Part shown: piece by piece, positions 1-64,000 of the stretch
How positions within the stretch are numbered: the stretch's first letter is position 1
Layout of the letters: every line of letters starts with the position of its first letter
Source of the DNA: Nitrosopumilus cobalaminigenes
GTDB taxonomy: Archaea; Thermoproteota; Nitrososphaeria; Nitrososphaerales; Nitrosopumilaceae
NCBI RefSeq assembly: GCF_013407145.1
Contig: NZ_CP026993.1
Coordinates: forward strand, 1,324,590 to 1,388,589
Direction of reading: 5' to 3'
DNA length: 64,000 nucleotides
The notes under the pieces: model-generated
Database searches by the model: none
The model's input: the letters and a program-made list of their open reading frames with translations, nothing else
Told to the model about the DNA's origin: nothing
Made by a program: the position numbers and the translations under genes

Positions 1-108
1 TCACCAAAAGAAGTTGCAGATATTGTTTTTGGAAATGTCTATACACAATGGGGCAATATTGAATATCAAAAGGTAAGTGACATTATTACTTCGATGTTTG
101 GAAATTAA
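1..108 (+). CDS. C-terminal end of a probable MoxR-type AAA+ ATPase (5' part outside window)
   Basis: The first 108 bases are an open frame ending in TAA directly before the ATG of the next gene (TAA-ATG with no gap). Only 35 residues are visible (ending ITSMFGN), so no ATPase motif can be seen. The identity is inferred from the neighbour: VWA proteins of the CoxE/NorD kind are usually encoded straight after a MoxR/CbbQ AAA+ ATPase, and the two work together in metal-cofactor insertion or complex remodelling. It could equally be another protein translationally coupled to the VWA gene. Confidence 0.5.
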   Translation, partial: SPKEVADIVFGNVYTQWGNIEYQKVSDIITSMFGN

Positions 109-1671
109 ATGCAATTAATTAAACTACAAAACGATTCATTAGTTGAAATAGCAACTTTTCTTGTTAGAAGATGGTCTGAAAAAGACAACATTACAATAGA
201 AATTTCAGATAAGACAGAAACTAAATCACGATTAAAAGAAAATAAAGTAATCATAACTCCATTAGAAAAAAGAATTGGGGACGATTTCCAAAAATATCGT
301 CAATTTAGAACATCACTATGGTATGAAGCCATGAGAATAAAGTATTGTAAAAAAATTCTCAGTGATGATCATGCATTTGGTTTTATTCTCAATACAATGG
401 AAACTCAAAGGATTGAACAGTTGGGAAGAAAAGTTTGGAAGGGGATGGATAATGAAATTCTATTCAATTACACCTACATGCTAGTTTCACGGCCTCAATT
501 ACACACAGTTTATGGAAAAGCAAGGATTGTAGAGGCATTTTATCAATATTTTATGTTCGGCGTAATCAAAGGAGAGATGCAATCAAGTAATTTTGAGAAA
601 ATTAAAAAAGCAACAATATTCGCAAAAAAAATTGTCAGTCAAGCAATTGATGAAAAACAAGATACTGATTGGGTTGAGAAAAAAGTTAGTGAAATAATCA
701 AAATGCTGGATATTGATTCCCTTCTAACCATTCCAATATCATTACCATTTATGAAAGCTGGAATGGCATTATCAGAAGAAGAACTACTAAAGGTCTTAAA
801 AATAATTTCAAAAAATAAAGAAGGAGACATAGGAACTGTTGATCCTTCGTCAATTCTTCGCGGGGATGATGTGTATGACGAATACAAAGTGTTGCTAGAT
901 GAAAATAAAAAAACAGAAAACAAAGGATTATCTTCTGAAACTATTGGGATTCAAATTCCATCTACAAGAAATGTAGATGAATCAATAATCTACGATATGC
1001 GATTGATAAATGGATTGAAAATAAAATTTAAAGAATGGAAATCAGGTTGGAAAGAACAACATCTTAGATCTGGAGATGAATTTGATGAAGAAAACTACAT
1101 TGAAGGACATGAACCATTTTTTACAGATGTGAAAAAATCAATTAAAACAAAAATTGTAATTTTATTGGATCATTCCTCCAGCATTGCATCTGATGCTATT
1201 GAATACAAAAAAGCAACTCTAGCACTTTGTGAAGTCTTGGCTTTTCTTAAAGTAAAATTTGCAGTTTACGCCTTTAGTACAGAAAACAGAGCAATGGTAT
1301 GCTGGTCAATAAAGCCTGATAACGTTAAATGGAATAGCATAACTGCAAAAAGACTAGCACAAATTGTTGCAAATGGTTCTACACCATTAGCAGAGGTATA
1401 TGGCAAAATGTTTCCAACATTGCAATCAAAAAGACCAGATATTTTTTTGACATTAACTGATGGTGAGCCATCAGATCCAGATGCAGTTAGAAGTATGACA
1501 AAATCATTCAAAGGATTGGGGATAAACATGGTTGCGTTAGGATTAGGCCCAAACACTATCAGAGCTACCACAATAGCCAATAATCTAAAACATTTAGGAT
1601 ATGAAAAAACCATGGCAGTGAGTAGGTTAAATGATATTCCAAATAAGGTAATGAGTATTTTAGAAGGTTAA
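109..1671 (+). CDS. VWA-domain protein, CoxE/NorD-like partner of a MoxR ATPase
   Basis: A 520-residue cytoplasmic protein without signal peptide. The C-terminal third is a von Willebrand factor A domain: the metal-ion-dependent adhesion site DHSSS lies at about residues 354-358, and the second metal-site loop TDGEPSD at about 450-456, after a hydrophobic strand. The N-terminal 300 residues are helical and unassigned, as in the CoxE/NorD/CbbO group. Such proteins act with MoxR AAA+ ATPases as chaperone-like activators of metalloenzymes. The start is fixed by the ATG that abuts the upstream stop codon, implying translational coupling. The target enzyme cannot be inferred from this window. Confidence 0.8.
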   Translation: MQLIKLQNDSLVEIATFLVRRWSEKDNITIEISDKTETKSRLKENKVIITPLEKRIGDDFQKYRQFRTSLWYEAMRIKYCKKILSDDHAFGFILNTMETQRIEQLGRKVWKGMDNEILFNYTYMLVSRPQLHTVYGKARIVEAFYQYFMFGVIKGEMQSSNFEKIKKATIFAKKIVSQAIDEKQDTDWVEKKVSEIIKMLDIDSLLTIPISLPFMKAGMALSEEELLKVLKIISKNKEGDIGTVDPSSILRGDDVYDEYKVLLDENKKTENKGLSSETIGIQIPSTRNVDESIIYDMRLINGLKIKFKEWKSGWKEQHLRSGDEFDEENYIEGHEPFFTDVKKSIKTKIVILLDHSSSIASDAIEYKKATLALCEVLAFLKVKFAVYAFSTENRAMVCWSIKPDNVKWNSITAKRLAQIVANGSTPLAEVYGKMFPTLQSKRPDIFLTLTDGEPSDPDAVRSMTKSFKGLGINMVALGLGPNTIRATTIANNLKHLGYEKTMAVSRLNDIPNKVMSILEG

Positions 1672-1734
1672 TTTTTCAAAATTATATCAGGATGTTATAT
1701 ATGAAGCAAAAAATTGAATGGTTCTAGAGAAAAT

Positions 1735-3276
1735 ATGGCTGAAATAGATTTCGATAAACCATTACTTGAGAAGTTTGAGCAAGAAATTTGGAATAAAATT
1801 CCACATTTAGAAGGAGGAAAAGTGGTTAACGCAACTCCATTAGTTGATCTTACAAGTGATCTTAAAGAATGTGCAAAAAGTGTGTACAAATTGGATATTT
1901 CAGATTTAGATTTGAAAGTGTATGGAAAATTTGATGCTAATTTATTATCAGGTTCAATCAAAGTTAGACCTGCAATTCACATAATGCATGATGCCATTAA
2001 AACAGGTAAATTGAAAAGTGGTCAGACAATCATCGAGGCAACATCAGGAAACTTTGGAATTGCTTTAGGCCAAATGTCAAAGCTTGGATTAACTGTAGTG
2101 TCACTTGTTTCAAGAAAATTACAAGAAGGAGTCTTTAAGGAATTAAGAAATGAAGATATTCGAATTATGGATCTTGATATGGACATTTGTCCAGCACCAG
2201 GTATGAAAGACAGTGATGCTGATGCATTAAAAGCCAAAGCAACTGCAGGCAATGTTCGTTCTCAATTAGCAGAATTAGGTTTTGATCCTACAATTTTTGA
2301 TAATTCAATTTCTGAAATTGAAACATTGCTAGCTGCACAAGACATTATCAATTTAGCAAAATTACTTGCAAAAATTTATGGATTTTTCTGTCCTGAACAG
2401 TATGATAATGAATTAAACATTAATGCTCATGAAACTATTACAGCGGTAGAAATTGAACAACAATTAAAAGAAAATTCAGATTCTTTAGAAGATTATAGAA
2501 TTTGGTGTTCCTTTGGAACAGGTGGCACATCTGGAGGATTAAGCAGATACATGAATGAGAAATACGGAAAAAAGGCAATTCATGTTGTATTCCCAGTCCC
2601 AGGTCAAGATGTAGCAGGAATTAGAACAAAGGCCAAAGCTGATGGTTTGAAATTGTATAATCCAGATACATATGAAGCTGAACATGAAGTGGATTTCGGA
2701 CAAGCAAAACATTTGCTAAAATTCTTTGTAGAAAAAGGTCACAATATTGGTGAAAGTACTGCACTTGCACTATATTCTATTCTAGAAAAGCTTAGTGACG
2801 GAGACAAGGGTAAATTCATAGTTGTAGTTGCTGATGGTATTGAAAAATACAAGAAAAACCTTGAAGCAATGTCAAAAAATCAACGCATTCAAGTCTCATT
2901 AGATGAAGCAGCATCAAGTGTTCAAGAATATGACAAAATAATTTGGGTTCACACTTCATACACTCCAAAAGAAGAAGGAATTGAAATGATTGCAAAATCG
3001 CTAGGCGTTGATAAAGAAAAAATTGCAATTCCAAAGGCAAGTACAATAAATCAATTATTATCTACACAACAAATTCCAGATGAATTAAACAAAGATCTAG
3101 ATGGCTCTAAGGGTAAATCATTGTTAATTTGTATGGCTGGAAACACATCATTAATGACTGCTCAAGTGCTTGCAAGTAAAGGCATAGTAACAGAAAGTTT
3201 GAATGGAGGCATAACAAATTTGCCAGAAGGACAAGGCAAAAATCCAGGTCAATACATCAAAGCAGCTACTGAATAA
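1735..3276 (+). CDS. PLP-dependent cysteine-synthase-like enzyme with C-terminal rhodanese-like domain
   Basis: The fold-type II PLP core is shown by the lysine motif GSIKVRP (Schiff-base Lys about residue 76), the substrate loop EATSGN, and the glycine-rich phosphate loop GTGGTSGG at about 261-268. The last 110 residues resemble a rhodanese domain, with a CMAGNTS loop (Cys about 466) followed by a conserved LNGGI segment. Cysteine synthase/cystathionine beta-synthase relatives fit best; the fusion suggests sulfur transfer, but the substrate is unknown. A TTG at 1714 opens the same frame, but the TATA-like box at about 1694-1702 would place transcription start near 1725, so the ATG at 1735 is preferred. 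The ASCH gene follows after 5 nt. Confidence 0.75.
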   Translation: MAEIDFDKPLLEKFEQEIWNKIPHLEGGKVVNATPLVDLTSDLKECAKSVYKLDISDLDLKVYGKFDANLLSGSIKVRPAIHIMHDAIKTGKLKSGQTIIEATSGNFGIALGQMSKLGLTVVSLVSRKLQEGVFKELRNEDIRIMDLDMDICPAPGMKDSDADALKAKATAGNVRSQLAELGFDPTIFDNSISEIETLLAAQDIINLAKLLAKIYGFFCPEQYDNELNINAHETITAVEIEQQLKENSDSLEDYRIWCSFGTGGTSGGLSRYMNEKYGKKAIHVVFPVPGQDVAGIRTKAKADGLKLYNPDTYEAEHEVDFGQAKHLLKFFVEKGHNIGESTALALYSILEKLSDGDKGKFIVVVADGIEKYKKNLEAMSKNQRIQVSLDEAASSVQEYDKIIWVHTSYTPKEEGIEMIAKSLGVDKEKIAIPKASTINQLLSTQQIPDELNKDLDGSKGKSLLICMAGNTSLMTAQVLASKGIVTESLNGGITNLPEGQGKNPGQYIKAATE

Positions 3277-3281
3277 CAGCG

Positions 3282-3737
3282 TTGAAGTGTCTTTCAGTTT
3301 CACAACCATTTGCTGATTTAATTATTTTAGGAAAAAAAACTATAGAGTTAAGAAACTGGAATACTAATTTTCGTGGAGAATTTTTAATTCATTCTCCACG
3401 AAAAATTAGAGTGGAGGATTCTAAAAGACTAAAAATTGAAAAAAAATTTGTTACAGGTGCAATTATCGGTAAAGCACAATTGTATGATGTAAAACAATAT
3501 AATTCAATTAAAGAAATAAAATCGGATCAAAAATTTCATTTTGCATCAAAAGAATTTCAAAACAAAACTTTTGGTTTTATGTTAAAAAATGCTAGACCAT
3601 TAAGAATTCCAATATCTTGGAAAGGTCAATTAGGATTCTTTGATGTAAATATTCCTAAAACCAAAATCAAAAACAAAGAGATAGTGTCAGACATCATTGA
3701 TGAAGAATACAGATACCAATGGATTGGACATCATTAG
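3282..3737 (+). CDS. ASCH-domain protein (PUA-like fold)
   Basis: A 151-residue protein beginning with a TTG codon. Its N-terminus carries the ASCH signature: SVSQPFADLIILGKKTIELR, with the GKKTIELRNW core used by this PUA-like superfamily for RNA or nucleotide binding. The rest (HSPRKI, a GAIIGKAQLYDV strand, the ISWKGQLGFF end) is compatible with a complete single domain. ASCH proteins are suspected RNA-binding coactivators, and some hydrolyse modified nucleosides such as N4-acetylcytidine; which applies here is unknown. It lies 5 nt after the PLP-enzyme gene and probably shares its transcript. Confidence 0.75.
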   Translation: MKCLSVSQPFADLIILGKKTIELRNWNTNFRGEFLIHSPRKIRVEDSKRLKIEKKFVTGAIIGKAQLYDVKQYNSIKEIKSDQKFHFASKEFQNKTFGFMLKNARPLRIPISWKGQLGFFDVNIPKTKIKNKEIVSDIIDEEYRYQWIGHH

Positions 3738-3769
3738 AAAAATTAAATCTTGAAACAAAATCGGACTAG

Positions 3770-3792
3770 TATATATAAAGGGCATATATAAA
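3770..3792 (+). promoter_or_regulatory. Tandem TATA boxes in front of tbp
   Basis: Two near-identical boxes, tatataaag, lie 14 nt apart (about 3772-3780 and 3786-3792) just upstream of the tbp ATG at 3803. The upstream box is correctly spaced for a leaderless transcript. The downstream box is too close to the ATG to drive a full-length message and may instead compete for TBP binding. Confidence 0.7.
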
Positions 3793-3802
3793 GTCCCACG
3801 TT

Positions 3803-4366
3803 ATGCCTCAAACAAAACCAATTGTTAGTGTTGAAAATGTTGTAGCATCAGCATCAGTTGATCAAAAAATTGATCTAATTGAAATTACAGAAAAATTTCC
3901 AGATACTGAATATCATCCAGAACAATTTCCAGGATTAGTATTCAGATTAACAAATCCAAGAACTGCAACATTAATTTTCAGAACAGGTAAGATGGTATGT
4001 ACTGGAGCTAAATCCGAAGAGATGGCAATAAAGGCAGTCAATACAGTTGTCCAAAAATTAAGAAAAGGCAAAATAAAAATTAAAAAAGATGCTGTAATTA
4101 CAGTTCAAAACATTGTTGCAGCAATTAACCTAGGTGGCAAAATCCATTTGGAAAAAGCTGCAAGAACGTTACCAAGAAGTATGTATGAGCCAGAACAGTT
4201 TCCAGGACTCATTCATAGAATGTTAGATCCTAAAACAGTTATCTTGTTGTTTGCATCTGGGAAATTAGTATGTACTGGAGCTAAAAAAGAATCAGATGTT
4301 TACCGCTCTGTTCATAACTTACATGCATTATTAGAAGAAAAAACTCTAATGATTTATGACCAATAA
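3803..4366 (+). CDS. tbp: TATA-box-binding protein (TBP)
   Basis: A 187-residue protein made of two direct TBP half-repeats, the usual archaeal length. Half one has PEQFPGLVFRL followed by TLIFRTGKMVCTGAKSEE; half two has PEQFPGLIHRM followed by ILLFASGKLVCTGAKKES. These contain the phenylalanines and the conserved VCTGAK strand that form the DNA-bending saddle. It is the general initiation factor that recruits TFB and RNA polymerase to TATA promoters such as those seen throughout this window. It has its own promoter with a doubled TATA box. Confidence 0.97.
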   Translation: MPQTKPIVSVENVVASASVDQKIDLIEITEKFPDTEYHPEQFPGLVFRLTNPRTATLIFRTGKMVCTGAKSEEMAIKAVNTVVQKLRKGKIKIKKDAVITVQNIVAAINLGGKIHLEKAARTLPRSMYEPEQFPGLIHRMLDPKTVILLFASGKLVCTGAKKESDVYRSVHNLHALLEEKTLMIYDQ

Positions 4367-4386
4367 ATTATATGTTATTTTAAAAA

Positions 4387-4608
4387 TTGACTAAAGATAT
4401 TTTTGAAGATGAAAAGATCAAATTAACTCCTGAAAAAGGATTTGATTTGATTGGGATAGATTATTTTGCAGAGCCAGGTAATCAATTGTACTTAATTGAG
4501 CATTTTAAAATGTATCAAGATGCTTTGAATGCAAAAAAAGATAGAAAAAACCCAGATGAGTATTTTGTACTGTACAAGGGTACAGGAAATGAATTTTTTT
4601 GTAGATAG
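4387..4608 (+). CDS. Small conserved-looking protein of unknown function
   Basis: A 73-residue acidic ORF starting with TTG, 20 nt after tbp and on the same strand. The sequence (GFDLIGIDYFAEPGNQLYLIEHFKMYQDALNAKK) looks like a folded soluble domain with no signal peptide, membrane segment or cysteine cluster apart from a single Cys near the end. I recognise no family. It is supported as a gene by codon use like its neighbours and its tight position behind tbp. Confidence 0.6.
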   Translation: MTKDIFEDEKIKLTPEKGFDLIGIDYFAEPGNQLYLIEHFKMYQDALNAKKDRKNPDEYFVLYKGTGNEFFCR

Positions 4609-4622
4609 ACTAGAAAAATCAT

Positions 4623-4640
4623 AAAACTTTACAAAGTTTT
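4623..4640. promoter_or_regulatory. Perfect 8-bp inverted repeat, possible operator
   Basis: The arms aaaacttt (4623-4630) and aaagtttt (4633-4640) are separated by 2 nt and lie 22 nt upstream of the ATG at 4662, where the core promoter of that gene should be. An overlapping direct repeat of tttacaa is also present. It could bind a dimeric regulator, or it could be AT-rich coincidence. Confidence 0.4.
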
Positions 4641-4661
4641 ACAAACTCTCTTATCATTCTG

Positions 4662-5255
4662 ATGGAAGTTAAAAAAATATTGCCTAATGAAACAAGTGAT
4701 TTAATCGATACACTGTATGAGAAAGATAATCAGGTTCAAACTGAACAAATCTCAAAACAAATTACTCGTAAAAGTGCAAAGGCAAAATATCAGATTTTTG
4801 ATGAATCAGAATTTACACGTGGAAGAGAAGTTCTAGGAGACCTAATTGTGCACGGAATGATGGCCTCTGGAGGCACAGATATTGATTGGTTAATTGAACA
4901 TAAAGGAAGTTTCATCATATTAGAATTCAAAGGATTTCATAATGATAAAATCAACATCGCAAAGGGTCAAATGATAGCATATGAAAAATTACACGAAAAA
5001 CTGAATCTAGCTACAAAATGCTATCTTTATGTTGTAGGATGTGATGATATTGATTTTTCCAATCCTGATTCAACAATATGGATTTTTGAAATGAATCAAT
5101 GGAAAGCAGATGCAATTCCCAAGAATACTACGGACATTTATGGTGATGATACAGGTAAACAAAACAAATTCATTGTTTACCGTGAATATATGGATGAAAT
5201 TAGCGTAGAAAGATTACGAGATTTGGTTGATTCTCACTGGAAAGAGTTTGAATAA
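4662..5255 (+). CDS. PD-(D/E)XK nuclease-like protein
   Basis: A 197-residue soluble protein. The central part reads GTDIDWLIEHKGSFIILEFKGF, which gives D73/D75, a hydrophobic strand, then E88-x-K90: the D...ExK arrangement of the PD-(D/E)XK nuclease core. A following helix (QMIAYEKLHEKL) and strand (CYLYVVGCDD) fit the rest of that fold. No family is firmly recognised and no DNA-binding domain is evident, so the nuclease assignment is inference from the motif. A palindrome sits in its promoter region. It converges with the next gene, with 1 nt between stops. Confidence 0.55.
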   Translation: MEVKKILPNETSDLIDTLYEKDNQVQTEQISKQITRKSAKAKYQIFDESEFTRGREVLGDLIVHGMMASGGTDIDWLIEHKGSFIILEFKGFHNDKINIAKGQMIAYEKLHEKLNLATKCYLYVVGCDDIDFSNPDSTIWIFEMNQWKADAIPKNTTDIYGDDTGKQNKFIVYREYMDEISVERLRDLVDSHWKEFE

Positions 5256-5256
5256 A

Positions 5257-5952
5257 CTATGCAGTAAATGAAAAAGTATCAGATTTTGTTTCTTTTCCAT
5301 TATCAACTATAATGGTATATGTTCCAGATTTTTCCCATCCGACACCACCCGCAATAGCCAAGGTTGAAAATCTACCATCACTTTTCAACGATATTTGTTC
5401 TGCCCAAACTAATTCATTGTTTTGATTTTCAATTGAAAGGTTTACAGTTCCAGATGTTTCAGATACACCACTTATTGATATTAGATCCTTGTTGGCATAT
5501 GATGTTAAATCAGTTTCAATAGATAACGAAACTGGAGTTGTGTCTATCGGTGAATCAATTTTTGGAGTACCGATTGTAATGTCACTAAAGGATACTGCAG
5601 CTACAACGATTATTATCAAAGCTAAACCCCCAAGACCCATCATAATTTTTTTATTTTTTGATTTAGAGTATGATATTTCTGGTACAGAAGTTTGGAAAGA
5701 TTGAGTTTGTTGTACAGATTGAGTTTCAGGAATTACAACATCTGGAATTACTGGTTTTTCTTCAGCAGGAGTTGGAGTAAATTCAGGTTTTTTACCCAAA
5801 TGCTTTTCAGCTAATTTTCTCACATAGTTTCGCTCATAATTGCTAATGACTTCATTACGTTCACAAGCTCTACAGATTTGTTTTAGTATTCGATCGTCTC
5901 CAAAATCCTTATCCAAAAGAGCCTTTACATCATCCAGTAATGGATTAGTCAT
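5257..5952 (-). CDS. Single-pass membrane protein with extracellular Ig-like domain, unknown function
   Basis: A 231-residue protein in three parts. The N-terminal 55 residues are helical and charged, with a C27-x2-C30 pair (ICRACERNE). Residues about 56-100 form a Pro/Thr/Gln-rich linker. A transmembrane helix (about 103-122, LGGLALIIIVVAAV) is followed by about 105 residues of beta-sandwich-like sequence ending DTFSFTA. With no N-terminal signal, the N-domain is probably cytoplasmic and the beta domain outside. Function is unknown. It lies 46 nt downstream of the small 5999-6175 ORF on the same strand. Confidence 0.65.
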   Translation of the reverse strand: MTNPLLDDVKALLDKDFGDDRILKQICRACERNEVISNYERNYVRKLAEKHLGKKPEFTPTPAEEKPVIPDVVIPETQSVQQTQSFQTSVPEISYSKSKNKKIMMGLGGLALIIIVVAAVSFSDITIGTPKIDSPIDTTPVSLSIETDLTSYANKDLISISGVSETSGTVNLSIENQNNELVWAEQISLKSDGRFSTLAIAGGVGWEKSGTYTIIVDNGKETKSDTFSFTA

Positions 5953-5998
5953 GTGTTTTTTCTCTCAAATTGATTATTTATGAATATATGTCAGAAAG

Positions 5999-6175
5999 CT
6001 ATTTTGAATAGATTTTTTGGGCTTGGATAATGACGGTTCGAATGTAATCCTTGGCAGTTGAATCAGTAACACCCATTTGTTTTGCTCTTTGATATAGATC
6101 ATTTTCTCTTGGATTTGTCAGATAACATTTCAAAAGATAGTTTAGTCTATGAGATCTTTTTTCATCACTTTTCAT
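5999..6175 (-). CDS. Small 58-residue helix-turn-helix-like protein
   Basis: An ATG-started 58-residue ORF. It reads MKSDEKRSHRLNYLLKCYLT, then NPRENDLYQRAKQMGVTDST, then AKDYIRTVIIQAQKIYSK. The helices (RLNYLLKCYL, DLYQRAKQMG) followed by VTDSTAKDYIRTVI resemble a helix-turn-helix or winged-helix module in which DSTAKDYIRTVI would be the recognition helix. Codon use is like the surrounding genes. It sits directly upstream of the membrane protein gene at 5257-5952 and may share its transcript. DNA binding is inference only. Confidence 0.6.
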   Translation of the reverse strand: MKSDEKRSHRLNYLLKCYLTNPRENDLYQRAKQMGVTDSTAKDYIRTVIIQAQKIYSK

Positions 6176-6297
6176 ATTTTATTTTATTTTTTGGTACTAA
6201 AAAGGCCAGAGGATTATGACATAACCAATTAGAGGCCATTGTATCATAAAATTTGAATAAAAACATATGATCTTTTTTAAATAATACGAAAAAATGA

Positions 6298-6645
6298 ATG
6301 CAAATGAAACGAATTGAGGCAACGGTTCAGGCAACTAAAATTGGTGCAGTCACTGAAGCAATCAGCGAAATTGTAGGTGGATTCACTATTCTGGAAGGAA
6401 AAGGTAGGGGTTCTGGAGCTAGACAAGAAATGAGATCTGGTAGAGGAACTGGTACTATTACTGCAGAATACAATGAAGTTGCAACTGTTAGTACAATTGT
6501 AGATGACTCAGACGTAGAAAAAATTTCCTCAGCTATTGCTGATGCAGCTTTTACAGGAAAAGGCGGAGATGGAATTATTATCGTATCCAATGTGGATACC
6601 GTCTTGAATATAGCATCTAAAAAGAGTGGTTCTGAAGCCCTCTAA
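6298..6645 (+). CDS. P-II family nitrogen-regulatory protein, divergent T-loop
   Basis: At 115 residues it has the P-II length and fold pattern: MKRIEATVQATKIGAVTEAI at the start, GGFTILEGKGRGSG leading into the T-loop, and the B-loop/C-terminal stretch AFTGKGGDGIIIVSNVD. P-II trimers sense 2-oxoglutarate and ATP/ADP and regulate ammonium transport and assimilation. The T-loop is unusual: the canonical YRGAEY segment with the modified Tyr is replaced by a Gly/Thr-rich GTGTITAEY, and the Lys/Arg after GDG is Ile. No ammonium transporter gene is adjacent. ATG at 6294 is out of frame; 6298 gives the P-II N-terminus. Confidence 0.88.
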   Translation: MQMKRIEATVQATKIGAVTEAISEIVGGFTILEGKGRGSGARQEMRSGRGTGTITAEYNEVATVSTIVDDSDVEKISSAIADAAFTGKGGDGIIIVSNVDTVLNIASKKSGSEAL

Positions 6646-6681
6646 TCATTTTCTTTTATCAAATCTATATCATTAATTATT

Positions 6682-6762
6682 GAAAATTAAACTGCTGAGA
6701 GGGTGACAACCTCCTCTCAGGGGTGTTATCCCTTTGGGGGACATGTTTTTTGAAGGGATGGT
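6682..6762 (-). ncRNA. Candidate structured small RNA (strand provisional)
   Basis: Between the convergent P-II and AsnC-like genes lie two perfect stem-loops: an 8-bp stem with arms 6695-6702 (ctgagagg) and 6713-6720, and a 7-bp stem with arms 6728-6734 and 6753-6759 (aagggat). On the minus strand, a cttttatact box at 6779-6788 is the same decamer as in the S-layer promoter, and would start RNA at about 6757-6762, exactly where the first stem begins. A T-rich stretch (6682-6690) follows the second stem. The predicted RNA would expose C-rich single strands between and within the loops. A plus-strand reading as a P-II 3' UTR or terminator is the alternative. Confidence 0.5.
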
Positions 6763-6778
6763 GTAGTATTACAATTTG

Positions 6779-6788
6779 AGTATAAAAG
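6779..6788 (-). promoter_or_regulatory. Minus-strand TATA box of the candidate small RNA
   Basis: The plus-strand sequence agtataaaag reads cttttatact on the minus strand and is identical to the box of the S-layer gene at 38261-38270. It lies beyond the AsnC-like stop codon and points towards the hairpins, not towards any coding gene. Confidence 0.5.
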
Positions 6789-6804
6789 CAAAGGATTTTG
6801 AAGA

Positions 6805-7044
6805 TTATTGTTGACCTTCAATTCCCATTAAGGTTAGTGTTGATCTAATTTTTGGAATTTTTCTTATCTTCCAAGTAATAGTTTCTCGTAGGGCTTCTAC
6901 TTGACTTGATTCTACTTTGGCCAAAATGTCATATGCACCAAAGGTACCATGTACTTCAACAACACCTTCAATTGATTTTAGTTCTGAGATTACTGCTTCT
7001 TCAGAACCAAGCTCACAGTTTATGAGAACATAAGCCGTTGCCAA
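6805..7044 (-). CDS. Lrp/AsnC-type ligand-binding (RAM) domain protein, stand-alone
   Basis: A 79-residue protein starting at TTG (MATAYVLINCELG). It matches the C-terminal effector domain of Lrp/AsnC regulators alone: a beta-alpha-beta-beta-alpha-beta pattern with GSEEAVISELKSIEGVVEVHGTFGAYDILAKVES. The helix-turn-helix domain is missing, as in the known stand-alone RAM proteins of archaea, which bind amino acids or modulate full-length Lrp proteins. A TATA-like box (about 7087-7096) precedes it with a short leader. The neighbouring P-II gene hints at nitrogen or amino-acid sensing, which is inference. Confidence 0.85.
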   Translation of the reverse strand: MATAYVLINCELGSEEAVISELKSIEGVVEVHGTFGAYDILAKVESSQVEALRETITWKIRKIPKIRSTLTLMGIEGQQ

Positions 7045-7184
7045 TTATGATTCAACTCCTATTTTCATACTTAAAATGCTCTCTTGAAATATATAAGAAT
7101 AGTCCGATTTACTTAAAAATTCATTATAAAATTGGTCAGCATCATAAACAAATGTAAAGTAATTTTAAATTTTTTAAAAAACTT

Positions 7185-8147
7185 CTAAGGAGAGTTATAA
7201 GCATCATGCATAATTTTTTCTAATTCCTCAATATCTTTTGTAAAAGTGATTTTTGAACGTAGTTTAGAACCGCCATTCATTCCTTTAGTGAATCGCATAG
7301 CTTGACCTTTGATATTGGCAAATTTTATTTGGTATTTATTTGTGAGATGCAAATAATCAAAAAAAGAATTTAGTCTATCTTTGAATGAATATTCCTTGTA
7401 AGAATTGGTCTTCAAATAATCATTAATTTGTTCAAATAGAAATGGATTTCCCATTGCACCCCTACCAATCATTACATAATCACAATTTGTTCTATCAATC
7501 ATGGTTTTAGCTTCTTCAGGTGTAGTGATATCACCATTTCCAACAATTGGAAGGCTAGAAATTTCTTTGAGTTCTTTGATTAATTCCCAATCAGCTTTTC
7601 CAGAATAACCCTGGCTAACGGTTCTTGGGTGCAATGTAATCATTTGAATTCCTTCATCTTCAGCAACTTCTGCAATATCTCGAAAAAGGAATTTGCTTGC
7701 ATCAGTAACTCCTGAACGAATTTTTAGAGTTACAGGTTTTTTTACTGCATTGACAAGAGTGCTAAAAATTTGTTGAGTCAGATTAACTTCTTGTAATAGT
7801 GCACCTCCTGCCATTTGTGAAGTTATGTGAGGTGCAGGACAGCCCATATTGTAATCAATTATATCAAAATAAGGTTCTACAATCTTGGCTGCTTTTTCTA
7901 AAGCATGAAGTTCAGAACCGAACAATTGAATCGATAATGGACGTTCTTCATCAGAATATTCAATAAATTCTTGAATAGTTTTCATTTTTTCTCTAAGTTG
8001 ATTTTCTTTAGCAATGATACTGTGAATGTTTGTAAATTCAGTTACTACTAATCCAGCACCCATTTTCTTACATTGTAATCGAAGTGCAGGATCACTTACT
8101 CCGGCCATAGGGGCCAAAAATGCTTGACTAGAAAATTTTGGAAGCAT
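7185..8147 (-). CDS. dus: tRNA-dihydrouridine synthase
   Basis: A 320-residue FMN TIM-barrel enzyme that reduces uridines in tRNA D-loops. FLAPMAGVSDPALR at the N-terminus is the Dus signature, NMGCPAPHITSQMAGG at about 100-115 holds the catalytic Cys103, and VTLKIRSG, ITLHPRT and VGNGDI plus YVMIGRGAMGNPFLF line the flavin site. The C-terminal helical domain is present (LTNKYQIKFANIKGQAMRFTKG). Length and motifs are complete. It stands alone on the minus strand, separated by 140 nt from the AsnC-like gene. Confidence 0.95.
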   Translation of the reverse strand: MLPKFSSQAFLAPMAGVSDPALRLQCKKMGAGLVVTEFTNIHSIIAKENQLREKMKTIQEFIEYSDEERPLSIQLFGSELHALEKAAKIVEPYFDIIDYNMGCPAPHITSQMAGGALLQEVNLTQQIFSTLVNAVKKPVTLKIRSGVTDASKFLFRDIAEVAEDEGIQMITLHPRTVSQGYSGKADWELIKELKEISSLPIVGNGDITTPEEAKTMIDRTNCDYVMIGRGAMGNPFLFEQINDYLKTNSYKEYSFKDRLNSFFDYLHLTNKYQIKFANIKGQAMRFTKGMNGGSKLRSKITFTKDIEELEKIMHDAYNSP

Positions 8148-8202
8148 GGTGGAACTTTACAAATTGAATATATTTATCATTCAAAAATATGGAAAAATTG
8201 TA

Positions 8203-10374
8203 TTAGTTATCTGGACAGCCGTCTTCATCTCTGTCACCATCATAATCCTCAGGGTCAAGAGGACACAAATCTTCATCATTTATGATATCATCTAGATCAT
8301 CATCATGGACAAATCTTTGTTGTTCTGGAGCAGTATCTGGGCAGCCGTCATGATCATTGTATTTATTCCAGGTTTCTGGATTAGTTGGACATGAATCAAT
8401 TGAATCATAGTAACCATCACCGTCAGAATCAATTCTTGTTGGAGTAGTAGATTCTGCGGCTAGTACATCAGGACAACCGTCCCAATCAAGATATCCATTA
8501 AAGTTTTCTTGTTCATCAATACATGCATCTTTTCTATCATCTATTCCATCACCGTCAGTGTCAGCAAAACTATGGGATGGTATAACAGAACCAGTAGAAT
8601 CAGGACATCCGTCTTCATCCTGATAGAAATTATAAGTTTCAGGGTCTAATGGACATGCATCAGAAACATCAACAATTCCATCTAGATCAGAATCTAGAGT
8701 AAATACAAATTTGTCAGGACATCCGTCTTTATCTTGGAAGCCGTTAAATGTTTCAGGTTGACCAGGGCAGGAATCTAAATTATCTGGAATTCCATCGCCA
8801 TCAGTATCTGGAGTGCCTTTGTTATCTGCCAAATTATCTGGACAGCCGTCAGTGTCTTGATACCTATTGTAAGTTTCTCTAGCATTAGGACACTGATCTA
8901 CATTATCAGTAATACCATCAAAATCAGAATCGCCAAACGAGTCATAGGCTATAGTATCAGGGCAACCATCTTCATCTTGGAATCCGTTATATTTTTCAGC
9001 TAATGTTGGACATGCATCAAGTATATCTGGAATATAATCATAATCAATATCAGATAAAGCAGATTTTGAAAATCCTTCAATATCTGGACAGCCATCTGTG
9101 TCTAAGAAATTATTATAATTTTCTGGCTCATCAATACATGCATCCCATCTATCATCTATTCCATCTCCATCTTTATCTGGAAAAATGTAAGATGACACAA
9201 TAGAGCCAGTAGCATCTGGACAGCCGTCACCATCTTTGAAAAAGTTGTATGTTTCTGGTTCATTTGGACATGCATCGTTAACATTTAGAATTCCATCCAT
9301 ATCTGAATCTAATTTAGAATCAAAGCTATCTGGACAACCATCAGTATCTAAGAATCCATTAAATGTTTCAGGTTGGTTTGGACAATGATCTAGATTATCA
9401 ACTATTCCATCACCATCATTGTCTGATGTAAGTTTGTTATCTGGAATTAAATCTGGACAGCCGTCACTGTCAAGATATTTGTTGTAAGTCTCTTTGGAAT
9501 AAGGACAAGCATCAAATTGATTTAATATTCCATCACCGTCAGTGTCACCAGTTATAGCAAGTTCGATTTCATCTGGACAACCGTCATGGTCTTGGAATTT
9601 GTTAAAATTTTCACGTTCTAAAGGACATGCATCAACAGAGTCAAGAATACTATCATAATCTGAATCAATTAATCCATTAGAAGCATTGCCAAGAACATCT
9701 ATACAGCCGTCCCAATCAAGGTAACCATTATAATTTTCTGGTTCATTAATACATTGATCCCATCTATCATCTATTCCATCACCGTCAATATCTGGGAAAG
9801 AATATTGGGAATCAATTGAATCAACATTATCTGGACAACCGTCTGCGTCTTGGAATTTGTTGTAAGTTTCAGGCTCTAGTGGACATGCATCTAAAGCATC
9901 AGAAATACCATCTCGGTCAGAATCTCTTAAAGTAAAAGCATCATCTGGGCAACCATCTTTGTCGTCAATACCATTGAAAGTTTCAGCTCGACTAGGACAC
10001 AAATCCATAAAATCAGGATAGCCATCACCGTCAGTGTCAATAATACCTTTTGGAGTATTAGGTGATAAATCTGGACAACCGTCATCATCTTGGAATTTGT
10101 TGTAAGTTTCTTTCACAGTGGGACAATTATCAAGATGATCTTGAATTCCATCATAATCAGCATCATACCATGGAACAAAGTCTGCCGGACAACCATCAAT
10201 ATTGTTACCATATTGTGGGTCATAATCTTCTAAAAGATGAGGACAAAAATCAAGAGCATTTGGAACACCGTCACCGTCAGAATCAATATCTTCAGCTGCA
10301 AAAACATTACCTGGCATCATGCCAATTGTGGATGTAAGTAAAAGTAAAAATCCTAAAAGATATTGTTTTTTCAT
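8203..10374 (-). CDS. Secreted thrombospondin type 3-repeat protein, copy 1 (17 repeats)
   Basis: A 723-residue acidic protein. A Sec signal peptide (MKKQYLLGFLLLLTSTIGMM, cleavage likely after NVFA) is followed by 17 repeats of about 40 residues of the form DxDxDGxxDxxDxCPxxxExYNxxxDxDGCPD. Each repeat offers Ca-binding DxDxDG loops and two cysteines, as in thrombospondin type 3 repeats and OmpA-linked TSP3 proteins. No transmembrane helix or anchor is seen, so it is probably exported and bound to the cell surface by other means, or released. It is a paralogue of the next gene, identical in signal peptide and near-identical in the first and last repeats. A TATA-like box near 10405-10412 suggests its own promoter. 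Confidence 0.88.
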   Translation of the reverse strand: MKKQYLLGFLLLLTSTIGMMPGNVFAAEDIDSDGDGVPNALDFCPHLLEDYDPQYGNNIDGCPADFVPWYDADYDGIQDHLDNCPTVKETYNKFQDDDGCPDLSPNTPKGIIDTDGDGYPDFMDLCPSRAETFNGIDDKDGCPDDAFTLRDSDRDGISDALDACPLEPETYNKFQDADGCPDNVDSIDSQYSFPDIDGDGIDDRWDQCINEPENYNGYLDWDGCIDVLGNASNGLIDSDYDSILDSVDACPLERENFNKFQDHDGCPDEIELAITGDTDGDGILNQFDACPYSKETYNKYLDSDGCPDLIPDNKLTSDNDGDGIVDNLDHCPNQPETFNGFLDTDGCPDSFDSKLDSDMDGILNVNDACPNEPETYNFFKDGDGCPDATGSIVSSYIFPDKDGDGIDDRWDACIDEPENYNNFLDTDGCPDIEGFSKSALSDIDYDYIPDILDACPTLAEKYNGFQDEDGCPDTIAYDSFGDSDFDGITDNVDQCPNARETYNRYQDTDGCPDNLADNKGTPDTDGDGIPDNLDSCPGQPETFNGFQDKDGCPDKFVFTLDSDLDGIVDVSDACPLDPETYNFYQDEDGCPDSTGSVIPSHSFADTDGDGIDDRKDACIDEQENFNGYLDWDGCPDVLAAESTTPTRIDSDGDGYYDSIDSCPTNPETWNKYNDHDGCPDTAPEQQRFVHDDDLDDIINDEDLCPLDPEDYDGDRDEDGCPDN

Positions 10375-10458
10375 GCTCTATGACTCCGCTATTATCAAGT
10401 ATTTATTAAGTCTCACGTTGTAAGAGTTCTTCAAAAGTTAGAAATCAAGGAAACGGAG

Positions 10459-12627
10459 TTAGTTATCTGGGCAGCCGTCTAAATCTCTGTCACCATCATA
10501 ATCCTCAGGGTCAAACGGACATAGATCTTCATCATTAATGATACCGTCTAGATCATCATCATGGACAAATCTTTGTTGTTCTGGAGCAGTATCTGGACAA
10601 CCATCACTGTCAAGATATTTGTTCCAAGTTTCAGGACTAGTTGGACATGAATCAAGTATGTCAGGATATCCGTCACGATCAGAATCAGCATATTGTGGAG
10701 TAGTTGATTCAGCACCAGGAATGTCTGGACAACCGTCATGGTCTAAATAATCATTATAATTTTCTGGCTCATCAATACATGAATCCCATCTATCTTGAAT
10801 ACCATCACCGTCAGTATCTGGGAAGGTGTATTGTGGGTTTACAGAGTCAGTTGAGTCTGGACAACCGTCACTGTCAAGATATTTGTTGTAAGTTTCAGGC
10901 TCTAGCGGACATGCATCTACAATATCTGGAATTCCATCACCGTCAGTGTCAATTTTTGAAGATTGTTTATCTGGACAACCGTCTGCGTCTTGGAATCCGT
11001 TAAATGTTTCAGGTTGATTTGGACATAAATCTACAATATCTGGAATTCCATCACCGTCAGTGTCAGAAGTAAGTCTATTGTCTGCTATGTAATCCGGACA
11101 ACCGTCATGGTCTTGGAATTTGTTGTAAGTTTCTTTTGCTAACGGACATAAATCTAAATCATCATAAATTCCATCACCATCAGTGTCAACTACTGCATTA
11201 TAATCAACACTATCTGGACAGCCGTCTTCATCTTGGAATTTGTTATATCTTTCAGCTAAAGTTGGGCATTGATCTAAATGATCTGCAATACCATCATAAT
11301 CAGCATCCAACATATCACCAGCTGTTGTACCAGGAATGTCTGGACAACCGTCATGGTCTAAATAATCATTATAATTTTCTGGCTCATCAATACATGAATC
11401 CCATCTATCTTCAATGCCATCACCGTCAGTGTCTGGGAATGTATACATAGAATCAATTGACATAACATTATCTGGACAACCGTCTGTGTCTTGGAATTTA
11501 TTGTAAGTTTCAGGTTCTAGTGGACATGCATCTAGAGTATCAGAAATACCATCTCTGTCTATATCAGACATTAAACTTTTATCTGGACAGCCGTCACCAT
11601 CTTGGAATCCGTTAAATGTTTCAGGTTGGTTTGGACATAAATCTAAATTATCAATTATTCCATCACCGTCAGTATCAAATGCAAATTTGTTGTCAGCAAC
11701 ATAATCTGGGCAGCCGTCTGTGTCTTGGAATTTGTTGTAAGTTTCAGGACTAAAAGGACAAGAATCATTATGATCTGCAATACCATCACCATCAGCATCA
11801 CCAGTAATCATTAACTGTAAAACATCTGGACAACCGTCTGTGTCTTGGAATTTGTTGTAATTTTCACGATCTAGCGGACATTCATCTACATCATCTGGGA
11901 TACCATCGTAATCAGCATCAGGAGCCTCCAAAGAGGTAACACCAGGAATGTCTGGACAACCGTCATGGTCTAAATAATCATTATAATTTTCTGGCTCATC
12001 AATACATGAATCCCATCTATCTTCAATGCCATCACCGTCAGTGTCTGGGAAGGTGTATTGTGGGTTTACAGAGTCAGTTGAGTCTGGACAACCGTCACTG
12101 TCAAGATATTTGTTGTAAGTTTCAGGCTCTAGCGGACATGCATCTAAAGTATCAGAAATACCATCTCTGTCAGAATCCTTTGAAGTCATTGTATCATCAG
12201 GGCAACCATCTTTGTCATCAATGCCATTGAAAGTTTCTGGTTGGTTTGGACAAGAATCCATAAAATCAGGATAGCCATCACCGTCAGTGTCAGCAATACC
12301 TTTTGGAGCATTAGGTGATAAATCTGGACAACCGTCATCGTCTTGGAATTTGTTGTAAGTTTCTTTCACAGTAGGACAATTATCAACATGGTCTTGAATT
12401 CCATCATAATCAGCATCGTACCATGGAACAAAATCTGCCGGACAACCATCAATATTGTTACCATATTGTGGGTCATAATCTTCTAAAAGATGAGGACATT
12501 GATCTAGACTGTTTGGAACACCATCACCGTCAGAATCAATAGACTCAGCTGCAAAGACATTGCCTGGCATCATGCCAATTGTGGATGTAAGTAAAAGTAA
12601 AAATCCTAAAAGATATTGTTTTTTCAT
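10459..12627 (-). CDS. Secreted thrombospondin type 3-repeat protein, copy 2 (17 repeats)
   Basis: A 722-residue protein with the same signal peptide as copy 1 (MKKQYLLGFLLLLTSTIGMM) and 17 TSP3-like repeats. Repeats 5-9 and 10-14 form a super-unit of five repeats: PDTDGDGIEDRWDSCIDEPE recurs at repeats 5 and 10, with a one-residue variant at repeat 15, and is preceded each time by the LEPETYNK repeat. The last repeat ends DRDLDGCPDN. Two Cys per repeat suggest disulfide-locked, calcium-rigidified rods. It begins 12 nt after the stop of the upstream copy 3, so those two are probably cotranscribed. Role unknown; adhesion, matrix or calcium binding are possibilities. Confidence 0.88.
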   Translation of the reverse strand: MKKQYLLGFLLLLTSTIGMMPGNVFAAESIDSDGDGVPNSLDQCPHLLEDYDPQYGNNIDGCPADFVPWYDADYDGIQDHVDNCPTVKETYNKFQDDDGCPDLSPNAPKGIADTDGDGYPDFMDSCPNQPETFNGIDDKDGCPDDTMTSKDSDRDGISDTLDACPLEPETYNKYLDSDGCPDSTDSVNPQYTFPDTDGDGIEDRWDSCIDEPENYNDYLDHDGCPDIPGVTSLEAPDADYDGIPDDVDECPLDRENYNKFQDTDGCPDVLQLMITGDADGDGIADHNDSCPFSPETYNKFQDTDGCPDYVADNKFAFDTDGDGIIDNLDLCPNQPETFNGFQDGDGCPDKSLMSDIDRDGISDTLDACPLEPETYNKFQDTDGCPDNVMSIDSMYTFPDTDGDGIEDRWDSCIDEPENYNDYLDHDGCPDIPGTTAGDMLDADYDGIADHLDQCPTLAERYNKFQDEDGCPDSVDYNAVVDTDGDGIYDDLDLCPLAKETYNKFQDHDGCPDYIADNRLTSDTDGDGIPDIVDLCPNQPETFNGFQDADGCPDKQSSKIDTDGDGIPDIVDACPLEPETYNKYLDSDGCPDSTDSVNPQYTFPDTDGDGIQDRWDSCIDEPENYNDYLDHDGCPDIPGAESTTPQYADSDRDGYPDILDSCPTSPETWNKYLDSDGCPDTAPEQQRFVHDDDLDGIINDEDLCPFDPEDYDGDRDLDGCPDN
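10721..12010 (-). repeat. Higher-order tandem repeat of about 612-615 bp inside TSP3 copy 2
   Basis: A long near-identical block beginning atgtctggacaaccgtcatg recurs at 10721, 11336 and 11948, a spacing of 615 and 612 bp (205 and 204 codons). It corresponds to five TSP3 repeats. The related block in copy 1 (8203-10374) is more diverged. It indicates expansion by in-frame duplication of multi-repeat units. Confidence 0.85.
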
Positions 12628-12639
12628 TCTTAGATACTC

Positions 12640-15075
12640 CTAAGGGTCAGGACATCCATCAGTATCTCGGTCATTGTCATAATCCTCAGGTTCTAGAGGA
12701 CACATGTCATTTTCATTTATTATTCCATCCAAATCAGCATCATGTTTGTAACGTGATTGTTCTGGTGCAATATCTGGACAACCGTCATGGTCTTGGTATT
12801 TATTGTAAGTTTCTTTTGAGGTACCACATGCATCTACATCATCATATATGCCATCCCCATCAGTGTCAACTCTAACATTTCCAGTTGGCAATATGTCAGG
12901 GCAACCGTCATAATCTACATACTTATTCCAAACTTCATTTTGATTTGGACACATATCCATTACATCAGGTACGCCATCACCATCTGAATCTGGTTGTGTA
13001 TTATCAGTATCAGGGCAACCGTCGTCATCTTGGAAACCATTATAATTTTCAGCAACTAGAGGGCAATCATCATAAACATCGTTTATGCCATCATTATCAG
13101 AATCAATTACAAATGATTTTGATACTGAATCAGGGCAACCGTCGTCATCTTGGAATTTATTGTAAGTTTCTTTAGCAGTTGGACATGCATCGATTCCATC
13201 TGGAATTCCATCCATATCTCTATCATTCTTTAAGATATACTCATCAGGACAACCATCTCTATCTAGTATACCATTGAAAGTTTCTGGTTGATTTGGACAA
13301 TGATCATCGTAATCATTGATTCCATCACCATCTGAATCTGGAGTACCCTTGTTGTCTGCTACATTATCAGGGCAACCGTCCAAGTCTTGGAATTTATTAT
13401 AAGTTTCAGGAACAAGTGGACATTGATCATTTTCATCAATTATTCCATCAAAATCAGTATCCAATTTGGTAATAAAGTCAGGATAATCAGGACAACCATC
13501 GTCATCTTGGAAGCCATTGTATCTTTCCCTATCAAGAGGACATTGATCAACTGAATCTAATATACCATCAAAGTCAGAATCAGCCCCAGTTGGACTATCA
13601 GGACAACCGTCGTGATCAAGATAACGATTCCATGTTTCAGAAGCATCTGGGCATTGATCTAATGAGTCTCTAATCCCATCACCATCTGAATCTAAAACAG
13701 AAACATCAGGACAACCGTCGTGATCAAGATAACCATTTACAGTTTCAGCAGCAAGAGGGCATTTATCATTTAAATCAGAAATTCCATCACCATCATAATC
13801 TTGTCCAATTACTCCAGATACACTATCAGGACAACCATCAAAGTCATTAATTCCATTGTAAGTTTCTTTAGCTGTAGGACATTGATCCAAATTATCTGGA
13901 ACTCCATCTCTATCTCTATCACCAGCGCCATAAGAATCTGGACAACCGTCTCTATCAAATACACCATTGAAAGTTTCTGGTTGATTAGGACACAAATCAG
14001 CAAAATCATTAATTCCATCACCGTCAGTATCAGGAACTCCTTTATCAGAACCTACAAAGTCAGGACAACCATCCAAGTCTTGGAATCTATTGTAAGTTTC
14101 TTTTACTTCAGGACATTGATCAATACTATTTGGAATTCCATCTAGATCAGAATCAACATCACTAGAATATGGTGGAATATCTGGACAACCATCGTCATCT
14201 TGGAAACCATTGTATCTTTCTGGATCTAATGGACAAGCATCATTAGCATCCATTATTCTATCACCATCAGCATCATTTAGTGTACCATCAAAAGATGGAG
14301 ATGCATCTGGACAACCATCATAATCTGCAAATCGATTAAATGTTTCAGGATCATTAGGACATATATCAAATTGATCAGCTATGCCATCACCATCTTTATC
14401 ATTAAATGAAGTATCTAATGCAACATCGGGACAACCATCAGTGTCTCTATAACCATTATACACTTCTGGTTCATTAATACACAAATCAATTTTATCTGGA
14501 ATTCCATCATTATCAGTATCTACAAAACTAGAAGTGTTAATTGCATCTGGACAACCGTCTTCATCTTGGAATCTATTGTAAGTTTCAGCACTTAATGGAC
14601 ATTCATCAGCAAAATCTGGAACTCCATCTCTATCTCTATCACCAGCGCCATAAGAATCTGGACAACCGTCTCTATCGAGTACACCATTGAAAGTTTCTGG
14701 TTGATTAGGACACAAGTCAACTAAATCAATGAACCCATCACCATCGGAGTCAGGTGCGCCGCCGGCTCCAGCTCCAGGTAGAGTATCTGGACAACCGTCT
14801 TCATCTTGGAATTTATTGTAATGTTCTTTAAGATTTGGACATTGATCAATATGATCTTCTATACCATCATAATCTTCATCATACCAAGGGACAAAATTTG
14901 ATGGGCAACCATCTACTGTTCCCTCATAATCTTCTTGTAAATTAGGACATGCATCCATAGAATCATCAACACCGTCTTTGTCTAAGTCATCAGCGGCATA
15001 AATTGGGTTAATAGGCATACTAGTTAATGTGGCTACAAGTAAGAACAGAAATGCTAAAGAGTGTATTTTTTTCAA
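12640..15075 (-). CDS. Secreted thrombospondin type 3-repeat protein, copy 3 (20 repeats)
   Basis: An 811-residue paralogue with a TTG start. The signal peptide differs from the other two (MKKIHSLAFLFLLVATLTSM, cleavage near IYA). About 20 repeats of the DxDxDGxxDxxDxCPxxxExYNxxxDxDGCPD type follow, with a GAGAGGA linker after repeat 2. The second repeat (VPWYDEDYDGIEDHIDQCPN) and the last two (with APEQSRYKH between) match the ends of the other copies, showing common ancestry. A TATA-like tttaata near 15100 precedes it. It is the first gene of the three and the most diverged. No anchor is seen. Confidence 0.88.
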   Translation of the reverse strand: MKKIHSLAFLFLLVATLTSMPINPIYAADDLDKDGVDDSMDACPNLQEDYEGTVDGCPSNFVPWYDEDYDGIEDHIDQCPNLKEHYNKFQDEDGCPDTLPGAGAGGAPDSDGDGFIDLVDLCPNQPETFNGVLDRDGCPDSYGAGDRDRDGVPDFADECPLSAETYNRFQDEDGCPDAINTSSFVDTDNDGIPDKIDLCINEPEVYNGYRDTDGCPDVALDTSFNDKDGDGIADQFDICPNDPETFNRFADYDGCPDASPSFDGTLNDADGDRIMDANDACPLDPERYNGFQDDDGCPDIPPYSSDVDSDLDGIPNSIDQCPEVKETYNRFQDLDGCPDFVGSDKGVPDTDGDGINDFADLCPNQPETFNGVFDRDGCPDSYGAGDRDRDGVPDNLDQCPTAKETYNGINDFDGCPDSVSGVIGQDYDGDGISDLNDKCPLAAETVNGYLDHDGCPDVSVLDSDGDGIRDSLDQCPDASETWNRYLDHDGCPDSPTGADSDFDGILDSVDQCPLDRERYNGFQDDDGCPDYPDFITKLDTDFDGIIDENDQCPLVPETYNKFQDLDGCPDNVADNKGTPDSDGDGINDYDDHCPNQPETFNGILDRDGCPDEYILKNDRDMDGIPDGIDACPTAKETYNKFQDDDGCPDSVSKSFVIDSDNDGINDVYDDCPLVAENYNGFQDDDGCPDTDNTQPDSDGDGVPDVMDMCPNQNEVWNKYVDYDGCPDILPTGNVRVDTDGDGIYDDVDACGTSKETYNKYQDHDGCPDIAPEQSRYKHDADLDGIINENDMCPLEPEDYDNDRDTDGCPDP

Positions 15076-15213
15076 AGCCTAAAAATACGTCGAGGATCCA
15101 GTTATTAAACCTCACTCTGAAATCGACTAAAAATTCGAATAGTTTTGGGTAAAGATTCCATGTTGGACAAAAATCTCGATCAATTTAAGTAAACCAGAAC
15201 ACGATCTGAACTC

Positions 15214-16242
15214 ATGAGTTGTTCAGGGGAAACTGTCGAAGAAGAAGAGCAACTACTACAGATCAAACCAGTAATTTCTGCACAATTAAAAAAAGCAAAG
15301 TATGGCATAGCTGATCACTCAACAGTGGGACTTTGTCATTGGACAAAAAAATCATTCAAGCATGAAGGCAGTTGCTACAAACACAAGTTTTATGGAATTT
15401 CAACTCACAGATGCATGGAGTTTTCTCCGGCTGGAATGTATTGTGAAAATAGATGTGTGTATTGTTGGAGACCTATGGAATTTTATGATTCAATGAAAAT
15501 GGAACCAGAACAAGTTGCAGAACCAAAACAAATTCTAACAAAGCTAATGGGTGAAAGAAAAAAATTGATCAATGGATTTTATGGAGATTCAAGAAATGAT
15601 AAACAAAGATTAGATGAATCACTATTGCCTGCACATTATGCAATTTCACTTTCAGGTGAACCAACAATGTATCCAAAACTTCCAGAATTGATTAAATATC
15701 TTAATTCACTTGAAGCAACAAAATCAGTTTTTCTTGTTACAAATGGACAAGAACCAGATATGATTCAAAAGTTACAAGATGAAGATGCATTACCAACACA
15801 ATTGTATCTTTCAACAAATGCTGCAGACTATGAATCATTTATGAGAATAAACAAGCCAAAATATGACGACTCATGGGAAAGATGGAATAGAACACTTGAC
15901 ATGTTAAAGGATTTGGATACAAGAACTGTATTGAGAATTACTTTGATTAGAGATTATAATGATCAAAAAGAATCAATCCCATTATTTGCAGAAATGTTCA
16001 GAAAAGCAAGTCCACATTTTATTGAAATTAAATCATATATGCACATTGGACGTTCAACTAATAGACTAGAGCACGAAAATATGCTAGAAATGGAAGAAGT
16101 GAAAAAATTTAGTGAAGAAATTGCAAAGCAGAGTAAAATATTTTCTATGATGGATGAAAGTATTGTATCAAGAATTTCAATATTACAAAATAATGAACGG
16201 TTTATTGATCGTTACATTCCTACTTATTCAAATACCATTTAG
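15214..16242 (+). CDS. taw1: 4-demethylwyosine synthase (Taw1/TYW1), radical SAM
   Basis: This 342-residue radical SAM enzyme condenses pyruvate with m1G37 of tRNA-Phe to build the tricyclic wyosine base. Cys77, Cys81 and Cys84 form the CxxxCxxC radical SAM cluster (MYCENRCVYCWRP). Cys41, Cys54 and Cys67 precede it with the 13-13-10 spacing known for the second 4Fe-4S cluster of archaeal TYW1. ISLSGEPTMYPKLPELI is the SAM-binding GE motif region. Full length. A TATA-like box near 15182-15190 precedes the ATG. Its last 23 nt overlap the convergent rdgB gene. Confidence 0.96.
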   Translation: MSCSGETVEEEEQLLQIKPVISAQLKKAKYGIADHSTVGLCHWTKKSFKHEGSCYKHKFYGISTHRCMEFSPAGMYCENRCVYCWRPMEFYDSMKMEPEQVAEPKQILTKLMGERKKLINGFYGDSRNDKQRLDESLLPAHYAISLSGEPTMYPKLPELIKYLNSLEATKSVFLVTNGQEPDMIQKLQDEDALPTQLYLSTNAADYESFMRINKPKYDDSWERWNRTLDMLKDLDTRTVLRITLIRDYNDQKESIPLFAEMFRKASPHFIEIKSYMHIGRSTNRLEHENMLEMEEVKKFSEEIAKQSKIFSMMDESIVSRISILQNNERFIDRYIPTYSNTI

Positions 16243-16777
16243 AAAATTTTTTTAGTGCTTTGTATCTATGAGATAATTCATTTTTATTATTCAGTTCAGC
16301 AAAAGTTTTCTTAAAATTATTTGGAATAAAAATAGGATCATATCCCCAACCTTTTCCTCTTTGGGTTTTAGATATAGTACCATTTTGTTTCCCATCAAAA
16401 GATTCCAAAAGTGTTTTGTCACAATAAGTAACGATTGAAAGAAATTTCGCCTTTCGATTATTTTTTATTAAATTAATAATTCCTTTGTTACCTATTGTTT
16501 TGAAAACATAGGATGAATATGGACCTGGAAAACCATCTAGAGAATCAACGAATAAACCATCATCTTCAATTATGATAGGTTTTTTGAATTTAGAAAAAGC
16601 ATCTCTTGCTTTTACTATTGCTATGTCATGAAGTGAATTTGATTGAATTTCTTCTAAATCAGATTTTAAAAAACCAAGATTTATTCCAAAAGAATCTAAA
16701 ATTTTTTTCGCTTCCTGATATTTGTGATTATTAGATGAAACAAAAAATAGATCAAACGACTTGTGCATATCTACCAC
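16220..16777 (-). CDS. XTP/dITP diphosphatase (RdgB/HAM1 family)
   Basis: A 185-residue house-cleaning enzyme that hydrolyses ITP, dITP and XTP. FFVSSNNHKYQEAKKIL is the family N-terminal substrate-binding motif; IEDDGLFVDSLDGFPGPYSS holds the catalytic acidic residues; GKGWGYDPIFIP and LNNKNELSHRYKAL complete the active site. The start (codon 1 at 16777 or Met4) lies inside the Bud32 gene, a 26-nt overlap typical of cotranscription. The 3' end overlaps Taw1. Confidence 0.94.
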   Translation of the reverse strand: MVDMHKSFDLFFVSSNNHKYQEAKKILDSFGINLGFLKSDLEEIQSNSLHDIAIVKARDAFSKFKKPIIIEDDGLFVDSLDGFPGPYSSYVFKTIGNKGIINLIKNNRKAKFLSIVTYCDKTLLESFDGKQNGTISKTQRGKGWGYDPIFIPNNFKKTFAELNNKNELSHRYKALKKFSKWYLNK

Positions 16778-17378
16778 GACTCTCTATATCTGAAACTAGT
16801 TTAGTAATTTTGGCATAATAGGCACTTCCAACGATGGATTGGTAACCATTAAGGAAATTTTTCCAAGAAGAAACCATGATTTTTGCATGTGCACTGTTGA
16901 GAATCTCTTTTATCAATCTTAAATCAACAGCATGATCTTCGGGTTTTATTGAAATTTGAGATAAACCAAAATCAATTACATAAACTCTGTTTTGAAACAA
17001 AATAAAGTTTGAAGTTGTTAAATCACCATGCATAACTCCATTCTTGTGTAATGTGCCTACTAATTTTCCAATATCTTTTGATAGTTTGATGATTTTTGAT
17101 TCAGATAAATCATGTATAGGAGTTCCAGGAATTTCTTGCATTGTAATAGAAGTATTTTCTAAATTCACAAAGTAAACAAGAGGCGCATTGATGCCATACG
17201 ACTTTACAAGAGATAACATTTGAGATTCTTTAATTGTTCTCTGTTTACGAATTTTGGAATCTAGTAAAGGATTTCTATATTTTTTGGCTTTTCTGATTTT
17301 CAATATTGCCTTTGAATTTTGCCAATTTGTTTGATATAGATCTGCTTCAGCACCTTTTTTGACTAATTTCATTAACAT
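16752..17378 (-). CDS. bud32: Bud32/PRPK atypical kinase, KEOPS complex subunit
   Basis: A 208-residue small kinase of the piD261/Bud32 family, the ATPase of the KEOPS complex that makes tRNA t6A37 with Kae1. The glycine-poor N-terminus KKGAEADLYQ, ATP-binding Lys27 (ILKIRKAKKYRNPLLD), catalytic GVMHGDLTTSN (Asp119) and DFG (136-138) are all present, as is the C-terminal ESRGRY basic tail. It is a separate gene here rather than fused to Kae1, and lies in the same operon direction as Kae1 but separated by an opposite-strand ORF. Confidence 0.95.
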   Translation of the reverse strand: MLMKLVKKGAEADLYQTNWQNSKAILKIRKAKKYRNPLLDSKIRKQRTIKESQMLSLVKSYGINAPLVYFVNLENTSITMQEIPGTPIHDLSESKIIKLSKDIGKLVGTLHKNGVMHGDLTTSNFILFQNRVYVIDFGLSQISIKPEDHAVDLRLIKEILNSAHAKIMVSSWKNFLNGYQSIVGSAYYAKITKLVSDIESRGRYAQVV

Positions 17379-17409
17379 TATATCCAGAAGAATTCAATAA
17401 AAATTAATC

Positions 17410-17736
17410 ATGGACGAGGGAGAGAAAAGAATCAAACAAGAAGATTGTAGTGAGGATAAATTAGGAGCAGGAATTTTAACATTAACAAATAAGAGATTAG
17501 CATTTGATAAAACAAATGCAAGAATTATGGATTTCTCCAAACGTTTTGGAGATACTGTACTAGATATTTCATTAGACAAGATAACAAAAACATGGAAAGA
17601 AGGATTGTTAATGAAAAAAGTGTGTTTTACAGCAAAAACAGAGGAAGGAGAACAAACTTTCAAGTTTGGTGTTTTCAATACAAAAAGCTGGGTCAAAATA
17701 ATTGATCAAACAATTAGTGAAAACAAAAATCAGTAA
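17410..17736 (+). CDS. Small PH/GRAM-like domain protein, unknown function
   Basis: A 108-residue soluble protein. The pattern GAGILTLTNKRLAFDKTN, then VLDISLDKITKTWKEG, then KVCFTAKTEEGEQTFKFGVFNTKSWVKIIDQTI matches bacterial PH/GRAM-like domains (strand-rich, with a TNKRL turn, closing with a helix). The function of such domains is protein or lipid binding; none can be specified. It lies on the opposite strand between bud32 and kae1, overlapping the kae1 3' end by 7 nt and facing away from bud32. Confidence 0.6.
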   Translation: MDEGEKRIKQEDCSEDKLGAGILTLTNKRLAFDKTNARIMDFSKRFGDTVLDISLDKITKTWKEGLLMKKVCFTAKTEEGEQTFKFGVFNTKSWVKIIDQTISENKNQ

Positions 17737-18722
17737 TCTACTTTAACAGAATCTAATCTCCAAGATTGTGTTACAAATGTATCTTTTAATGAAACACCCT
17801 GTTTAATTTGAGATTCTAATAGACCAGTCCAGCATATTTGACTACCACAGTCTCCAGCATATTTTAATGGGACTACAAAAAATTTGCAACCATGTCTTTT
17901 ACATACATCTTTAAGCATTTCAGACAATCGTTTGTTAGCTGCAACGCCTCCAACAATCATTAATTCTTTTTTTCTAGTAAATGACAAAGCACGTTCTACG
18001 GCTTCACTAATCATTGCAAAAGCAGTTTCTTGAAGAGAGTAACATGCATCTTCTTTACTTTTCATTGCTACAGATTTTGTTGCTGACAATAATCCAGAAA
18101 AAGATACATCATTTCCCTTGACAGAATAAGGTAAAGTTACATAATTTGTAGAAGAATTTGCCAACTCTTCAATATTTTTTCCACATGGAGAGGCATATCC
18201 AATTGATCGTCCAAATTGATCAAGTAATTGACCCAGTGTAATATCTAATGTTTCACCAAATACTCTCCATTGCTTATTTAGAAATGCCAAAAGCATTGTA
18301 TGTCCTCCAGAGACTAAAAGTACTAAGGGATTTGTTGCACCTGTAAGTAATTTTCCTAATTCAATATGTCCAATTGCGTGATTTACAGGATAAATAGGAA
18401 TTTTGTAAAATGATGACAGAGATCTTGCAACCACAGCTCCAACCCGTAAACATGGACCCAAACCAGGACCAGCTGCATATGATATGATATCCAAATCCTT
18501 GATTGAAGCATTTGCTTCTTTCAGACAATCAGATAGAACTAGTGAACTGTTTTCAATATGATGGCGAGATGCTTCACGAGGATGAATTCCTTCCCCTTCT
18601 TCAGGTCGGTAAATTTTCCTAACATCAGATAATATCTTTCCTTTTTTCCCATTTTTTTCAATTATTGCACATGAAAACGTGTGAGCTGTGCTTTCAATTC
18701 CAAGACCCAACATATTAGCCAC
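17730..18722 (-). CDS. kae1: tRNA N6-adenosine threonylcarbamoyltransferase Kae1 (KEOPS)
   Basis: A 330-residue ASKHA-fold enzyme that transfers threonylcarbamoyl to A37 of ANN-decoding tRNAs. LGLGIESTAHTFSCAI is the ATP/phosphate-1 loop, the metal-binding histidines are His115 and His119 (NHAIGHIELG), and LLVSGGHTMLL and MIVGGVAANKRLSEML are conserved nucleotide loops. Length fits stand-alone archaeal Kae1. Its start overlaps the end of the YchF-like GTPase gene by 8 nt, so the two are coexpressed. Confidence 0.96.
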   Translation of the reverse strand: MANMLGLGIESTAHTFSCAIIEKNGKKGKILSDVRKIYRPEEGEGIHPREASRHHIENSSLVLSDCLKEANASIKDLDIISYAAGPGLGPCLRVGAVVARSLSSFYKIPIYPVNHAIGHIELGKLLTGATNPLVLLVSGGHTMLLAFLNKQWRVFGETLDITLGQLLDQFGRSIGYASPCGKNIEELANSSTNYVTLPYSVKGNDVSFSGLLSATKSVAMKSKEDACYSLQETAFAMISEAVERALSFTRKKELMIVGGVAANKRLSEMLKDVCKRHGCKFFVVPLKYAGDCGSQICWTGLLESQIKQGVSLKDTFVTQSWRLDSVKVDY

Positions 18723-19902
18723 GACTTAGAGTAGAAACGATTTTGATAACATCGCCATTTTTTAGTTTTTGATCACCACTAATTCTTTGTTTTGTTTTGC
18801 AATCAATTGCATGTAAGAAGCCTTTTGCAATATCAGCATGGATTAAACTTGCCAAATCTTTTGCAGTAGAGTCTTGTGGAATTAATTTTGTATCAGGTAA
18901 AATAACACCATCTTTGTTTGTTAGCTTTGTCTCGTCTTCTACAGGATATACTACAATGAAATTTAGTGAATCAAACACTGCAGTGTTTAAAATTTTTTGA
19001 ATTCCTGTGGAGGGGATTTTTGAAAAAACTGATGTTACTAAATCAAGAGCTTTTTGTTGGGGTGGAGGAATCTCTTTTCCTTCAACAATTGAAAATCCTT
19101 CATCACCAGAAGAATAGTTTACAATGCCAGCTTTTGATGCTTTACGTAAAAGTAATTCAGTTTCTGCACTACATGGTATAACATTATCTGATATTTTTTT
19201 GATAATATCAAGATCTTGACAAAGATCAGCTTTGTTTGCTGCAATTATCATAGGTTTTGTATTTTTTCTTAATTCTTTAACAAAAGTTTCAATATCATCA
19301 TCATTCCATTCTTTAGGATTTTTAGCCATAAATCCTAACTTTTGGAGAATTTCTTGAACTTGAAAATCTTTAATTCCTAATCCAGAAAATCTTTTTGCAA
19401 TACCATCAGTAAGTTTTGCTCTCTTTTGATCTATTTCACGAGTTATTTTATCCCATTCTCTTTTCAAAATATCTGCAAACCATTGATCGAATTCATCTTG
19501 AACAAATGCGACATCTTCTAATGGATCGTGAGTTCCAACTGGTACAGGTTGTCCTTGAATGTCTGTAGTTCCAGCAATATCAACAACATGAATTAAAACT
19601 TCAGCCTGTCTTGCATCATCAAGGAATTGATTTCCTAATCCCTTACCTTCATGTGCACCAGGAACTAATCCTGCGACATCAATGAGTTTAACTGGAATGA
19701 ATCTAGTACCATTGACACATAAATCATTATCATGTTTAATTTCAAAATGTTTGCAAGCACAATCTGCTTTCACATATGCAACTCCAATGTTTGGTTCAAT
19801 CGTAGTAAATGGGAAATTTCCTGAAGCTACAGGGGTTTCAGTTGCAGCTGAGAAAAATGTAGATTTTCCAACATTTGCTTTGCCTAGTAAACCAATTTGC
19901 AA
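18715..19902 (-). CDS. Obg-like/YchF-type translation-associated GTPase
   Basis: A 395-residue GTPase. G1 is GKANVGKST (about 7-15), the switch I region ends FPFTTIEPNIG, G3 is DVAGLVPGAHEGKGLG, and G4 is ANKADL. The C-terminal TGS domain runs from about residue 310 (KDGVILPDTKLIPQDSTAKD to the end, GDVIKIVSTLSRG). Cysteines (ADCACKHFEIK) sit in the position used by the archaeal subgroup. Members bind ribosomes and hydrolyse ATP or GTP. It heads the kae1 operon. Confidence 0.93.
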   Translation of the reverse strand: MQIGLLGKANVGKSTFFSAATETPVASGNFPFTTIEPNIGVAYVKADCACKHFEIKHDNDLCVNGTRFIPVKLIDVAGLVPGAHEGKGLGNQFLDDARQAEVLIHVVDIAGTTDIQGQPVPVGTHDPLEDVAFVQDEFDQWFADILKREWDKITREIDQKRAKLTDGIAKRFSGLGIKDFQVQEILQKLGFMAKNPKEWNDDDIETFVKELRKNTKPMIIAANKADLCQDLDIIKKISDNVIPCSAETELLLRKASKAGIVNYSSGDEGFSIVEGKEIPPPQQKALDLVTSVFSKIPSTGIQKILNTAVFDSLNFIVVYPVEDETKLTNKDGVILPDTKLIPQDSTAKDLASLIHADIAKGFLHAIDCKTKQRISGDQKLKNGDVIKIVSTLSRG

Positions 19903-19974
19903 TAATTTGAAAAATCCAATTCTACTTATTAGTATTGCAGAAATCGTTTAATCTATGGATTATGATTTTAGGTC

Positions 19975-20523
19975 ATGTCAATTGTAATTACAGGAAATCC
20001 AGGAGTAGGAAAACATACCATTACAGATGAAATTGTCAAGAGATTGAAATTAGATTTGTTAGACATCAATTCAATTGCAAAAGAGTCAGGATTATTTGAA
20101 AAAAATAGAGAGACAAATGACGTAGATATTGAAGAACTTGAAAAAATCCTAGATCAAAAAATTTCTGAAAAAAATGTGATTGTAGGACATTTGGCACCAT
20201 ATGTTTTAAAAAAGAATCAAGTGAAAACGATGATTGTGTTAAGACGAAGTCCTTACGAGTTAATTCAAGTTTACAGCACTAGAGAATATTCTGATCAGAA
20301 AATCAAGGAAAATACGGGAAGTGAAATTTTAGGAATTATCGCACATGACGCAATTAGTAAATTTCAAGAAAAAGTATTTCAAATTAATGTCACAGAGAAA
20401 ACAATTTCAAAAGTAGTAGAAAATGTAATGGAGGTAATTACAAAGAATAATGGAAATGAGGAAGTTGATTGGTTAGAATTAGTACGAAAAAATAATGATT
20501 TGGGAAAATTTTTTGTTGATTGA
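19975..20523 (+). CDS. AK6/Fap7-type adenylate kinase, ribosome biogenesis
   Basis: A 182-residue P-loop kinase. Walker A is GNPGVGKHT at residues 7-15; IVGHLAPYVL holds the AK6-type substrate motif; and VLRRSPYELIQVYSTREYS is the lid/LID-adjacent segment of this family. AK6/Fap7 assists late small-subunit rRNA processing with uS11 and interconverts adenine nucleotides. It is divergent from the YchF-like gene, with 72 nt between starts, and is followed by tgtA after 13 nt. Confidence 0.88.
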   Translation: MSIVITGNPGVGKHTITDEIVKRLKLDLLDINSIAKESGLFEKNRETNDVDIEELEKILDQKISEKNVIVGHLAPYVLKKNQVKTMIVLRRSPYELIQVYSTREYSDQKIKENTGSEILGIIAHDAISKFQEKVFQINVTEKTISKVVENVMEVITKNNGNEEVDWLELVRKNNDLGKFFVD

Positions 20524-20536
20524 TTAAATAACGCCT

Positions 20537-22066
20537 TTGAATTTGATTAATTACTTGTTTGAAATATCCAAAACCGATTTAGCAGGAAGAATAGGCACAC
20601 TCTACACAAATCATGGTAAAATTGAAACTCCAGCATATGTTCCAGTGATTCATCCTGTGAAACAAACTATACCATCTAAAAAAATTAGAGAAATTGGTTT
20701 TGATTTAGTTATTACTAACGCATACATTACTAGAAATAATTACGGTGAAGAAGCAGTTGAAAAAGGAATTCATAAAATAATTAATTTTGATGGAGGTATT
20801 ATGACAGATTCTGGAGGATATCAAGTTCTTGAATACGGTGATGTTGACGTGTTGCCACCAGATATGGCAAATTTTGAAAAAGGTATCTTGACTGATTTTG
20901 CAATTCCACTTGATAAACCAACAGGGTATGGAATGCCAATTAAAAAAGCAGAAGAATATGTTAAACATACTCTGAATGTTTGTAAACAAACTCTAGATGA
21001 TAGTGCAGACAATGGTCAAATTTGGATAGGTCCAATTCAAGGAGGGGAACATTTTGAGCTTGTTGGAAAATCTACGAAAAGTTTAGTCAATATGGGATTT
21101 CAAATGCTTGCATTAGGAAGTCCTGTGGAATTTATGGAATCCTACGAGTATAGATTATTAGCACAGATGATTGTAGCTGCAAAAAAACAGATGCCACATT
21201 CAATCCCATTACATCTATTTGGTGCAGGACATCCTCTCACCATTCCATTTGCAATAGCTTTGGGATGTGATACTTTTGATTCAGCATCTTACATGCTCTA
21301 TGCTAAACAATTGAGATACATCACAGATGATGGCACACGATATTTATCAGACATTTCCGTATTTCCTTGTAATTGTGAAATATGTTCAAAATACACCCCT
21401 GATGAATTTCGTGAATTGGAGGCTACCAAAAAAATCAATGAATTGGCAATTCATAATTTGTATGCAATAAAGCTTGAAGTTGATAAAGTAAAACAAGCAA
21501 TTCATGAAGGGAGATTATGGGAATACGTAATTAAAAAAGCAAGGGCCCATCCAAAACTATTTGAGATGATTGAGGTAATGACTGAAAATTATGAATTCCT
21601 TGGTTTGAGTACCCCTAAATTCAAAGAAAAAGCTATTTTCTTATTTAGTGAAGAGGATCAATATAGACCAGAAGTTCAATCTTTCCATAAGATTGTTAGA
21701 AAATTCAAATCAAAGAAAAAGAAATTAATCATAACTAAAGAATCCAGTACAAAACCAGGATATCTTTCTCGTCAATACACTGGATTGAAAAAGAAACTCA
21801 AAGATTTTGAATCATTTCAAATTTGTCAATACAATCCAATTTTAGGATTAATTCCAATAGAGATTTCAGATGTTTTTCCTGCAGCCCATCATGAAACATC
21901 AAGATTAGATTTTGAACCAAAAGTATTTCCTACATTTGAAAAAACATGGAATGAATTCTTTTCAAATAATAAATTCTCAGAGATACATTACGATAAGGAA
22001 AATGAATTTCTGAAGTATTTTGTAAAGACTTTACCAAAAGAGATCAAGAAAAAATCTTTTGCGTAA
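20537..22066 (+). CDS. tgtA: Archaeosine tRNA-guanine(15) transglycosylase
   Basis: This 509-residue enzyme swaps guanine 15 in the tRNA D-loop for preQ0, the first step to archaeosine. The catalytic barrel is complete: IMTDSGGYQVLEYG (Asp91), GPIQGGEHFELVGKS, ALGSPVEFM, GAGHPLTIPFAIALGCDTFDSASY, and the zinc site CNCEIC (Cys278, 280, 283) with a downstream His. After the barrel come about 140 Lys-rich residues. I do not see a clear C-terminal PUA domain, and the protein is shorter than the roughly 580-residue euryarchaeal enzymes. TTG start at 20537. Confidence 0.94.
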   Translation: MNLINYLFEISKTDLAGRIGTLYTNHGKIETPAYVPVIHPVKQTIPSKKIREIGFDLVITNAYITRNNYGEEAVEKGIHKIINFDGGIMTDSGGYQVLEYGDVDVLPPDMANFEKGILTDFAIPLDKPTGYGMPIKKAEEYVKHTLNVCKQTLDDSADNGQIWIGPIQGGEHFELVGKSTKSLVNMGFQMLALGSPVEFMESYEYRLLAQMIVAAKKQMPHSIPLHLFGAGHPLTIPFAIALGCDTFDSASYMLYAKQLRYITDDGTRYLSDISVFPCNCEICSKYTPDEFRELEATKKINELAIHNLYAIKLEVDKVKQAIHEGRLWEYVIKKARAHPKLFEMIEVMTENYEFLGLSTPKFKEKAIFLFSEEDQYRPEVQSFHKIVRKFKSKKKKLIITKESSTKPGYLSRQYTGLKKKLKDFESFQICQYNPILGLIPIEISDVFPAAHHETSRLDFEPKVFPTFEKTWNEFFSNNKFSEIHYDKENEFLKYFVKTLPKEIKKKSFA

Positions 22067-22104
22067 TTAAAAATAAGAAAAAAGAATGTGCTAAAAGATG
22101 CTGC

Positions 22105-22407
22105 TTATAGAGCGGCGTCTTCTGCCCAACCTTTGATGAAGATACCGTTTTTGTGAAGAGGTACTGGTTGTCCAGCAGTGTAATTCATTGGTCTCATCCA
22201 AAAGATTGATTTTGTTGGGCATACACCGATGCATGCACCATCAGAAATACATCTTTCTGGGTAGAAAACAAATGCTTTACCTCTCTTCCAGCCTTCAACA
22301 GGTTTTACCCTAAGGACATCAGGACCAAGAGTTGTACAGATTTCTACACATAGTGCACATCCGATACATCTTTGTTCATCAATGTCTGGAAGTATTGCTA
22401 TTGGCAT
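22105..22407 (-). CDS. Ferredoxin with one CxxC and one CxxD cluster motif
   Basis: A 100-residue ferredoxin. Motif one is C14-x2-C17-x2-C20-x3-C24 (CIGCALCVEIC). Motif two is C53-x2-D56-x2-C59-x3-C63 (CISDGACIGVCP), with Asp in place of the second Cys. This is like Sulfolobus-type seven-iron ferredoxins, which carry one 3Fe-4S and one 4Fe-4S cluster. About 28 residues separate the motifs. It serves as a low-potential electron carrier for 2-oxoacid oxidoreductases and biosynthesis. A TATA-like box at about 22433-22440 makes the message nearly leaderless. Confidence 0.92.
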   Translation of the reverse strand: MPIAILPDIDEQRCIGCALCVEICTTLGPDVLRVKPVEGWKRGKAFVFYPERCISDGACIGVCPTKSIFWMRPMNYTAGQPVPLHKNGIFIKGWAEDAAL

Positions 22408-22516
22408 TACAAAATTAAGATTGGTTGGTGACTATTTAAACCATGATTGAAATTCATAACCCTGTTATGAAAAAGATCGATTCAAAAAATATGCGCAGAA
22501 TCTAGATTAAGAAATT

Positions 22517-22549
22517 TAAAAAACAAAAAGATAACGTGATGTGCACGTT
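22517..22549 (-). terminator. Hairpin plus T-tract terminator after the 70-residue ORF
   Basis: On the minus strand, 6-bp arms aacgtg and cacgtt (22533-22538 and 22544-22549) flank a 5-nt loop and are followed by a T-rich run read from 22530 to 22518. The hairpin begins within the stop codon of the 22549-22761 gene. Confidence 0.6.
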
Positions 22550-22761
22550 TATTTTCTCATTGCGTCTATTTGACCAGAAGTTACCCAGTCAAGTAGTTCT
22601 GCTGAAGATGGATTAAGGTCTGCTTTTTGATTCATCAGATTGTTAACCCAGATCCAGTTAATTTGGTTTAGAAGTACTTTATTTCCTTCATCGCCTGCAC
22701 GAGTTTTTGCTACGACAGCTTGATCTTGTTGAGCTATCCACTCATCATAGGTTCGTCCCAT
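22549..22761 (-). CDS. Small soluble protein of unknown function
   Basis: A 70-residue ORF (MGRTYDEWIAQQDQAVVAKT) rich in helix-forming residues, with Trp-containing segments QINWIWVNNLMNQ and LLDWVTSGQIDAM. It has no cysteine, signal or membrane segment. I recognise no family, although I believe similar short proteins occur in Nitrosopumilus genomes. It is supported by a TATA-like box (gctttaatta, about 22789-22797) at leaderless distance and by a hairpin terminator at its stop. Confidence 0.65.
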   Translation of the reverse strand: MGRTYDEWIAQQDQAVVAKTRAGDEGNKVLLNQINWIWVNNLMNQKADLNPSSAELLDWVTSGQIDAMRK

Positions 22762-22874
22762 GAGGATCGGATCTTAGCTTACACTAATTAAAGCTTTTGT
22801 AGATTCCATGACAGGCATAATGATCGGATCGCCTCTAAGAAGGTATTAAGGTAGATTAGAATTCATTTTAATTC

Positions 22875-24140
22875 TTGAATGTTAAAGTTTTAGGTGCTGC
22901 AAACGAAGTAGGCAGATCGGGATTTTTAGTGGATTGTAATGGAACAAAATTACTGTTAGATTATGGCGTAATGTTTGGGCGTAGGGGTTCTCCTCCTCAA
23001 TATCCACTTCATGTAAAACCAAAAGATTTGGATGCAATCATCATTACACATGCACATTTAGATCATTCTGGAAATGTTCCATCCCTTTTTGTAAGTGGGA
23101 ATACTGACGTATATGCCACCCCTCCAACATTTGACCTTTCAAAATTACTGATTAATGATATGTTAAAAATTGAAAAAAATGCACATCCATTTGATCTGCC
23201 TGAATTGAATAATATGATGAAAAATGCTAAAGAAATCGGATTTAAACAAAAAGTAACCAAAGGAAATGCAACTTTCGAATTCAGAGAATCAGGACATGTG
23301 ATTGGTGGAAGTACTGTATTAGTAGAATCAGAGAAAAAACGTCTTTTCTACACAGGAGACATCAAAACAAATGGCTCTCGAATGCTTAGAGAAATGGATT
23401 TAGACATTGGAGAAATTGATTTGTTAATTACCGAGAGTACATATGCAAAGACAGAGCAAAAACCAAGAATAGAATCAGAAACAGAATTAATTGAATTTGC
23501 AAATGAGGTAATGGATAGAAAAGGGATATTATTTATTCCTTCATTTTCAGTTGAACGTTCTCAAGAGATTGCTTGTATCTTAAGAAGTGCAAATTTCAAA
23601 CATAAAATCATCATGGATGGTATGGCGCTCAAAGTAAATGAAATAATGTTTAAGCATCCAGAATATCTAAGAGATCCTAAAGTATTCTCTGAAGCAATCA
23701 AAAGTGCAACTGCAGTAAGAGAACATTCTGAAAGAAAACGAGCAATGGGTGAACCTTGTGTTGTAATATCTCCAGCAGGAATGTTAGTTGGAGGTAATGC
23801 AGTCTATTATTTACAACAATTATCTTTTGATAGTAAAAATGGAATTGCCCTAGTATCGTATCAAGGGGAAGGGACACCAGGTAAAAAATTACTTGATACA
23901 GGAATGGTGTCAACTAGAGGAAAAGATCTAAAGGTACAAGCAGAAGTAAAACAATTCCAGTTTTCTGGACACGCAGATAGAAAAGAATTGTTTGATATGA
24001 TTAAACAAATTAAAGGAAATCCAAAGGTGTGTACTGTTCATGGTGATGCTGAATCATGCGAGATGTTTGCCAAAGAAATTCATGAACAATTTGGTTTAGA
24101 GACATTTTCACCTGCAGTAAATGATGAAATAACCATCTAA
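22875..24140 (+). CDS. Beta-CASP metallo-beta-lactamase ribonuclease (aCPSF2-like)
   Basis: A 421-residue RNA-processing enzyme. The zinc motif THAHLDHSG has His59, His61, Asp63 and His64; later motifs are the GHVIGG loop, FYTGDIKTNGSRML, the beta-CASP region TESTYAK and FIPSFSVERSQE, SPAGMLVGGN, and FSGHADRKEL. N-terminal KH domains, which mark aCPSF1, are absent, so it belongs with the short aCPSF2 group of CPSF73-like nucleases. TTG start at 22875; no in-frame ATG lies close enough to retain the first strand. It is followed after 1 nt by the OGG gene. Confidence 0.9.
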   Translation: MNVKVLGAANEVGRSGFLVDCNGTKLLLDYGVMFGRRGSPPQYPLHVKPKDLDAIIITHAHLDHSGNVPSLFVSGNTDVYATPPTFDLSKLLINDMLKIEKNAHPFDLPELNNMMKNAKEIGFKQKVTKGNATFEFRESGHVIGGSTVLVESEKKRLFYTGDIKTNGSRMLREMDLDIGEIDLLITESTYAKTEQKPRIESETELIEFANEVMDRKGILFIPSFSVERSQEIACILRSANFKHKIIMDGMALKVNEIMFKHPEYLRDPKVFSEAIKSATAVREHSERKRAMGEPCVVISPAGMLVGGNAVYYLQQLSFDSKNGIALVSYQGEGTPGKKLLDTGMVSTRGKDLKVQAEVKQFQFSGHADRKELFDMIKQIKGNPKVCTVHGDAESCEMFAKEIHEQFGLETFSPAVNDEITI

Positions 24141-24141
24141 G

Positions 24142-24984
24142 ATGCAAAAGAATCGCATCATAAACGTAGATAATTCAATTAACAGTGGTCAAGTATTTCT
24201 TTGGAGAAAAAATGGCAAATATTGGTACGGGGTCAATGGTCAAGATATTTTAAAAATAACTGATTCTGGAACGATCAAATCTTATCAAAATATTAAAACA
24301 GATTTTTTTCGAAAAAGAGATAATATTGAAGAAATAATTAAATCAATTTCAAAAGATGCCATTACAAAAGATGCAGTGAAACAATATCTAGGGTTAAGAA
24401 TATTAGAACAAGATCCTTTTCAGTGTTTAATTTCATTTATTGTATCATCAAATTCTAACATTCAAAAAATTAAAAGTAGTTTAGAAAATATTTCAAGAAA
24501 ATTTGGAAAAAGAGTAAAATTTGATAACCAAGAGTTTTTTTTATTTCCCAAACCATCTAAACTTGCAAAAGCATCAATAGATGAAATCAAAAGTTGTGGT
24601 GTTGGATATCGTGCCAAATTCATTAAAGAAGCAGCAAAGATAGTATTGTATAAAAAAATTGATTTTGAAACTTTACAAAAAGATAGTTATCAAGAAGCAA
24701 AAGAAAAGATATGTCAAATTCCTGGCGTAGGAAACAAAGTAGCTGATTGTGTTTTGTTATTTTCATTAAACAAACTAGATGCTTTTCCTTTAGATAGATG
24801 GATGATTAGAATATTAGAAAAATATTATTCTAAACAATTTCAACTTGAAACAAAAACAATCACAGAAAAACAATATGAAATTCTTCATGAAAAAATTGTG
24901 AAACATTTTGGTCCTTATGCAGGATATTCACAACAATTTCTCTTTAAGATGGAAAGAGAAAATTACCAAAAAAAGTGGCTGTAA
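24142..24984 (+). CDS. ogg: 8-oxoguanine DNA glycosylase (OGG family, HhH-GPD)
   Basis: A 280-residue base-excision enzyme of the OGG1 type. The N-terminal domain contains SGQVFLWRKNGKYWYG, like the OGG1 substrate-side motif. The helix-hairpin-helix reads IPGVGNKVADC with the Schiff-base Lys199, followed 19 residues later by the catalytic Asp218 (FPLDRWM), the same spacing as human OGG1. It excises 8-oxoG and nicks the abasic site. Codon overlap with the preceding nuclease gene (1-nt gap) implies one transcript. tRNA-Arg follows. Confidence 0.93.
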   Translation: MQKNRIINVDNSINSGQVFLWRKNGKYWYGVNGQDILKITDSGTIKSYQNIKTDFFRKRDNIEEIIKSISKDAITKDAVKQYLGLRILEQDPFQCLISFIVSSNSNIQKIKSSLENISRKFGKRVKFDNQEFFLFPKPSKLAKASIDEIKSCGVGYRAKFIKEAAKIVLYKKIDFETLQKDSYQEAKEKICQIPGVGNKVADCVLLFSLNKLDAFPLDRWMIRILEKYYSKQFQLETKTITEKQYEILHEKIVKHFGPYAGYSQQFLFKMERENYQKKWL

Positions 24985-25017
24985 ACCCTTAAAATGGTAA
25001 TTAATTGCTAGGTTTTT

Positions 25018-25092
25018 GGGCCCATAGCTCAGCATGGATAGAGTGCCGGACTTCTAATCCGATGGTCAAGGGATCGAAGCCCTTTGGGCCCG
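25018..25092 (+). tRNA. tRNA-Arg (anticodon TCT)
   Basis: The acceptor arms gggccca (25018-25024) and tgggccc (25085-25091) pair perfectly, with discriminator g at 25092. The D-arm pairs gctc with gagt. The anticodon stem is 25046-25050/25058-25062 with loop cttctaa (anticodon TCT at 25053-25055) and one C-A mismatch at its base. The T-stem aaggg/ccctt has loop atcgaag. CCA is not encoded and there is no intron. A TATA-like cttaaaat at 24988-24995 lies 26 nt upstream of the 5' end. It reads AGA codons. Confidence 0.95.
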
Positions 25093-25131
25093 CTTAACAA
25101 AATTATTATTCAGAGTTAAGAGTAATTATTT

Positions 25132-25482
25132 ATGAAAGATTTAGAATTCAAATTAAATTCAACAGACATCCATCCAAATTCAGAAATTAAAGGAACAATA
25201 TCAGTATCATATCCAGGAAGATATGATGGGGTTGTGATAAACACACAAATTTTGGATTCAAATGAACACATCATTTACAAATCATATAACGATAAGAAAA
25301 TCTCTCAGAATGTTTCAAGATTATTTATCAACAAAGATGTAATGCCTGAACATAAAGCAGAATTTACAGCATTGATTGATTTTGTACCAAATCAAGATCA
25401 TGAAGTAAAATTTAGAGTTTCAATTATTGAACAGCACAAAGAAATTGAAAGTCAGATAATTTTTGCAAAGTATTCTATCTAG
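25132..25482 (+). CDS. Small beta-sandwich (arrestin- or Ig-like) protein, unknown function
   Basis: A 116-residue soluble protein of alternating strands: DLEFKLNSTDIHPNSEIKGT, then VSYPGRYDGVVINTQILDSN, a second pair with YKSYNDKK, and a final FRVSIIEQHKEIESQIIFAKYSI. The pattern is like half of an arrestin/SpoOM or Ig-type sandwich domain. No signal peptide is present. Function is unknown. It follows tRNA-Arg and its last 4 nt overlap the convergent copper-protein gene. Confidence 0.55.
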   Translation: MKDLEFKLNSTDIHPNSEIKGTISVSYPGRYDGVVINTQILDSNEHIIYKSYNDKKISQNVSRLFINKDVMPEHKAEFTALIDFVPNQDHEVKFRVSIIEQHKEIESQIIFAKYSI

Positions 25483-25943
25483 AATCTACTCTTTTCCACT
25501 GAAATAGAGCCAGTCATCCATGGATGTGGTTGACAGTGATAGTGTACTTCTTGGGGTTCAGTAAACAAAAACTCGTATGTATCTCCAGGTTTTAAGACTC
25601 CAGTAGAACCAAAGTCGCCTGAATAACCATCTGCATGACGATGATCAGGAGTTACAGTATGAGCAGTATCATCATCATTTACCCACCTTACATTATTTGT
25701 AAATGTCAATAGTACTGTTGGATCATTTGGAACATAATTCTCATTGCCCTCAATTACAGCACCTGGAACAATTTTTATTTCAAAAAATTCTTCTTCAGGA
25801 TGCAAAATATGATCAGCTACAGATGGTTTTGCCATAGATTCAGGAAGATAAAATGAAGTGTAAAAGACGGTAACTGCACTCATTCCAACAATTAGTGCAA
25901 TCAATCCTATACCATATGCATGACTTGATGTAGGTGAACTCAT
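25479..25943 (-). CDS. Membrane-anchored blue copper (plastocyanin/amicyanin-like) protein
   Basis: A 154-residue cupredoxin with an N-terminal membrane helix (about 11-30). The type 1 copper ligands are His95 (DTAHTV), Cys137, His140 and Met143 (HCQPHPWM). The C-x2-H-x2-M spacing resembles amicyanin more than plant plastocyanin (C-x2-H-x4-M). It is an extracytoplasmic electron carrier. It is the last gene of the Rieske-cytochrome b operon, its ATG overlapping the cytochrome b stop by 1 nt, so it is very probably the electron acceptor of that complex in place of cytochrome c. Confidence 0.93.
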   Translation of the reverse strand: MSSPTSSHAYGIGLIALIVGMSAVTVFYTSFYLPESMAKPSVADHILHPEEEFFEIKIVPGAVIEGNENYVPNDPTVLLTFTNNVRWVNDDDTAHTVTPDHRHADGYSGDFGSTGVLKPGDTYEFLFTEPQEVHYHCQPHPWMTGSISVEKSRF

Positions 25944-27526
25944 TATTTTTTCACTCCATTAACATCAGGATTTGTATCAGCTCCAACTCCTAAATCAGCC
26001 TGAGTTTTTGGTGTAGGTACTTCAGGTGCTAATTCTTTTGTTTCAGGTTTACTATTAGAAGTTCCTTCACCTTCAGGAAGTTTACTTTGTTCTACTGATT
26101 CTTCAGATTCTGCAAGCATTGGTTTTTCTTCAACTACAGGCATAGGTGCTGGTGGAGGGGCATTCTTTTGCTGACTCATTGCATATCTATACACATGGAA
26201 GAATGCTGCAAATACTAACAAAATGATTCCAATAAAGAATAGAGAGATATTCTTCATTCCAATCAATGCTGCATTGTATGCTGCAATATTCAAGAATACT
26301 TGGAATGCTAATAGTGCAACCAGTAACCAATTAATCCATTTTTCAGATAGATTAATGGTAGCTACCTTTTGTGGACCATTACTTTTAGCAAGTTTTGATT
26401 TTCTTTCTGCTTCATTTGCTAGCTTAATCATCATGTAAGTAAATCCAAATCCTAATGGAACTAGCAATATCATCACACCATAGAAGAATATTGGATCAAT
26501 TACCAGACGTTCTACTAATGGAAGTGAGATATCAGGTGAGATATAGAATCCCCAGTATGTTGTAACCATAATTTGGGCAAGACTGGTAATACCAAATGCA
26601 GTGATTATTGGTCTATCCCTCCATGAGAATTTCTTGTATCTGTCGATGAATGGGATTAACACGAATGATATAATGAATAATAACGGCCACAGCAACCCAG
26701 TTACAAATTTGTCATATTGTGTCCTCATGAATGCATAGATTCCTGTAAGATACCATTCAGGGACAGTGACACCAGGCGGTACTGTGGGTTCAAACTTGAA
26801 TCCCATATCAATTGGGAAGACACCACCAGTGATCAAAATAGCACCACCAATTGCCATTACCATTGGTACATCAAATACCAAGAATCTTGGGAAATGCACG
26901 GCCATTAATCCTAGCATTACAATAGGTAGCAAGAACACATGTTGTGCATAGAATCTTAATACAAAGTCGGAGAACCCACTACCCAGCGCCGCATCACGAA
27001 TTGTTGGTCCGACAACTGGAATTGATGTGGTTAACGACGCTGCAATACTAATTGCAAGTTCCGCTCGTTCACTAAATATAACATCATATCCTGTAAATGC
27101 TTCAAGAATTGTAACAGTACCAAGAATGACACCAGTCATCCACAAAACTTCATTCCTAATTTTGTATCTTCCACTAAAATACTGATAATACATGTGAAGT
27201 ACAGCTAAAAGAACCATAGCATTTGAGCCATGATAGTGAATATTTCTAATATGAAAACCAAATGGGACTTCATCATTAATGAATTGAACACTGTCCCAAG
27301 CTCTATCCAAAATTGGTTGATAGTAAAACATCAACAATGCTCCTGAAACTCCAAGAATTATGAATACAATGAATGTGAGCATTCCCAAGAATCCAAATGG
27401 ACTTACAAATCTTGCAGGGAATGAAAATTTAATTGCAGTAAAGATAGTTCTGTCTACTCCATCCCAGAGCCAATAAAGGAATGCTACAACCCCAGTTCTT
27501 CTTTCAAGCGAAACGGCCATATCCAA
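25943..27526 (-). CDS. Cytochrome b of a bc1/b6f-type complex, with charged C-terminal tail
   Basis: A 527-residue polytopic quinol-oxidising subunit. Heme ligands are probably His97/His111 and His196/His211. The second pair has 14 intervening residues, as in cytochrome b6 rather than mitochondrial b. The Qo-site PEWY motif lies at about 256-259, so b6-like and subunit IV-like parts are fused. After the last helix come about 75 residues rich in Pro, Glu and Ser (from NAPPPAPMPVVEE), an unusual soluble tail. Its start overlaps the Rieske gene by 23 nt. It passes electrons from quinol to Rieske and on to the copper protein. Confidence 0.93.
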   Translation of the reverse strand: MDMAVSLERRTGVVAFLYWLWDGVDRTIFTAIKFSFPARFVSPFGFLGMLTFIVFIILGVSGALLMFYYQPILDRAWDSVQFINDEVPFGFHIRNIHYHGSNAMVLLAVLHMYYQYFSGRYKIRNEVLWMTGVILGTVTILEAFTGYDVIFSERAELAISIAASLTTSIPVVGPTIRDAALGSGFSDFVLRFYAQHVFLLPIVMLGLMAVHFPRFLVFDVPMVMAIGGAILITGGVFPIDMGFKFEPTVPPGVTVPEWYLTGIYAFMRTQYDKFVTGLLWPLLFIISFVLIPFIDRYKKFSWRDRPIITAFGITSLAQIMVTTYWGFYISPDISLPLVERLVIDPIFFYGVMILLVPLGFGFTYMMIKLANEAERKSKLAKSNGPQKVATINLSEKWINWLLVALLAFQVFLNIAAYNAALIGMKNISLFFIGIILLVFAAFFHVYRYAMSQQKNAPPPAPMPVVEEKPMLAESEESVEQSKLPEGEGTSNSKPETKELAPEVPTPKTQADLGVGADTNPDVNGVKK

Positions 27527-28109
27527 TTACTCCATTATCATTTGCGTTAAACTTTGGTGGCATGATGAATACAAGACCATCTGAATCAATATCTAAAGTT
27601 AATTTAGGCAATGTGTTTGATGGTGCAGCTTGAACTGATGCTGGACCAACAAATGCAGTTCCAGTTAGCGGGTCATACATACTACCATGACATGGACATT
27701 CACCTCTTTTTCTTCCATCATCAGGCCAATATTTCCAAAGACACCAAAGATGTAAACAAATCATACTAAAAGCTCGTAACGAAGAAACATCATTTTTTCC
27801 TCCACCTAGTTCTTCAGGAAGTCTAATGAATTGCCACTTACGAAATGCTTCTGCATCAAGTGCTGCATCACCAGTTGCCGGATATGTAATTACTTCAGCG
27901 TGATTAATTGGGTAAGTATTGATATTTGCTTGAGTGCCATCAGGTAAAATTACTGGAACTCTTTCAAGGGATGCCTGATTAGGGTTTGGCATGAAATTAC
28001 CAAATGGAACAAAAGGCGCAAAAGCCAATCCTGTGCCTGCCGCACCCATCAATTTTAGAAAGTCTCTTCGGGATAATCCGCCAGACTTTTTTGTCCCCAG
28101 TTCTGACAT
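27504..28109 (-). CDS. Rieske iron-sulfur protein with Tat-type N-terminus
   Basis: This 201-residue subunit carries the 2Fe-2S cluster of the complex. The N-terminus has a twin-arginine motif (SRRDFLKLMG, residues 13-22) before a hydrophobic stretch, fitting Tat export with an uncleaved anchor. Cluster boxes are C118-x-H120-x2-C123 (CLHLWC) and C138-P-C140-H141 (CPCHGS), giving two Cys and two His ligands and a disulfide. It is the first gene of the three-gene operon, with its ATG about 43 nt after the subtilase stop region. Confidence 0.95.
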   Translation of the reverse strand: MSELGTKKSGGLSRRDFLKLMGAAGTGLAFAPFVPFGNFMPNPNQASLERVPVILPDGTQANINTYPINHAEVITYPATGDAALDAEAFRKWQFIRLPEELGGGKNDVSSLRAFSMICLHLWCLWKYWPDDGRKRGECPCHGSMYDPLTGTAFVGPASVQAAPSNTLPKLTLDIDSDGLVFIMPPKFNANDNGVIGYGRFA

Positions 28110-28151
28110 TCAGCTTTCGTACTCGCCAAATTGCTTATAAACCTATTTCAA

Positions 28152-31100
28152 TTATTTAGGAGGTTTTTGTCTCATGATGAAAATCAAAACAATTCCGATC
28201 GCAATTCCAATGACTATACCAATTCCCATACCAAGACTAAATGAGGGCTCTATTTCAGAATCAATAGAATCTTTTGGAGTTTTTGTTTCAATGATCGTTT
28301 CAGAATCTTCAGAATTTGTTGAGAATGGTTTTATTTCAATTTTATTTTGAGTTGAATCAATGTTCATGTCAGGAGAAATATTTGTAAATTTTGCTGCAAG
28401 TGTAATTGGCTCAGTAGTTGAAATTCCACCAAACAAAGTTGAATGTGTTAAAAGTGTGTAAGTACCAGTTTGATTTATTGGCACATACAAAACAGTTGAA
28501 GTATCATCTTTATTTTTCACTGGGAAAAAACCTCCACCTTGACTAAAAATTGAATTACCAAGCCAATCAAGCGAAGCCCATCCCATAAAATGTCCAAAGA
28601 CTCCAGACGGAACATTAGTTTGTATTATTTCTCCAGACGGATCCATAACAAATACAGATAGATTTGTGTCATTACTTGTCCATGAAAGTTCTATAGCTGC
28701 TGTATTGATAGATTCATTTTGAATATCAAAATAATATTGTCTCCAATCACCTGCCATGTATCTATTAACCATATCAAATGCACCTTTTGTGTATCCATTT
28801 CCATAAAGAACATCATCACTAGAAGTTCCTTTGATTAGAATTGTAGAATCATTTTCAGTGACAGGTTGTTTAATGACAAAGGATATCGGGGCATTAACAG
28901 TATGTGTCTCACCTTCAAAAGTTAAAAAACCCTGATAGACTCCAGTTTGAAAATCATTTGGAGTTACTAATGTCATATCAACAGTTGATGAATCTTGAGG
29001 AGGAACGGAAATTGTATCAGATTTAGACCAAAGTAATGACCATTTTTCTTTTTCATAATGACTAGCAGAAATTGTGTAATCCATTGATGTAGAATTTTGT
29101 TTTGTATCACCTAACCAATATGAATATCTGGTTGGAACAGGGTAAACACCAACAAGTGGAACTCCATCAAATTTTTCATTAGGTTCTGAAACTCTAAGTT
29201 CTTGAACAGTTCCCCAAGATCCGGCTCTATTCACCATTGAAAGTTCATCACTTGTAATTTTTGTATCGTTATTATTATCAAGCCAATCATAAAGGTACAG
29301 AGAGGCAATTTTCAAATCATCTGCATAAACATCAGAGGTACTATTCATAAAATCATGAAATTTAAAATTAACATTTAGAATCATTAAAGAAGATTCATCA
29401 GGGATAGGATCATCATTATTAAAAAATGTCAATAGTTCAGAAGAGTTTCCAAGTTCAGATAATTTAACATAATTTGGAATGAATGTACCAGTATCATTTA
29501 AGATAGAATCTTGTTGTTGAGGAATTGTAGTACCGTTAAATTGTGTTTTTGAGATTAAAGACAAAGTTTGTGGCTTTACATTGATTGTAAGAGTATCATT
29601 TGTAGGGTTGTCAATAGTGAAAGTTGTTGTTGTTCGTTCTCCAGGAAGTAAATGTCCTGCAAACCAGCTTGTCATTGGAAATGAACGTATAGGTAGATTA
29701 AATTTTTCAAATCCTATTGAAGTGGAATTAATTTTTTCTATTGCAGGGTCAAGTATATTTTTTATATTTTTATACGAACCATCATTGTACACAATAAAAA
29801 CTCCATGTTCCCCATTTACATAATTCAATGCAGTTTCAACATTTGTCAAACCAGATCCTTGAGTAAGTGGATCATTCTGAAGATCAGTTGCAGTAGACAT
29901 TAAGATATTTTTGATAGTGAAAGAATCATAGTCTAAAGATTGTTTTTTCATTTCTTCAATTAGAACTGCTGCACTTCCAGATACAATCGGTGCAGCCATA
30001 CTAGTACCTCCAAATAATGAAAAGGATTCTTCTTTGGAATCTTTGTTTACTTTTAACATGTTTGATGGAACAAATCCATGAGCCCCTATACTCATAACAT
30101 CAGGTTTTGGATCTCCAATTATTCCTGGTCCTCTACTAGAAAAATCAACTACATTGTTTGAATGAGTTGTTGTATTTCCAAATCTAGGTTGATCTTTGAA
30201 AGGTCCATATCCAACAAAAACATTGTTTGTTGTGGCACCTACTGAAATTCCAAATGGTGATGCATTAGGCAATCCAATTGTACCATATCCATGACCAGAA
30301 TTTCCTGCACTGGAAATTATTGTAATTCCAGGATAATCATCATCCAAAGAAGTAGGGGTTGTCAACATACTTAGAATTAGTGATAGAATATCCATTCCAG
30401 GAGATGCTTTGAAGGAAGGAAAATTTGAAACTCCCCAACTATTGGAAATTATATCAACTCTGGGTTGACCCAAAAATTTCCATGTGTGATCTTTATTTTC
30501 AAATCCTGCAGACCATAACCATCCGTATACAGTATCACCAAACCACAAAGCCTTTACTGGTACAATTTTTGCATCAGGTGCTACACCGGTAATAGAATAT
30601 TTTTTTGAGTTGTTGTAAATGTCGTAAACTTCTTGTCCACGAGAAGTAATAGATGCCGCACTAGAAGTTCCATGACCCATAAAATCAGTCATCAAACCAA
30701 AAAATTCACCATTTGAGTCTAGTCCAGGTAAAAGAGTTCCATTAATTGCTTGTAGAGTATCATCAATATCTGTAGAATTATTTTTAATTACACCGTAGAC
30801 ATCAAGAACTTGTGCTCCAATGGTTCCCGCACTGTAATCATTTTTTCCATCATCATTTGAATCATAGACGAGGAATTCTTTTCCACTTCCTAATACAATT
30901 GGTTTCTCATCTGTGAAATCAAAATCATAATTTGGTTCTTGTCCTCGCTCTAGATCAAATCTAGTGTAATCTTCCCAAGAAGTACTCAAATCAGGAATTA
31001 TAGTGTCATAAACTCCAGATGTAAAAGAGTCAACTACAAGAACTGGAACAACTTGTATTTTTGCATATTGTCCTCCTAATGCACCTTGATAAATAACACC

Positions 31101-31955
31101 TAAATGATAAATTCCACTTTTTGATTTGATATAATTTCTATTATCATCGCCAATTTTCATATCAATAGCAAGAGTTCCATTAAAAATTACTGATGAACCA
31201 ATTTGTGGAAAAAAGGAATTGTATATTGGTATCTGGCTTCCTTGTCCTCCTTGAGAAACATCAAGGAATACACCTTCACGTGTAACATATGCTGATGATG
31301 TCATATGAGAAGGAATGGGTTTACTATAATTTCGTATAATTTCATTTTCATCAATATATGCAAAGAAAGTTGCATTCGTTAAAACAATCCCTTGTCCATC
31401 CGGATCAAGCATTATAGGATGATTAATTTTATCTCGAGCAAGAGAATGTTGAATGTCAGGATTTGAAAAGTCTACACCTGTATCAACAATAGCAATTATG
31501 GTTCCATTTCCTGAAGAATCATATTTTTTCTTTGCCAAATCAGAACCAGTGATGTCACCAATTCTAGAAGCATCTTTGATTTCTTTATCAGATGAATGAT
31601 AATCCAATTTAAAATCTTCAACAACATAATACCCTTGTGAAATTAAATTAGAAGCAGAAGATTCAGAAAGAACAGATACTGAGAAAAATCCATAATCAGA
31701 TTGAATATTATAAATTGAATTTGTTTTTAAAATATTATTTTTTTGTAAATCAGTACCAAAAATTAAATATCTTTTGAAATTATTTTCCAAGAAAAAATCA
31801 GAGTCTATTTCTATAATATCAGAATCAAAGGATAGTGTGTTTTCCATGTCTTGGTCCAAATCGACAGGAATGAAAGCATGTGAATTTGCAATCATTGGTG
31901 AAAAAAGTAATACTGCAAAGAAAATCGCCACTTTGGGCATTAATTGGTTTTTCAT
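28152..31955 (-). CDS. Giant membrane-anchored subtilisin-like (S8) protease
   Basis: A 1267-residue cell-surface protease. It has a signal peptide (MKNQLMPKVAIFFAVLLFSP), the S8 triad Asp in IVDTGVD (about 157), His in GHGTSSAAS (about 427) and Ser in GGTSMAAPIVSG (about 650), then about 550 residues of beta-sandwich-like domains, and a C-terminal membrane helix (GMGIGIVIGIAIGIVLIFIM) before a short basic tail. A large insert separates Asp and His. The frame continues upstream to 32012, but that overlaps the preceding gene and would hide the signal peptide. The ATG at 31955 is chosen. It follows the stalk-protein gene after 16 nt. Confidence 0.93.
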   Translation of the reverse strand: MKNQLMPKVAIFFAVLLFSPMIANSHAFIPVDLDQDMENTLSFDSDIIEIDSDFFLENNFKRYLIFGTDLQKNNILKTNSIYNIQSDYGFFSVSVLSESSASNLISQGYYVVEDFKLDYHSSDKEIKDASRIGDITGSDLAKKKYDSSGNGTIIAIVDTGVDFSNPDIQHSLARDKINHPIMLDPDGQGIVLTNATFFAYIDENEIIRNYSKPIPSHMTSSAYVTREGVFLDVSQGGQGSQIPIYNSFFPQIGSSVIFNGTLAIDMKIGDDNRNYIKSKSGIYHLGVIYQGALGGQYAKIQVVPVLVVDSFTSGVYDTIIPDLSTSWEDYTRFDLERGQEPNYDFDFTDEKPIVLGSGKEFLVYDSNDDGKNDYSAGTIGAQVLDVYGVIKNNSTDIDDTLQAINGTLLPGLDSNGEFFGLMTDFMGHGTSSAASITSRGQEVYDIYNNSKKYSITGVAPDAKIVPVKALWFGDTVYGWLWSAGFENKDHTWKFLGQPRVDIISNSWGVSNFPSFKASPGMDILSLILSMLTTPTSLDDDYPGITIISSAGNSGHGYGTIGLPNASPFGISVGATTNNVFVGYGPFKDQPRFGNTTTHSNNVVDFSSRGPGIIGDPKPDVMSIGAHGFVPSNMLKVNKDSKEESFSLFGGTSMAAPIVSGSAAVLIEEMKKQSLDYDSFTIKNILMSTATDLQNDPLTQGSGLTNVETALNYVNGEHGVFIVYNDGSYKNIKNILDPAIEKINSTSIGFEKFNLPIRSFPMTSWFAGHLLPGERTTTTFTIDNPTNDTLTINVKPQTLSLISKTQFNGTTIPQQQDSILNDTGTFIPNYVKLSELGNSSELLTFFNNDDPIPDESSLMILNVNFKFHDFMNSTSDVYADDLKIASLYLYDWLDNNNDTKITSDELSMVNRAGSWGTVQELRVSEPNEKFDGVPLVGVYPVPTRYSYWLGDTKQNSTSMDYTISASHYEKEKWSLLWSKSDTISVPPQDSSTVDMTLVTPNDFQTGVYQGFLTFEGETHTVNAPISFVIKQPVTENDSTILIKGTSSDDVLYGNGYTKGAFDMVNRYMAGDWRQYYFDIQNESINTAAIELSWTSNDTNLSVFVMDPSGEIIQTNVPSGVFGHFMGWASLDWLGNSIFSQGGGFFPVKNKDDTSTVLYVPINQTGTYTLLTHSTLFGGISTTEPITLAAKFTNISPDMNIDSTQNKIEIKPFSTNSEDSETIIETKTPKDSIDSEIEPSFSLGMGIGIVIGIAIGIVLIFIMRQKPPK

Positions 31956-31971
31956 TCTTATGTTATTATAA

Positions 31972-32943
31972 CTATCTTCTTCTTGCAAGGATTGCCACTT
32001 GTAGTGCAACAATTAATCCAACTGATGCAATGATGGGTAATAACAATGCGTTAAGTTGTGCAGAAGATTCACTGATAGATTTTGCGGATAGTGCAAAAGT
32101 TCCAATATTTTCATCAATTTGGCTACTTGCATATTCTAAAGTTGTGTCAAATCCTGCAATTTCAGATTTTAGAATATCTAGTTCGCTTGATGTTTCATCT
32201 AAAATTGAGTTCAGTTTAATTATTTGATCAGAAATACCACCCAAATCTTGGCTTAAGACATTAGTTGCAGCAGAGCCATGAGATGTTGTTCCTTGACTAA
32301 ATGCCACTACATGAAATACATGGGTTCCTTCTTCAATTGGAGTGTAATCTACATAGTATAATCCCTGATGTAATGTTTTGAATGAATTTGTCAATGTAAC
32401 AGATATTCCAGATGGGAGATGAACATGTGTTGTTCCCAATAATTCCTTAGGTTCATTTCCAATTAAAAGGCCATCACTAGTTGTTTGAACAAAAACTCGA
32501 ATTGGTTGACCAATTGCTGCAGTTTCAGGAGCGAAAACTAAAGTATTCACAAATCTTTCTACAGTCACATCAAGTAAGTCTGTGGTAGATGAAAATTTAA
32601 TATCAATTTTTTGTGATGCACCATTTTGTTCTGTACTGATCACTTCAACAGTATATGTTCCATATGGGAAATCAGTTGATGGTTCAGGCCATGTTAATAA
32701 TGCATAATTAAATGAACCATCTTTTTCAGTAGTTATTTGGTCAAATTTTGCAATAGACTCATCTGGTGCAAAAACTCTAATTATTAGATTTTCTTCAGGT
32801 AAGCCATTTCCATAAACTTGTAAGTTATGTGCAGGAGAATACACTTTACTATTTGTAGATAAAACTAATTCTTCTGCAAAAGAATTCGGTATGTTTATTA
32901 TTAATAGAACAAAAAGACACGAAAAAAGAATTTTAAATTTCAA
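31972..32943 (-). CDS. Secreted, C-terminally anchored stalk-like surface protein
   Basis: A 323-residue protein. Signal peptide (MKFKILFSCLFVLLIINIPN), about 210 residues of beta-sandwich sequence (two or three Ig-like domains, e.g. SPAHNLQVYGNGLPEENLII and GQPIRVFVQTTSDG), then a heptad-like segment at about 240-295 (ISDQIIKLNSILDETSSELDILKSEI...), a C-terminal transmembrane helix and RRR. This order, outer beta domains on a coiled-coil stalk set in the membrane, resembles S-layer anchors such as Sulfolobus SlaB, but no homology is claimed. It lies between the S-layer gene and the subtilase gene. Confidence 0.7.
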   Translation of the reverse strand: MKFKILFSCLFVLLIINIPNSFAEELVLSTNSKVYSPAHNLQVYGNGLPEENLIIRVFAPDESIAKFDQITTEKDGSFNYALLTWPEPSTDFPYGTYTVEVISTEQNGASQKIDIKFSSTTDLLDVTVERFVNTLVFAPETAAIGQPIRVFVQTTSDGLLIGNEPKELLGTTHVHLPSGISVTLTNSFKTLHQGLYYVDYTPIEEGTHVFHVVAFSQGTTSHGSAATNVLSQDLGGISDQIIKLNSILDETSSELDILKSEIAGFDTTLEYASSQIDENIGTFALSAKSISESSAQLNALLLPIIASVGLIVALQVAILARRR

Positions 32944-33017
32944 TTTAATTAATTGTTAATCTTCTCCTAGATATTACTTCTGGAAAAATTGTCTATAACT
33001 TACGTTAAGAAGGATTC

Positions 33018-33033
33018 AAAAAAAAGAAAAAAA
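33018..33033 (-). terminator. Oligo-T termination tract after the S-layer gene
   Basis: On the minus strand, a run of eight and a run of seven T residues are separated by one C, about 13 nt after the S-layer stop codon. Runs of this kind are sufficient archaeal terminators; no hairpin is needed. Confidence 0.65.
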
Positions 33034-33045
33034 GGATAATTTGAA

Positions 33046-36000
33046 CTAGTTTACGTTGACAGTTGTACTAACTGGTGGTGATAATGCCGTTGGATTATCT
33101 ACTGATTCCCACACGAATGCAGTTGCTGTGTAGCTACCACTTTCGGTTGGAATCCATGATAATGCCGGGCTGAATGATTGACCAGCAGATAGTGAACCTG
33201 TAATCCATGCTAGTGAGACTGTAACACCGTTACCATCTTGAATCTGTACCAAGTATGCGAATGTTTGCTCTCTATCCTGACCATTTGCTAAGTCAGCACT
33301 GATTTGTACCTGTTGGTCAACGGAGACAGTATCTAAACTGTTACCGAATGCATCAACGGTTCTCAAGTTAGCAGCTGGTGCTCTCTCGAGAGGTGGTACG
33401 ACAGTGCCGATTAGTGAAGTGGCAGTAATATCGAGTTCATCTGCAGTTGTGTACGGATCTGGTAATGTATTGTCCTCATATTCTGCGGTGACAGTGTCAC
33501 CTTCTGCGACTCTGAGTCTATGACCAGAAGATTCATCAGAAACTGTAAAGAATACAGTACCCTCGAAAATTCCAGTTGCCTCATTAGTCTCAGTTACAGT
33601 AAGGTCAATACCTCCGGCATCGGAGTCAGACCACACGTCGACATCGAAGTTGTCGACTGCTTCTGGATCTAAGTTCATGTCTGGATCAATTACTCTTACA
33701 ACACCTGTTCCGCTAGCTGGATAACTTGCTTCTAACCATTGTACCTCACCGATATTCCATCTGATTAATGATGAACCGACTACAGTTTCATCCTCTGAGA
33801 ATTCAAAGGAGACAGTAAGTCCGTCATCGTCGTCAGTTTGTAGGAATCCATCAGTTGGGCCAGAACCAGTGGTTCTTGGGTTAGTATCGTCATTCTCATC
33901 ACCATCAGCATCGTGTGCGAATCCAGTAAGTATAACCTCACCAGTAAAGATGCCTGTGTCAGTTCCAGTTTCAACAAGTTTGTAGTTGTCAAGATCGAAT
34001 CCTCTGGTGCTGATCTTTATTGGATCAACATCAGTATTTCCGATTTCGTCAACTAGGTCACCGTCGAAGTTGTGATCTGGAGCGACAATAGTGATATAGA
34101 CTTTATCAGTCCATGAGTAGACTTTTTGATCAAGTTCTACAGTTGCACCAAAGTTAGAAGTAAAGATTGTCAAATTGACATCTTCATCTTCATCACCAAC
34201 AAAGTCAGATCCACTTGGACCCCAGTCAGTATATTCTAGAATAATTTCCTCTCCTCTTTCAAGGCGGTCGTTATCTAGTTCTTCAGGGATTTCGATAACA
34301 ATCTGGAAGATACCAGTGCTGTCACCTGTTTCTCTAAAGTTACTTGGTTCTGGGTCGAAGGCTGCTGAGTTAGTTGTACCACCAAGGTTACCCATGGTAA
34401 TAGTAGCTGCGTCAGAATCCCATTCGATTAAGTCTAAGTCATATGTTTCTGCACCATCATTGTCCAAATCAAGGTCTGGTTCAATGAGGGTTAAGATCAT
34501 ATCGGAGCCGATAATGTATACAGACTTGTCAGATTGTAAGACACCATTTCTAAGGTCAAAGGTAGCGGAGTCAGTAACAGTATTTGCATCACCAGAAGCA
34601 TCAGCTGGGTCAGTGTATTCTACTTGGAGGATATCTCCTTGTAAGATACAATAATCACCTGATGTTGCGGCAACGTCAAATCTGCTTGTGGCTGCGTTAT
34701 CTCCAGTTGCTGAGGTTCCATTCGTTGGAGTGAAATCTTCAGTATCTGGGCAAGTTTGACTTGCTGGACCGTCAGTATATCTAATGTCAAAGTCAATCTC
34801 GAAAATACCTGCATCTGGTGCGATTTCTACTAATGGTCCGAGTTGTCTTGCGACAGCACCGGAGTTTGCAGTTGTGCTGATTCCATTGTCATCAACATCA
34901 ATTACACCATCAACGACTGTTGGGCTTCCAGCATAGCCTAGCACGACTGAGTCAGAACCTCTGATAACAGAGATCTTGACTGGTCCTACTGAAGCTGCTG
35001 CTGTAAACTCAGCAATCTCGTCTTCACCACTTGCGGATATATCAAAGTCTGGGTCGTTAACTCTAATGTGAATTGTAAGATCTCCATTCTGTAAGAATTC
35101 ACCGCTTTCAATTTCATTATCGGTGTCAGTCATACCAGTTGCGTGAACTGGGAAGATTGCTCTACCTTCTGGGGTTTCGGTAGTGGTTACACTCTCGAAA
35201 TCAGCTGGTACACCAAATGGAACTGGATAAACGGTTCTATCTAGACTAACAGAACCAGTATTGGCTCTGACGCCTGCAGAATCACCGACTTCTATAATTT
35301 CACCAGATGCATCTCTGAAATCAACATAGTTGACTTCAATATCGAGACCGGTTACGGACTCGGTGAGGCCTGGATCTGCTGTAGTTCCTGCTGATGGACA
35401 ATAGACTGATGGAATTTGGAAGTCACCAATGAAGACACCAGAGTCTTGTGAGGTTTCAACTAGAGTAAATCCAGTTGCACCTAGACCGGTATCATCAGTG
35501 TTTTCTTCTAATTCGTTAGAGCCTGTTGCTGTTTCACCATCGCTGGTACATGTGTTAACTGCTGGAGTTGTCCACAATGTATCATCGAAGGTAATATCTA
35601 GGATTCTTCCTAGATCACCAAAGGATAAGTCGGTTGGAAGTCCTGCTTCTCCTACTTGATCATAGACATCATCAGTTGTAGTTGAAACTACAGTGTAGAT
35701 ATCTACCAAGTCGGAGTCAGTGTTAAGATCTAAGTCTTCTAGTGTGATAGTAACTGTGTCAGCTGTTTTGTAAGAATCGGAATCAAAAGATACAATACCA
35801 GAGTGGCTAGGAGCCTCTTCTTGGTCTGCAACTTGTGTTGATACACCATCAGCACCTAGGTCCAGATAATTAACTCTTGGAGAGTCTTCATCTGTTAGGT
35901 CTTCAATTACGATGAATGATGGATCATCTGCAATTGGGGATAGACCAGTATAGGTATCTGCATCAAGAATATTGACTTGGTTGACCATGATGTATTCCAA

Positions 36001-38235
36001 GCTACCTTCGAAGGTGCTTGTATTATCACCAGTTTCTTCCACTTCAATTCTTATGATTTGGTTTGCGACTCTTTCGCCGGATTCATCACCATCGGATTCA
36101 AATCCGAAGGTAAAGAAGTCAGCTACAACAGATTCGTTAATTGCGCCATCAATTGCATAACCGGAGTTAAGACCATCATCAAATACAAACAACAAACCAA
36201 TATTATCAGAGTCATCCATATCAAAGATTGCCTTGACTACTTGGTCAAGATCTGCAGATATGTCAGTTCCACTGGTTGAATTGATTAAGCTGATTGATTG
36301 AGCATCGGTATCATTAACTAATGAGATAGCTGTTAAACCTGCAGTGGTATTATTACCTGAAAAGATATTCGTACCAGTTGTTTGGTTTAGCAAGTATACA
36401 TCGTATGATCCAGTGCTGTTGATACTTCTTAAGTCCATGTTAAACAAGTTAAATCCGTGAAGTCTATCACTAATGTCTGCTCCTTGCGGATTAGAAATTG
36501 AGTTGAATAGTTCTTCAGCTGTTACGCTTAAGTCAATGATTAATGCTTTAGCATCAGTCAGACTAGCGCTTGGATCTATGATTGCTCTTTTACTAAATTT
36601 ATCGACTACAACAGTTGCAGTTACGTTACCACCAGTTGTATTTAATGCGCTCAATGATTTTACAGGATCACCTTGTCCTCCTGGGAGGGCAGTGTTGACT
36701 TCTGTAAATGCAATTGTTGCATTGGTAAATACTGCACTTTGTCCACCGGTACCACCAGTTCCGTCATCACCTAAAGTGAATGGGTTACCAGTTTGTAATG
36801 ATGGGATAAGTGGAACATCAGGGTTGTTAAGATCAAGATCTTCATCAACTCTACTGTTCTGGTTTGCATCTGAATCAACTAATACTACTGGAATTTCTTC
36901 ACCAGAGTTCCATTCATCATCGGCTGGTTGGATATCGATTGAACCGAATCCAAATCCAACGAGAACAGTCTTTGGTGTCTCATTGTAATCAATGCTTGCT
37001 GATACACCTCTGTTGGCATCGCTTGCGATAGCCAAGTTTGATACATCAGAATCATCATAGTTTGCAAAGAGACCAGAGTTTGATGATAGTTCGGTAAATG
37101 TTACTGGTTGACTTCCAGGTGCAATTGTTCCGTTTCCGGTTGCAACTGTGGATGCTTCAACGGTTGCGGTTCCGTTAGTAACAGAATCATCGTTGTCGAT
37201 AATTCTTAATACTTCGTTACCTACACCTTGTGCATCTAAGTCAATAAGTAAGATACCGTTATCTTCAAACATAAAAGCATCAGTTCCGAGACTGTTGGTT
37301 AGGTCTACAGCACCAGCACTACCGTCAGCAGCAGTTGCTCCATTTTCATCGAACAATTGATAGAAGACAGTGTTGTTAGTTGCGATAGTTCCCCAAGTCC
37401 AAGAATCTTCGTCTGTTGGGTCAATGTTTAGTTGTACATCAGTTAGTGTGAGGTGTACGTTTGCACCAGTTGGGAATACAGTTCTATCTGATTCTAAGTT
37501 GGCAAATTGGTCAACTGTATCAAAAGTTAATGTGGTTGATTGAGCACCACCACCTTTGTTATATGTGACTACAACGCTGCCTGTTGGATTTAGATCATAT
37601 AGTTGGATCATTGGGAAAGCGTTAGCTGGAAGGCTAAGTTGTCCAATTCCATTTCCTGTTGCTGTATTTCTGTTAGCTGTTTTGTTTTCTCTGATTACGT
37701 TTTGGTAATCTACTGTTCCAAATGTTCCAGCTGCACAAACGGTTGATAGACCTGAAGAGGTCACATTACCATTTACTGGCTGGGTTGGGAAGAAGACACC
37801 TACTGTATCGGTGAAGGATATGCCTGCTGCTGTTGTTGCAGATGTGGCATCACAGCCTGAACCGAAGTCCAGACCTTCTCCTGGTAAACCGACAGTTGCG
37901 TCTGCAGCTAATGCTGCATCAGAGTCTGCAAAATAACCATACCAATTACCGTCAGTAGCTTGGGCCATTCTCAGGTCTTTGCCTTGTACGGTAACGTCTG
38001 GTTCACCTTTACCCTCATCTGTATCACTAATATCAGAATCAATTACAACTACTTCGATGACCATAGGGCCAGCCATGTAGTTGTCAAATTGAGAGTTTTC
38101 TGCGGAAACAAATAGGTTAGCGTTGGCTGCATGTGCTGCTGGCATTACACCAGGAATAGCAAATGTCATACCACCGGCTAACATAATTGTCATTAATGTA
38201 AGACTAGTTATTTTACGTCCTATTTCGTTATTCAT
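33046..38235 (-). CDS. S-layer protein, Nitrosopumilus type
   Basis: A 1729-residue secreted protein. The signal peptide MNNEIGRKITSLTLMTIMLA ends near AHA, and mature sequence begins ANANLFVSAE. I recognise this N-terminus as that of the Nitrosopumilus maritimus S-layer protein (about 1730 residues). The body is a chain of acidic Ig-like domains in which DxDxDxDxD-type loops (DPDFDISASG, EPDLDLDNDG, APDHNFDGDL, DPDMNLDPEA) recur, consistent with divalent-cation binding. No transmembrane anchor is present. Base composition is visibly richer in G and C, with a narrower codon set than its neighbours, as expected of a very highly expressed gene. Confidence 0.95.
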   Translation of the reverse strand: MNNEIGRKITSLTLMTIMLAGGMTFAIPGVMPAAHAANANLFVSAENSQFDNYMAGPMVIEVVVIDSDISDTDEGKGEPDVTVQGKDLRMAQATDGNWYGYFADSDAALAADATVGLPGEGLDFGSGCDATSATTAAGISFTDTVGVFFPTQPVNGNVTSSGLSTVCAAGTFGTVDYQNVIRENKTANRNTATGNGIGQLSLPANAFPMIQLYDLNPTGSVVVTYNKGGGAQSTTLTFDTVDQFANLESDRTVFPTGANVHLTLTDVQLNIDPTDEDSWTWGTIATNNTVFYQLFDENGATAADGSAGAVDLTNSLGTDAFMFEDNGILLIDLDAQGVGNEVLRIIDNDDSVTNGTATVEASTVATGNGTIAPGSQPVTFTELSSNSGLFANYDDSDVSNLAIASDANRGVSASIDYNETPKTVLVGFGFGSIDIQPADDEWNSGEEIPVVLVDSDANQNSRVDEDLDLNNPDVPLIPSLQTGNPFTLGDDGTGGTGGQSAVFTNATIAFTEVNTALPGGQGDPVKSLSALNTTGGNVTATVVVDKFSKRAIIDPSASLTDAKALIIDLSVTAEELFNSISNPQGADISDRLHGFNLFNMDLRSINSTGSYDVYLLNQTTGTNIFSGNNTTAGLTAISLVNDTDAQSISLINSTSGTDISADLDQVVKAIFDMDDSDNIGLLFVFDDGLNSGYAIDGAINESVVADFFTFGFESDGDESGERVANQIIRIEVEETGDNTSTFEGSLEYIMVNQVNILDADTYTGLSPIADDPSFIVIEDLTDEDSPRVNYLDLGADGVSTQVADQEEAPSHSGIVSFDSDSYKTADTVTITLEDLDLNTDSDLVDIYTVVSTTTDDVYDQVGEAGLPTDLSFGDLGRILDITFDDTLWTTPAVNTCTSDGETATGSNELEENTDDTGLGATGFTLVETSQDSGVFIGDFQIPSVYCPSAGTTADPGLTESVTGLDIEVNYVDFRDASGEIIEVGDSAGVRANTGSVSLDRTVYPVPFGVPADFESVTTTETPEGRAIFPVHATGMTDTDNEIESGEFLQNGDLTIHIRVNDPDFDISASGEDEIAEFTAAASVGPVKISVIRGSDSVVLGYAGSPTVVDGVIDVDDNGISTTANSGAVARQLGPLVEIAPDAGIFEIDFDIRYTDGPASQTCPDTEDFTPTNGTSATGDNAATSRFDVAATSGDYCILQGDILQVEYTDPADASGDANTVTDSATFDLRNGVLQSDKSVYIIGSDMILTLIEPDLDLDNDGAETYDLDLIEWDSDAATITMGNLGGTTNSAAFDPEPSNFRETGDSTGIFQIVIEIPEELDNDRLERGEEIILEYTDWGPSGSDFVGDEDEDVNLTIFTSNFGATVELDQKVYSWTDKVYITIVAPDHNFDGDLVDEIGNTDVDPIKISTRGFDLDNYKLVETGTDTGIFTGEVILTGFAHDADGDENDDTNPRTTGSGPTDGFLQTDDDDGLTVSFEFSEDETVVGSSLIRWNIGEVQWLEASYPASGTGVVRVIDPDMNLDPEAVDNFDVDVWSDSDAGGIDLTVTETNEATGIFEGTVFFTVSDESSGHRLRVAEGDTVTAEYEDNTLPDPYTTADELDITATSLIGTVVPPLERAPAANLRTVDAFGNSLDTVSVDQQVQISADLANGQDREQTFAYLVQIQDGNGVTVSLAWITGSLSAGQSFSPALSWIPTESGSYTATAFVWESVDNPTALSPPVSTTVNVN

Positions 38236-38260
38236 GTTATTGATAATTTTCTTAAAAATT

Positions 38261-38270
38261 AGTATAAAAG
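38261..38270 (-). promoter_or_regulatory. TATA box of the S-layer gene
   Basis: The plus-strand agtataaaag reads cttttatact on the minus strand, centred about 30 nt before the ATG at 38235. It gives a very short leader. The identical decamer occurs at 6779-6788. Confidence 0.8.
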
Positions 38271-38275
38271 GCTAA

Positions 38276-38290
38276 TGGACGAATTGTCCA
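38276..38290. promoter_or_regulatory. Palindrome directly upstream of the S-layer promoter
   Basis: The arms tggac and gtcca are separated by 5 nt (gaatt) and start 5 nt upstream of the S-layer TATA box, next to the expected BRE. The position suits an activator or TFB-contact element. The rest of the 215-nt gap (38236-38450) is AT-rich with no ORF or other structure seen. Confidence 0.4.
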
Positions 38291-38450
38291 CAATTATGGT
38301 ATTTTTTGTAATTATTTTATCAAAAATCTAAATTTGATGTAATTTTTAGACAACATGATCATATTATTTGCAGTTTATCTCATAAAATTTCAAATGATCG
38401 TTAGATTTTTTATGTTTTATCGATAAATTATGAAATTCTTATAGCCTATT

Positions 38451-39782
38451 TTATGCCTTGATCTCTTTTCCAAGAAGAGTTTTGTATAATGATATAGCAT
38501 CAGTCTCATCTTTTGGACCAACTACAACAGCTGACCCTCTTTTCATAAAACTAACAGATAATTCATTTGTTCTCAAAGATAATCCCAAGTCACCCTGATT
38601 ATCAACAGTGAAACCTTTTTGTTTTCCAATAGCAGTAACACCATTTACATCAAGATCAAATGTTTCCGTCGGAGTAATAGAGTAAGTTCTCTTTCCACGA
38701 TTGCGCCCACATAGTTCTTCTAAAATTAATTCTTCTTTTGTAACAACATCTAGTTTACCTGAACCACATATTGGACATTCATCAGCTCTAAATGTTCTAG
38801 TACTATTGAAATCAAGATTTTCTAAATCAATATGTAGAATTCTCTGAGAGAGATTAGGAATTTTTCCAAGAATAATTTTAACAGCTTCTGCAACTTCAAT
38901 TGCACCAACAATAGAAAGAATTGGGGGGTGAACGCCTTCAATACTACATGTTGGCATTGTATCCTCATCTAATTCAGGGAACATGCAAAAGTAACATGCA
39001 GATTTTTTTGGTAAAATAGTAAACGCTTGTCCAGATGTTCCAACTGCAGCTCCTGTAACAAATGGGATTTCAAACTTCACACATGCTTTATTCAATGCAT
39101 ATCTTGCATTAACACTATCAAGTGCATCAATTACAACATCACAACCTTCAACAACTTCTAATGCAGTATAATCATTTACAGATACAGCTAAAGCTTCAAC
39201 ATTACAGTCAGGATTTAGTTTCTGTAATTTTTTTGCAACTACTTCAACTTTAACTTGACCAACATCATCCTCATCAAACATCATTTGTCTATGTAAATTT
39301 GATAGTTCGATTACATCTCTATCAACAATACGCAAAGTTCCAACTCCCATTGTAGCCAATCTAGAAATTATTGGGTGTCCTAAACCACCTGTTCCAACAA
39401 CACAAACTTTAGCATTTTTTAATTTTAATTGTCCACCATATCCAATTTCTTCTAGCATCACTTGTCTTGAATATTTGTCAAGTTCTTTTGGGGATAATTC
39501 TTCTGAACCACCTGCAACCGCAGGCAATATGTAAACTTCATCACCATCATTTAGAGAAGTGTCAATACCATTTGCAAATTTTGCATTTTTGCCATTAATG
39601 TAAATATTAATCAAAGATCTGGGAGTTCCATCACCTTCTAAAACTCTACGCTTAAAATCATCACCTAATTGTTCAGAAATTTTTGAAAATGCATCCTGTA
39701 AAGACTCTGCAGAGATTTCAATTTTTTTCTCACCACCGCCAGCATTTAGAACAGATGGAATAGTGAATGTGATATTTGCCAT
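38451..39782 (-). CDS. MoaD/ThiS-like domain fused to a MoeB/ThiF-type E1 enzyme
   Basis: A 443-residue fusion. Residues 1 to about 91 are a ubiquitin-like MoaD domain ending VYILPAVAGG; the E1-like adenylation domain follows at once (SPKELDKYSRQVMLEEIGYGGQ). The ATP loop is VGTGGLGHP, with DRDVIELSNLHRQ, the zinc pairs CYFC and CPIC, and the E1-conserved TCSIEGV. A C-terminal domain (ELCGRNRGKRTYSI to the end) is the common extension of MoeB-type proteins. It would activate a carrier for molybdopterin, thiamine or tRNA thiolation, or protein modification. The start overlaps the threonine synthase stop by 1 nt. Confidence 0.9.
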   Translation of the reverse strand: MANITFTIPSVLNAGGGEKKIEISAESLQDAFSKISEQLGDDFKRRVLEGDGTPRSLINIYINGKNAKFANGIDTSLNDGDEVYILPAVAGGSEELSPKELDKYSRQVMLEEIGYGGQLKLKNAKVCVVGTGGLGHPIISRLATMGVGTLRIVDRDVIELSNLHRQMMFDEDDVGQVKVEVVAKKLQKLNPDCNVEALAVSVNDYTALEVVEGCDVVIDALDSVNARYALNKACVKFEIPFVTGAAVGTSGQAFTILPKKSACYFCMFPELDEDTMPTCSIEGVHPPILSIVGAIEVAEAVKIILGKIPNLSQRILHIDLENLDFNSTRTFRADECPICGSGKLDVVTKEELILEELCGRNRGKRTYSITPTETFDLDVNGVTAIGKQKGFTVDNQGDLGLSLRTNELSVSFMKRGSAVVVGPKDETDAISLYKTLLGKEIKA

Positions 39783-40996
39783 TAGTTTACTACCGCCGAT
39801 ATTTCACCAATGTCAGCTTTCATCACAGTTGGTTTTTGTAATACTTCCATTATAGATTCAGTTGCTTTTAATCCATTACCAGTAACATAGCATACTACTT
39901 TGTCATTTGCATCAATCTTTCCTTGTTCAACCATTTTTTGAAGAACAGATATTGAAACCCCTCCTGCAGGTTCTGTAAATATTCCTTCAGTCTGTGCAAG
40001 TAATAAAATTGCATCAAGTATTTCTTTATTGTTTGATTCTTCTGCAAATCCATTATACTGTTCTAATCGTTTCAAAACATATCTACCATCTCCAGGATCA
40101 CCTATTGCTAAACTTTTTGCAACGGTGTCAGGATTTTCAACTGGGATTACTTCCTTACTATTTTTCTTAAATGCATCAACTATAGGTGCACAACCATGTG
40201 GTTGTGCAGCAATCATATGGATATTTGAAACATTATCAAGTAAGGAAACAGTCTGTAATTCTTCAAATCCTTTACAAATTGCATTAAGCATTGCACCACT
40301 TCCTACAGGAATAATCAATTGATCAGGTATTTGCCAATCAAGTTGTTCTGCAACTTCATACGAAAATGTTTTGGATCCTTCAACATAATGAGAACGCATG
40401 TTAATGTTTACTACACCAATTCCTTTACTGTCTCCAATTTGTGCAGCAATTCTATTTGCATCGTCATATGTTCCATCAACTGCAATGTAGTTTGCACCAT
40501 ATGATAATGCTTGAGCAATTTTAGCCATCTCAATATTACTTGGTGCAAATACATGACATGGCAATCCAGCTTTTGCTGCATGCGCTGCAGTAGCTGATGC
40601 TAAATTTCCAGTTGACGCACAACCAACTGCAGTTAATCCAAATTCTTTTGCTTTTGATATTGCAACTCCTGCAGGTCTATCTTTGAAAGAAAATGTTGGA
40701 TTTACAGAATCATTTTTTATGTAAAGATTGTTTAATCCTAATTTTTTTCCCAAATTATCAGCTTTGATAAGAGGAGTCATACCTGCACCAATGCTTACAA
40801 TGTTTGATTTATCTTCTATTGGAAGTAATTCAAAATATCGCCAATAGGTTTGTTCACGATTTGCAAACGTATCTTTAGTAAGTGTGGGAAAATCATATTT
40901 TACATCAAGTGGACCAAAACAGTCTTCACAAACATACTTGAAAGCAGTGTCATATTCTTTTTTACATTCTCTACATTGTAATGATGTTCTAGTCAA
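39782..40996 (-). CDS. thrC: Threonine synthase
   Basis: A 404-residue PLP enzyme converting O-phosphohomoserine to threonine. An N-terminal zinc-ribbon-like segment (CRECKKEYDTAFKYVCEDC, four Cys) precedes the core. The Schiff-base lysine is in NPTFSFKDRP, the phosphate loop in GCASTGNLASA, and a glycine-rich loop in LIIPVGSGAML. The length is that of the archaeal/bacterial short form with the zinc-ribbon. It is translationally coupled to the MoaD-MoeB gene. Confidence 0.94.
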   Translation of the reverse strand: MTRTSLQCRECKKEYDTAFKYVCEDCFGPLDVKYDFPTLTKDTFANREQTYWRYFELLPIEDKSNIVSIGAGMTPLIKADNLGKKLGLNNLYIKNDSVNPTFSFKDRPAGVAISKAKEFGLTAVGCASTGNLASATAAHAAKAGLPCHVFAPSNIEMAKIAQALSYGANYIAVDGTYDDANRIAAQIGDSKGIGVVNINMRSHYVEGSKTFSYEVAEQLDWQIPDQLIIPVGSGAMLNAICKGFEELQTVSLLDNVSNIHMIAAQPHGCAPIVDAFKKNSKEVIPVENPDTVAKSLAIGDPGDGRYVLKRLEQYNGFAEESNNKEILDAILLLAQTEGIFTEPAGGVSISVLQKMVEQGKIDANDKVVCYVTGNGLKATESIMEVLQKPTVMKADIGEISAVVN

Positions 40997-41141
40997 GATC
41001 AGTATCTCCTTTGAGAATATACATAAAAAATCCTAATATCAAGTTAAGTGATACTTAATTTAAAGGATCAAAAAATATAATGAATAATAGTAATCATAGG
41101 GGGAAAAATAGGAAAACACAGAATTTGTGGAGATCATAATT

Positions 41142-41705
41142 ATGAGGAAGGTTTTTAGTTATTTTAAAATGATAATTTTTGTGAATAATAAATTCATAAT
41201 TCCAATAAGCATAGGAATTGCCATAATTATTGCAGGAATTATTATAATATACGTTCAAGAAAATGAAATCTCAAAATCTAATAATGAAGTTAGCTTAGAA
41301 AATCCTTTGATAGAAGAAGGTCATTTTATACCAGCAGAAAGAGATTGGCAAACTTCAGGTCCATTTCAAATTGATCGTTCACAGTATTTACTTGGAGAGA
41401 AAATTTTCTTAATAACAGGTGATTTAGAGGAAAATGAAAAAGGCCAAGTAGCATTTCTTAAACAAACAAATGAAACACATTATACTGTTTTTCAAACAAT
41501 TCCATTTGATGGAACAAAGAAACCAATGTTCAATTATTATACAGACATTAAATTATCAAAAGTACTAGGGTTATGCTCGGTAGATGATGTTTTAGGTGAA
41601 TGGACTGTAGTTTTTAGAGGAACTAATTATCCAAATTTGAAATTCACAATAATTAATGAAACAATTCCAGGTGAAGGGCATGCATTTGAAACACCAGTAT
41701 GTTAA
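41142..41705 (+). CDS. Single-pass membrane-anchored protein, unknown function
   Basis: About 187 residues. An N-terminal hydrophobic helix (FIIPISIGIAIIIAGIIIIYV) is followed by an extracellular region with PFQIDRSQYLLGEKIFLITG and an ending of FTIINETIPGEGHAFETPVC. Two Cys in the outer part could pair. Beta-rich, probably a single Ig-like domain. The frame also opens at a GTG (41127), but the ATG at 41142 is the simpler start. No family recognised. Convergent with hisI, with 4 nt between stops. Confidence 0.6.
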   Translation: MRKVFSYFKMIIFVNNKFIIPISIGIAIIIAGIIIIYVQENEISKSNNEVSLENPLIEEGHFIPAERDWQTSGPFQIDRSQYLLGEKIFLITGDLEENEKGQVAFLKQTNETHYTVFQTIPFDGTKKPMFNYYTDIKLSKVLGLCSVDDVLGEWTVVFRGTNYPNLKFTIINETIPGEGHAFETPVC

Positions 41706-41709
41706 AATT

Positions 41710-42036
41710 TTATTTTAAGTTATTGTGAAAACAAACTTTTTCACCGGTATGGCATGCAGGTCCTGATGGTTCAACAAGATAAATTATTGCATCTGAATCA
41801 CAATCAACCAAAATCTCTTTAATTTTTTGAGTGTTACCAGACTCTTCTCCTTTCATCCAAAGTTTATTTCTAGAACGACTCCAAAACCAAGAATTGCCAG
41901 TTTTTTTGGCAAGTTCTAATGATTCTTTATTGGCATAAGCTAATGTAAGAACATCTTTTGTATTTGCATCCTGAACAATTACTGGAACCAAACTATCACT
42001 TTTTTCAAAGTCAATATCATGAATTGATTTTTCCAT
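41710..42036 (-). CDS. hisI: Phosphoribosyl-AMP cyclohydrolase
   Basis: This 108-residue enzyme opens the purine ring of PR-AMP (step three of histidine synthesis). NSWFWSRSRNKLWMKGEESG is the substrate motif, DCDSDAIIYLVEP gives the Asp/Cys metal ligands, and GPACHTGEKVCF gives the Cys ligands of zinc. It is the monofunctional form: no HisE domain is fused. Last gene of the his operon, 23 nt after hisF. Confidence 0.95.
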   Translation of the reverse strand: MEKSIHDIDFEKSDSLVPVIVQDANTKDVLTLAYANKESLELAKKTGNSWFWSRSRNKLWMKGEESGNTQKIKEILVDCDSDAIIYLVEPSGPACHTGEKVCFHNNLK

Positions 42037-42059
42037 GTTTACAAATATAGATTTCAGTA

Positions 42060-42863
42060 TTATAATCTTACAGGAATTTCCCTATCTTTCAGATAGGATT
42101 TAACACCATTTACTCCATGTGTTTCATAATGAAATATTGAAGCAGCTAAAGCAGCATCGACATTAGATTCCTTGAAAATATCAACCATGTCTTCAGGTTT
42201 ACCACATCCTCCTGAAGCAATAACAGGTATAGAAACAGAATCTACTACAGATTTTGTCAACAATACATCATATCCATCCTTTGTACCATCTTTATCAATA
42301 CTAGTTAGTAAAATCTCTCCAGCCCCTAAATTTTCTGATTCTTTTATCCAATCTATGACATCAATTCCTGTTCCTTCTTTTCCGCCATAAATGAAAACTT
42401 CAAACCAAAATTGTTTTCCATCTTCATTGAAAATATTTTTTGTTTCATCAATATTGTAATTTCTTTTTGCGTCAACTGCAACCACAACACATTGTCGACC
42501 AAATAATTCCATTAATTCTGTAATCACTTTAGGATTTTTAATTGCTCCAGTGTTGATTCCGACCTTATCAGCTCCATTTAGTAAAATATTTCTAGCATCT
42601 TCTAGAGATTTGACTCCGCCACCAACAGTGAATGGAATATCAATTACTGATGCAACTTTTCTTACCAAGTCTTTGATTGTTTTTCGTTGTTCATCAGATG
42701 CAGTAATATCCAAAAAAACTAGTTCATCAGCACCTTCATTACTATATTTTTCTGCAAGCTCTACTGGATCACCTGCATCCTTAATGGATTCAAAATTTAA
42801 TCCCTTTACCACTCTTCCATTTTTTACATCAAGACAAGGAATAATTCTTTTTGTTAATGTCAT
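42060..42863 (-). CDS. hisF: Imidazole glycerol phosphate synthase, cyclase subunit
   Basis: A 267-residue TIM barrel. [20 protein letters not shown] contains the first catalytic Asp, [14 protein letters not shown] the second, and VGGGV and IASGGCG are the phosphate loops. It receives ammonia from HisH and forms imidazole glycerol phosphate and AICAR. Its ATG overlaps the hisA stop by 4 nt. Confidence 0.97.
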
Positions 42864-43567
42864 GATATTTTTTTTGCCTCTTCAATGGAAATTTTTTTCT
42901 CATATAGTGCTTTTCCAAGGATTACTCCAAAAGCACTTTTTTCTTTTACATCTTTAACATCAGAGATATTTGAAATTCCTCCACTTGCTATTACATTTGC
43001 ATTTGACAAGTTACATGCCTGCTCTAAAAATTCCAAATCAGGTCCTTCCATAGTTCCATCACGACTAACATTTGTTAATAAAAATTCGGTAAAACCCATT
43101 TCAAGAAATTCTTTAATTGCAGGAATTAATTTTATTCCTGTACCTTTTTGCCAACCGTGAATAACAATCTCGCCATCTTTATGATCAACTGAAATAACAA
43201 TTTTTTCTGGGCCAAGTTCAGATAATAATAATTTCAAAAGAGGTTTGTCTTTGAATGCCAACGTTCCCAACACTACTCTTTCTGACAGTTTAGCCATCTC
43301 CAAAACTAATGATTTATCTCGTAATCCACCAGCAACCTCAACTGGAATTGTTAGTGTTTCTAGAATTTTTTTGATCATTTCTAGATTTGAACCAATTCCA
43401 AGAGTAGCATCCAAATCTACCAAATGAAGTATGTCTGCTCCTGCAGATTCCCATTGTTTAGCAATATCTACAGGGTTTTCGCTATAAATGGTCTTTTGAT
43501 TTGGATCACCTTTGTACAATCTAACTACTTTACCATCCATTAGATCAATTGCAGGTATTATTTTCAT
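42860..43567 (-). CDS. hisA: ProFAR isomerase HisA
   Basis: A 235-residue barrel isomerase. [20 protein letters not shown] holds the catalytic base Asp, [14 protein letters not shown] the second Asp, and VAGGLRD and IASGGIS the phosphate loops. Start and stop overlap hisH and hisF by 4 nt on both sides. Isomerises ProFAR to PRFAR. Confidence 0.97.
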
Positions 43568-44169
43568 TGCCTACACTCTTTGAGGAAATTCTCTAGCATT
43601 ATTTTTCCCACAGTACTAGACTTTTCAGGATGAAATTGAGTGCCAAAGAAATTATCATGTTCTACTACAGCTGGAACTTTAATTCCATAATCAGATTCTG
43701 CAGTTATCACATCATTTGAATCAGGTTTAACTCTATACGAGTGAACAAAATAAGCCCAAGAATTATTTTCAACTCCTTCAAGAATTTTTCCTGGTTTTTT
43801 TATCTCAAGATTATTCCAACCCATGTGAGGCACTTTCATTGATGATGGTAATACAATTACTTCACCATCAATTACATTCAATCCTTTCTCCTTTCCTTCT
43901 TCACTTTTTTCAAAAAACATCTCCATTCCAAGACAAATTCCTAGTACAGGCATATTACCTACATATTCTTGAAATTGAATTTTTGAGAAATCTCTAATGC
44001 TGTTCATTGCAGGATCAAAATTTCCTACACCAGGAAGTAATAATCCTGAATAGGTATTTTTATCATTAAAATTAGTAATTACATCTACTATAGCTCCAAC
44101 TTTTTCAAGAGAATTTTTTAGGCTGAAAATATTTCCAGCACCATAATCAAAAATTGCAACACTTACCAT
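43564..44169 (-). CDS. hisH: Imidazole glycerol phosphate synthase, glutaminase subunit
   Basis: A 201-residue class I glutamine amidotransferase. FDYGAGNIFSLKNSLEKVGA at the N-terminus, the oxyanion region LLPGVGNFDPAM, catalytic Cys in LGICLGMEMFF, and His and Glu in FGTQFHPEKS. It supplies ammonia to HisF. ATG overlaps the hisB stop. Confidence 0.97.
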   Translation of the reverse strand: MVSVAIFDYGAGNIFSLKNSLEKVGAIVDVITNFNDKNTYSGLLLPGVGNFDPAMNSIRDFSKIQFQEYVGNMPVLGICLGMEMFFEKSEEGKEKGLNVIDGEVIVLPSSMKVPHMGWNNLEIKKPGKILEGVENNSWAYFVHSYRVKPDSNDVITAESDYGIKVPAVVEHDNFFGTQFHPEKSSTVGKIMLENFLKECRQ

Positions 44170-44765
44170 TACATTGAACCTTTTGTACTTGGAATTCCTT
44201 TCTGTTTTTTATCAAGTGTAGATGCATTTCTCAATGCAACAGCAAGTGATTTTATTGCAGCCTCTACTTTGTGGTGATCATTATCTCCATACTTTACAGT
44301 AAGGTGAATACAACTATTGAGATTTTGTAGCAAAGATTGGAAGAAATGCTCTAAATCTTCTTTTGATACATCCTCAATTTTATTTCGTTTGATAGATAGC
44401 GTTAACTTCCAATATGGTCTTTTAACTAAATCAATTGAAGCCTCAGCAAGGGATTCATCCATCGGTACAGAAGCATAACTAAATCTTGTAATCCCACGTC
44501 TAGAGCTTAATGCCTTGTCAATTGTTTGTCCAATTGTAATTGCAGTATCTTCTATCAAGTGGTGTTCAATTCCATCATTTGATTTTGCATCAACTTTGAT
44601 ATCCATCATCCCATGTTTTCCAAATGATATAATCAAGTGATCAAGGAAATTAATTCCAGTTTTGATAGATGTTTTACCAGATCCATCCAAATTAACGGAT
44701 ACAGATACGCTAGTTTCCTTTGTATTTCGTTTAATTGATGCCTTTCTTGGTGCCATTTTTCTCAC
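44169..44765 (-). CDS. hisB: Imidazoleglycerol-phosphate dehydratase
   Basis: A 198-residue monofunctional dehydratase (no phosphatase domain). Metal-binding motifs are FLDHLI...[14 protein letters not shown] and [13 protein letters not shown]. Met4 (44756) is an alternative start. It lies 16 nt downstream of the HAD phosphatase gene. Confidence 0.95.
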
Positions 44766-44781
44766 AGATTATGTAATTGCA

Positions 44782-45756
44782 TCAATCTAAATTTAATACC
44801 TTTGGTAATTGATGGATAGAATCCAACACCAAAATGGCATTATTTTTCTCAAACAAATCTAACTTGGCTTGAGGATTTTTGCTAGTACCTATAATTCCAC
44901 AGAATACTGTCTCATGTCCAGAATCAGTTGTTTTTTTAGCCATGATAAAGTCCTCCATAGAATCTCCAACATAAAGAGAACAAATAGAATTCATTCCTTG
45001 GATAGAATTTAGTAGTGATTTAGGATTAGGTTTTGCCAATTCACGTGATTCATCTTCAAGAAACATAGAATTCTGTAAATCAAATTTTGATAAAAGAGAT
45101 TTTAATGAATATCTAACTGATTCTTTTCCTCGTCCAGTTACCATAGCAAGTTTTGAATTAAATTTATCTAGTAATTTTTCTATCAAAATATCATTTATTA
45201 TAACATCATCTTGTTCAATCAAACCAGATTCAGAGAATTTTGAAGTTTGATTAAATAATTTTTGATATAAGTCTGGTCCATAGAAAAGCTGATCAAATAT
45301 TTGATAAAGTGGATTTTCATGATGAGTTCCAGGATAGGATAATTGTTTTTTGATATTTGATACATCAGTTAAAGTTTCAAGATATTTTTCTACTGAAATA
45401 ATTCCAGTTGAATCAGAATTTTTTATTACATCAAAAATAAAATTTCTTTGATCTTTTTCTAATTGACTTGCAGCAACAAGAGAAATAATGGCAGCATATG
45501 TTAAATCAACTTCATCATTAAAACCACCAGTAGATTTGAATCCATCAATAATTTCAAAATCAATTTCAATAGGATTAGAAATTTTTGCCAAGTTTTCTAA
45601 TACATATTGAGTTGTTTTGATTATTGCTAAATCATAAGATTTTGTAATGTCAATTAAAACACCATCACAATCAAAAATTATTGCATCTACATTATTTAGA
45701 ATATCAATTTTAGAATCATCTACATAGATTCCTTCAGAATTTTTTATCAGAGTCAT
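44782..45756 (-). CDS. HAD-superfamily phosphatase in the his operon, candidate histidinol-phosphatase
   Basis: A 324-residue HAD hydrolase. Motif I is IIFDCDGVLID (about 27-37), motif II is the Thr of AMVTGRGKES, motif III the Lys of ELAKPNPKSLL, and motif IV GDSMEDFIMAK. A large cap follows motif I. Its start overlaps the hisC stop by 4 nt and hisB follows. Neither a HisB-fused nor a PHP-type histidinol-phosphatase is visible, and one is needed between HisC and HisD, so this protein is the obvious candidate. The specific substrate is inference from position. Confidence 0.8.
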   Translation of the reverse strand: MTLIKNSEGIYVDDSKIDILNNVDAIIFDCDGVLIDITKSYDLAIIKTTQYVLENLAKISNPIEIDFEIIDGFKSTGGFNDEVDLTYAAIISLVAASQLEKDQRNFIFDVIKNSDSTGIISVEKYLETLTDVSNIKKQLSYPGTHHENPLYQIFDQLFYGPDLYQKLFNQTSKFSESGLIEQDDVIINDILIEKLLDKFNSKLAMVTGRGKESVRYSLKSLLSKFDLQNSMFLEDESRELAKPNPKSLLNSIQGMNSICSLYVGDSMEDFIMAKKTTDSGHETVFCGIIGTSKNPQAKLDLFEKNNAILVLDSIHQLPKVLNLD

Positions 45757-46823
45757 CCTAGTAAATCACGAATAGCAAGTAAAAATTTTGAATTCATTTC
45801 TTTAGTTCCAATAGTTACTCTAAGACATCCATCATGATTTCCAATTTTTCCTAGTTTTCTAATAGAAATTCCCTGTTCTGCCAATGCTGAATATACTCGC
45901 TTATAGGCTCCATGAGCATCAAAAAGAACAAAATTAGCCTTGGAATCAAACACTTCAAAGGCATCATATTTTCGTAAAGTTTCAATTATTCGTTTTCTCT
46001 CAATTTTGATGGTATCAATAGCATCTTTCATCAAATTAGATTTTTCTAGAGCCTGAATTCCAGATTCAATAGTAATGGTACTTACAGGGTATGGGTATTG
46101 TAAAACATTCATGAAAGATTCTGTAAATTTTTTGTTTGCAATGAAATAACCCAATCGTAATCCAGCTAAACCAAATGATTTTGAAAGAGTTTGAACAACT
46201 ATAAGATTTTCTTGAGTTTTAGTTAAATTAGAAAGAGAGTATTCACTAAATTCTCCATATGCTTCATCAATAATTACAAGGCCATCAAAAGATTTGATCA
46301 ATTTTTGCAATTCATTTTTTGAAAATTGAAATCCTGTAGGATTGTTTGGAGAGTCAAGATAAAGGATATCAGCATTTTTAGATTTTTTTGTAAAATCTTT
46401 CATGTCTAATTCCATATCATCAGAAAATGGAATTGCAATTAATGGAATATTATAGAGTTTACAACGTTCTTCAAAAAATCCAAAAGTAGGATTTGAAGTT
46501 AGAACCTTGGTTTGTTTTGAAGCAAAATTTGAAAGAATCAAATCTAGAATTTGATCAGAGCCATTTCCAACACCAATCATATACGACGGTATTTTTGTAA
46601 ATTTAGATATTGCATTAATTAGTCTCTCAACACCACCGAGAGGATATTCCCTAATATCAGAATTTTTTCTTGCAGAAGAAATAATATCATTTTGGAATTG
46701 TTTGGAAATAACATAATTTTCATTCGAATCTAATTTTACTGAATCTTGAATAAATTCTGGTTTTTGGTATCCCCCAATTGAATTAAATTTTTTTATTTTT
46801 TCTTCAAACCAATTTTTTTTCAA
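45753..46823 (-). CDS. hisC: Histidinol-phosphate aminotransferase
   Basis: A 356-residue class I/II PLP aminotransferase. LDSNENYVIS at the N-terminus, PLGGVERLINAI, GNGSDQILDLI, YLDSPNNPTG (PLP-binding Asn), IIDEAYGEFS (Asp), and TLSKSFGLAGLRLGY with the Schiff-base Lys are present; LRVTIGT near the end binds the phosphate. Its ATG overlaps the hisD stop by 4 nt. Confidence 0.95.
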   Translation of the reverse strand: MKKNWFEEKIKKFNSIGGYQKPEFIQDSVKLDSNENYVISKQFQNDIISSARKNSDIREYPLGGVERLINAISKFTKIPSYMIGVGNGSDQILDLILSNFASKQTKVLTSNPTFGFFEERCKLYNIPLIAIPFSDDMELDMKDFTKKSKNADILYLDSPNNPTGFQFSKNELQKLIKSFDGLVIIDEAYGEFSEYSLSNLTKTQENLIVVQTLSKSFGLAGLRLGYFIANKKFTESFMNVLQYPYPVSTITIESGIQALEKSNLMKDAIDTIKIERKRIIETLRKYDAFEVFDSKANFVLFDAHGAYKRVYSALAEQGISIRKLGKIGNHDGCLRVTIGTKEMNSKFLLAIRDLLG

Positions 46824-48094
46824 TTTAATCTACCCCTAACTGCTTCATAGTGATTGGAAAGGCCTTCAGCTTCAGTCAATATTTTGATGTATTTTGAGAT
46901 CTTTGAAAGAGATTTTTTAGATGATGTAATCTGTGTGTTTACTTTGATGAAATCTAAAATAGAAAGGGAACCTCGAATTTTTCCAAATCCATTTGTTGGA
47001 AGTATGTGATTTGAGCCTAAAATATAGTCACTAGCAGCTGAAGGAGTGTTATTTCCTATCAAAATTAGACCAGAAGAAGTGATTTTTGAGGATATTGATT
47101 CAGAATTTTTGGTTATAATTTGCAAGTGTTCAGGAGCTAAAATATTTGCAAGTTTTATCATATCAGAATTAGTCTTACAGATTCCAATAAATCCATTATT
47201 TTCAAGACTATATTTTGCAATTTTTCGTCTCTGGATTGTTGGAAGCAATTCAGAGACGATTTTCTTAACTGATGCTGCAAGTTTTTCAGACGTAGTTATC
47301 AAATAACAAAATGTGTCATTGCTGTGTTCAGATTGAGAAATCAAATCTAGTGCAACAAATTTAGCATTAGCAGAATTATCAGCTATAATTCCTAACTCAG
47401 TAGGACCTGCAAGCATATCAATACCAGTCTGTATACTTACTAAAGATTTTGCAGATGTGACAAATGCCCCACCGGGACCTACAATTTTGTCAACTTTGGG
47501 AATGGATTTTGTTCCATAAGATAATGCACCAATAGATTGTGCCCCGCCTGTTTTGTAAATTTCATTAGCGCCACAAATATCAGCAGCTACAATTGTTAAC
47601 GGATCAATCTTTCCATCAGAATTAGGTGGAGATACAACTACTATTCTTTTGACACCAGCAATTTTAGCTGGAACTACAGACATCATTACAGAACTTGGGT
47701 ATCTAGCTAATCCACCTGGAATGTAACATCCTACACTTTGAATTGGAATGAAATTTTTAGAGATTTTTATTCCATCATGATTGATTGTTTTATTTTTTAA
47801 TAGTGATTTAACCACAGATTCTGTTTTGCCGAGTCTATCTTTTGCTAGTTTAATTGCATCAAGTTCAGCTTTTGACACTTTTGAATAAGCATTTTTTATT
47901 TCATTTTCAGATATTCGTAAGGAAGAAATATTTGCTTTACTGAATTTCTTTTCATATTTCCTAACAGCAACATCGCCATTTTTTCTAACATTTTTTAGTA
48001 TAGATTCGACTATGGTTTTGTTGTTTTGAGGCTGTTTTGGGATAATTTTTTCTGCAAACGTTTCAACATTAGATACTTTGATTATTCTCATCAA
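46820..48094 (-). CDS. hisD: Histidinol dehydrogenase
   Basis: This 424-residue zinc enzyme oxidises histidinol to histidine. Signatures: YIPGGLARYPSSVMM, GGAQSIGALSYGT, KIVGPGGAFVT, DMLAGPTELGIIAD, QSEHSNDTFCYLI (Gln/His zinc ligands), APEHLQI and GSNHILPTNG. Full length. Second gene of the operon; overlaps hisG by 4 nt. Confidence 0.97.
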   Translation of the reverse strand: MMRIIKVSNVETFAEKIIPKQPQNNKTIVESILKNVRKNGDVAVRKYEKKFSKANISSLRISENEIKNAYSKVSKAELDAIKLAKDRLGKTESVVKSLLKNKTINHDGIKISKNFIPIQSVGCYIPGGLARYPSSVMMSVVPAKIAGVKRIVVVSPPNSDGKIDPLTIVAADICGANEIYKTGGAQSIGALSYGTKSIPKVDKIVGPGGAFVTSAKSLVSIQTGIDMLAGPTELGIIADNSANAKFVALDLISQSEHSNDTFCYLITTSEKLAASVKKIVSELLPTIQRRKIAKYSLENNGFIGICKTNSDMIKLANILAPEHLQIITKNSESISSKITSSGLILIGNNTPSAASDYILGSNHILPTNGFGKIRGSLSILDFIKVNTQITSSKKSLSKISKYIKILTEAEGLSNHYEAVRGRLN

Positions 48095-49068
48095 TTTTCT
48101 TCGTCACGCTTTATCTCCTCAAGTTCAAGTATTTGTCTTGGTTCATGAACTACAAGACCTTGAGCAATTTTCCTTAGTTTAGGAATAAGTTTGTGGAATT
48201 CTTCTTTTTTAATGACTGTATTCACACCAAACCATCCTTGTTCACTTAATGGACTTATTGTTGGTTTTTTGAGAGAAGGCATCTGTGTCAACAGTTTTTT
48301 CAGATTTTTTTCCTCCACATTTAGATAAATGTGTAAGAATTTTCTTCCATGAACTGCACCTCTCATCAACGTAACAATATCAAAGATTTTTTCACGTTTT
48401 TTAGGATCTTTTAATGATTTTTTATTTACAATCAAATGTGCAGTTGAAGTTAATACCTCATCTACAATTTTGAGTTTATTTTGTTTAAGAGTTGTTCCAG
48501 TCTCAGTAACATCCATTATTGCATCAACATCTTCAGGAGGCTTTGCTTCAGTTGCACCAAATGATAAATGAATTTGAACATTTTTGTTATTTCCTAATCG
48601 AACCCAAGGAGTTACAATAAGAGGATCTTTAGAGCCATAGTATTTTTTGTAAGACTTGCATTGTTTTAGAAATTTTGAAGCAGTTGTGAGATACTCAGAT
48701 GAAATTCTAAGTGTTTTTTTCTTTTTACCATAATCTGCAATCATTTCATCAAGGTTTTTGTAGCGATATTTATCTGGAAATGCAATCACTAATCTAATTT
48801 TTCCATATTCTAAATCCAATATTGGTTCAACATCAGAATTTGTTTCTCCCACCCAATCTTTACCTGTAATTCCAACATCATACAGTCCTTCAGCAACCAA
48901 TGTTGGAATTTCTTGAGGACGAAGCATTTTGACAATAATACTAGGATCATCCAAATAGACTCGATAAGTTCTACTTTTCCTATTTACCTTAGTCCAAGAT
49001 TTTTCTAATAGTTTGAAAGTAGCATCTTCAAGACTACCTTTAGGAATAGCAAATTTTACTTCAGACAT
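48091..49068 (-). CDS. hisG: ATP phosphoribosyltransferase, long form
   Basis: The 325-residue first enzyme of histidine synthesis. VKFAIPKGSLEDATFKLLEK, GLYDVGITGKDWVGE and DVTETGTTLKQN mark the catalytic part. A C-terminal domain from about residue 225 (RGAVHGRKFLHIYLNVEEKN...) corresponds to the regulatory domain of long-form HisG, so no HisZ is needed and histidine feedback is likely. A GTG at 49083 opens the frame, but the TATA box at 49091-49100 puts transcription start at about 49068-49070, so the ATG at 49068 (MSEVKFAIPK) is chosen, giving a leaderless operon start. Confidence 0.95.
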   Translation of the reverse strand: MSEVKFAIPKGSLEDATFKLLEKSWTKVNRKSRTYRVYLDDPSIIVKMLRPQEIPTLVAEGLYDVGITGKDWVGETNSDVEPILDLEYGKIRLVIAFPDKYRYKNLDEMIADYGKKKKTLRISSEYLTTASKFLKQCKSYKKYYGSKDPLIVTPWVRLGNNKNVQIHLSFGATEAKPPEDVDAIMDVTETGTTLKQNKLKIVDEVLTSTAHLIVNKKSLKDPKKREKIFDIVTLMRGAVHGRKFLHIYLNVEEKNLKKLLTQMPSLKKPTISPLSEQGWFGVNTVIKKEEFHKLIPKLRKIAQGLVVHEPRQILELEEIKRDEEN

Positions 49069-49090
49069 TTTCAATTTTTTCACTTTTTAG

Positions 49091-49100
49091 GTATATAATC
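49091..49100 (-). promoter_or_regulatory. TATA box of the his operon
   Basis: The plus-strand gtatataatc reads gattatatac on the minus strand and is centred about 27 nt before the chosen hisG ATG. It lies between HMG-CoA reductase and hisG, so the his genes can be transcribed independently of the upstream pair. Confidence 0.7.
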
Positions 49101-49106
49101 GCATGT

Positions 49107-50363
49107 TTAAATTTGCTCAAGCAATTCTTTAGCCCTATCAAGTGAAATTTTCTTTTCTTCAATCATTTTTTGTACAATTTCATCTATTTGATCAGTGGTT
49201 GCACCTGCAGCAGCAGCCAAATTTCTTGCATGTAAACGCATATGTCCTTTTTGAATACCTTCAGTTGCAAGTGCACGAATAGCACTATAATTTTGGGCCA
49301 ATCCAGTAGCAGTCATAACACATGCAAGCTCTTGTGCAGATGATGCACCTAGAATTTTTGCACATACTTTAGCCACAGGGTGAACATTTGCAATTCCTCC
49401 AACAATACCTACTGAAAGAGGAATCTCTAAAATGCCAACTAAATTTCCATCATTGTCCTTGCTCCATTTACTTAGAGATCTATAAGTTCCAGATTGTGCT
49501 GCATAGGCATTTGCTGCTGCTTCTATAGCTCTACTATCTTGACCAACAGCATTTGCAACAGCTATAGTTCCATTCATAATTCCTTTGTTATGAGTCACAG
49601 CTCTATACACATCATTATCTGCAAATTCAAATGCAGAAATAATATTATCAACAACTTGTTCTCCACCTACTGCTTCTTTTTCAAACACAGCAGTTGCTTT
49701 GACCATTCTTCTAGTTGAATAATTTGAGAGGATTCTCAATAATGCTCTTCCACCAGTAATTTTTTCAATCAGTGGAGAAACGGCTTCACACATAGTATTG
49801 GTTACATTTGCACCCATTGCATCACCAACATCAATCAATAATTCAACAATTAGCATTTTACCAGATGGAGTGTCAATTTCTTTACATGAAATCTCTTTTG
49901 CACCCTTTCCCATTTTTGACAAGGTATTACTTTTTGAATTAGCTAATTGAAGAATTTCATTTGTTGAATTTTTAATTTGTTGAATTGCAGAAGATAAATC
50001 AACATCCAAAATTTGTATTTGACCAATGCTAAAAGATTCATTTGCTGTAACTTCAAAACCACCTTTAATTCGTGCAATTTTAGCACCTTTTGATGCAGCA
50101 GCAATTACCGAGGGTTCTTCAATTACCATTGGAACTACATAATCCTTATCATTAATCTTGAAGTTTGTAGCAACTCCTAATGGAAGTGAAAATGTTCCAA
50201 TTGCATTTTCAACCATCTTGTCTGCTTTTTCAAAAGAAATTCCGCCATTTTCATTTTGTAAAATTTCCAATTCCTCAATTGAAAGATTTGCAAAGTTTCC
50301 AACAATGTCTAACCTTTCTTTTCTAGATTTTTCAAAAAATTTTGAAATTGATGAATCTGGCAT
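49107..50363 (-). CDS. 3-hydroxy-3-methylglutaryl-CoA reductase, class II
   Basis: A 418-residue soluble enzyme that makes mevalonate for archaeal ether lipids. VENAIGTFSLPLGVATNF and IEEPSVIAAASKGA (Glu83), DAMGANVTNT, THNKGIMNG (Lys about 260), GQDSRAIEAAANAYAAQSG (Asp about 276) and the C-terminal LHARNLA His are present. The Glu83 position, the 16-residue Lys-Asp spacing and the DSRAIEA sequence match class II (Pseudomonas mevalonii-like) enzymes, not the class I enzymes of most archaea. It lies 1 nt after the sugar-dehydrogenase stop. Confidence 0.9.
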   Translation of the reverse strand: MPDSSISKFFEKSRKERLDIVGNFANLSIEELEILQNENGGISFEKADKMVENAIGTFSLPLGVATNFKINDKDYVVPMVIEEPSVIAAASKGAKIARIKGGFEVTANESFSIGQIQILDVDLSSAIQQIKNSTNEILQLANSKSNTLSKMGKGAKEISCKEIDTPSGKMLIVELLIDVGDAMGANVTNTMCEAVSPLIEKITGGRALLRILSNYSTRRMVKATAVFEKEAVGGEQVVDNIISAFEFADNDVYRAVTHNKGIMNGTIAVANAVGQDSRAIEAAANAYAAQSGTYRSLSKWSKDNDGNLVGILEIPLSVGIVGGIANVHPVAKVCAKILGASSAQELACVMTATGLAQNYSAIRALATEGIQKGHMRLHARNLAAAAGATTDQIDEIVQKMIEEKKISLDRAKELLEQI

Positions 50364-50364
50364 T

Positions 50365-51456
50365 TTATTTCAGTATCCTCAATAGTTTATCATCCATACT
50401 ATCTGGAAAACCTTTTCCATCAGTATTTGAAGTAATTACATACAGACTACCATCTTGACCTTGTACCACATCTCTAACACGTCCTATTCCACTTAGAATG
50501 GATTTTTGAGAACTAAGTCCTTCATCAAAATCCAATTGATAGAGATTTGCAGCTCTCATAGAAGCCATAATAAATGAAGATTCAAAATCCAAGGACTCTC
50601 CAGAATAATACAATATGCCTCCAGGTTCTATACTTGGATCATAGCAAAGGACTGCATCTTCAAATTTTTCATTCCCAGAACATTGTTGCTCAGGCCATCC
50701 ATAATTTTTACCTGCTTGAATCAGATTAATTTCATCATTTTTTTCTGGTCCAAATTCTGCTACAAACAAATTTCCACTATCATCCCAAGTGATCCCTTGA
50801 GGATTTCTGTGTCCCAAAGAGTATACAGGTGAGTTGTTAAAGGGATTATCTTCTGGAATGGTACCATCGTCATTAATTCTTAAAATTTTTCCTGACAATG
50901 AATTAAGATCTTGAGGAAGGTGAGAAGCATCAGAAACTGTACCTGTTCCTACATACAATTTGTTATCAGGTCCAAATTTAATAAAACCTCCATTTGTAAA
51001 TGAAGAACCAGGGATTTTATCTAATATAGTTTCAGCAGTAACAAGTTTATTTTCTGATTCAGTAATTTGTAAAATTTTATTCCACAAAATATCATTTTCT
51101 TCATAAGTCATGAAAACATACATCAAATGATTTGTAGAAAAATTTGGGTGTAATGCAATTCCTAATAATCCACCATCAAACACATCTGCAGTACGCAAAG
51201 TAGCTAATGGAGATTCTAACAAGGTATTATTTTGAATTACTCTAATCAGTCCATCTTTTTCAGTAACAAAAATTCTATCATCAGAAACTGCAATAGCTCT
51301 AGGCTTAGTGAGATTTTCAGCTAATACAGTTACAAAATCACTATCAGAATTTGAATTTGGTTCAGGCAAAGGTATAGGATCATTTGGGGAAGTTAAAACT
51401 AATACAGAAAATACTATGGCAAAAGCGATTGCAGCGATTTGTATTTTTTTATCCAT
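50365..51456 (-). CDS. PQQ-type sugar (aldose/sorbosone) dehydrogenase-like beta-propeller
   Basis: A 363-residue exported or membrane-tethered protein with an N-terminal hydrophobic helix (IQIAAIAFAIVFSVLVLTSP). The six-bladed propeller shows the GSDH/YliI signatures: LTKPRAIAVSDDRIFVTEKDG, DGGLLGIALHPNF, GGFIKFGPDNKLYVGTG, SLSGKILRINDDGTIPEDNP, YSLGHRNPQGITWD, VAEFGPEKNDEINLI, and GKNYGWPE. Family members oxidise aldoses with PQQ; whether this lineage makes PQQ is not shown here. It is the first gene before HMG-CoA reductase. Confidence 0.87.
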   Translation of the reverse strand: MDKKIQIAAIAFAIVFSVLVLTSPNDPIPLPEPNSNSDSDFVTVLAENLTKPRAIAVSDDRIFVTEKDGLIRVIQNNTLLESPLATLRTADVFDGGLLGIALHPNFSTNHLMYVFMTYEENDILWNKILQITESENKLVTAETILDKIPGSSFTNGGFIKFGPDNKLYVGTGTVSDASHLPQDLNSLSGKILRINDDGTIPEDNPFNNSPVYSLGHRNPQGITWDDSGNLFVAEFGPEKNDEINLIQAGKNYGWPEQQCSGNEKFEDAVLCYDPSIEPGGILYYSGESLDFESSFIMASMRAANLYQLDFDEGLSSQKSILSGIGRVRDVVQGQDGSLYVITSNTDGKGFPDSMDDKLLRILK

Positions 51457-51510
51457 GAAAAGACAATCTTTTCAAATCCTATTAATTACTTTCAAGAATT
51501 TGATAAAGCG

Positions 51511-51517
51511 TATATAC
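51511..51517 (+). promoter_or_regulatory. TATA box of the initiator tRNA
   Basis: tatatac lies 25 nt upstream of the tRNA 5' end, the usual archaeal distance. Confidence 0.7.
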
Positions 51518-51538
51518 GGCTCAACTTCATTTATGTTC

Positions 51539-51613
51539 AGCGGGGTGGGGAAGCCAGGTCATCCCGGCGGGCTCATAACCCGCAGTTCAGTAGTTCAAAT
51601 CTACTCCCCGCTA
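51539..51613 (+). tRNA. Initiator tRNA-Met (anticodon CAT)
   Basis: Acceptor arms agcgggg (51539-51545) and ccccgct (51606-51612) pair fully, with discriminator a. Anticodon loop ctcataa has CAT at 51574-51576. Archaeal initiator marks are present: A1-U72 at the end of the acceptor and three G-C pairs (ggg/ccc) next to the anticodon loop. T-stem agtag/ctact with loop ttcaaat. No intron and no encoded CCA. The convergent tiaS stop is 1 nt away. Confidence 0.96.
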
Positions 51614-51614
51614 C

Positions 51615-52967
51615 TTAGTTTCTATAAACACAAAACCATGAAATTGATTTATCAAATTTTGAAGATTTGTTATTCATACCAATTCGCTGTAATGGTCGTG
51701 TAAGATGCCTATGTGCAGATATTTTCGGTAGATAGAGTTGTTTTTTGATCTTTCTTGGAATTTCAATAGAGATTTTTTTAGAGGCTTTTCTTCCACAACG
51801 AACACATTGGAATCCTTGATTCTGGCCTTTTGACTTCATTTTTTTGTGACATGTATTACATTGAGGGTTTGATAGGACAGTGTTCTTTTTTAGTGAAATA
51901 ATATCAATAAATTCTAGATTAATTATTCGTGGAAAATGTTTAGAAGCTTTTCTAACTCCTCCACCAACACTAATTTTATCTCCTTTTAGTAAATTTGATG
52001 CAATTATAGTCATACCAGTTGGTTTGTAAACAGCACACCAAAATTCATGATTCTTAGAAATAATTTTAAAGAATACATGTCCTCCTTTTACAATTTTTGG
52101 ATTATTGGATAAAACACCAGAAATTTTCCCTGATGCATAAGGTTTCATATTTTCAAAATTTAATTCATTTTTCAAATGATCTCCAGTTCCTTGATTAGAT
52201 TTGAAAATCATATATCCATCTAATTTTTCATTTGTTTTGATAATTTTGGTAGCAGATAACAGAGAATCTACATTTTCACCTCTAACTCCATAGAAAACAG
52301 GATCAGGTCCATGAGGAGTTATTAAAACTCGACCTTTCTTAGTGTCAAAACTATTGAAAGTATTAGGAGAAGTTTTTTCTTGCATATGTTTTACACTCTC
52401 TGTAGAAATTTTTCTTTCTTTACCAAATTTTGGTTTTTTACGGTAGCTTAAAAGTTCCAATGTATGATCTTCAAAATCATATCCTATTGCACCTATAGCA
52501 CCAACCAATCCTTGACCATTTCCTTGATAATAAATCTCAAGATTATTTTTTTTAGCAAATGTTTTTGCATTATTACGATTAATTAATTGCCATAAAGCTA
52601 ATTTACTAAATTTAATAAATTCAGTTGGGATACTATCACTTTCAAAAAATACTAATCCCGGATTAGCACCATTTTTAGTATCAGAATATTTTGATACAAG
52701 ATTTTTAATTTGATTTTTAATTTTTGATGGATTTTTTGTTTTTATTTTAAAAGAAACTGCACCGTTTCCCCTAGTTTTCCATGGAATGTTAGGATTGAAC
52801 CTAATTAATCGTGGAAAATCCAAAAATTCTGTTTTTTGTTTTTGGAGGGAATCAACAATTTTGTATGCTAAAAAGGTGGTACACATACCTTTAGGGGAAT
52901 CAGTATCATCAAATCCTACATTAAGTATAGTTTCCTTTTCCATGACTTGTTTTAATTGATTAGACAT
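51615..52967 (-). CDS. tiaS: tRNA(Ile2) 2-agmatinylcytidine synthetase TiaS
   Basis: A 450-residue enzyme that attaches agmatine to C34 of the CAU-anticodon tRNA-Ile2 so that it reads AUA. Signature N-terminus NVGFDDTDSPKGMCTT (ATP/phosphate motif), RFNPNIPWKTRGNGAV, GVRGENVDSLLSAT, the OB-fold region (SGKISGVLSNNPKIVKGGHVFF), and a C-terminal zinc ribbon CNTCHKKMK...CVRCG. Full length. It sits tail to tail with a CAU initiator tRNA. Confidence 0.96.
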   Translation of the reverse strand: MSNQLKQVMEKETILNVGFDDTDSPKGMCTTFLAYKIVDSLQKQKTEFLDFPRLIRFNPNIPWKTRGNGAVSFKIKTKNPSKIKNQIKNLVSKYSDTKNGANPGLVFFESDSIPTEFIKFSKLALWQLINRNNAKTFAKKNNLEIYYQGNGQGLVGAIGAIGYDFEDHTLELLSYRKKPKFGKERKISTESVKHMQEKTSPNTFNSFDTKKGRVLITPHGPDPVFYGVRGENVDSLLSATKIIKTNEKLDGYMIFKSNQGTGDHLKNELNFENMKPYASGKISGVLSNNPKIVKGGHVFFKIISKNHEFWCAVYKPTGMTIIASNLLKGDKISVGGGVRKASKHFPRIINLEFIDIISLKKNTVLSNPQCNTCHKKMKSKGQNQGFQCVRCGRKASKKISIEIPRKIKKQLYLPKISAHRHLTRPLQRIGMNNKSSKFDKSISWFCVYRN

Positions 52968-53007
52968 TTTTAGTTGTTGTAACCTTCAGTTGATTTAAAT
53001 TAATAAC

Positions 53008-54021
53008 GTGCCATTCCAAGCTGAATTGATCATAGTAGATGAAGCAAGAATTTTCAAAGAAATTGAAGAAAAGAACCCTGCATCTGTTTCATTAAATGGT
53101 CCAGATGGCATGCTACCTCAAATTCAAGATATGGCAATTAAAATTTCGACAAAATATGACATTCCAGCATATGTTTTAGCAGATACTACATGGGGAACTT
53201 GTGATTTGAATACAACAGGTTCAAAAATTCTAGGTGCTGAAATTCAATTTAACATTGGACATACAATTAATACAGAAGCACTAGAAAAAAATTTAGTTTT
53301 AATTGATGCTTTTGATGATGTTGGATTTGATAGTGTTGCAGAACAATGTACAGATATCTTAAAAGGAAAACTAGTTTCACTTGTCACAGACAGTCAACAT
53401 TTACACCAAATGGATAAAGTTGAAAAAATTTTAACAAAAAATGGAATTAAAGTAAAAATTGGAAAGGGAAAAGGACAACTAAATGACGGTCAAGTATTTG
53501 GTTGTGAATTTTACCCTGCAACAGAATTAAAAAAAGAAGTTGATGCTTATGTATTTTTAGGACAAAGTAATTTTCATGCAGCAGGAATTGCATTATCAAC
53601 AAATTTGCCTACATTTGTTTTAGATCCTTATTTTAATGAAGTAAGAGAAGTGACAGAATTTGCGCGTTCACTCAAAAAGAAAGCATCTCTAGCAATATTC
53701 AAAGCAGCAGAAGCAAAATCATTTGGAATAATTATTGGATTGAAAGAAGGACAATTATCAAAAGTATTTGGATTAAAATTCAAAAAAGAATTAGAAAAAG
53801 AGGGAAAATCAGTTCAATTATTTGCACTTACAGACATTACAAATGAAAGATTAAACAATCTTAGAGGGATTGATGCATTTATTCAGGTTGCCTGCCCAAG
53901 AATTTCTACAGATAATCAATTTGACAAGCCAGTATTGTCTACTCCACAGGCTAATGCACTTCTAAAAGTTTTACGAAAAGAAAGCATTGGCGAATATCTA
54001 GAAATTCCTCACTGGTTGTAA
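53008..54021 (+). CDS. dph2: Diphthamide biosynthesis enzyme Dph2
   Basis: A 337-residue non-canonical radical SAM enzyme that transfers the 3-amino-3-carboxypropyl group to His of elongation factor 2. The three cluster cysteines are Cys65 (WGTCDLN), Cys166 (FGCEFYP) and Cys296 (QVACPRIS), one per subdomain as in Pyrococcus Dph2. Start is GTG at 53008, preceded by a Thr-rich tract of the tiaS divergent region; 40 nt separate the two starts. Confidence 0.95.
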   Translation: MPFQAELIIVDEARIFKEIEEKNPASVSLNGPDGMLPQIQDMAIKISTKYDIPAYVLADTTWGTCDLNTTGSKILGAEIQFNIGHTINTEALEKNLVLIDAFDDVGFDSVAEQCTDILKGKLVSLVTDSQHLHQMDKVEKILTKNGIKVKIGKGKGQLNDGQVFGCEFYPATELKKEVDAYVFLGQSNFHAAGIALSTNLPTFVLDPYFNEVREVTEFARSLKKKASLAIFKAAEAKSFGIIIGLKEGQLSKVFGLKFKKELEKEGKSVQLFALTDITNERLNNLRGIDAFIQVACPRISTDNQFDKPVLSTPQANALLKVLRKESIGEYLEIPHWL

Positions 54022-54630
54022 TTACAAAATTAATTTTTTGAATCTAGTATCATTAGAGAGTTTTTCAAAGATTTTTGATTTTTTAGCTTTTATTTTGTAT
54101 TGTAGTCCTTGAGAAATAGCCTGTTCTAGGAAAGATAAGGCATCATCATTTTTAGATAACAAGGCAAAGTTGCATGATTTATCAAATAAAACATCCCCAT
54201 TTTCTGGATAATCATTCAAAATTATATTACAACATTGAATGGATTCATCATATTTACCCATAGAAAATAAAATTCGTTCTTTATGATATAATGCAATATT
54301 ATATTTTGGATTATTATTTAGAATGTCATTACAAATTGATAAAGCATTATCAAAATTGCCTTGTTTTCGAAATGAAGATATTTTGTTAACTAGAACAGAA
54401 ATATCATCTGGAGAAATTTCTAATGCTGCATCATAACACTTTATGGCATTATCAAATTCTTTGAGTTTACTCAAGGCATATCCTTTATTATTAAGAGAAC
54501 TGATGTGTTTAGGATTTTCATCTAAAATTTTATCATAATAGGTAATTGCTTCACGTAGTTTCCCTTGTAGAAATAATCTATTTCCCTCATCTAAAACGGA
54601 ATTTGTTTTTGGATCATCCATTTTTATCAA
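54022..54630 (-). CDS. TPR-repeat protein
   Basis: A 202-residue protein with about four to five tetratricopeptide repeats: LFLQGKLREAITYYDKILDE, GYALSKLKEFDNAIKCYDAA, FRKQGNFDNALSICNDILNN, LFSMGKYDESIQCCNIILND, and a weaker last unit. The usual TPR W/G/Y/A/P positions are kept. Protein-protein interaction role; partners are unknown. Its start overlaps the alcohol dehydrogenase stop by 4 nt. Confidence 0.9.
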   Translation of the reverse strand: MIKMDDPKTNSVLDEGNRLFLQGKLREAITYYDKILDENPKHISSLNNKGYALSKLKEFDNAIKCYDAALEISPDDISVLVNKISSFRKQGNFDNALSICNDILNNNPKYNIALYHKERILFSMGKYDESIQCCNIILNDYPENGDVLFDKSCNFALLSKNDDALSFLEQAISQGLQYKIKAKKSKIFEKLSNDTRFKKLIL

Positions 54631-55703
54631 GATTCTGGTTTGATCAAAATTTTTCCAAAGAGTCCTTTACCTTTGAGCATTTTTGTATGAGCTTCTGCAG
54701 CATTTTCTAAAGAATAAACAGAGTCAATGATAGATTTTATTTTTCCTTGGGACATCCAATACAATCCTTGTTCTAATTCAGCTCTAGTACCTTGAGTTGA
54801 GCCTAAAATATTGATCCCCTTAAAGAAAATGTGACGCAAATCGGTTTTAGCGTTATACCCAGTGGTTGCACCAGTTGTAATTATTGTTCCACCATAATTC
54901 AATAAAGTCAATTCTTTGTTCCAATGTGAACCTCCAATGTGCTCAAAAATTACATCCACACCCGGAGCATCTCCTAGTGGTTTAGGAATTTTCTTTGCAA
55001 TTGCTCTTACTTCTTTATGCCAATCTTCTTTCCTATGATCAACTGCAAAATCAGCTCCTAGTTCTAATAATTTATCCAATTTATCTGGACTCGCAGTTGC
55101 TATTACAGTACATCCATAAAGTTTAGCAATTTGAATTCCATAATTCCCAACTCCAGAGCTTCCGCCCATCACAAGAACAATTTGACCTGGTTGAATTTTT
55201 GCTCTACCAACTAACATATGCCAAGAAGTTAACATTGTCATGGATGCGGCTGCTGCTTCATCATATGAAACACTATCAGGAATTTTTACCACATTAACTT
55301 CTGGAAGATGAGTATATTCACAGTAACCACCCCAAAGCGGACCAGTTTCAAAACCCCAAATTGTACGTTTTTTACAATCGAATTCTCTACCTGCTGTACA
55401 TCTTTTGCAAACTCTACATGACATATTACCATGAGAAACAACCCTATCACCAACTTTGATATTTTTTACATCATTTCCAATTGCAGTGACTTCGCCAGCT
55501 GCATCTGTACCAGAAATATGTGGTAGTGGAATTGCCAAAGGTTTTCCTCTCATTCCCCAAATGTCATCATAATTTAGAGCGGCAGTTTTTACTTTGATGA
55601 TTACTTCATTAGATTTTGGTTCTGGTATTGGAATATCTTTAATTTTTAAGATTTTAGAAAAATCGTCATTTTCAGTATATTCTTCATATACTAGCGCTTT
55701 CAT
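54627..55703 (-). CDS. Zinc-type medium-chain alcohol dehydrogenase/quinone or enoyl-CoA reductase
   Basis: A 358-residue MDR-family enzyme. MKALVYEEYTENDD starts the GroES-like domain; GDRVVSHGNMSCRVCKRCTA holds the structural zinc cysteines; the Rossmann dinucleotide motif is VLVMGGSSGVGNYGIQIAKL; GLFGKILIKPE ends it. The frame runs upstream to 55946, but that extension is not ADH-like and overlaps csl4, so the ATG at 55703 is used. The substrate is not determined. Acryloyl-CoA reductases of the 3HP/4HB carbon cycle in Sulfolobales belong to the same family. Confidence 0.85.
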   Translation of the reverse strand: MKALVYEEYTENDDFSKILKIKDIPIPEPKSNEVIIKVKTAALNYDDIWGMRGKPLAIPLPHISGTDAAGEVTAIGNDVKNIKVGDRVVSHGNMSCRVCKRCTAGREFDCKKRTIWGFETGPLWGGYCEYTHLPEVNVVKIPDSVSYDEAAAASMTMLTSWHMLVGRAKIQPGQIVLVMGGSSGVGNYGIQIAKLYGCTVIATASPDKLDKLLELGADFAVDHRKEDWHKEVRAIAKKIPKPLGDAPGVDVIFEHIGGSHWNKELTLLNYGGTIITTGATTGYNAKTDLRHIFFKGINILGSTQGTRAELEQGLYWMSQGKIKSIIDSVYSLENAAEAHTKMLKGKGLFGKILIKPES

Positions 55704-55790
55704 GATTTTTATCAAATTCTTGAAGATATATGATTTATCAAGATCCTTTAAACCACAAACAATTATAATCATAAATACAAAATTCTCATT

Positions 55791-56342
55791 ATGTCTGAAA
55801 ATGCAATATTTCCAGGAGACAAAATAGCATCTATTGAAGAATATGAGGCGGGAGACAATGCTTTTGATGATGGAGATATGGTTAGAGCCGCAACAGTTGG
55901 AGAGAAAAATATAGATAAAATTGCAAGAACTGCCAACATAAAACATCCAAAACTTCTATCAATTCCTAAAGTTGGCGATGTTATTATTGGGACAGTTGCA
56001 GCAGTGATGTCTTCCATGATTGCTGTTTCTATCGATTACATTAATGGAAAGCCAACAACCTCAAAAGTAGAGTGTGTTTGTGGAACACGTAATTTGAGAA
56101 TCCGAAATGTTGCATTGGTAAATGATATTGTTACACTAAAAATTCTAAATCACCTTAATGGTACTATTCATGCAACAATTAGTGAGCCAAATTTAGGGGT
56201 TTTATTCACTAAATGCAGAAAATGCGGTGGCAAAGTTGTTCCAATGCGCGATGCAATAAAATGTACAGATTGTGCTTGGATTGATGAGAGAAAACTTTCT
56301 GCAAACTTTGGAAATAGTGATTTCGTAAATTTACGAGGTTAA
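55791..56342 (+). CDS. csl4: Exosome RNA-binding subunit Csl4
   Basis: A 183-residue cap subunit of the archaeal exosome. N-terminal domain with PGDKIASIEEYEAGDNAFDD, a central S1 domain (KVGDVIIGTVAAVMSSMIAV...), and a C-terminal zinc ribbon (CRKCGGKVVPMRDAIKCTDC). It recruits DnaG and substrate RNA to the Rrp41-Rrp42 core. It diverges from the alcohol dehydrogenase gene with 87 nt between starts, and pheA follows after 3 nt. Confidence 0.95.
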   Translation: MSENAIFPGDKIASIEEYEAGDNAFDDGDMVRAATVGEKNIDKIARTANIKHPKLLSIPKVGDVIIGTVAAVMSSMIAVSIDYINGKPTTSKVECVCGTRNLRIRNVALVNDIVTLKILNHLNGTIHATISEPNLGVLFTKCRKCGGKVVPMRDAIKCTDCAWIDERKLSANFGNSDFVNLRG

Positions 56343-56345
56343 GAA

Positions 56346-57161
56346 ATGATACATGTTTCGTTCCAAGGTGAACGAGGTGCTTATAGTGAAGCTGCAGCAA
56401 AATCATTTTTCAATGAGCAGATTGAAACAATTCCTAAAACCACATTTGCAGATGTGTTAGAAAGTACTTCAAATGACACTACACAAAATTCAGTTTTACC
56501 AGTAGAGAATTCTATAGAAGGAAGTGTTGGAGAAAGTTATGATTTGTTATATTCAACTTCCCTAAACGCTACAGGTGAAATATATCATAGAATAGAACAT
56601 TGTTTAATTGGAATTGGGAAAATTGATGAAATAGATACAGTATATTCTCATCCACAAGCTTTAGGTCAATGTAGAAAATTTATTGAGGAACATAACATGA
56701 AAACAATTCCAGCATATGATACTGCAGGAAGTGTAAAAATGGTAAAAGAACTAAACAAATCAAATTGTGCATGTATTGCTAGTAAAGATGCAGCAAAAAT
56801 ATACGATATGCCAATTATTCAAGATAATATTGCAAACAATCTGAACAATTATACCAGATTCCTGATTCTATCAAAATCAAATAGGTCTGAAACGGGTAAT
56901 GATAAAACATCAATAATATTCTCAATAAAACACGAACCAGGCTCATTATTCAGAATAATTGAAAATTTTCACAAAAACAATGTTAATCTGACAAAGATTG
57001 AATCAAGACCAACAAAAGAAAATACATGGGAATATAATTTCTATGTAGATTTTGAAGGGCACCAAAACAATGGAAAAATTTCTGAAATGTTAGATAAAAT
57101 TAAGAAAGAAACTTTATTTATGAAAATTTTAGGTTCTTATCCATCTGCTAAATTAAGCTAA
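56346..57161 (+). CDS. pheA: Prephenate dehydratase
   Basis: A 271-residue enzyme for phenylalanine synthesis. FQGERGAYSEAAAKSFF, VLPVENSIEGSVGESYDLL, VYSHPQALGQCRKFI and NYTRFLIL form the dehydratase (TRF motif); residues from about 190 are an ACT domain (EPGSLFRIIENFHKNNVNLTKIESRP) with the ESRP phenylalanine-feedback motif. Monofunctional, no chorismate mutase. Overlaps the convergent membrane-protein gene by 4 nt. Confidence 0.96.
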   Translation: MIHVSFQGERGAYSEAAAKSFFNEQIETIPKTTFADVLESTSNDTTQNSVLPVENSIEGSVGESYDLLYSTSLNATGEIYHRIEHCLIGIGKIDEIDTVYSHPQALGQCRKFIEEHNMKTIPAYDTAGSVKMVKELNKSNCACIASKDAAKIYDMPIIQDNIANNLNNYTRFLILSKSNRSETGNDKTSIIFSIKHEPGSLFRIIENFHKNNVNLTKIESRPTKENTWEYNFYVDFEGHQNNGKISEMLDKIKKETLFMKILGSYPSAKLS

Positions 57162-57625
57162 AAGCCTTTAGGTTTTCTTAAAGTAAAACCCATACTAAAT
57201 CCAATGATTACCATTCCAGAAGTAATTACCATAAGATCAAAAGTGAACCAAATTGGGTCAGAACTTCGAATTAATTCTCCAGTAATAGATATTTCAGAAT
57301 TACCAGTGTTTTGAACTAGGATTTTTGTTTCACCGTCTTCTAAATGAACCCAATCTAAGTCTAATTCATTTTTGTATGATGTATTAGGTATCTGTAATCC
57401 TTCTCCAGGACTTTGAAGTTTTAGATCAAAAGCATCGCCTGTAATTTTCATATATTGTTGTGTATGAGCAGGAGCGGGAATTGTATATGGAATTGAATCA
57501 CCTACAGATAATGTATAATCCTCCTGAATTGTAATTGTGCCAATATGAGTAAGTAAAGAATAACCTCCAATTGCAATAATTGCAGTTCCAACTATTAATC
57601 CAATAATAGTTCTTTTTGAAAGCAT
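57158..57625 (-). CDS. Membrane protein with two terminal helices and an outer beta domain
   Basis: A 155-residue protein. An N-terminal helix (IIGLIVGTAIIAIGGYSLL) and a C-terminal helix (FTFDLMVITSGMVIIGFSMGF) flank about 100 residues that read as an extracytoplasmic beta domain (VGDSIPYTIPAPAHTQQYMK ... NTGNSEISITGEL). Similar proteins occur in Nitrosopumilus genomes, I believe; the function is unknown. Confidence 0.65.
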   Translation of the reverse strand: MLSKRTIIGLIVGTAIIAIGGYSLLTHIGTITIQEDYTLSVGDSIPYTIPAPAHTQQYMKITGDAFDLKLQSPGEGLQIPNTSYKNELDLDWVHLEDGETKILVQNTGNSEISITGELIRSSDPIWFTFDLMVITSGMVIIGFSMGFTLRKPKGF

Positions 57626-57660
57626 GATGAAATTACTTTAGATACTGCTTAAAAAATTAT

Positions 57661-59091
57661 CTACATCAATGATACATCATGAGGCTGGCTTTCTGCAAAT
57701 CCAGCTCTTGACATTTTAATAAATTCTGCATTCTCTTGCATTTGGGGAATTGTATGAGCACCACAGTAACTTAAACCAGAACGTACTCCTCCAGTTAACT
57801 GTTTTAAAATATCAGTTACAGTTCCTTTGTATGGAACCATTGCCTCAACACCTTCTGCAACATAATCATTCAAATCATCATCTAGTGACATTGAGCCTGT
57901 TTCTTTAGATTTTCTTCCAATAGATGCAGCTAATGATGCCATTCCACGATAAACTTTGAATCGTTTACCATTTTTAGTCAATACTGTTCCTGGTGACTCA
58001 TCAGTTCCTCCAAGCATACTACCTACCATAACAGTAGAAGCACCAGAAGCTAATGCTTTAGTTGCATCACCAGAGGTTCTTGTTCCACCATCAGATATTA
58101 TTGGAATTCCATGATCATTGCCAATTTTTGCACAATCCATTACCGCAGTTAACTGTGGTACACCGGAACCAGTAATTACTCTTGTAATACAAATAGAACC
58201 AGAACCTACACCAACTTTTACTGCATCAACTCCAGCTTTAATCAAATCTTCAGCCCCTTGAGCAGTTGCAATATTTCCTGCAATTAATTCACAATTTGGA
58301 AATGCTTTTTTGATATTTTTAACAGTACTAATTGCATTTTCACTATGTCCATGAGCAATATCAACAACAAGTACGTCAGCACCTGCTTCCAAAAGAGATT
58401 CACTTCTTTCTAAAAAGTCACCTTTTACTCCAACAGCTGCTCCAACCAATGGTCTTCCTTTACCATCTTTTGATGCATTTGGAAAATCAGCATTATTTGT
58501 AATGTCCTTGCTTGTAATCAAACCTTTAACAATTCCTGAATCATCAACAATTGGTAACTTTTCAATTCTATGTTTATGTAGAATTTCTTTTGATTCTTCT
58601 AAAGTGACTCCAAGTTTTGCAGTAATAACATCTTTAGTCATCACATCTTTAATTTTATTTTCTTTATTTGCAAATAGTAAATCTCTTTCAGTTACAATAC
58701 CTATCAATTTAGAATTAGAATCAACTACTAAGAGTCCAGAGATTTCTTTATCTTCAGCATAATCTAAAGCGTCCTCAATAGATTTATCTGCAGAAATTGA
58801 GTATGGGTTTTCAATCATTACACTGCCTGATCGTTTTACTTTGAGAACTTCATTTGCTTGCTCCTTAATGGTCAAAAATCTATGAATGATACCTATTCCT
58901 CCTGCACGCGCCATAGCACCTGCCATAGATGATTCAGTCACAGTATCCATATTTGCACTCACAAATGGAATGTTAATTGAGAGATTTCGAGATAACTTTG
59001 TTGTTAGATCTGTTTGGCTTCTACTAGTAATATCAGAATATTTGGGTACGAGAAGAACATCGTCAAAAGTTAATCCTTCTTTGAATTCCAA
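57661..59091 (-). CDS. guaB: IMP dehydrogenase
   Basis: A 476-residue enzyme oxidising IMP to XMP. The barrel has [28 protein letters not shown] (catalytic Cys), [17 protein letters not shown] and the flap ([10 protein letters not shown]...). Two CBS domains (about residues 95-205, [20 protein letters not shown] and [11 protein letters not shown]...) give nucleotide control. The GMP synthase gene is about 2.3 kb away on the other strand. Confidence 0.97.
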
Positions 59092-59140
59092 TGAAACCTT
59101 GTTAAGAAAGTAAAATATTGATTATAAGCCTTTGTGTTGT

Positions 59141-60001
59141 TTATCTTAATGCAGAGGCGATCGTTATAGCATCTTTAGTGGCCTCAACATTATGAGTACG
59201 AACAATATCAGCTCCATTCATTACCGAAACAGTTTCTGCTGCAATGGATCCAAATAGTCGATCAGATGGATCATCTTTTCCTAGAAATTTCCCTATGAAT
59301 GATTTGTTAGAAACCGAGATCAAGATAGGATAGTTTTGTTTTACAGAAGTTAGATTTTTTAATATAGATAGATCTCTTTCCAACCAATCTGTTTTAATTT
59401 TTGTGTAAAATGGTCCCTTTCCAGTTTTTCTAAAAAATCCAATAGCAGGATCTAATACAATTTTATCTGAAGGGATTTGTGATTTTAATGCTATTTTCAA
59501 ACTATCCCTAAGTAGTTTTTTGGTGGTAGTTACAGAATTTCCAAGAACTGTTTTAGAATCATATGCACATAAAATTAGTGAAGGAGAAAATTTCGAAACA
59601 ACATCTTGCATTTTTTTATCAAATTTTAATCCAGAAACATCATTGATTATTTCAACCCCGTATTCCAAAGCATCTTTTGCAACTTTTGCTCTACATGTAT
59701 CTACGGATATTGGAAGATTTGAAGAATTTTGAATTATTGTAATTGCATTAAGAATACGCGTTGATTCAGTTTTTTCTGAAACTGTGGTAGATAGATATGG
59801 TGCAGTAGACATTCCCCCAATATCTATAAAATCTGCGCCTTGATCTTCCATTAGTTTGACTGTATTTTTTATATTGATTTTGTTAGTTTTGACAGATTTT
59901 TTGTAAAAAGATTCAGGACTTGTATTAAGAATCCCCATAATACGCACAGGATTCTTTCCTCCTACCCTTACGTTTGCAATTTTTGCCACATGATTTATCA
60001 A
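59141..60001 (-). CDS. Dihydropteroate synthase-like enzyme
   Basis: A 286-residue TIM barrel with a TTG start. MGILNTSPESFY, DQGADFIDIGGMSTAP, PISVDTCRAKVAKDAL, IINDVSGL, KIVLDPAIGFF(R) and LISVSNKSFIGKFLG match FolP. It couples pterin diphosphate to p-aminobenzoate or an equivalent arylamine in the C1-carrier pathway. It lies head to head with the mptE gene, which makes the diphosphate substrate. Confidence 0.88.
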   Translation of the reverse strand: MINHVAKIANVRVGGKNPVRIMGILNTSPESFYKKSVKTNKINIKNTVKLMEDQGADFIDIGGMSTAPYLSTTVSEKTESTRILNAITIIQNSSNLPISVDTCRAKVAKDALEYGVEIINDVSGLKFDKKMQDVVSKFSPSLILCAYDSKTVLGNSVTTTKKLLRDSLKIALKSQIPSDKIVLDPAIGFFRKTGKGPFYTKIKTDWLERDLSILKNLTSVKQNYPILISVSNKSFIGKFLGKDDPSDRLFGSIAAETVSVMNGADIVRTHNVEATKDAITIASALR

Positions 60002-60022
60002 ATCTAATGCAATTTGAGTGAT

Positions 60023-60760
60023 ATGATGATTTTAGGTTGGAAGAAAAGATACTCTGAGATTTTAAAAGAGTTCAAGTATAATGAAAAAATGGATAATGAA
60101 TCAGCCATTATTTTAAATTCAATTTTAAAAAAATCTGATATAAACAAAAAAATTATGAAATTACTTAAAGGAAAAACAGTTTTAGTTATTGGATCAGGGC
60201 CATCTTTATCATATGCTATTCCAAAATTAAAAAAATATAAAAAAATTGTAAAAATAGCTGCAGATAGTTCTCTTAAACCACTTGTGGAAAATGGGATCAT
60301 TCCAGATATTGTTGTAACAGATTTAGATGGAGATGAAAAAGTACTTGAAAAAATTGGAAAAACAAAATCAATTTTTGTTGTACATGCACATGGGGATAAT
60401 TTAAAAAAAATGGAAATTGTAAAAAAATTCAAAAATTGTACTGGAACAACCCAAACTACACCGTTTGGTAAAATTGAAAACTTTGGAGGTTTTACAGATG
60501 GAGATAGAGGAGTTTTTTTAGCAAATCATTTTCAAGCAAATAAAATCATTTTATTTGGAATGGATTTTGGAGAAAGAATAGGGAAATTTTCTGAAACTAA
60601 AAAAGGAGATAGGAAAATTAAATTATTGAAATTGAAAAAAGGGGAATCTCTTTTGAAATGGCTATCTACATTTACAAAATGTGAATTATTTACTACGTCA
60701 AAGGCAATTAAAGGATTCAAAAAAATATCATACAAAGAACTGGATATTATAATTACCTAG
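60023..60760 (+). CDS. mptE: 6-hydroxymethylpterin diphosphokinase, MptE type
   Basis: About 245 residues, DUF115 family. TVLVIGSGPSLSYAIPKLKK, IAADSSLKPLVENGIIPDIV, VTDLDGD, FVVHAHGDN, FGGFTDGDRGVFLANHF and IILFGMDFGERIGKFS are the archaeal MptE signatures. It pyrophosphorylates 6-hydroxymethyl-7,8-dihydropterin. A TTG at 60014 opens the frame; the ATG at 60023 fits a TATA-like element near 59990-59997 better. The promoter must lie inside the divergent folP gene. Confidence 0.92.
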   Translation: MMILGWKKRYSEILKEFKYNEKMDNESAIILNSILKKSDINKKIMKLLKGKTVLVIGSGPSLSYAIPKLKKYKKIVKIAADSSLKPLVENGIIPDIVVTDLDGDEKVLEKIGKTKSIFVVHAHGDNLKKMEIVKKFKNCTGTTQTTPFGKIENFGGFTDGDRGVFLANHFQANKIILFGMDFGERIGKFSETKKGDRKIKLLKLKKGESLLKWLSTFTKCELFTTSKAIKGFKKISYKELDIIIT

Positions 60761-60795
60761 AATGCATTTAATACCCATCCCTGATTAATGAAATT

Positions 60796-61365
60796 ATGAA
60801 ATTCTCCGAAGAGCAAGTAAAAGAGATTGTTGCTTTGAAGGAAAGTTTGATCGAACAGATAGATAAACATCAAGAGGGTATAGAAATGTTAGAAAAAAAT
60901 ATCTCTGTTTTGGACTTGTTCTTAAAAGACTCTAGTTTCACAAAAGCCTCAGAATTAGGAAAACAAAAAGATGTTGAAATTAAACCTGAGACTGTAGAGA
61001 AACCAGTTAAAAATTCAATTCCAATTAAAAGAGTCAATGATGGAAAAATCATTGCAAATGCATTTGTTACACCAGATCAGGTTTCCATAATTTTAGATAA
61101 TGAGATTGTGATAAATGCAGACACACCACCTTTCAAATCATTCTTCTTAGATAGAATTATTGGTGAAATGAAAAGAAAAGATACAGTAGAAGCAGAAAAT
61201 GGAAAAATCCAAAAAGAATCAGTAATTGATTACATTGTAAATAAGAATGGTGCAGACATTAGAGAAATTATAATAAAAAACTATAGACAGAAAGAAAGAG
61301 TAAATGAGTTAATTAACACAGCAGGGTGGTCTTTAACTCGAATGCTAGAAAATGTAAACAAGTGA
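60796..61365 (+). CDS. Conserved-looking coiled-coil protein, unknown function
   Basis: A 189-residue soluble protein. The N-terminal 45 residues are a likely coiled coil (VKEIVALKESLIEQIDKHQE...), then a Lys/Glu-rich linker, a strand-rich part (IIANAFVTPDQVSIILDNEI), and a C-terminal helical segment (LDRIIGEMKRKDTVEAENGK ... LINTAGWSLTRMLENVNK). I recognise no family. It is 4 nt upstream of guaA and probably cotranscribed. Confidence 0.7.
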   Translation: MKFSEEQVKEIVALKESLIEQIDKHQEGIEMLEKNISVLDLFLKDSSFTKASELGKQKDVEIKPETVEKPVKNSIPIKRVNDGKIIANAFVTPDQVSIILDNEIVINADTPPFKSFFLDRIIGEMKRKDTVEAENGKIQKESVIDYIVNKNGADIREIIIKNYRQKERVNELINTAGWSLTRMLENVNK

Positions 61366-61369
61366 TAGT

Positions 61370-62893
61370 ATGGATAAAATTGTAGTTTTAGATTTTGGGT
61401 CACAATATAGTCACTTGATTTGTAGAAGAATCAGAGAATTTTCTGTGTATGCAGAACTTGTTCCATACGATATTAGTTATGAAGAATTGCAGAAACTAAA
61501 TCCAACAGGAATAATTTTTTCAGGTGGTCCATCTAGTGTTTATAGTTCAAATGCACCAATTCCAGAAAGTAAAATTTTTGATATGAATTTACCATTACTT
61601 GGAATTTGTTATGGTCATCAATTGATTGTTAACAAATATGGAGGAAAGGTAAAGAGAGCAAACAAAGAATATGGTTCTTCATTACTTACAATTGACAGTG
61701 ATAAAGATCTTCTAAATGGGGTTGGTGAATCAGTTAGAGCATGGATGAGTCATGGGGATGAAGCAGAGCAAATTCCAGATGGTTTCAAAGTAATTGGACA
61801 TACAGAAAGTGCCAAAGCAGCTGCGATTGCATCAGAAGAAAAATCAATTTATGGAATTCAATTTCATCCAGAAGTAGTACATACAGAACAAGGTACAGAA
61901 ATTCTCAAGAATTTTGTGTTAAAAGTTTGTGGGGCAAAACAGGATTGGACCATGGAAGGTTTTATCGATAATGCAGTTGAAAAAATTTCAAAAATTGATG
62001 GCAATGTTCTTTGTGGGGTAAGTGGAGGAATAGATTCTACAGTAGTAGCATTGTTAATTCACAAAGCAATTGGCGATAGACTAAAGTGTGTTTTTGTAAA
62101 TAATGGTCTTTTACGGTATAATGAAGAAAAAGAAGTTGAAGAGATGTTCAAAAATAATTTCAATGTAAATTTTACAGCAGTAAATGCAACAGATACATTT
62201 CTTGGAAAACTAAAAGGAATAGAAGATCCTGAAAAGAAAAGAAAAATTGTAGGAGAAGAATTTATTCATGTTTTTACTGAATTTGCTGAAGGGAATGGAC
62301 CTTTCAAATGGTTAGCACAAGGCACACTATATCCAGATGTAATTGAAAGTGGAGTATCAAAAGGACCAGCTGCAGTGATTAAATCGCATCACAATGTAGG
62401 AGGATTACCAGATTGGTTGAACTTGGAAATTTTAGAACCATTAAGAGATTTGTATAAAGATGAAGTGAGAAAAATTGCTAAAATTCTTCAAGTGCCAGAA
62501 AAACTTTTCATGAGGCACCCATTTCCAGGACCTGGTTTATCAGTTAGAATAATCGGAGAAGTAACACCAACTAAATTAGAAATTTGTAAAGTTGCTAGTA
62601 AAATTGTGGAAGATGAATTGATGGAAGCTGGTCTGTATGAAAAAGTGTGGCAGGCATATGCAGCAGTAGGAGATGACAGAGCAGTAGGAGTTGTCGGAGA
62701 TGAACGAAGATATGGAAATATAGTCATGATTAGAGTTGTAGATTCAATTGATGCAATGACTGCAGATTGGACTAGATTACCACATGGATTACTAGAAAAA
62801 ATGAGTAATAGGATAACAAATGAGATTGAAGATGTTACTTGGGTTACCTATACCATTTCAAGTAAACCTCCAGCAACCATAGAACCTCAATAG
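61370..62893 (+). CDS. guaA: GMP synthase, fused two-domain form
   Basis: A 507-residue enzyme that aminates XMP. Amidotransferase part: GGPSSVYS, catalytic Cys in LGICYGHQL, His/Glu in FHPEVVHTE. ATP pyrophosphatase part: GVSGGIDSTVVALLIHK (P-loop), FVNNGLLRYNE. The C-terminal dimerisation domain ends PPATIEP. The domains are fused, unlike the split two-gene form of many euryarchaea. It completes the GMP branch with guaB. Confidence 0.97.
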   Translation: MDKIVVLDFGSQYSHLICRRIREFSVYAELVPYDISYEELQKLNPTGIIFSGGPSSVYSSNAPIPESKIFDMNLPLLGICYGHQLIVNKYGGKVKRANKEYGSSLLTIDSDKDLLNGVGESVRAWMSHGDEAEQIPDGFKVIGHTESAKAAAIASEEKSIYGIQFHPEVVHTEQGTEILKNFVLKVCGAKQDWTMEGFIDNAVEKISKIDGNVLCGVSGGIDSTVVALLIHKAIGDRLKCVFVNNGLLRYNEEKEVEEMFKNNFNVNFTAVNATDTFLGKLKGIEDPEKKRKIVGEEFIHVFTEFAEGNGPFKWLAQGTLYPDVIESGVSKGPAAVIKSHHNVGGLPDWLNLEILEPLRDLYKDEVRKIAKILQVPEKLFMRHPFPGPGLSVRIIGEVTPTKLEICKVASKIVEDELMEAGLYEKVWQAYAAVGDDRAVGVVGDERRYGNIVMIRVVDSIDAMTADWTRLPHGLLEKMSNRITNEIEDVTWVTYTISSKPPATIEPQ

Positions 62894-63258
62894 TGATGGA
62901 ATTGAAATACGAAAAAATTTGTGAGCAGATCTTAGAATGTGACAAAAATATTCGTTATGTAGGAATATACGATTTTGGAGAGCTATATGATAAAATGCGA
63001 CCTGGATTAAAAAGTCACTTATCAAGAGAGGAAACTGAAATGTCCTTATCACAAGCAGTTTATCGATGGTCTACAAGGAAAAAAACTGCCGATAAAATAG
63101 GAAAGCCAATCTATGCATTAGCTAAATATGAAAAAATTTACAGAATAACTATTCCAATTGGTGGTGCAGGATTAATTTTAGCAAGTGTTGAATTAGATGC
63201 AGATGTAAATCAAATTGTTGATAAAATCATATCAATTAAAAATGAGAATTCACCATAG
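62893..63258 (+). CDS. Small protein of a thaumarchaeal family (DUF6659-like)
   Basis: A 121-residue soluble protein. YEKICEQILECDKNIRYVGI starts it, then DFGELYDKMRPGL, REETEMSLSQAVYRWSTRKK and ending in YRITIPIGGAGLILASVELD. This resembles the thaumarchaeal DUF6659 group, I believe, and has a roadblock/profilin-like alternation. Function unknown. Start is GTG overlapping the guaA stop codon or the ATG at 62896. Confidence 0.7.
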   Translation: MMELKYEKICEQILECDKNIRYVGIYDFGELYDKMRPGLKSHLSREETEMSLSQAVYRWSTRKKTADKIGKPIYALAKYEKIYRITIPIGGAGLILASVELDADVNQIVDKIISIKNENSP

Positions 63259-63264
63259 ATAGAT

Positions 63265-63525
63265 ATGGATTTTCATGTTTTTGACTCATATGTAAAAGCA
63301 AAAGATGGACATACAATGCATTTTGATGTTGTAACTGACAATAGTGATGTTGAAAAAGCAATAGGTTTTGCAAAAGAATGGCTAAAATCAATTGGGGAAG
63401 AATCAGCAATAGTCACTACAAAAGAATGTAAGTTTTGTCATACTCAATCAGTTCCAGAAGATATGGAAATTGAAATAATGACAGATGGATATTCTATTTC
63501 AAAAATGGAAGGATGTCCAAATTAA
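63265..63525 (+). CDS. DUF2024-family protein
   Basis: An 86-residue protein matching DUF2024: HVFDSYVKAKDGHTMHFDVV, then AKEWLKSIGEESAIVTTKEC and KFCHTQSVPEDM. The CKFCH pair and a C-terminal Cys could bind metal. Biochemical role unknown. Cotranscribed with the preceding two genes by position (6 nt gap). Overlaps the convergent 3' gene by 4 nt. Confidence 0.75.
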   Translation: MDFHVFDSYVKAKDGHTMHFDVVTDNSDVEKAIGFAKEWLKSIGEESAIVTTKECKFCHTQSVPEDMEIEIMTDGYSISKMEGCPN

Positions 63526-64000
63526 TTTGAATTTACGTCTAGAATTCCTTGTGAAATAAGATATTCAATTGCAACTAATAGTTCATTTTCTGAAATAGTT
63601 TCATCTGCATACCAGACAAAAATATCGTGAACCCATACAGGAATTTTAGATTCAGTTTGCTCAGAATTATCAATTTGTAATGATTCTACCTGCGAATTAT
63701 TTTCAGATTCTTCTTCTTGTATTTCAACTGGAATTGGTATTGTTTCAGTCGAATTTTGGATAAATAATTCAGGCATACTTGATTTGATTACAGAAAATGT
63801 AGATGTTTTTTCACTTGTTCCAAATTCTGAAAAAATTCTCATATCATAGTATCCTACAAGAGATTCTTCATCTGCATCAGGTTCAAGATAATGTAAGATT
63901 TGAACAGTAAACAAATCATCATCTACAAATTTTGGAAAAATTTCAGTTGTTTTGATTATTTCACCATCACTTGATCTAATAATTTGCATGAAATGATATC
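63522..64000 (-). CDS. Exported Ig-like protein with thaumarchaeal IPxW C-terminal motif (5' end may be outside window)
   Basis: The frame is open to the right edge of the window. An ATG at 63989 is in frame but lacks a signal peptide, so the protein is probably longer. Visible: a beta-sandwich part (GEIIKTTEIFPKFVDDDLFT ... LVGYYDMRIFSEFGTSEKTS), an acidic linker, and a C-terminal helical motif IPVWVHDIFVWYADETISEN followed by ELLVAIEYLISQGILDV. That end resembles the IPxWIK...WW...I...Q.LI motif common on thaumarchaeal surface proteins. Confidence 0.6.
   Translation of the reverse strand, partial: YHFMQIIRSSDGEIIKTTEIFPKFVDDDLFTVQILHYLEPDADEESLVGYYDMRIFSEFGTSEKTSTFSVIKSSMPELFIQNSTETIPIPVEIQEEESENNSQVESLQIDNSEQTESKIPVWVHDIFVWYADETISENELLVAIEYLISQGILDVNSN

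Follow-up and report, generated by a model that had tools for sequence, protein, structure and literature searches.

The small RNA sRNA162 of Methanosarcina mazei is encoded in an intergenic region of this archaeon and contains a single-stranded region that was proposed for pairing, and its single-stranded linker has been shown to mask a ribosome-binding site (PMC3510493). It has proven targets and acts on its cis-encoded neighbour as well. Tan1, an abundant structured ncRNA of uncultured marine group II Euryarchaeota, comprises 229 nt, was found via its expression and was unlisted in the Rfam searches of the same paper (PMC5069720). The box C/D and H/ACA guides form a further class of short, structured and abundant archaeal RNAs. 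For Nitrosopumilus and its kin no regulatory RNA is described in the literature that we searched. Here we describe a predicted free-standing, single-copy gene for a small non-coding RNA of about 77 nt in Nitrosopumilus cobalaminigenes, which, as judged from sequence comparison, stands for a genuine small-RNA family shared by Nitrosopumilus, Nitrosarchaeum and one further genus. Similar to sRNA162, it is a free-standing intergenic gene with a promoter of its own, as fixed TATA spacing and persistence without its neighbours indicate, and it carries a conserved region that is predicted to be unpaired, AUCCCUUC. However, sRNA162 belongs to another phylum, and no sequence similarity between the two is claimed. 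Tan1, too, comes from another phylum, and was found via expression, whereas the much shorter RNA described here was found by comparison only.

The RNA is previously uncatalogued, as it is contained neither in Rfam 15 nor in the literature searched. The earlier note on this DNA had suspected that standard annotation does not name it, and the Rfam 15 scan agrees: at the gathering threshold it returned only a tRNA elsewhere and no family for the RNA, and in a lenient scan of 6640-6830 all matches stayed below half of each family's threshold. Earlier detection is possible, for instance in marine start-site tables or small-RNA surveys; a marine study mapped thaumarchaeal start sites (PMC5069720), and a 2009 Nature study dealt with marine small RNAs (cited in PMC3353902). 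In contrast to the box C/D and H/ACA guides, the RNA has no C box, ACA tail or kink-turn. Its consensus lacks the RUGAUGA C box of a 5' end, and the sole CUGA, the motif of a 3' D box, is located by chance inside the paired hairpin 2. Where an H/ACA guide would have ACA 3 nt from its 3' end, the tail has YAG or UUG, and the 8-bp stem in front of it is uninterrupted, without an internal pseudouridylation pocket. A riboswitch or mRNA leader was also discarded, as the next co-oriented gene is reached only some 500 nt farther on, past the P-II gene, which points the other way. Elsewhere in the 64,000-nt stretch of the N. cobalaminigenes genome analysed here (the window), ARAGORN calls a tRNA-Met at 51539-51614 (+), for which the Rfam tRNA model remains below its gathering score, and a 723-aa secreted-looking protein (8203-10374, minus strand) has repeated DxDxDG acidic motifs that resemble calcium-binding repeats.

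The RNA gene is located in the gap 6646-6804 between two convergent genes, which encode a P-II protein on the plus strand and a protein with an Lrp/AsnC ligand-binding domain on the minus strand; the gap is present, and both inverted repeats in it are found at the positions given by the earlier note. Read on the minus strand, CTTTTATACT is followed by ATTGYAAT, AUCCCUUC, an A-rich linker, hairpin 1, a short linker, hairpin 2 and a U-rich tail (Table 1). In the alignment of homologs this conserved block is sharply bounded, and the surrounding sequence drifts. The covariance model R1 matches its own genome at 6683..6759 with 85 bits and an E value of 1.3e-17. In many of the relatives examined, a 58-aa protein without Pfam match (MKSDEKRSHRL..., window 5999-6175, minus strand) is found beside the RNA in strongly conserved form.

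Table 1. Predicted parts of the small RNA locus and its flanking genes; positions are those of the window.
Feature	Position	Strand	Basis
Small RNA gene, ~77 nt, AUCCCUUCAAAAAACAUGUCCCCCAAAGGGAUAACACCCCUGAGAGGAGGUUGUCACCCUCUCAGCAGUUUAAUUUU	6683..6759	-	covariance model R1 match and aligned homologs
Promoter, CTTTTATACT (TATA box)	6779..6788	-	TTTATA spacing to A6759
Conserved ATTGTAAT (ATTGYAAT) in the TATA-to-start spacer; candidate operator or promoter-proximal element	6768..6775	-	conservation profile
5' end AUCCCUUC, nearly invariant, predicted single-stranded, candidate seed	6752..6759	-	conservation profile
A-rich linker, length variable	6744..6751	-	alignment A1
Hairpin 1: UGUCCC - loop CCAAA (invariant) - GGGAUA	6727..6743	-	covariation
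Hairpin 2: CUGAGAGG - variable-length loop - CCUCUCAG	6695..6720	-	covariation
U-rich 3' tail, probable terminator	6683..6694	-	base composition; termination itself inferred
P-II protein, convergent neighbour, outside RNA gene	6298..6645	+	PF00543 (Pfam)
Lrp/AsnC ligand-binding domain protein, upstream neighbour, outside RNA gene	6805..7044	-	PF01037 (Pfam)

On the N. cobalaminigenes sequence by itself, the stems carry little weight. When the gap is shuffled with its dinucleotides kept, 53 of 500 shuffles contain a perfect 8-bp arm, the folding z-scores of the N. cobalaminigenes gap are -2.2 (minus) and -2.5 (plus), and single-sequence folding favours the plus strand (-33 kcal/mol), which is the wrong one. 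It is the comparative evidence that carries the case for an RNA. In alignment A1, which comprises 30 diverse sequences, 97.9% of the cells are paired and 9 of the 14 pairs show compensatory double changes. Neither value was reached in any of 500 shuffles, a control from which the relatedness of the sequences is not removed, so that 0/500 is no formal probability; in the slid control the relatedness is retained. The covariation is 0.270 versus 0.157 in the shuffles and at most 0.092 in the slid controls, and when the partners are slid by 1-3 columns pairing falls to 43-50%. The 8-bp stem of the earlier note (6695-6702/6713-6720) is right and corresponds to hairpin 2, with 97.9% of the cells paired and double changes in five of eight pairs; aligning the gap from relatives, a check that this note had proposed, gave stems that are kept via compensatory changes. 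The 7-bp stem proposed beside it (6728-6734/6753-6759) did not hold, as it has no double change and pairs no better than the shuffles. This AUCCCUU/AAGGGAU pairing breaks whenever hairpin 1 changes, and the overlapping hairpin 1 (6738-6743/6727-6732) co-varies instead, with 97.8% of the cells paired, double changes in four of six pairs and one inner pair seen as C-G, U-A and A-U. The wobble pairs give the strand: 35 cells pair only as minus-strand RNA (G-U) and six only as plus, and in 21 of the 30 sequences hairpin 1 contains a G-U pair, whose plus-strand counterpart, A opposite C, could not pair. A plus-strand start, which had been considered as well, fails because of these wobble cells and because on that strand the sequence 5' of the element is not conserved.

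TTTATA begins 26-27 nt upstream of the conserved A (6759) in 81 of 88 homologs, which is the usual archaeal distance from TATA box to start. Because of this spacing, and because conservation begins there, 6759 is the predicted start; the 3' end is predicted at the U-rich stretch that follows the last stem, as the earlier note had seen in N. cobalaminigenes. Across 86 homologs the 25 nt past that stem contain 46% T, 10% C and 9% G. The structured minus-strand RNA under the CTTTTATACT promoter that had been proposed is supported by TATA spacing, covariation and wobble bias. Both copies of the decamer AGTATAAAAG, at 6779-6788 and at 38261 (according to the earlier note that of the S-layer gene), are present, and these two, the only copies in 64 kb, compare with a mean of 0.2 in dinucleotide shuffles of the window. 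The conserved ATTGYAAT might serve as an operator, and its ATTGCAAT form is perfectly palindromic. When ten genomes were scanned for TATA-N5-ATTGYAAT, chiefly the promoter of the RNA was found; a wider regulon was dropped, the remaining matches being intragenic or not conserved.

The block AUCCCUUC holds 1.6-2.0 bits per position among the 88 homologs, and in the alignment no partner for it was found within the molecule, pairing to 6728-6734 being unsupported by covariation. Since the two arms of the 7-bp stem are not kept as partners, the 5' end of the RNA is probably single-stranded, and since that stem lacks double changes the block must be conserved for a reason other than this helix. Such 5' conservation without intramolecular pairing is as expected of a trans-acting seed.

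Strong DNA matches to the gap occur in about 88 of 250 genomes of the family, and model R1 detects one copy each in 93 of the 250, which belong to three of 22 genera: in g1, the genus from which the window comes, 73 of 95 genomes have it, in g11 16 of 18 and in g5 four of five. No match came from the remaining 19 genera, nor, under stricter filters, from the rest of a class sample of 400 genomes and 82 genera. Several of the genomes without the RNA are incomplete assemblies. Named records with the RNA pattern are from Nitrosopumilus and Nitrosarchaeum, plus five bacterial ones, about the chance level for the pattern, and no copy was found on viral contigs. Sister genera that retain dusA showed no relics above noise beside this gene. 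The unit would have been gained before the lineages of Nitrosopumilus, Nitrosarchaeum and g5 split. The complete genome G117 has, downstream of P-II, a decayed copy from which both the TATA box and the 5' block are missing, the copy in G151 (L082) appears decayed, and the complete genome G174 has lost the RNA; being decayed or missing in a few species, the RNA unit is dispensable. At the G117 locus (L183) the whole neighbourhood is decaying together, with an internal TGA in P-II, a disrupted AsnC frame and the decayed RNA.

With a nearly invariant 5' block that is predicted to be unpaired, a variable linker, two hairpins, a U-rich end, its own promoter and Lsm proteins, of which the genome encodes three, the RNA is built like a trans-acting antisense RNA such as sRNA162, and a regulatory role is probable. 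Transcription would begin at about 6759, driven by the RNA's own TATA promoter, and cease near 6683, in the U-rich stretch. The unpaired 5' AUCCCUUC, perhaps together with the invariant CCAAA loop, would pair in trans with GAAGGGAU-like sites in mRNAs and thereby alter how these are translated or how stable they are. The two hairpins would make the RNA more stable and terminate its transcription, or else be bound by a protein, for instance an Lsm. To this scheme of antisense regulation via a 5' seed, with hairpins that stabilise, terminate or bind protein, we give roughly even chances. A search of ten genomes with the exact 10-nt seed, which demanded exact matches and used gene starts guessed from ORFs, yielded no site at a translation start that would set genomes with the RNA apart from those without it. 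Within the window, the duplex energies calculated for the starts of genes showed no excess over controls. One candidate, the junction of a nuoK-like and a nuoL/M-like gene with UUUGAAGGGAU just before the AUG, has an 11-nt match in two of the ten genomes. The site is kept, mostly as UUGAAAGGAU, also in genera without the RNA, so that coding and start signals explain it and the candidate was dropped. At this junction (G012 and G083; L229 and L259) UUUGAAGGGAUAAUGG overlaps both stop and start, and it is conserved widely in the family, irrespective of the RNA. Other seed sites are mostly located within or antisense to coding frames, and the shared ones fall into conserved coding motifs.

The main rival leaves the RNA gene as it is and assigns it a protein instead of an mRNA as partner, so that it would be a sponge, a scaffold or a subunit of a small RNP, with AUCCCUUC and the CUGAGAGG/CCUCUCAG stem as protein contacts. 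It is in line with the empty antisense target search (the seed scan of ten genomes and the duplex energies in the window) and with hairpin 2 and the CCAAA loop being conserved in their letters and not only as pairs, nearly constant across the three genera. However, protein contact alone requires no free unpaired 5' end, no partner is known, and the RNA is dispensable in some species, unlike housekeeping RNPs. We consider this reading rather unlikely, albeit a serious one.

Much less can be said for an effect on the convergent P-II gene by cis-antisense action or transcription interference, which we regard as very improbable. In Nitrosopumilus the RNA does head towards the 3' end of P-II and stops about 38 nt before the stop codon, but P-II has its own T-rich stretch right after its stop and before the end of the RNA. 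Moreover, three Nitrosopumilus loci (L066, L069, L075) keep the RNA without an adjoining P-II, and three (L044, L066, L076) keep it without AsnC. In g5 and g11 P-II and AsnC are more than 0.6 kb apart with other genes intervening, and the RNA is kept as well; dusA is its usual neighbour where the P-II/AsnC surroundings have changed. As the RNA outlives the loss of P-II or AsnC, it is the terminator or UTR of neither, and as it stays in place despite loss or insertion of neighbours, it is a gene in its own right. In most g5 and g11 loci read, a divergent DUF6659 gene (PF20364) is located upstream of the RNA promoter (L051 1219-1575, L086 1126-1530, others); none was seen there in the window's genus. 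That the unit is merely a bidirectional terminator of two convergent transcripts would suit the gene order and the GC-rich hairpins with T-rich flanks, but such an element has no use for a conserved TATA box at fixed spacing or for a 5' block kept invariant and unpaired, and would not need to persist once either gene is lost, so that we regard it as highly improbable. Just as hard to credit is an untranscribed DNA element, i.e. protein-binding palindromes or an attachment site: inverted repeats would fit it, but the wobbles are biased to one strand, the TATA box stands at a fixed distance and the arms co-vary while the loops drift. A small protein gene from the AUG at 6745 can practically be dismissed, for although a frame of 23 codons is open in N. 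cobalaminigenes, the AUG is absent in 10 of 88 homologs, the frame is lost in close relatives, its length scatters from 7 to 36 codons because the loops change length freely, and the pairwise compensatory changes speak against it; as the earlier note had remarked, nothing in the RNA appears coding, there being no conserved open reading frame.

Taken together, the comparison predicts, with near certainty, a conserved unit of promoter and RNA on the minus strand that has two co-varying hairpins and is independent of its neighbours. Few cells in the sea are as numerous as those of Nitrosopumilus and its relatives, by which the first step of nitrification is driven. As it is present in one copy, about 77 nt long and provided with a covariance model, a fixed seed and a 5' end that is predicted to the nucleotide, the RNA is a readily testable entry to their regulation: it can be checked at one coordinate in existing strand-specific RNA-seq, and its natural losses in complete genomes provide comparison strains. 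More tentatively, ammonia-oxidizing archaea could have in it their first conserved regulatory RNA that acts in trans, which would be lineage-specific, have a 5' seed fixed across three genera and tune several mRNAs, with its expression perhaps gated at ATTGYAAT.

Follow-up and report, generated by a model that had tools for sequence, protein, structure and literature searches.

SlaB Homologues and S-Layer Attachment

A SlaB homologue encoded by ammonia-oxidizing archaea has already been described (Nature 2024, PMC11153153; Cell Rep 2021, PMC8640222; mBio 2024, PMC11559005). In the retrieved passages of these papers, the Nitrososphaerota SlaB homologues appear as minor proteins with a C-terminal transmembrane domain that are encoded by most genomes. 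The homologue of N. viennensis is A0A060HR06 (PMC8640222), and a census of slaB across cultured ammonia-oxidizing archaea is available (PMC11559005). In N. maritimus, the SlaB homologue is considerably rarer than the S-layer protein NmSLP, whose tenth domain has been proposed to anchor too (PMC11153153). A literature search for the N. maritimus SlaB by locus tag (Nmar_1546 and Nmar_1547) returned PMC11153153 alone, in which Nmar_1546 does not occur.

Ammonium is thought to become concentrated beneath the S-layer, whose attachment to the membrane matters in marine ammonia oxidizers. The window analyzed here, a stretch of 64,000 nucleotides from Nitrosopumilus cobalaminigenes, contains an S-layer gene and, downstream of it, a gene for a 323-residue protein (Table 1). 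This protein, called the anchor below, is most probably a SlaB-type membrane anchor of the S-layer (probability roughly 0.8). Based on its architecture and its uniqueness in this genome, it is taken to belong to the Nitrososphaerota SlaB group as described in the retrieved passages. While the SlaB homologue itself was previously known, a candidate histidine metal site in it is added here. In addition, the question of attachment is now tied to a specific pair of S-layer and anchor genes and to the likeliest docking part of the S-layer protein.

Table 1. Features of the S-layer and anchor locus, in window positions
Feature	Position	Strand	Basis or remark
S-layer protein, 1729 aa	33046..38235	(-)	full-length PDB match to 8c8k; hydropathy
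S-layer C-terminal domain, residues 1606-1729	33049..33420	(-)	candidate docking domain
T-rich, terminator-like tract 3' of the S-layer stop codon	33018..33033	(-)	
Conserved 18-base leader element AGAAGTAATATCTAGGAG 5' of the anchor gene	32964..32981	(-)	
Probable SlaB-type S-layer anchor	31972..32943	(-)	323 aa, TTG start
First beta domain of anchor, residues 27-117	32593..32865	(-)	AlphaFold2; NCBIfam SlaB profile; 8qox_B profile match
Second beta domain of anchor, residues 132-230	32254..32550	(-)	AlphaFold2; conservation; hhalign
Coiled-coil stalk of anchor, residues 234-298	32050..32244	(-)	heptad statistics; continuous helix 234-322
C-terminal membrane helix of anchor, residues 300-318	31990..32046	(-)	hydropathy 2.56
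Membrane-bound subtilase	28152..31955	(-)	Peptidase_S8 E 1.2e-34; frequent, not obligatory neighbour

Conservation of the Gene Pair

The synteny check showed the pair to be conserved, with an S-layer gene adjoining the anchor gene in 66 of 77 informative loci and not upstream of it in the other 11. The intergenic distance is 8-247 bases in 65 of the 66 adjacent pairs, and adjacency holds down to S-layer matches that are just 24-40% identical. One locus (L091), in which tblastn missed the C-terminal S-layer match, was counted as adjacent because other comparisons place the two genes side by side. Within the order, genomes with and without an amoA match alike retain the pair.

Several genomes stand apart from this count. 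The named genomes are part of the alignment and lie outside the adjacency count; also outside the synteny set are five anchor-matching genomes, G146 (a 6 kb contig) and four in which the match is partial (G029, G014, G040 and G004). No anchor match was found in three genomes of the window's family (G118, G137 and G145). These cases probably reflect assembly breaks, because the main S-layer gene is absent, reduced to a short piece, or truncated where a contig begins. No anchor adjoins the longest S-layer-like gene of G002, and a search of that genome for the anchor found none; the SlaB profile gives five weaker matches there. As for viral copies of the anchor, four stretches fit a pattern and none was confirmed.

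Architecture of the Anchor and Its Relation to SlaB

Hydropathy identifies two hydrophobic segments in the anchor, residues 5-23, within a signal-peptide-like start, and residues 300-318. A short basic tail with ARRR at its end comes after the second segment, and the C-terminus is conserved. Hydrophobic segments at both termini with none between are present in 76 of 80 anchor sequences, a set that includes one unrelated coiled-coil match. AlphaFold2 predicts two beta domains, with strands at 27-117 and 132-230, and a single helix, 234-322, comprising both the stalk and the membrane segment; the mean pLDDT is 85.9, and with a pTM of 0.40 the relative arrangement of the domains is uncertain. Residues 235-297 follow a heptad pattern, with large hydrophobics at 72% of the a/d positions versus 11% elsewhere, a difference reached by none of 5000 shuffles. 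The signal peptide, outer beta domains, coiled-coil stalk and C-terminal helix that the earlier note had read from the sequence are thus supported by hydropathy, heptad statistics and structure prediction. Its comparison with SlaB is borne out by homology as well as by layout.

Specifically, the SlaB of Sulfolobus acidocaldarius (8qox_B) ranks first in a profile search of PDB sequences (E 3.2e-15; next matches 3e-4 or worse) and in a Foldseek search with the anchor model (E 1.1e-9). With hhalign, anchor residues 1-323 align to SlaB residues 1-414 (probability 99.6, E 3.1e-24), and the anchor without its first domain still matches SlaB (probability 96.5, E 7e-10). The alignment has a long gap in its middle, and the second anchor domain is aligned to the SlaB region immediately preceding the SlaB stalk. 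The part most like the first domain of SlaB is the first beta domain, and residues 1-127 give a match to the NCBIfam SlaB profile (E 6.7e-8). A profile built from sequences of the window's order alone recovers the six proteins that pass the NCBIfam SlaB cut-off (E 9e-20 to 1.8e-16), mostly via the first domain. The anchor scores 31.8 bits against NF040788 (S-lay_SlaB_Mtsph), far under the curated cut-off of 700 bits, and so does not qualify as an equivalog; the cut-off is passed by none of 150 genomes of the order and by six of 397 of the phylum. In VIA-align, 31 complement/macroglobulin chains outrank SlaB (Z 11.9 to 13.3 versus 11.9), and SlaB alone, among the matches listed, covers the whole length of the anchor (rmsd 25).

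The anchor shares with the S. acidocaldarius SlaB and the NF040788 proteins full-length profile homology, an export-type start, N-terminal beta-sandwich domains, a coiled-coil stalk, a C-terminal membrane helix and an S-layer gene context. By homology, architecture and adjacency to an S-layer gene, it is probably a SlaB in the broad sense, a membrane anchor in an archaeal S-layer built from two proteins. It departs from the Sulfolobales type, which has three consecutive beta-sandwich domains. The anchor model has two, whereas the SlaB of S. acidocaldarius has three (PMC10903991), and the middle beta region of SlaB is missing. Similarly, the heptads of the anchor stalk extend over 63 residues of an 89-residue helix, compared to a 132-residue helix in S. 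acidocaldarius, and the anchor ectodomain, unlike that of SlaB, contains no N-X-S/T sequon. Besides the anchor, the SlaB profile finds one other protein in this genome at E <0.01, a 720-residue frame that scores slightly better in a six-frame search (E 5.5e-8 versus 1.1e-7). It was rejected as an alternative SlaB because, by eye, it has no C-terminal membrane helix or stalk.

Attachment of the S-Layer Protein

The S-layer protein matches PDB 8c8k ('Cell surface protein') over its whole length (E 0), an entry from the family of the N. maritimus NmSLP. NmSLP, a full-length relative, is the lattice protein and not the anchor. By hydropathy, the S-layer protein has one hydrophobic segment, which is N-terminal (9-27), and no C-terminal membrane helix. 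This agrees with the earlier note, in which this protein has no membrane anchor. Its conclusion that a partner is needed is doubtful if a stoichiometric partner is meant, given the low SlaB abundance and the anchoring proposed for the tenth domain in the retrieved passages of PMC11153153.

The C-terminal domain of the S-layer protein is a candidate docking module for the anchor. Among 34 full-length relatives, its mean identity to the window's protein is 90%, versus 61% for residues 38-1605. The domain also ends five other proteins of this genome, several of which have an export-type start and, by eye, no C-terminal helix following the domain; proteins of 130 and 141 residues carry this domain. 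The fold closest to the domain model (pLDDT 87.5) is that of Wzt (Foldseek E 1.9e-5, TM about 0.7); RbmA and a CARDB domain stand lower in the same list. The C-terminal domain of Wzt binds carbohydrate. In the proposed arrangement, the anchor would be exported and seated in the cell membrane by its C-terminal helix, and its stalk may oligomerise, the Sulfolobus stalk being a trimer. The beta domains would then grip the S-layer protein at the end that faces the cell, the conserved C-terminal domain being the likeliest contact.

Alternatively, the S-layer protein may anchor itself, with its C-terminal domain binding envelope glycolipids or other glycans and the SlaB homologue serving as a minor reinforcing or spacing element. 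This possibility was put forward on abundance grounds (PMC11153153, retrieved passages), and both the Wzt-like fold and the occurrence of the same domain at the end of other exported-type proteins without a helix are consistent with it. However, folds of this Ig-like kind occur widely (1932 PDB matches at E up to 10), so the match to Wzt shows no function, and the conservation of the S-layer/SlaB pair also argues against self-anchoring, which appears possible but somewhat doubtful. Attachment through a SlaB-type anchor remains the preferred explanation.

A Conserved Histidine Quartet

The second anchor domain carries the conserved residues H173, H175, H192 and H211, and also H222. The first four are all present in 130 of 139 distinct anchor sequences; in the full set of 152, four are found in 143, three in one, one in two and none in six. 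In two close relatives the quartet was lost nearly as a unit. The L080 protein reads QHYQ at the four positions. In contrast, it is complete in none of 29 SlaB-like proteins from other lineages of the phylum (30 loci, L123-L152, of which L138 gave no frame), where 27 have no histidine at the four positions and two have one. The histidines are conserved and lost together, as is required of a histidine-based metal site, and the hypothesis drawn from these sequences is that they probably form a metal-ion site in the stalk-proximal domain. The quartet was not found in print: the retrieved passages of PMC11153153, PMC8640222 and PMC11559005 make no mention of histidines in the Nitrososphaerota SlaB, and none of the retrieved titles and abstract openings concerns an archaeal S-layer anchor. 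S-layer and slaB terms are absent from the main text of PMC7785015, on copper in N. viennensis, which says little on copper regulation of the S-layer.

More tentatively, the anchor could be a metalloprotein in which copper or zinc bound by the quartet stiffens the stalk, regulates how the S-layer is gripped or serves to buffer copper. Its docking partner might then be the shared C-terminal domain, through which one anchor would receive several different secreted proteins. Copper buffering, if true, would take place in the compartment in which ammonia oxidation's copper enzymes act. A strict link between the quartet and ammonia oxidation was rejected, as the quartet is present without an amoA match in G012 and G022, and amoA is present without the quartet in G001, G035, G053 and G102. 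This distribution also weighs against the idea that the protein works at the cell surface mainly in handling copper or zinc and attaches the S-layer only as a secondary role. The prevalence of the quartet and its loss in whole or in most part would fit such a function, but lineages without it (L109, L110 and L113-L116) still keep the gene beside the S-layer gene. The shared feature is therefore attachment and not metal, and a primary role in metal handling seems quite improbable.

The Subtilase Neighbour and the Intergenic Region

The most likely start of the subtilase gene is the ATG at 31955, and the protein has a C-terminal hydrophobic segment of its own. The earlier note had suggested that this enzyme acts as a processing partner, and in 61 of 78 loci the subtilase and anchor genes are indeed neighbours. 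It is not a fixed neighbour, however. Five of 20 genomes searched (G104, G140, G012, G022 and G003) have no match at E 1e-10, and all five carry the S-layer/anchor pair; two of them, G104 and G140, are near-complete and from the window's own family. In six f7 genomes searched, the subtilase lies away from the pair. Given this distribution, the idea that the subtilase is required for processing was rejected, and a role for it in processing either the S-layer protein or the anchor is unlikely.

The S-layer and anchor genes are separated by 102 bases. For 53 of 78 anchor orthologues, a T-tract lies in the 160 bases preceding the gene, a count that has no chance control, and the leader is found upstream of 45 of 78 when up to three edits are allowed. 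The leader has no second match in the window at up to three mismatches (0.11 expected) or in the genome at up to two. Together, the T-tract and the conserved leader between the genes suggest that the anchor may be expressed from a separate transcript and perhaps less strongly, as would be in keeping with the low SlaB abundance reported in the retrieved passages on N. maritimus.

Homology of the anchor to SlaB

The earlier note described the 323-residue protein beside the S-layer gene as a candidate stalk anchor with a signal peptide, outer beta domains, a stalk and a C-terminal membrane helix, and the present analysis agrees with this layout. Hydropathy places hydrophobic segments at residues 5–23 and 300–318, and the coiled-coil check is positive, as the heptad pattern of residues 235–297 is stronger than in any of 5000 shuffles. 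The AlphaFold2 model, built from 73 sequences, possesses two beta domains followed by a single unbroken helix at residues 234–322 (mean pLDDT 85.9, pTM 0.40). The S-layer protein has a single hydrophobic segment at its N-terminus and none at its C-terminus, consistent with the claim that it lacks a membrane anchor of its own. The ectodomain of the anchor contains no N-X-S/T sequons (shuffle mean 2.8, with 3.8% of shuffles also at 0), as is the case for 48 of its 152 relatives. In contrast, 18 of 29 SlaB-like proteins elsewhere in the phylum contain 8–16.

The likeness to SlaB proposed in the earlier note proved to be homology by PDB profile search, Foldseek and profile-profile alignment. A profile of 30 family members retrieved 8qox_B as the top PDB match (E 3.2e-15), followed by coiled coils at E 3e-4 or worse. 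This chain is titled 'Conserved membrane protein' in that search, while the Foldseek listing, where it is also the top match of the anchor model (E 1.1e-9), gives entry 8qox as S. acidocaldarius SlaA and SlaB. By itself, the fold comparison is not decisive because complement and macroglobulin chains (Z up to 13.3, residues 25–231) outrank SlaB in VIA-align, where SlaB stands at rank 32 (Z 11.9, anchor residues 22–323, rmsd 25). The NCBIfam SlaB model (NF040788) matches residues 1–127 at E 6.7e-8 and 31.8 bits, below its cut-off of 700 bits. A profile made only from the window's order recovers the six proteins above this cut-off (E 9e-20 to 1.8e-16, with the first domain contributing most); it also finds the remaining SlaB-like proteins of the phylum, at E 3.9e-31 to 9.5e-5. 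Profile-profile alignment with 16 sequences of family f30, presumably the Sulfolobaceae, pairs SlaB 1–414 with anchor residues 1–323 (probability 99.6), and residues 145–323 still align when the first domain is deleted (96.5). SlaB of S. acidocaldarius has three domains and forms a trimeric stalk, according to passages of PMC10903991. Given the long gap in the middle of the profile-profile alignment, we read the anchor as a two-domain version of this protein.

The anchor is of an already known kind, since SlaB homologues of the Nitrososphaerota appear in three earlier articles. Passages of PMC11153153 report one in N. maritimus and state that most Nitrososphaerota encode a minor homologue with a C-terminal transmembrane domain; there, anchoring by the tenth S-layer domain is offered as speculation. 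SlaA and SlaB of N. viennensis are listed in PMC8640222 (with Kerou et al., 2016), and PMC11559005 charts slp and slaB across cultured AOA, with neither found in Nitrosocosmicus.

Gene neighborhood

The genome holding the window is a single contig of 1.56 Mb.

Coordinates of the S-layer neighborhood, of proteins ending in the S-layer C-terminal domain and of shorter S-layer relatives
Feature	Position	Strand	Basis or remark
Threonine synthase-like	39782-40996	(-)	label by eye from sequence
ThiF-like	38451-39782	(-)	label by eye from sequence
S-layer protein	33046-38235	(-)	full-length relative of PDB 8c8k
Anchor, 323 residues	31972-32943	(-)	hydropathy, heptads, AlphaFold2
Subtilase	28152-31955	(-)	
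Rieske and cytochrome b genes	after subtilase in minus-strand order	(-)	labels by eye from sequence
130-residue protein	L154:1483-1875		
141-residue protein	L155:1429-1854		
392-residue protein	L156:688-1866		
614-residue protein	L157:1495-3339		
369-residue protein	L158:1477-2586		weak domain match, E 2.5e-6
Shorter S-layer relative	G000:C1:311240-313759		matches residues 35-978
Shorter S-layer relative	G000:C1:334008-335093		matches residues 1367-1728

Within the order, 82 of 150 genomes contain anchor matches (E 1e-3) and 85 contain S-layer matches (E 1e-10). Synteny was examined at 78 anchor loci from 76 genomes, 77 of them informative, as L043 starts 207 bases before the anchor gene. The expected pairing with the S-layer gene was found in 66 of these 77, upstream and on the same strand, at 8–247 bases in 65 and at 4.3 kb in L059. 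The pair is retained in L101–L116, where the best S-layer match is just 24–40% identical; no subtilase or cytochrome genes lie near it in L101–L108 and L111–L116. Eleven exceptions, in genera g5, g8 and g11, lack the upstream S-layer gene, and in ten the anchor remains with the subtilase, Rieske and cytochrome b genes. In one genome (G031, locus L243) the S-layer gene remains with ThiF-like and threonine synthase-like frames (by eye), so the break there separated the S-layer gene from the anchor gene. The subtilase was also proposed in the earlier note, for processing. It adjoins the anchor at 61 of the 78 loci. A search of 20 genomes at E 1e-10 left 5 without a match, and the gene is distant from the pair in all six genomes searched of family f7, which we infer to be the Nitrososphaeraceae.

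Between the two genes, a T-rich tract occurs in 53 of 78 loci (counted without a chance control) and an 18-base leader, present once in the window's genome, in 45 of 78 at no more than 3 edits. The tract may be the terminator of the S-layer gene, followed by a separate start of the anchor transcript. Such a start would fit the considerably lower abundance of the SlaB homologue relative to NmSLP given in passages of PMC11153153. In L059, an insertion of about 4.3 kb (L059:7098-11419), with cyclase-like, TPR-like and membrane-protein-like frames (by eye), replaces the T-tract side and leaves the leader on the anchor side.

Other arrangements were also observed. G002, an amoA-positive genome of family f3, contains 23 S-layer protein matches (L239 and other contigs), all from residue 1199 onward, and no anchor gene was found beside its longest S-layer-like gene. 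G130 contains convergent pairs of S-layer genes with equally scoring C-terminal ends (L248, L249) and its sole full anchor match elsewhere; an inversion between the gene copies is conceivable. L165 is recorded as Nitrosomonas sp. (isolate OFTM190); as it encodes an anchor 85% identical to that of the window, it is apparently an archaeal contig under the wrong name.

A histidine quartet in the second beta domain

Of 152 sequences from the order, 143 carry the complete set H173, H175, H192 and H211 (for distinct sequences, 130 of 139); these include 8/8 from f7 and 2/3 from family f12. Among the remainder, one retains three, two retain one and six have none. Among the 29 SlaB-like sequences elsewhere in the phylum, all four are absent from 27, and a single one is present in the other two. 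The two sequences of the order that retain one histidine (L076 and L080) belong to the window's own genus. The second domain has 16 positions with at least 97% invariance among quartet holders; at these, L076 and L080 differ only in three of the four histidines and in L160. Such block loss is the pattern that would be expected of a metal site, making the quartet a candidate site. Tracking of amoA was ruled out by two genomes with the quartet and no amoA match and four with amoA and no quartet.

The C-terminal domain of the S-layer protein

The candidate docking side is the C-terminal stretch of 124 residues in the S-layer protein (33049-33420, minus strand), whose mean identity to the window in 34 full-length relatives is 90%, versus 61% for residues 38–1605; they are the more conserved part in all 34. 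The block just N-terminal to them (1501–1600) is higher again, at 95%. The domain occurs in 41 of 41 genomes of the family, at 1 to 7 places each (E 1e-6), and ends five further proteins of the window's genome. All five have a hydrophobic start (by eye), and the two shortest are scarcely more than this start and the domain. Neither this shared domain nor the histidine quartet was found described in a literature search of article passages, titles and opening abstract text. The nearest fold to the domain model (pLDDT 87.5) is that of Wzt with its carbohydrate-binding domain; RbmA and a CARDB domain rank lower. From this likeness in fold, the domain may bind the anchor, an envelope glycan, or both. 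The two shorter S-layer relatives in the genome lie about 20 kb apart.
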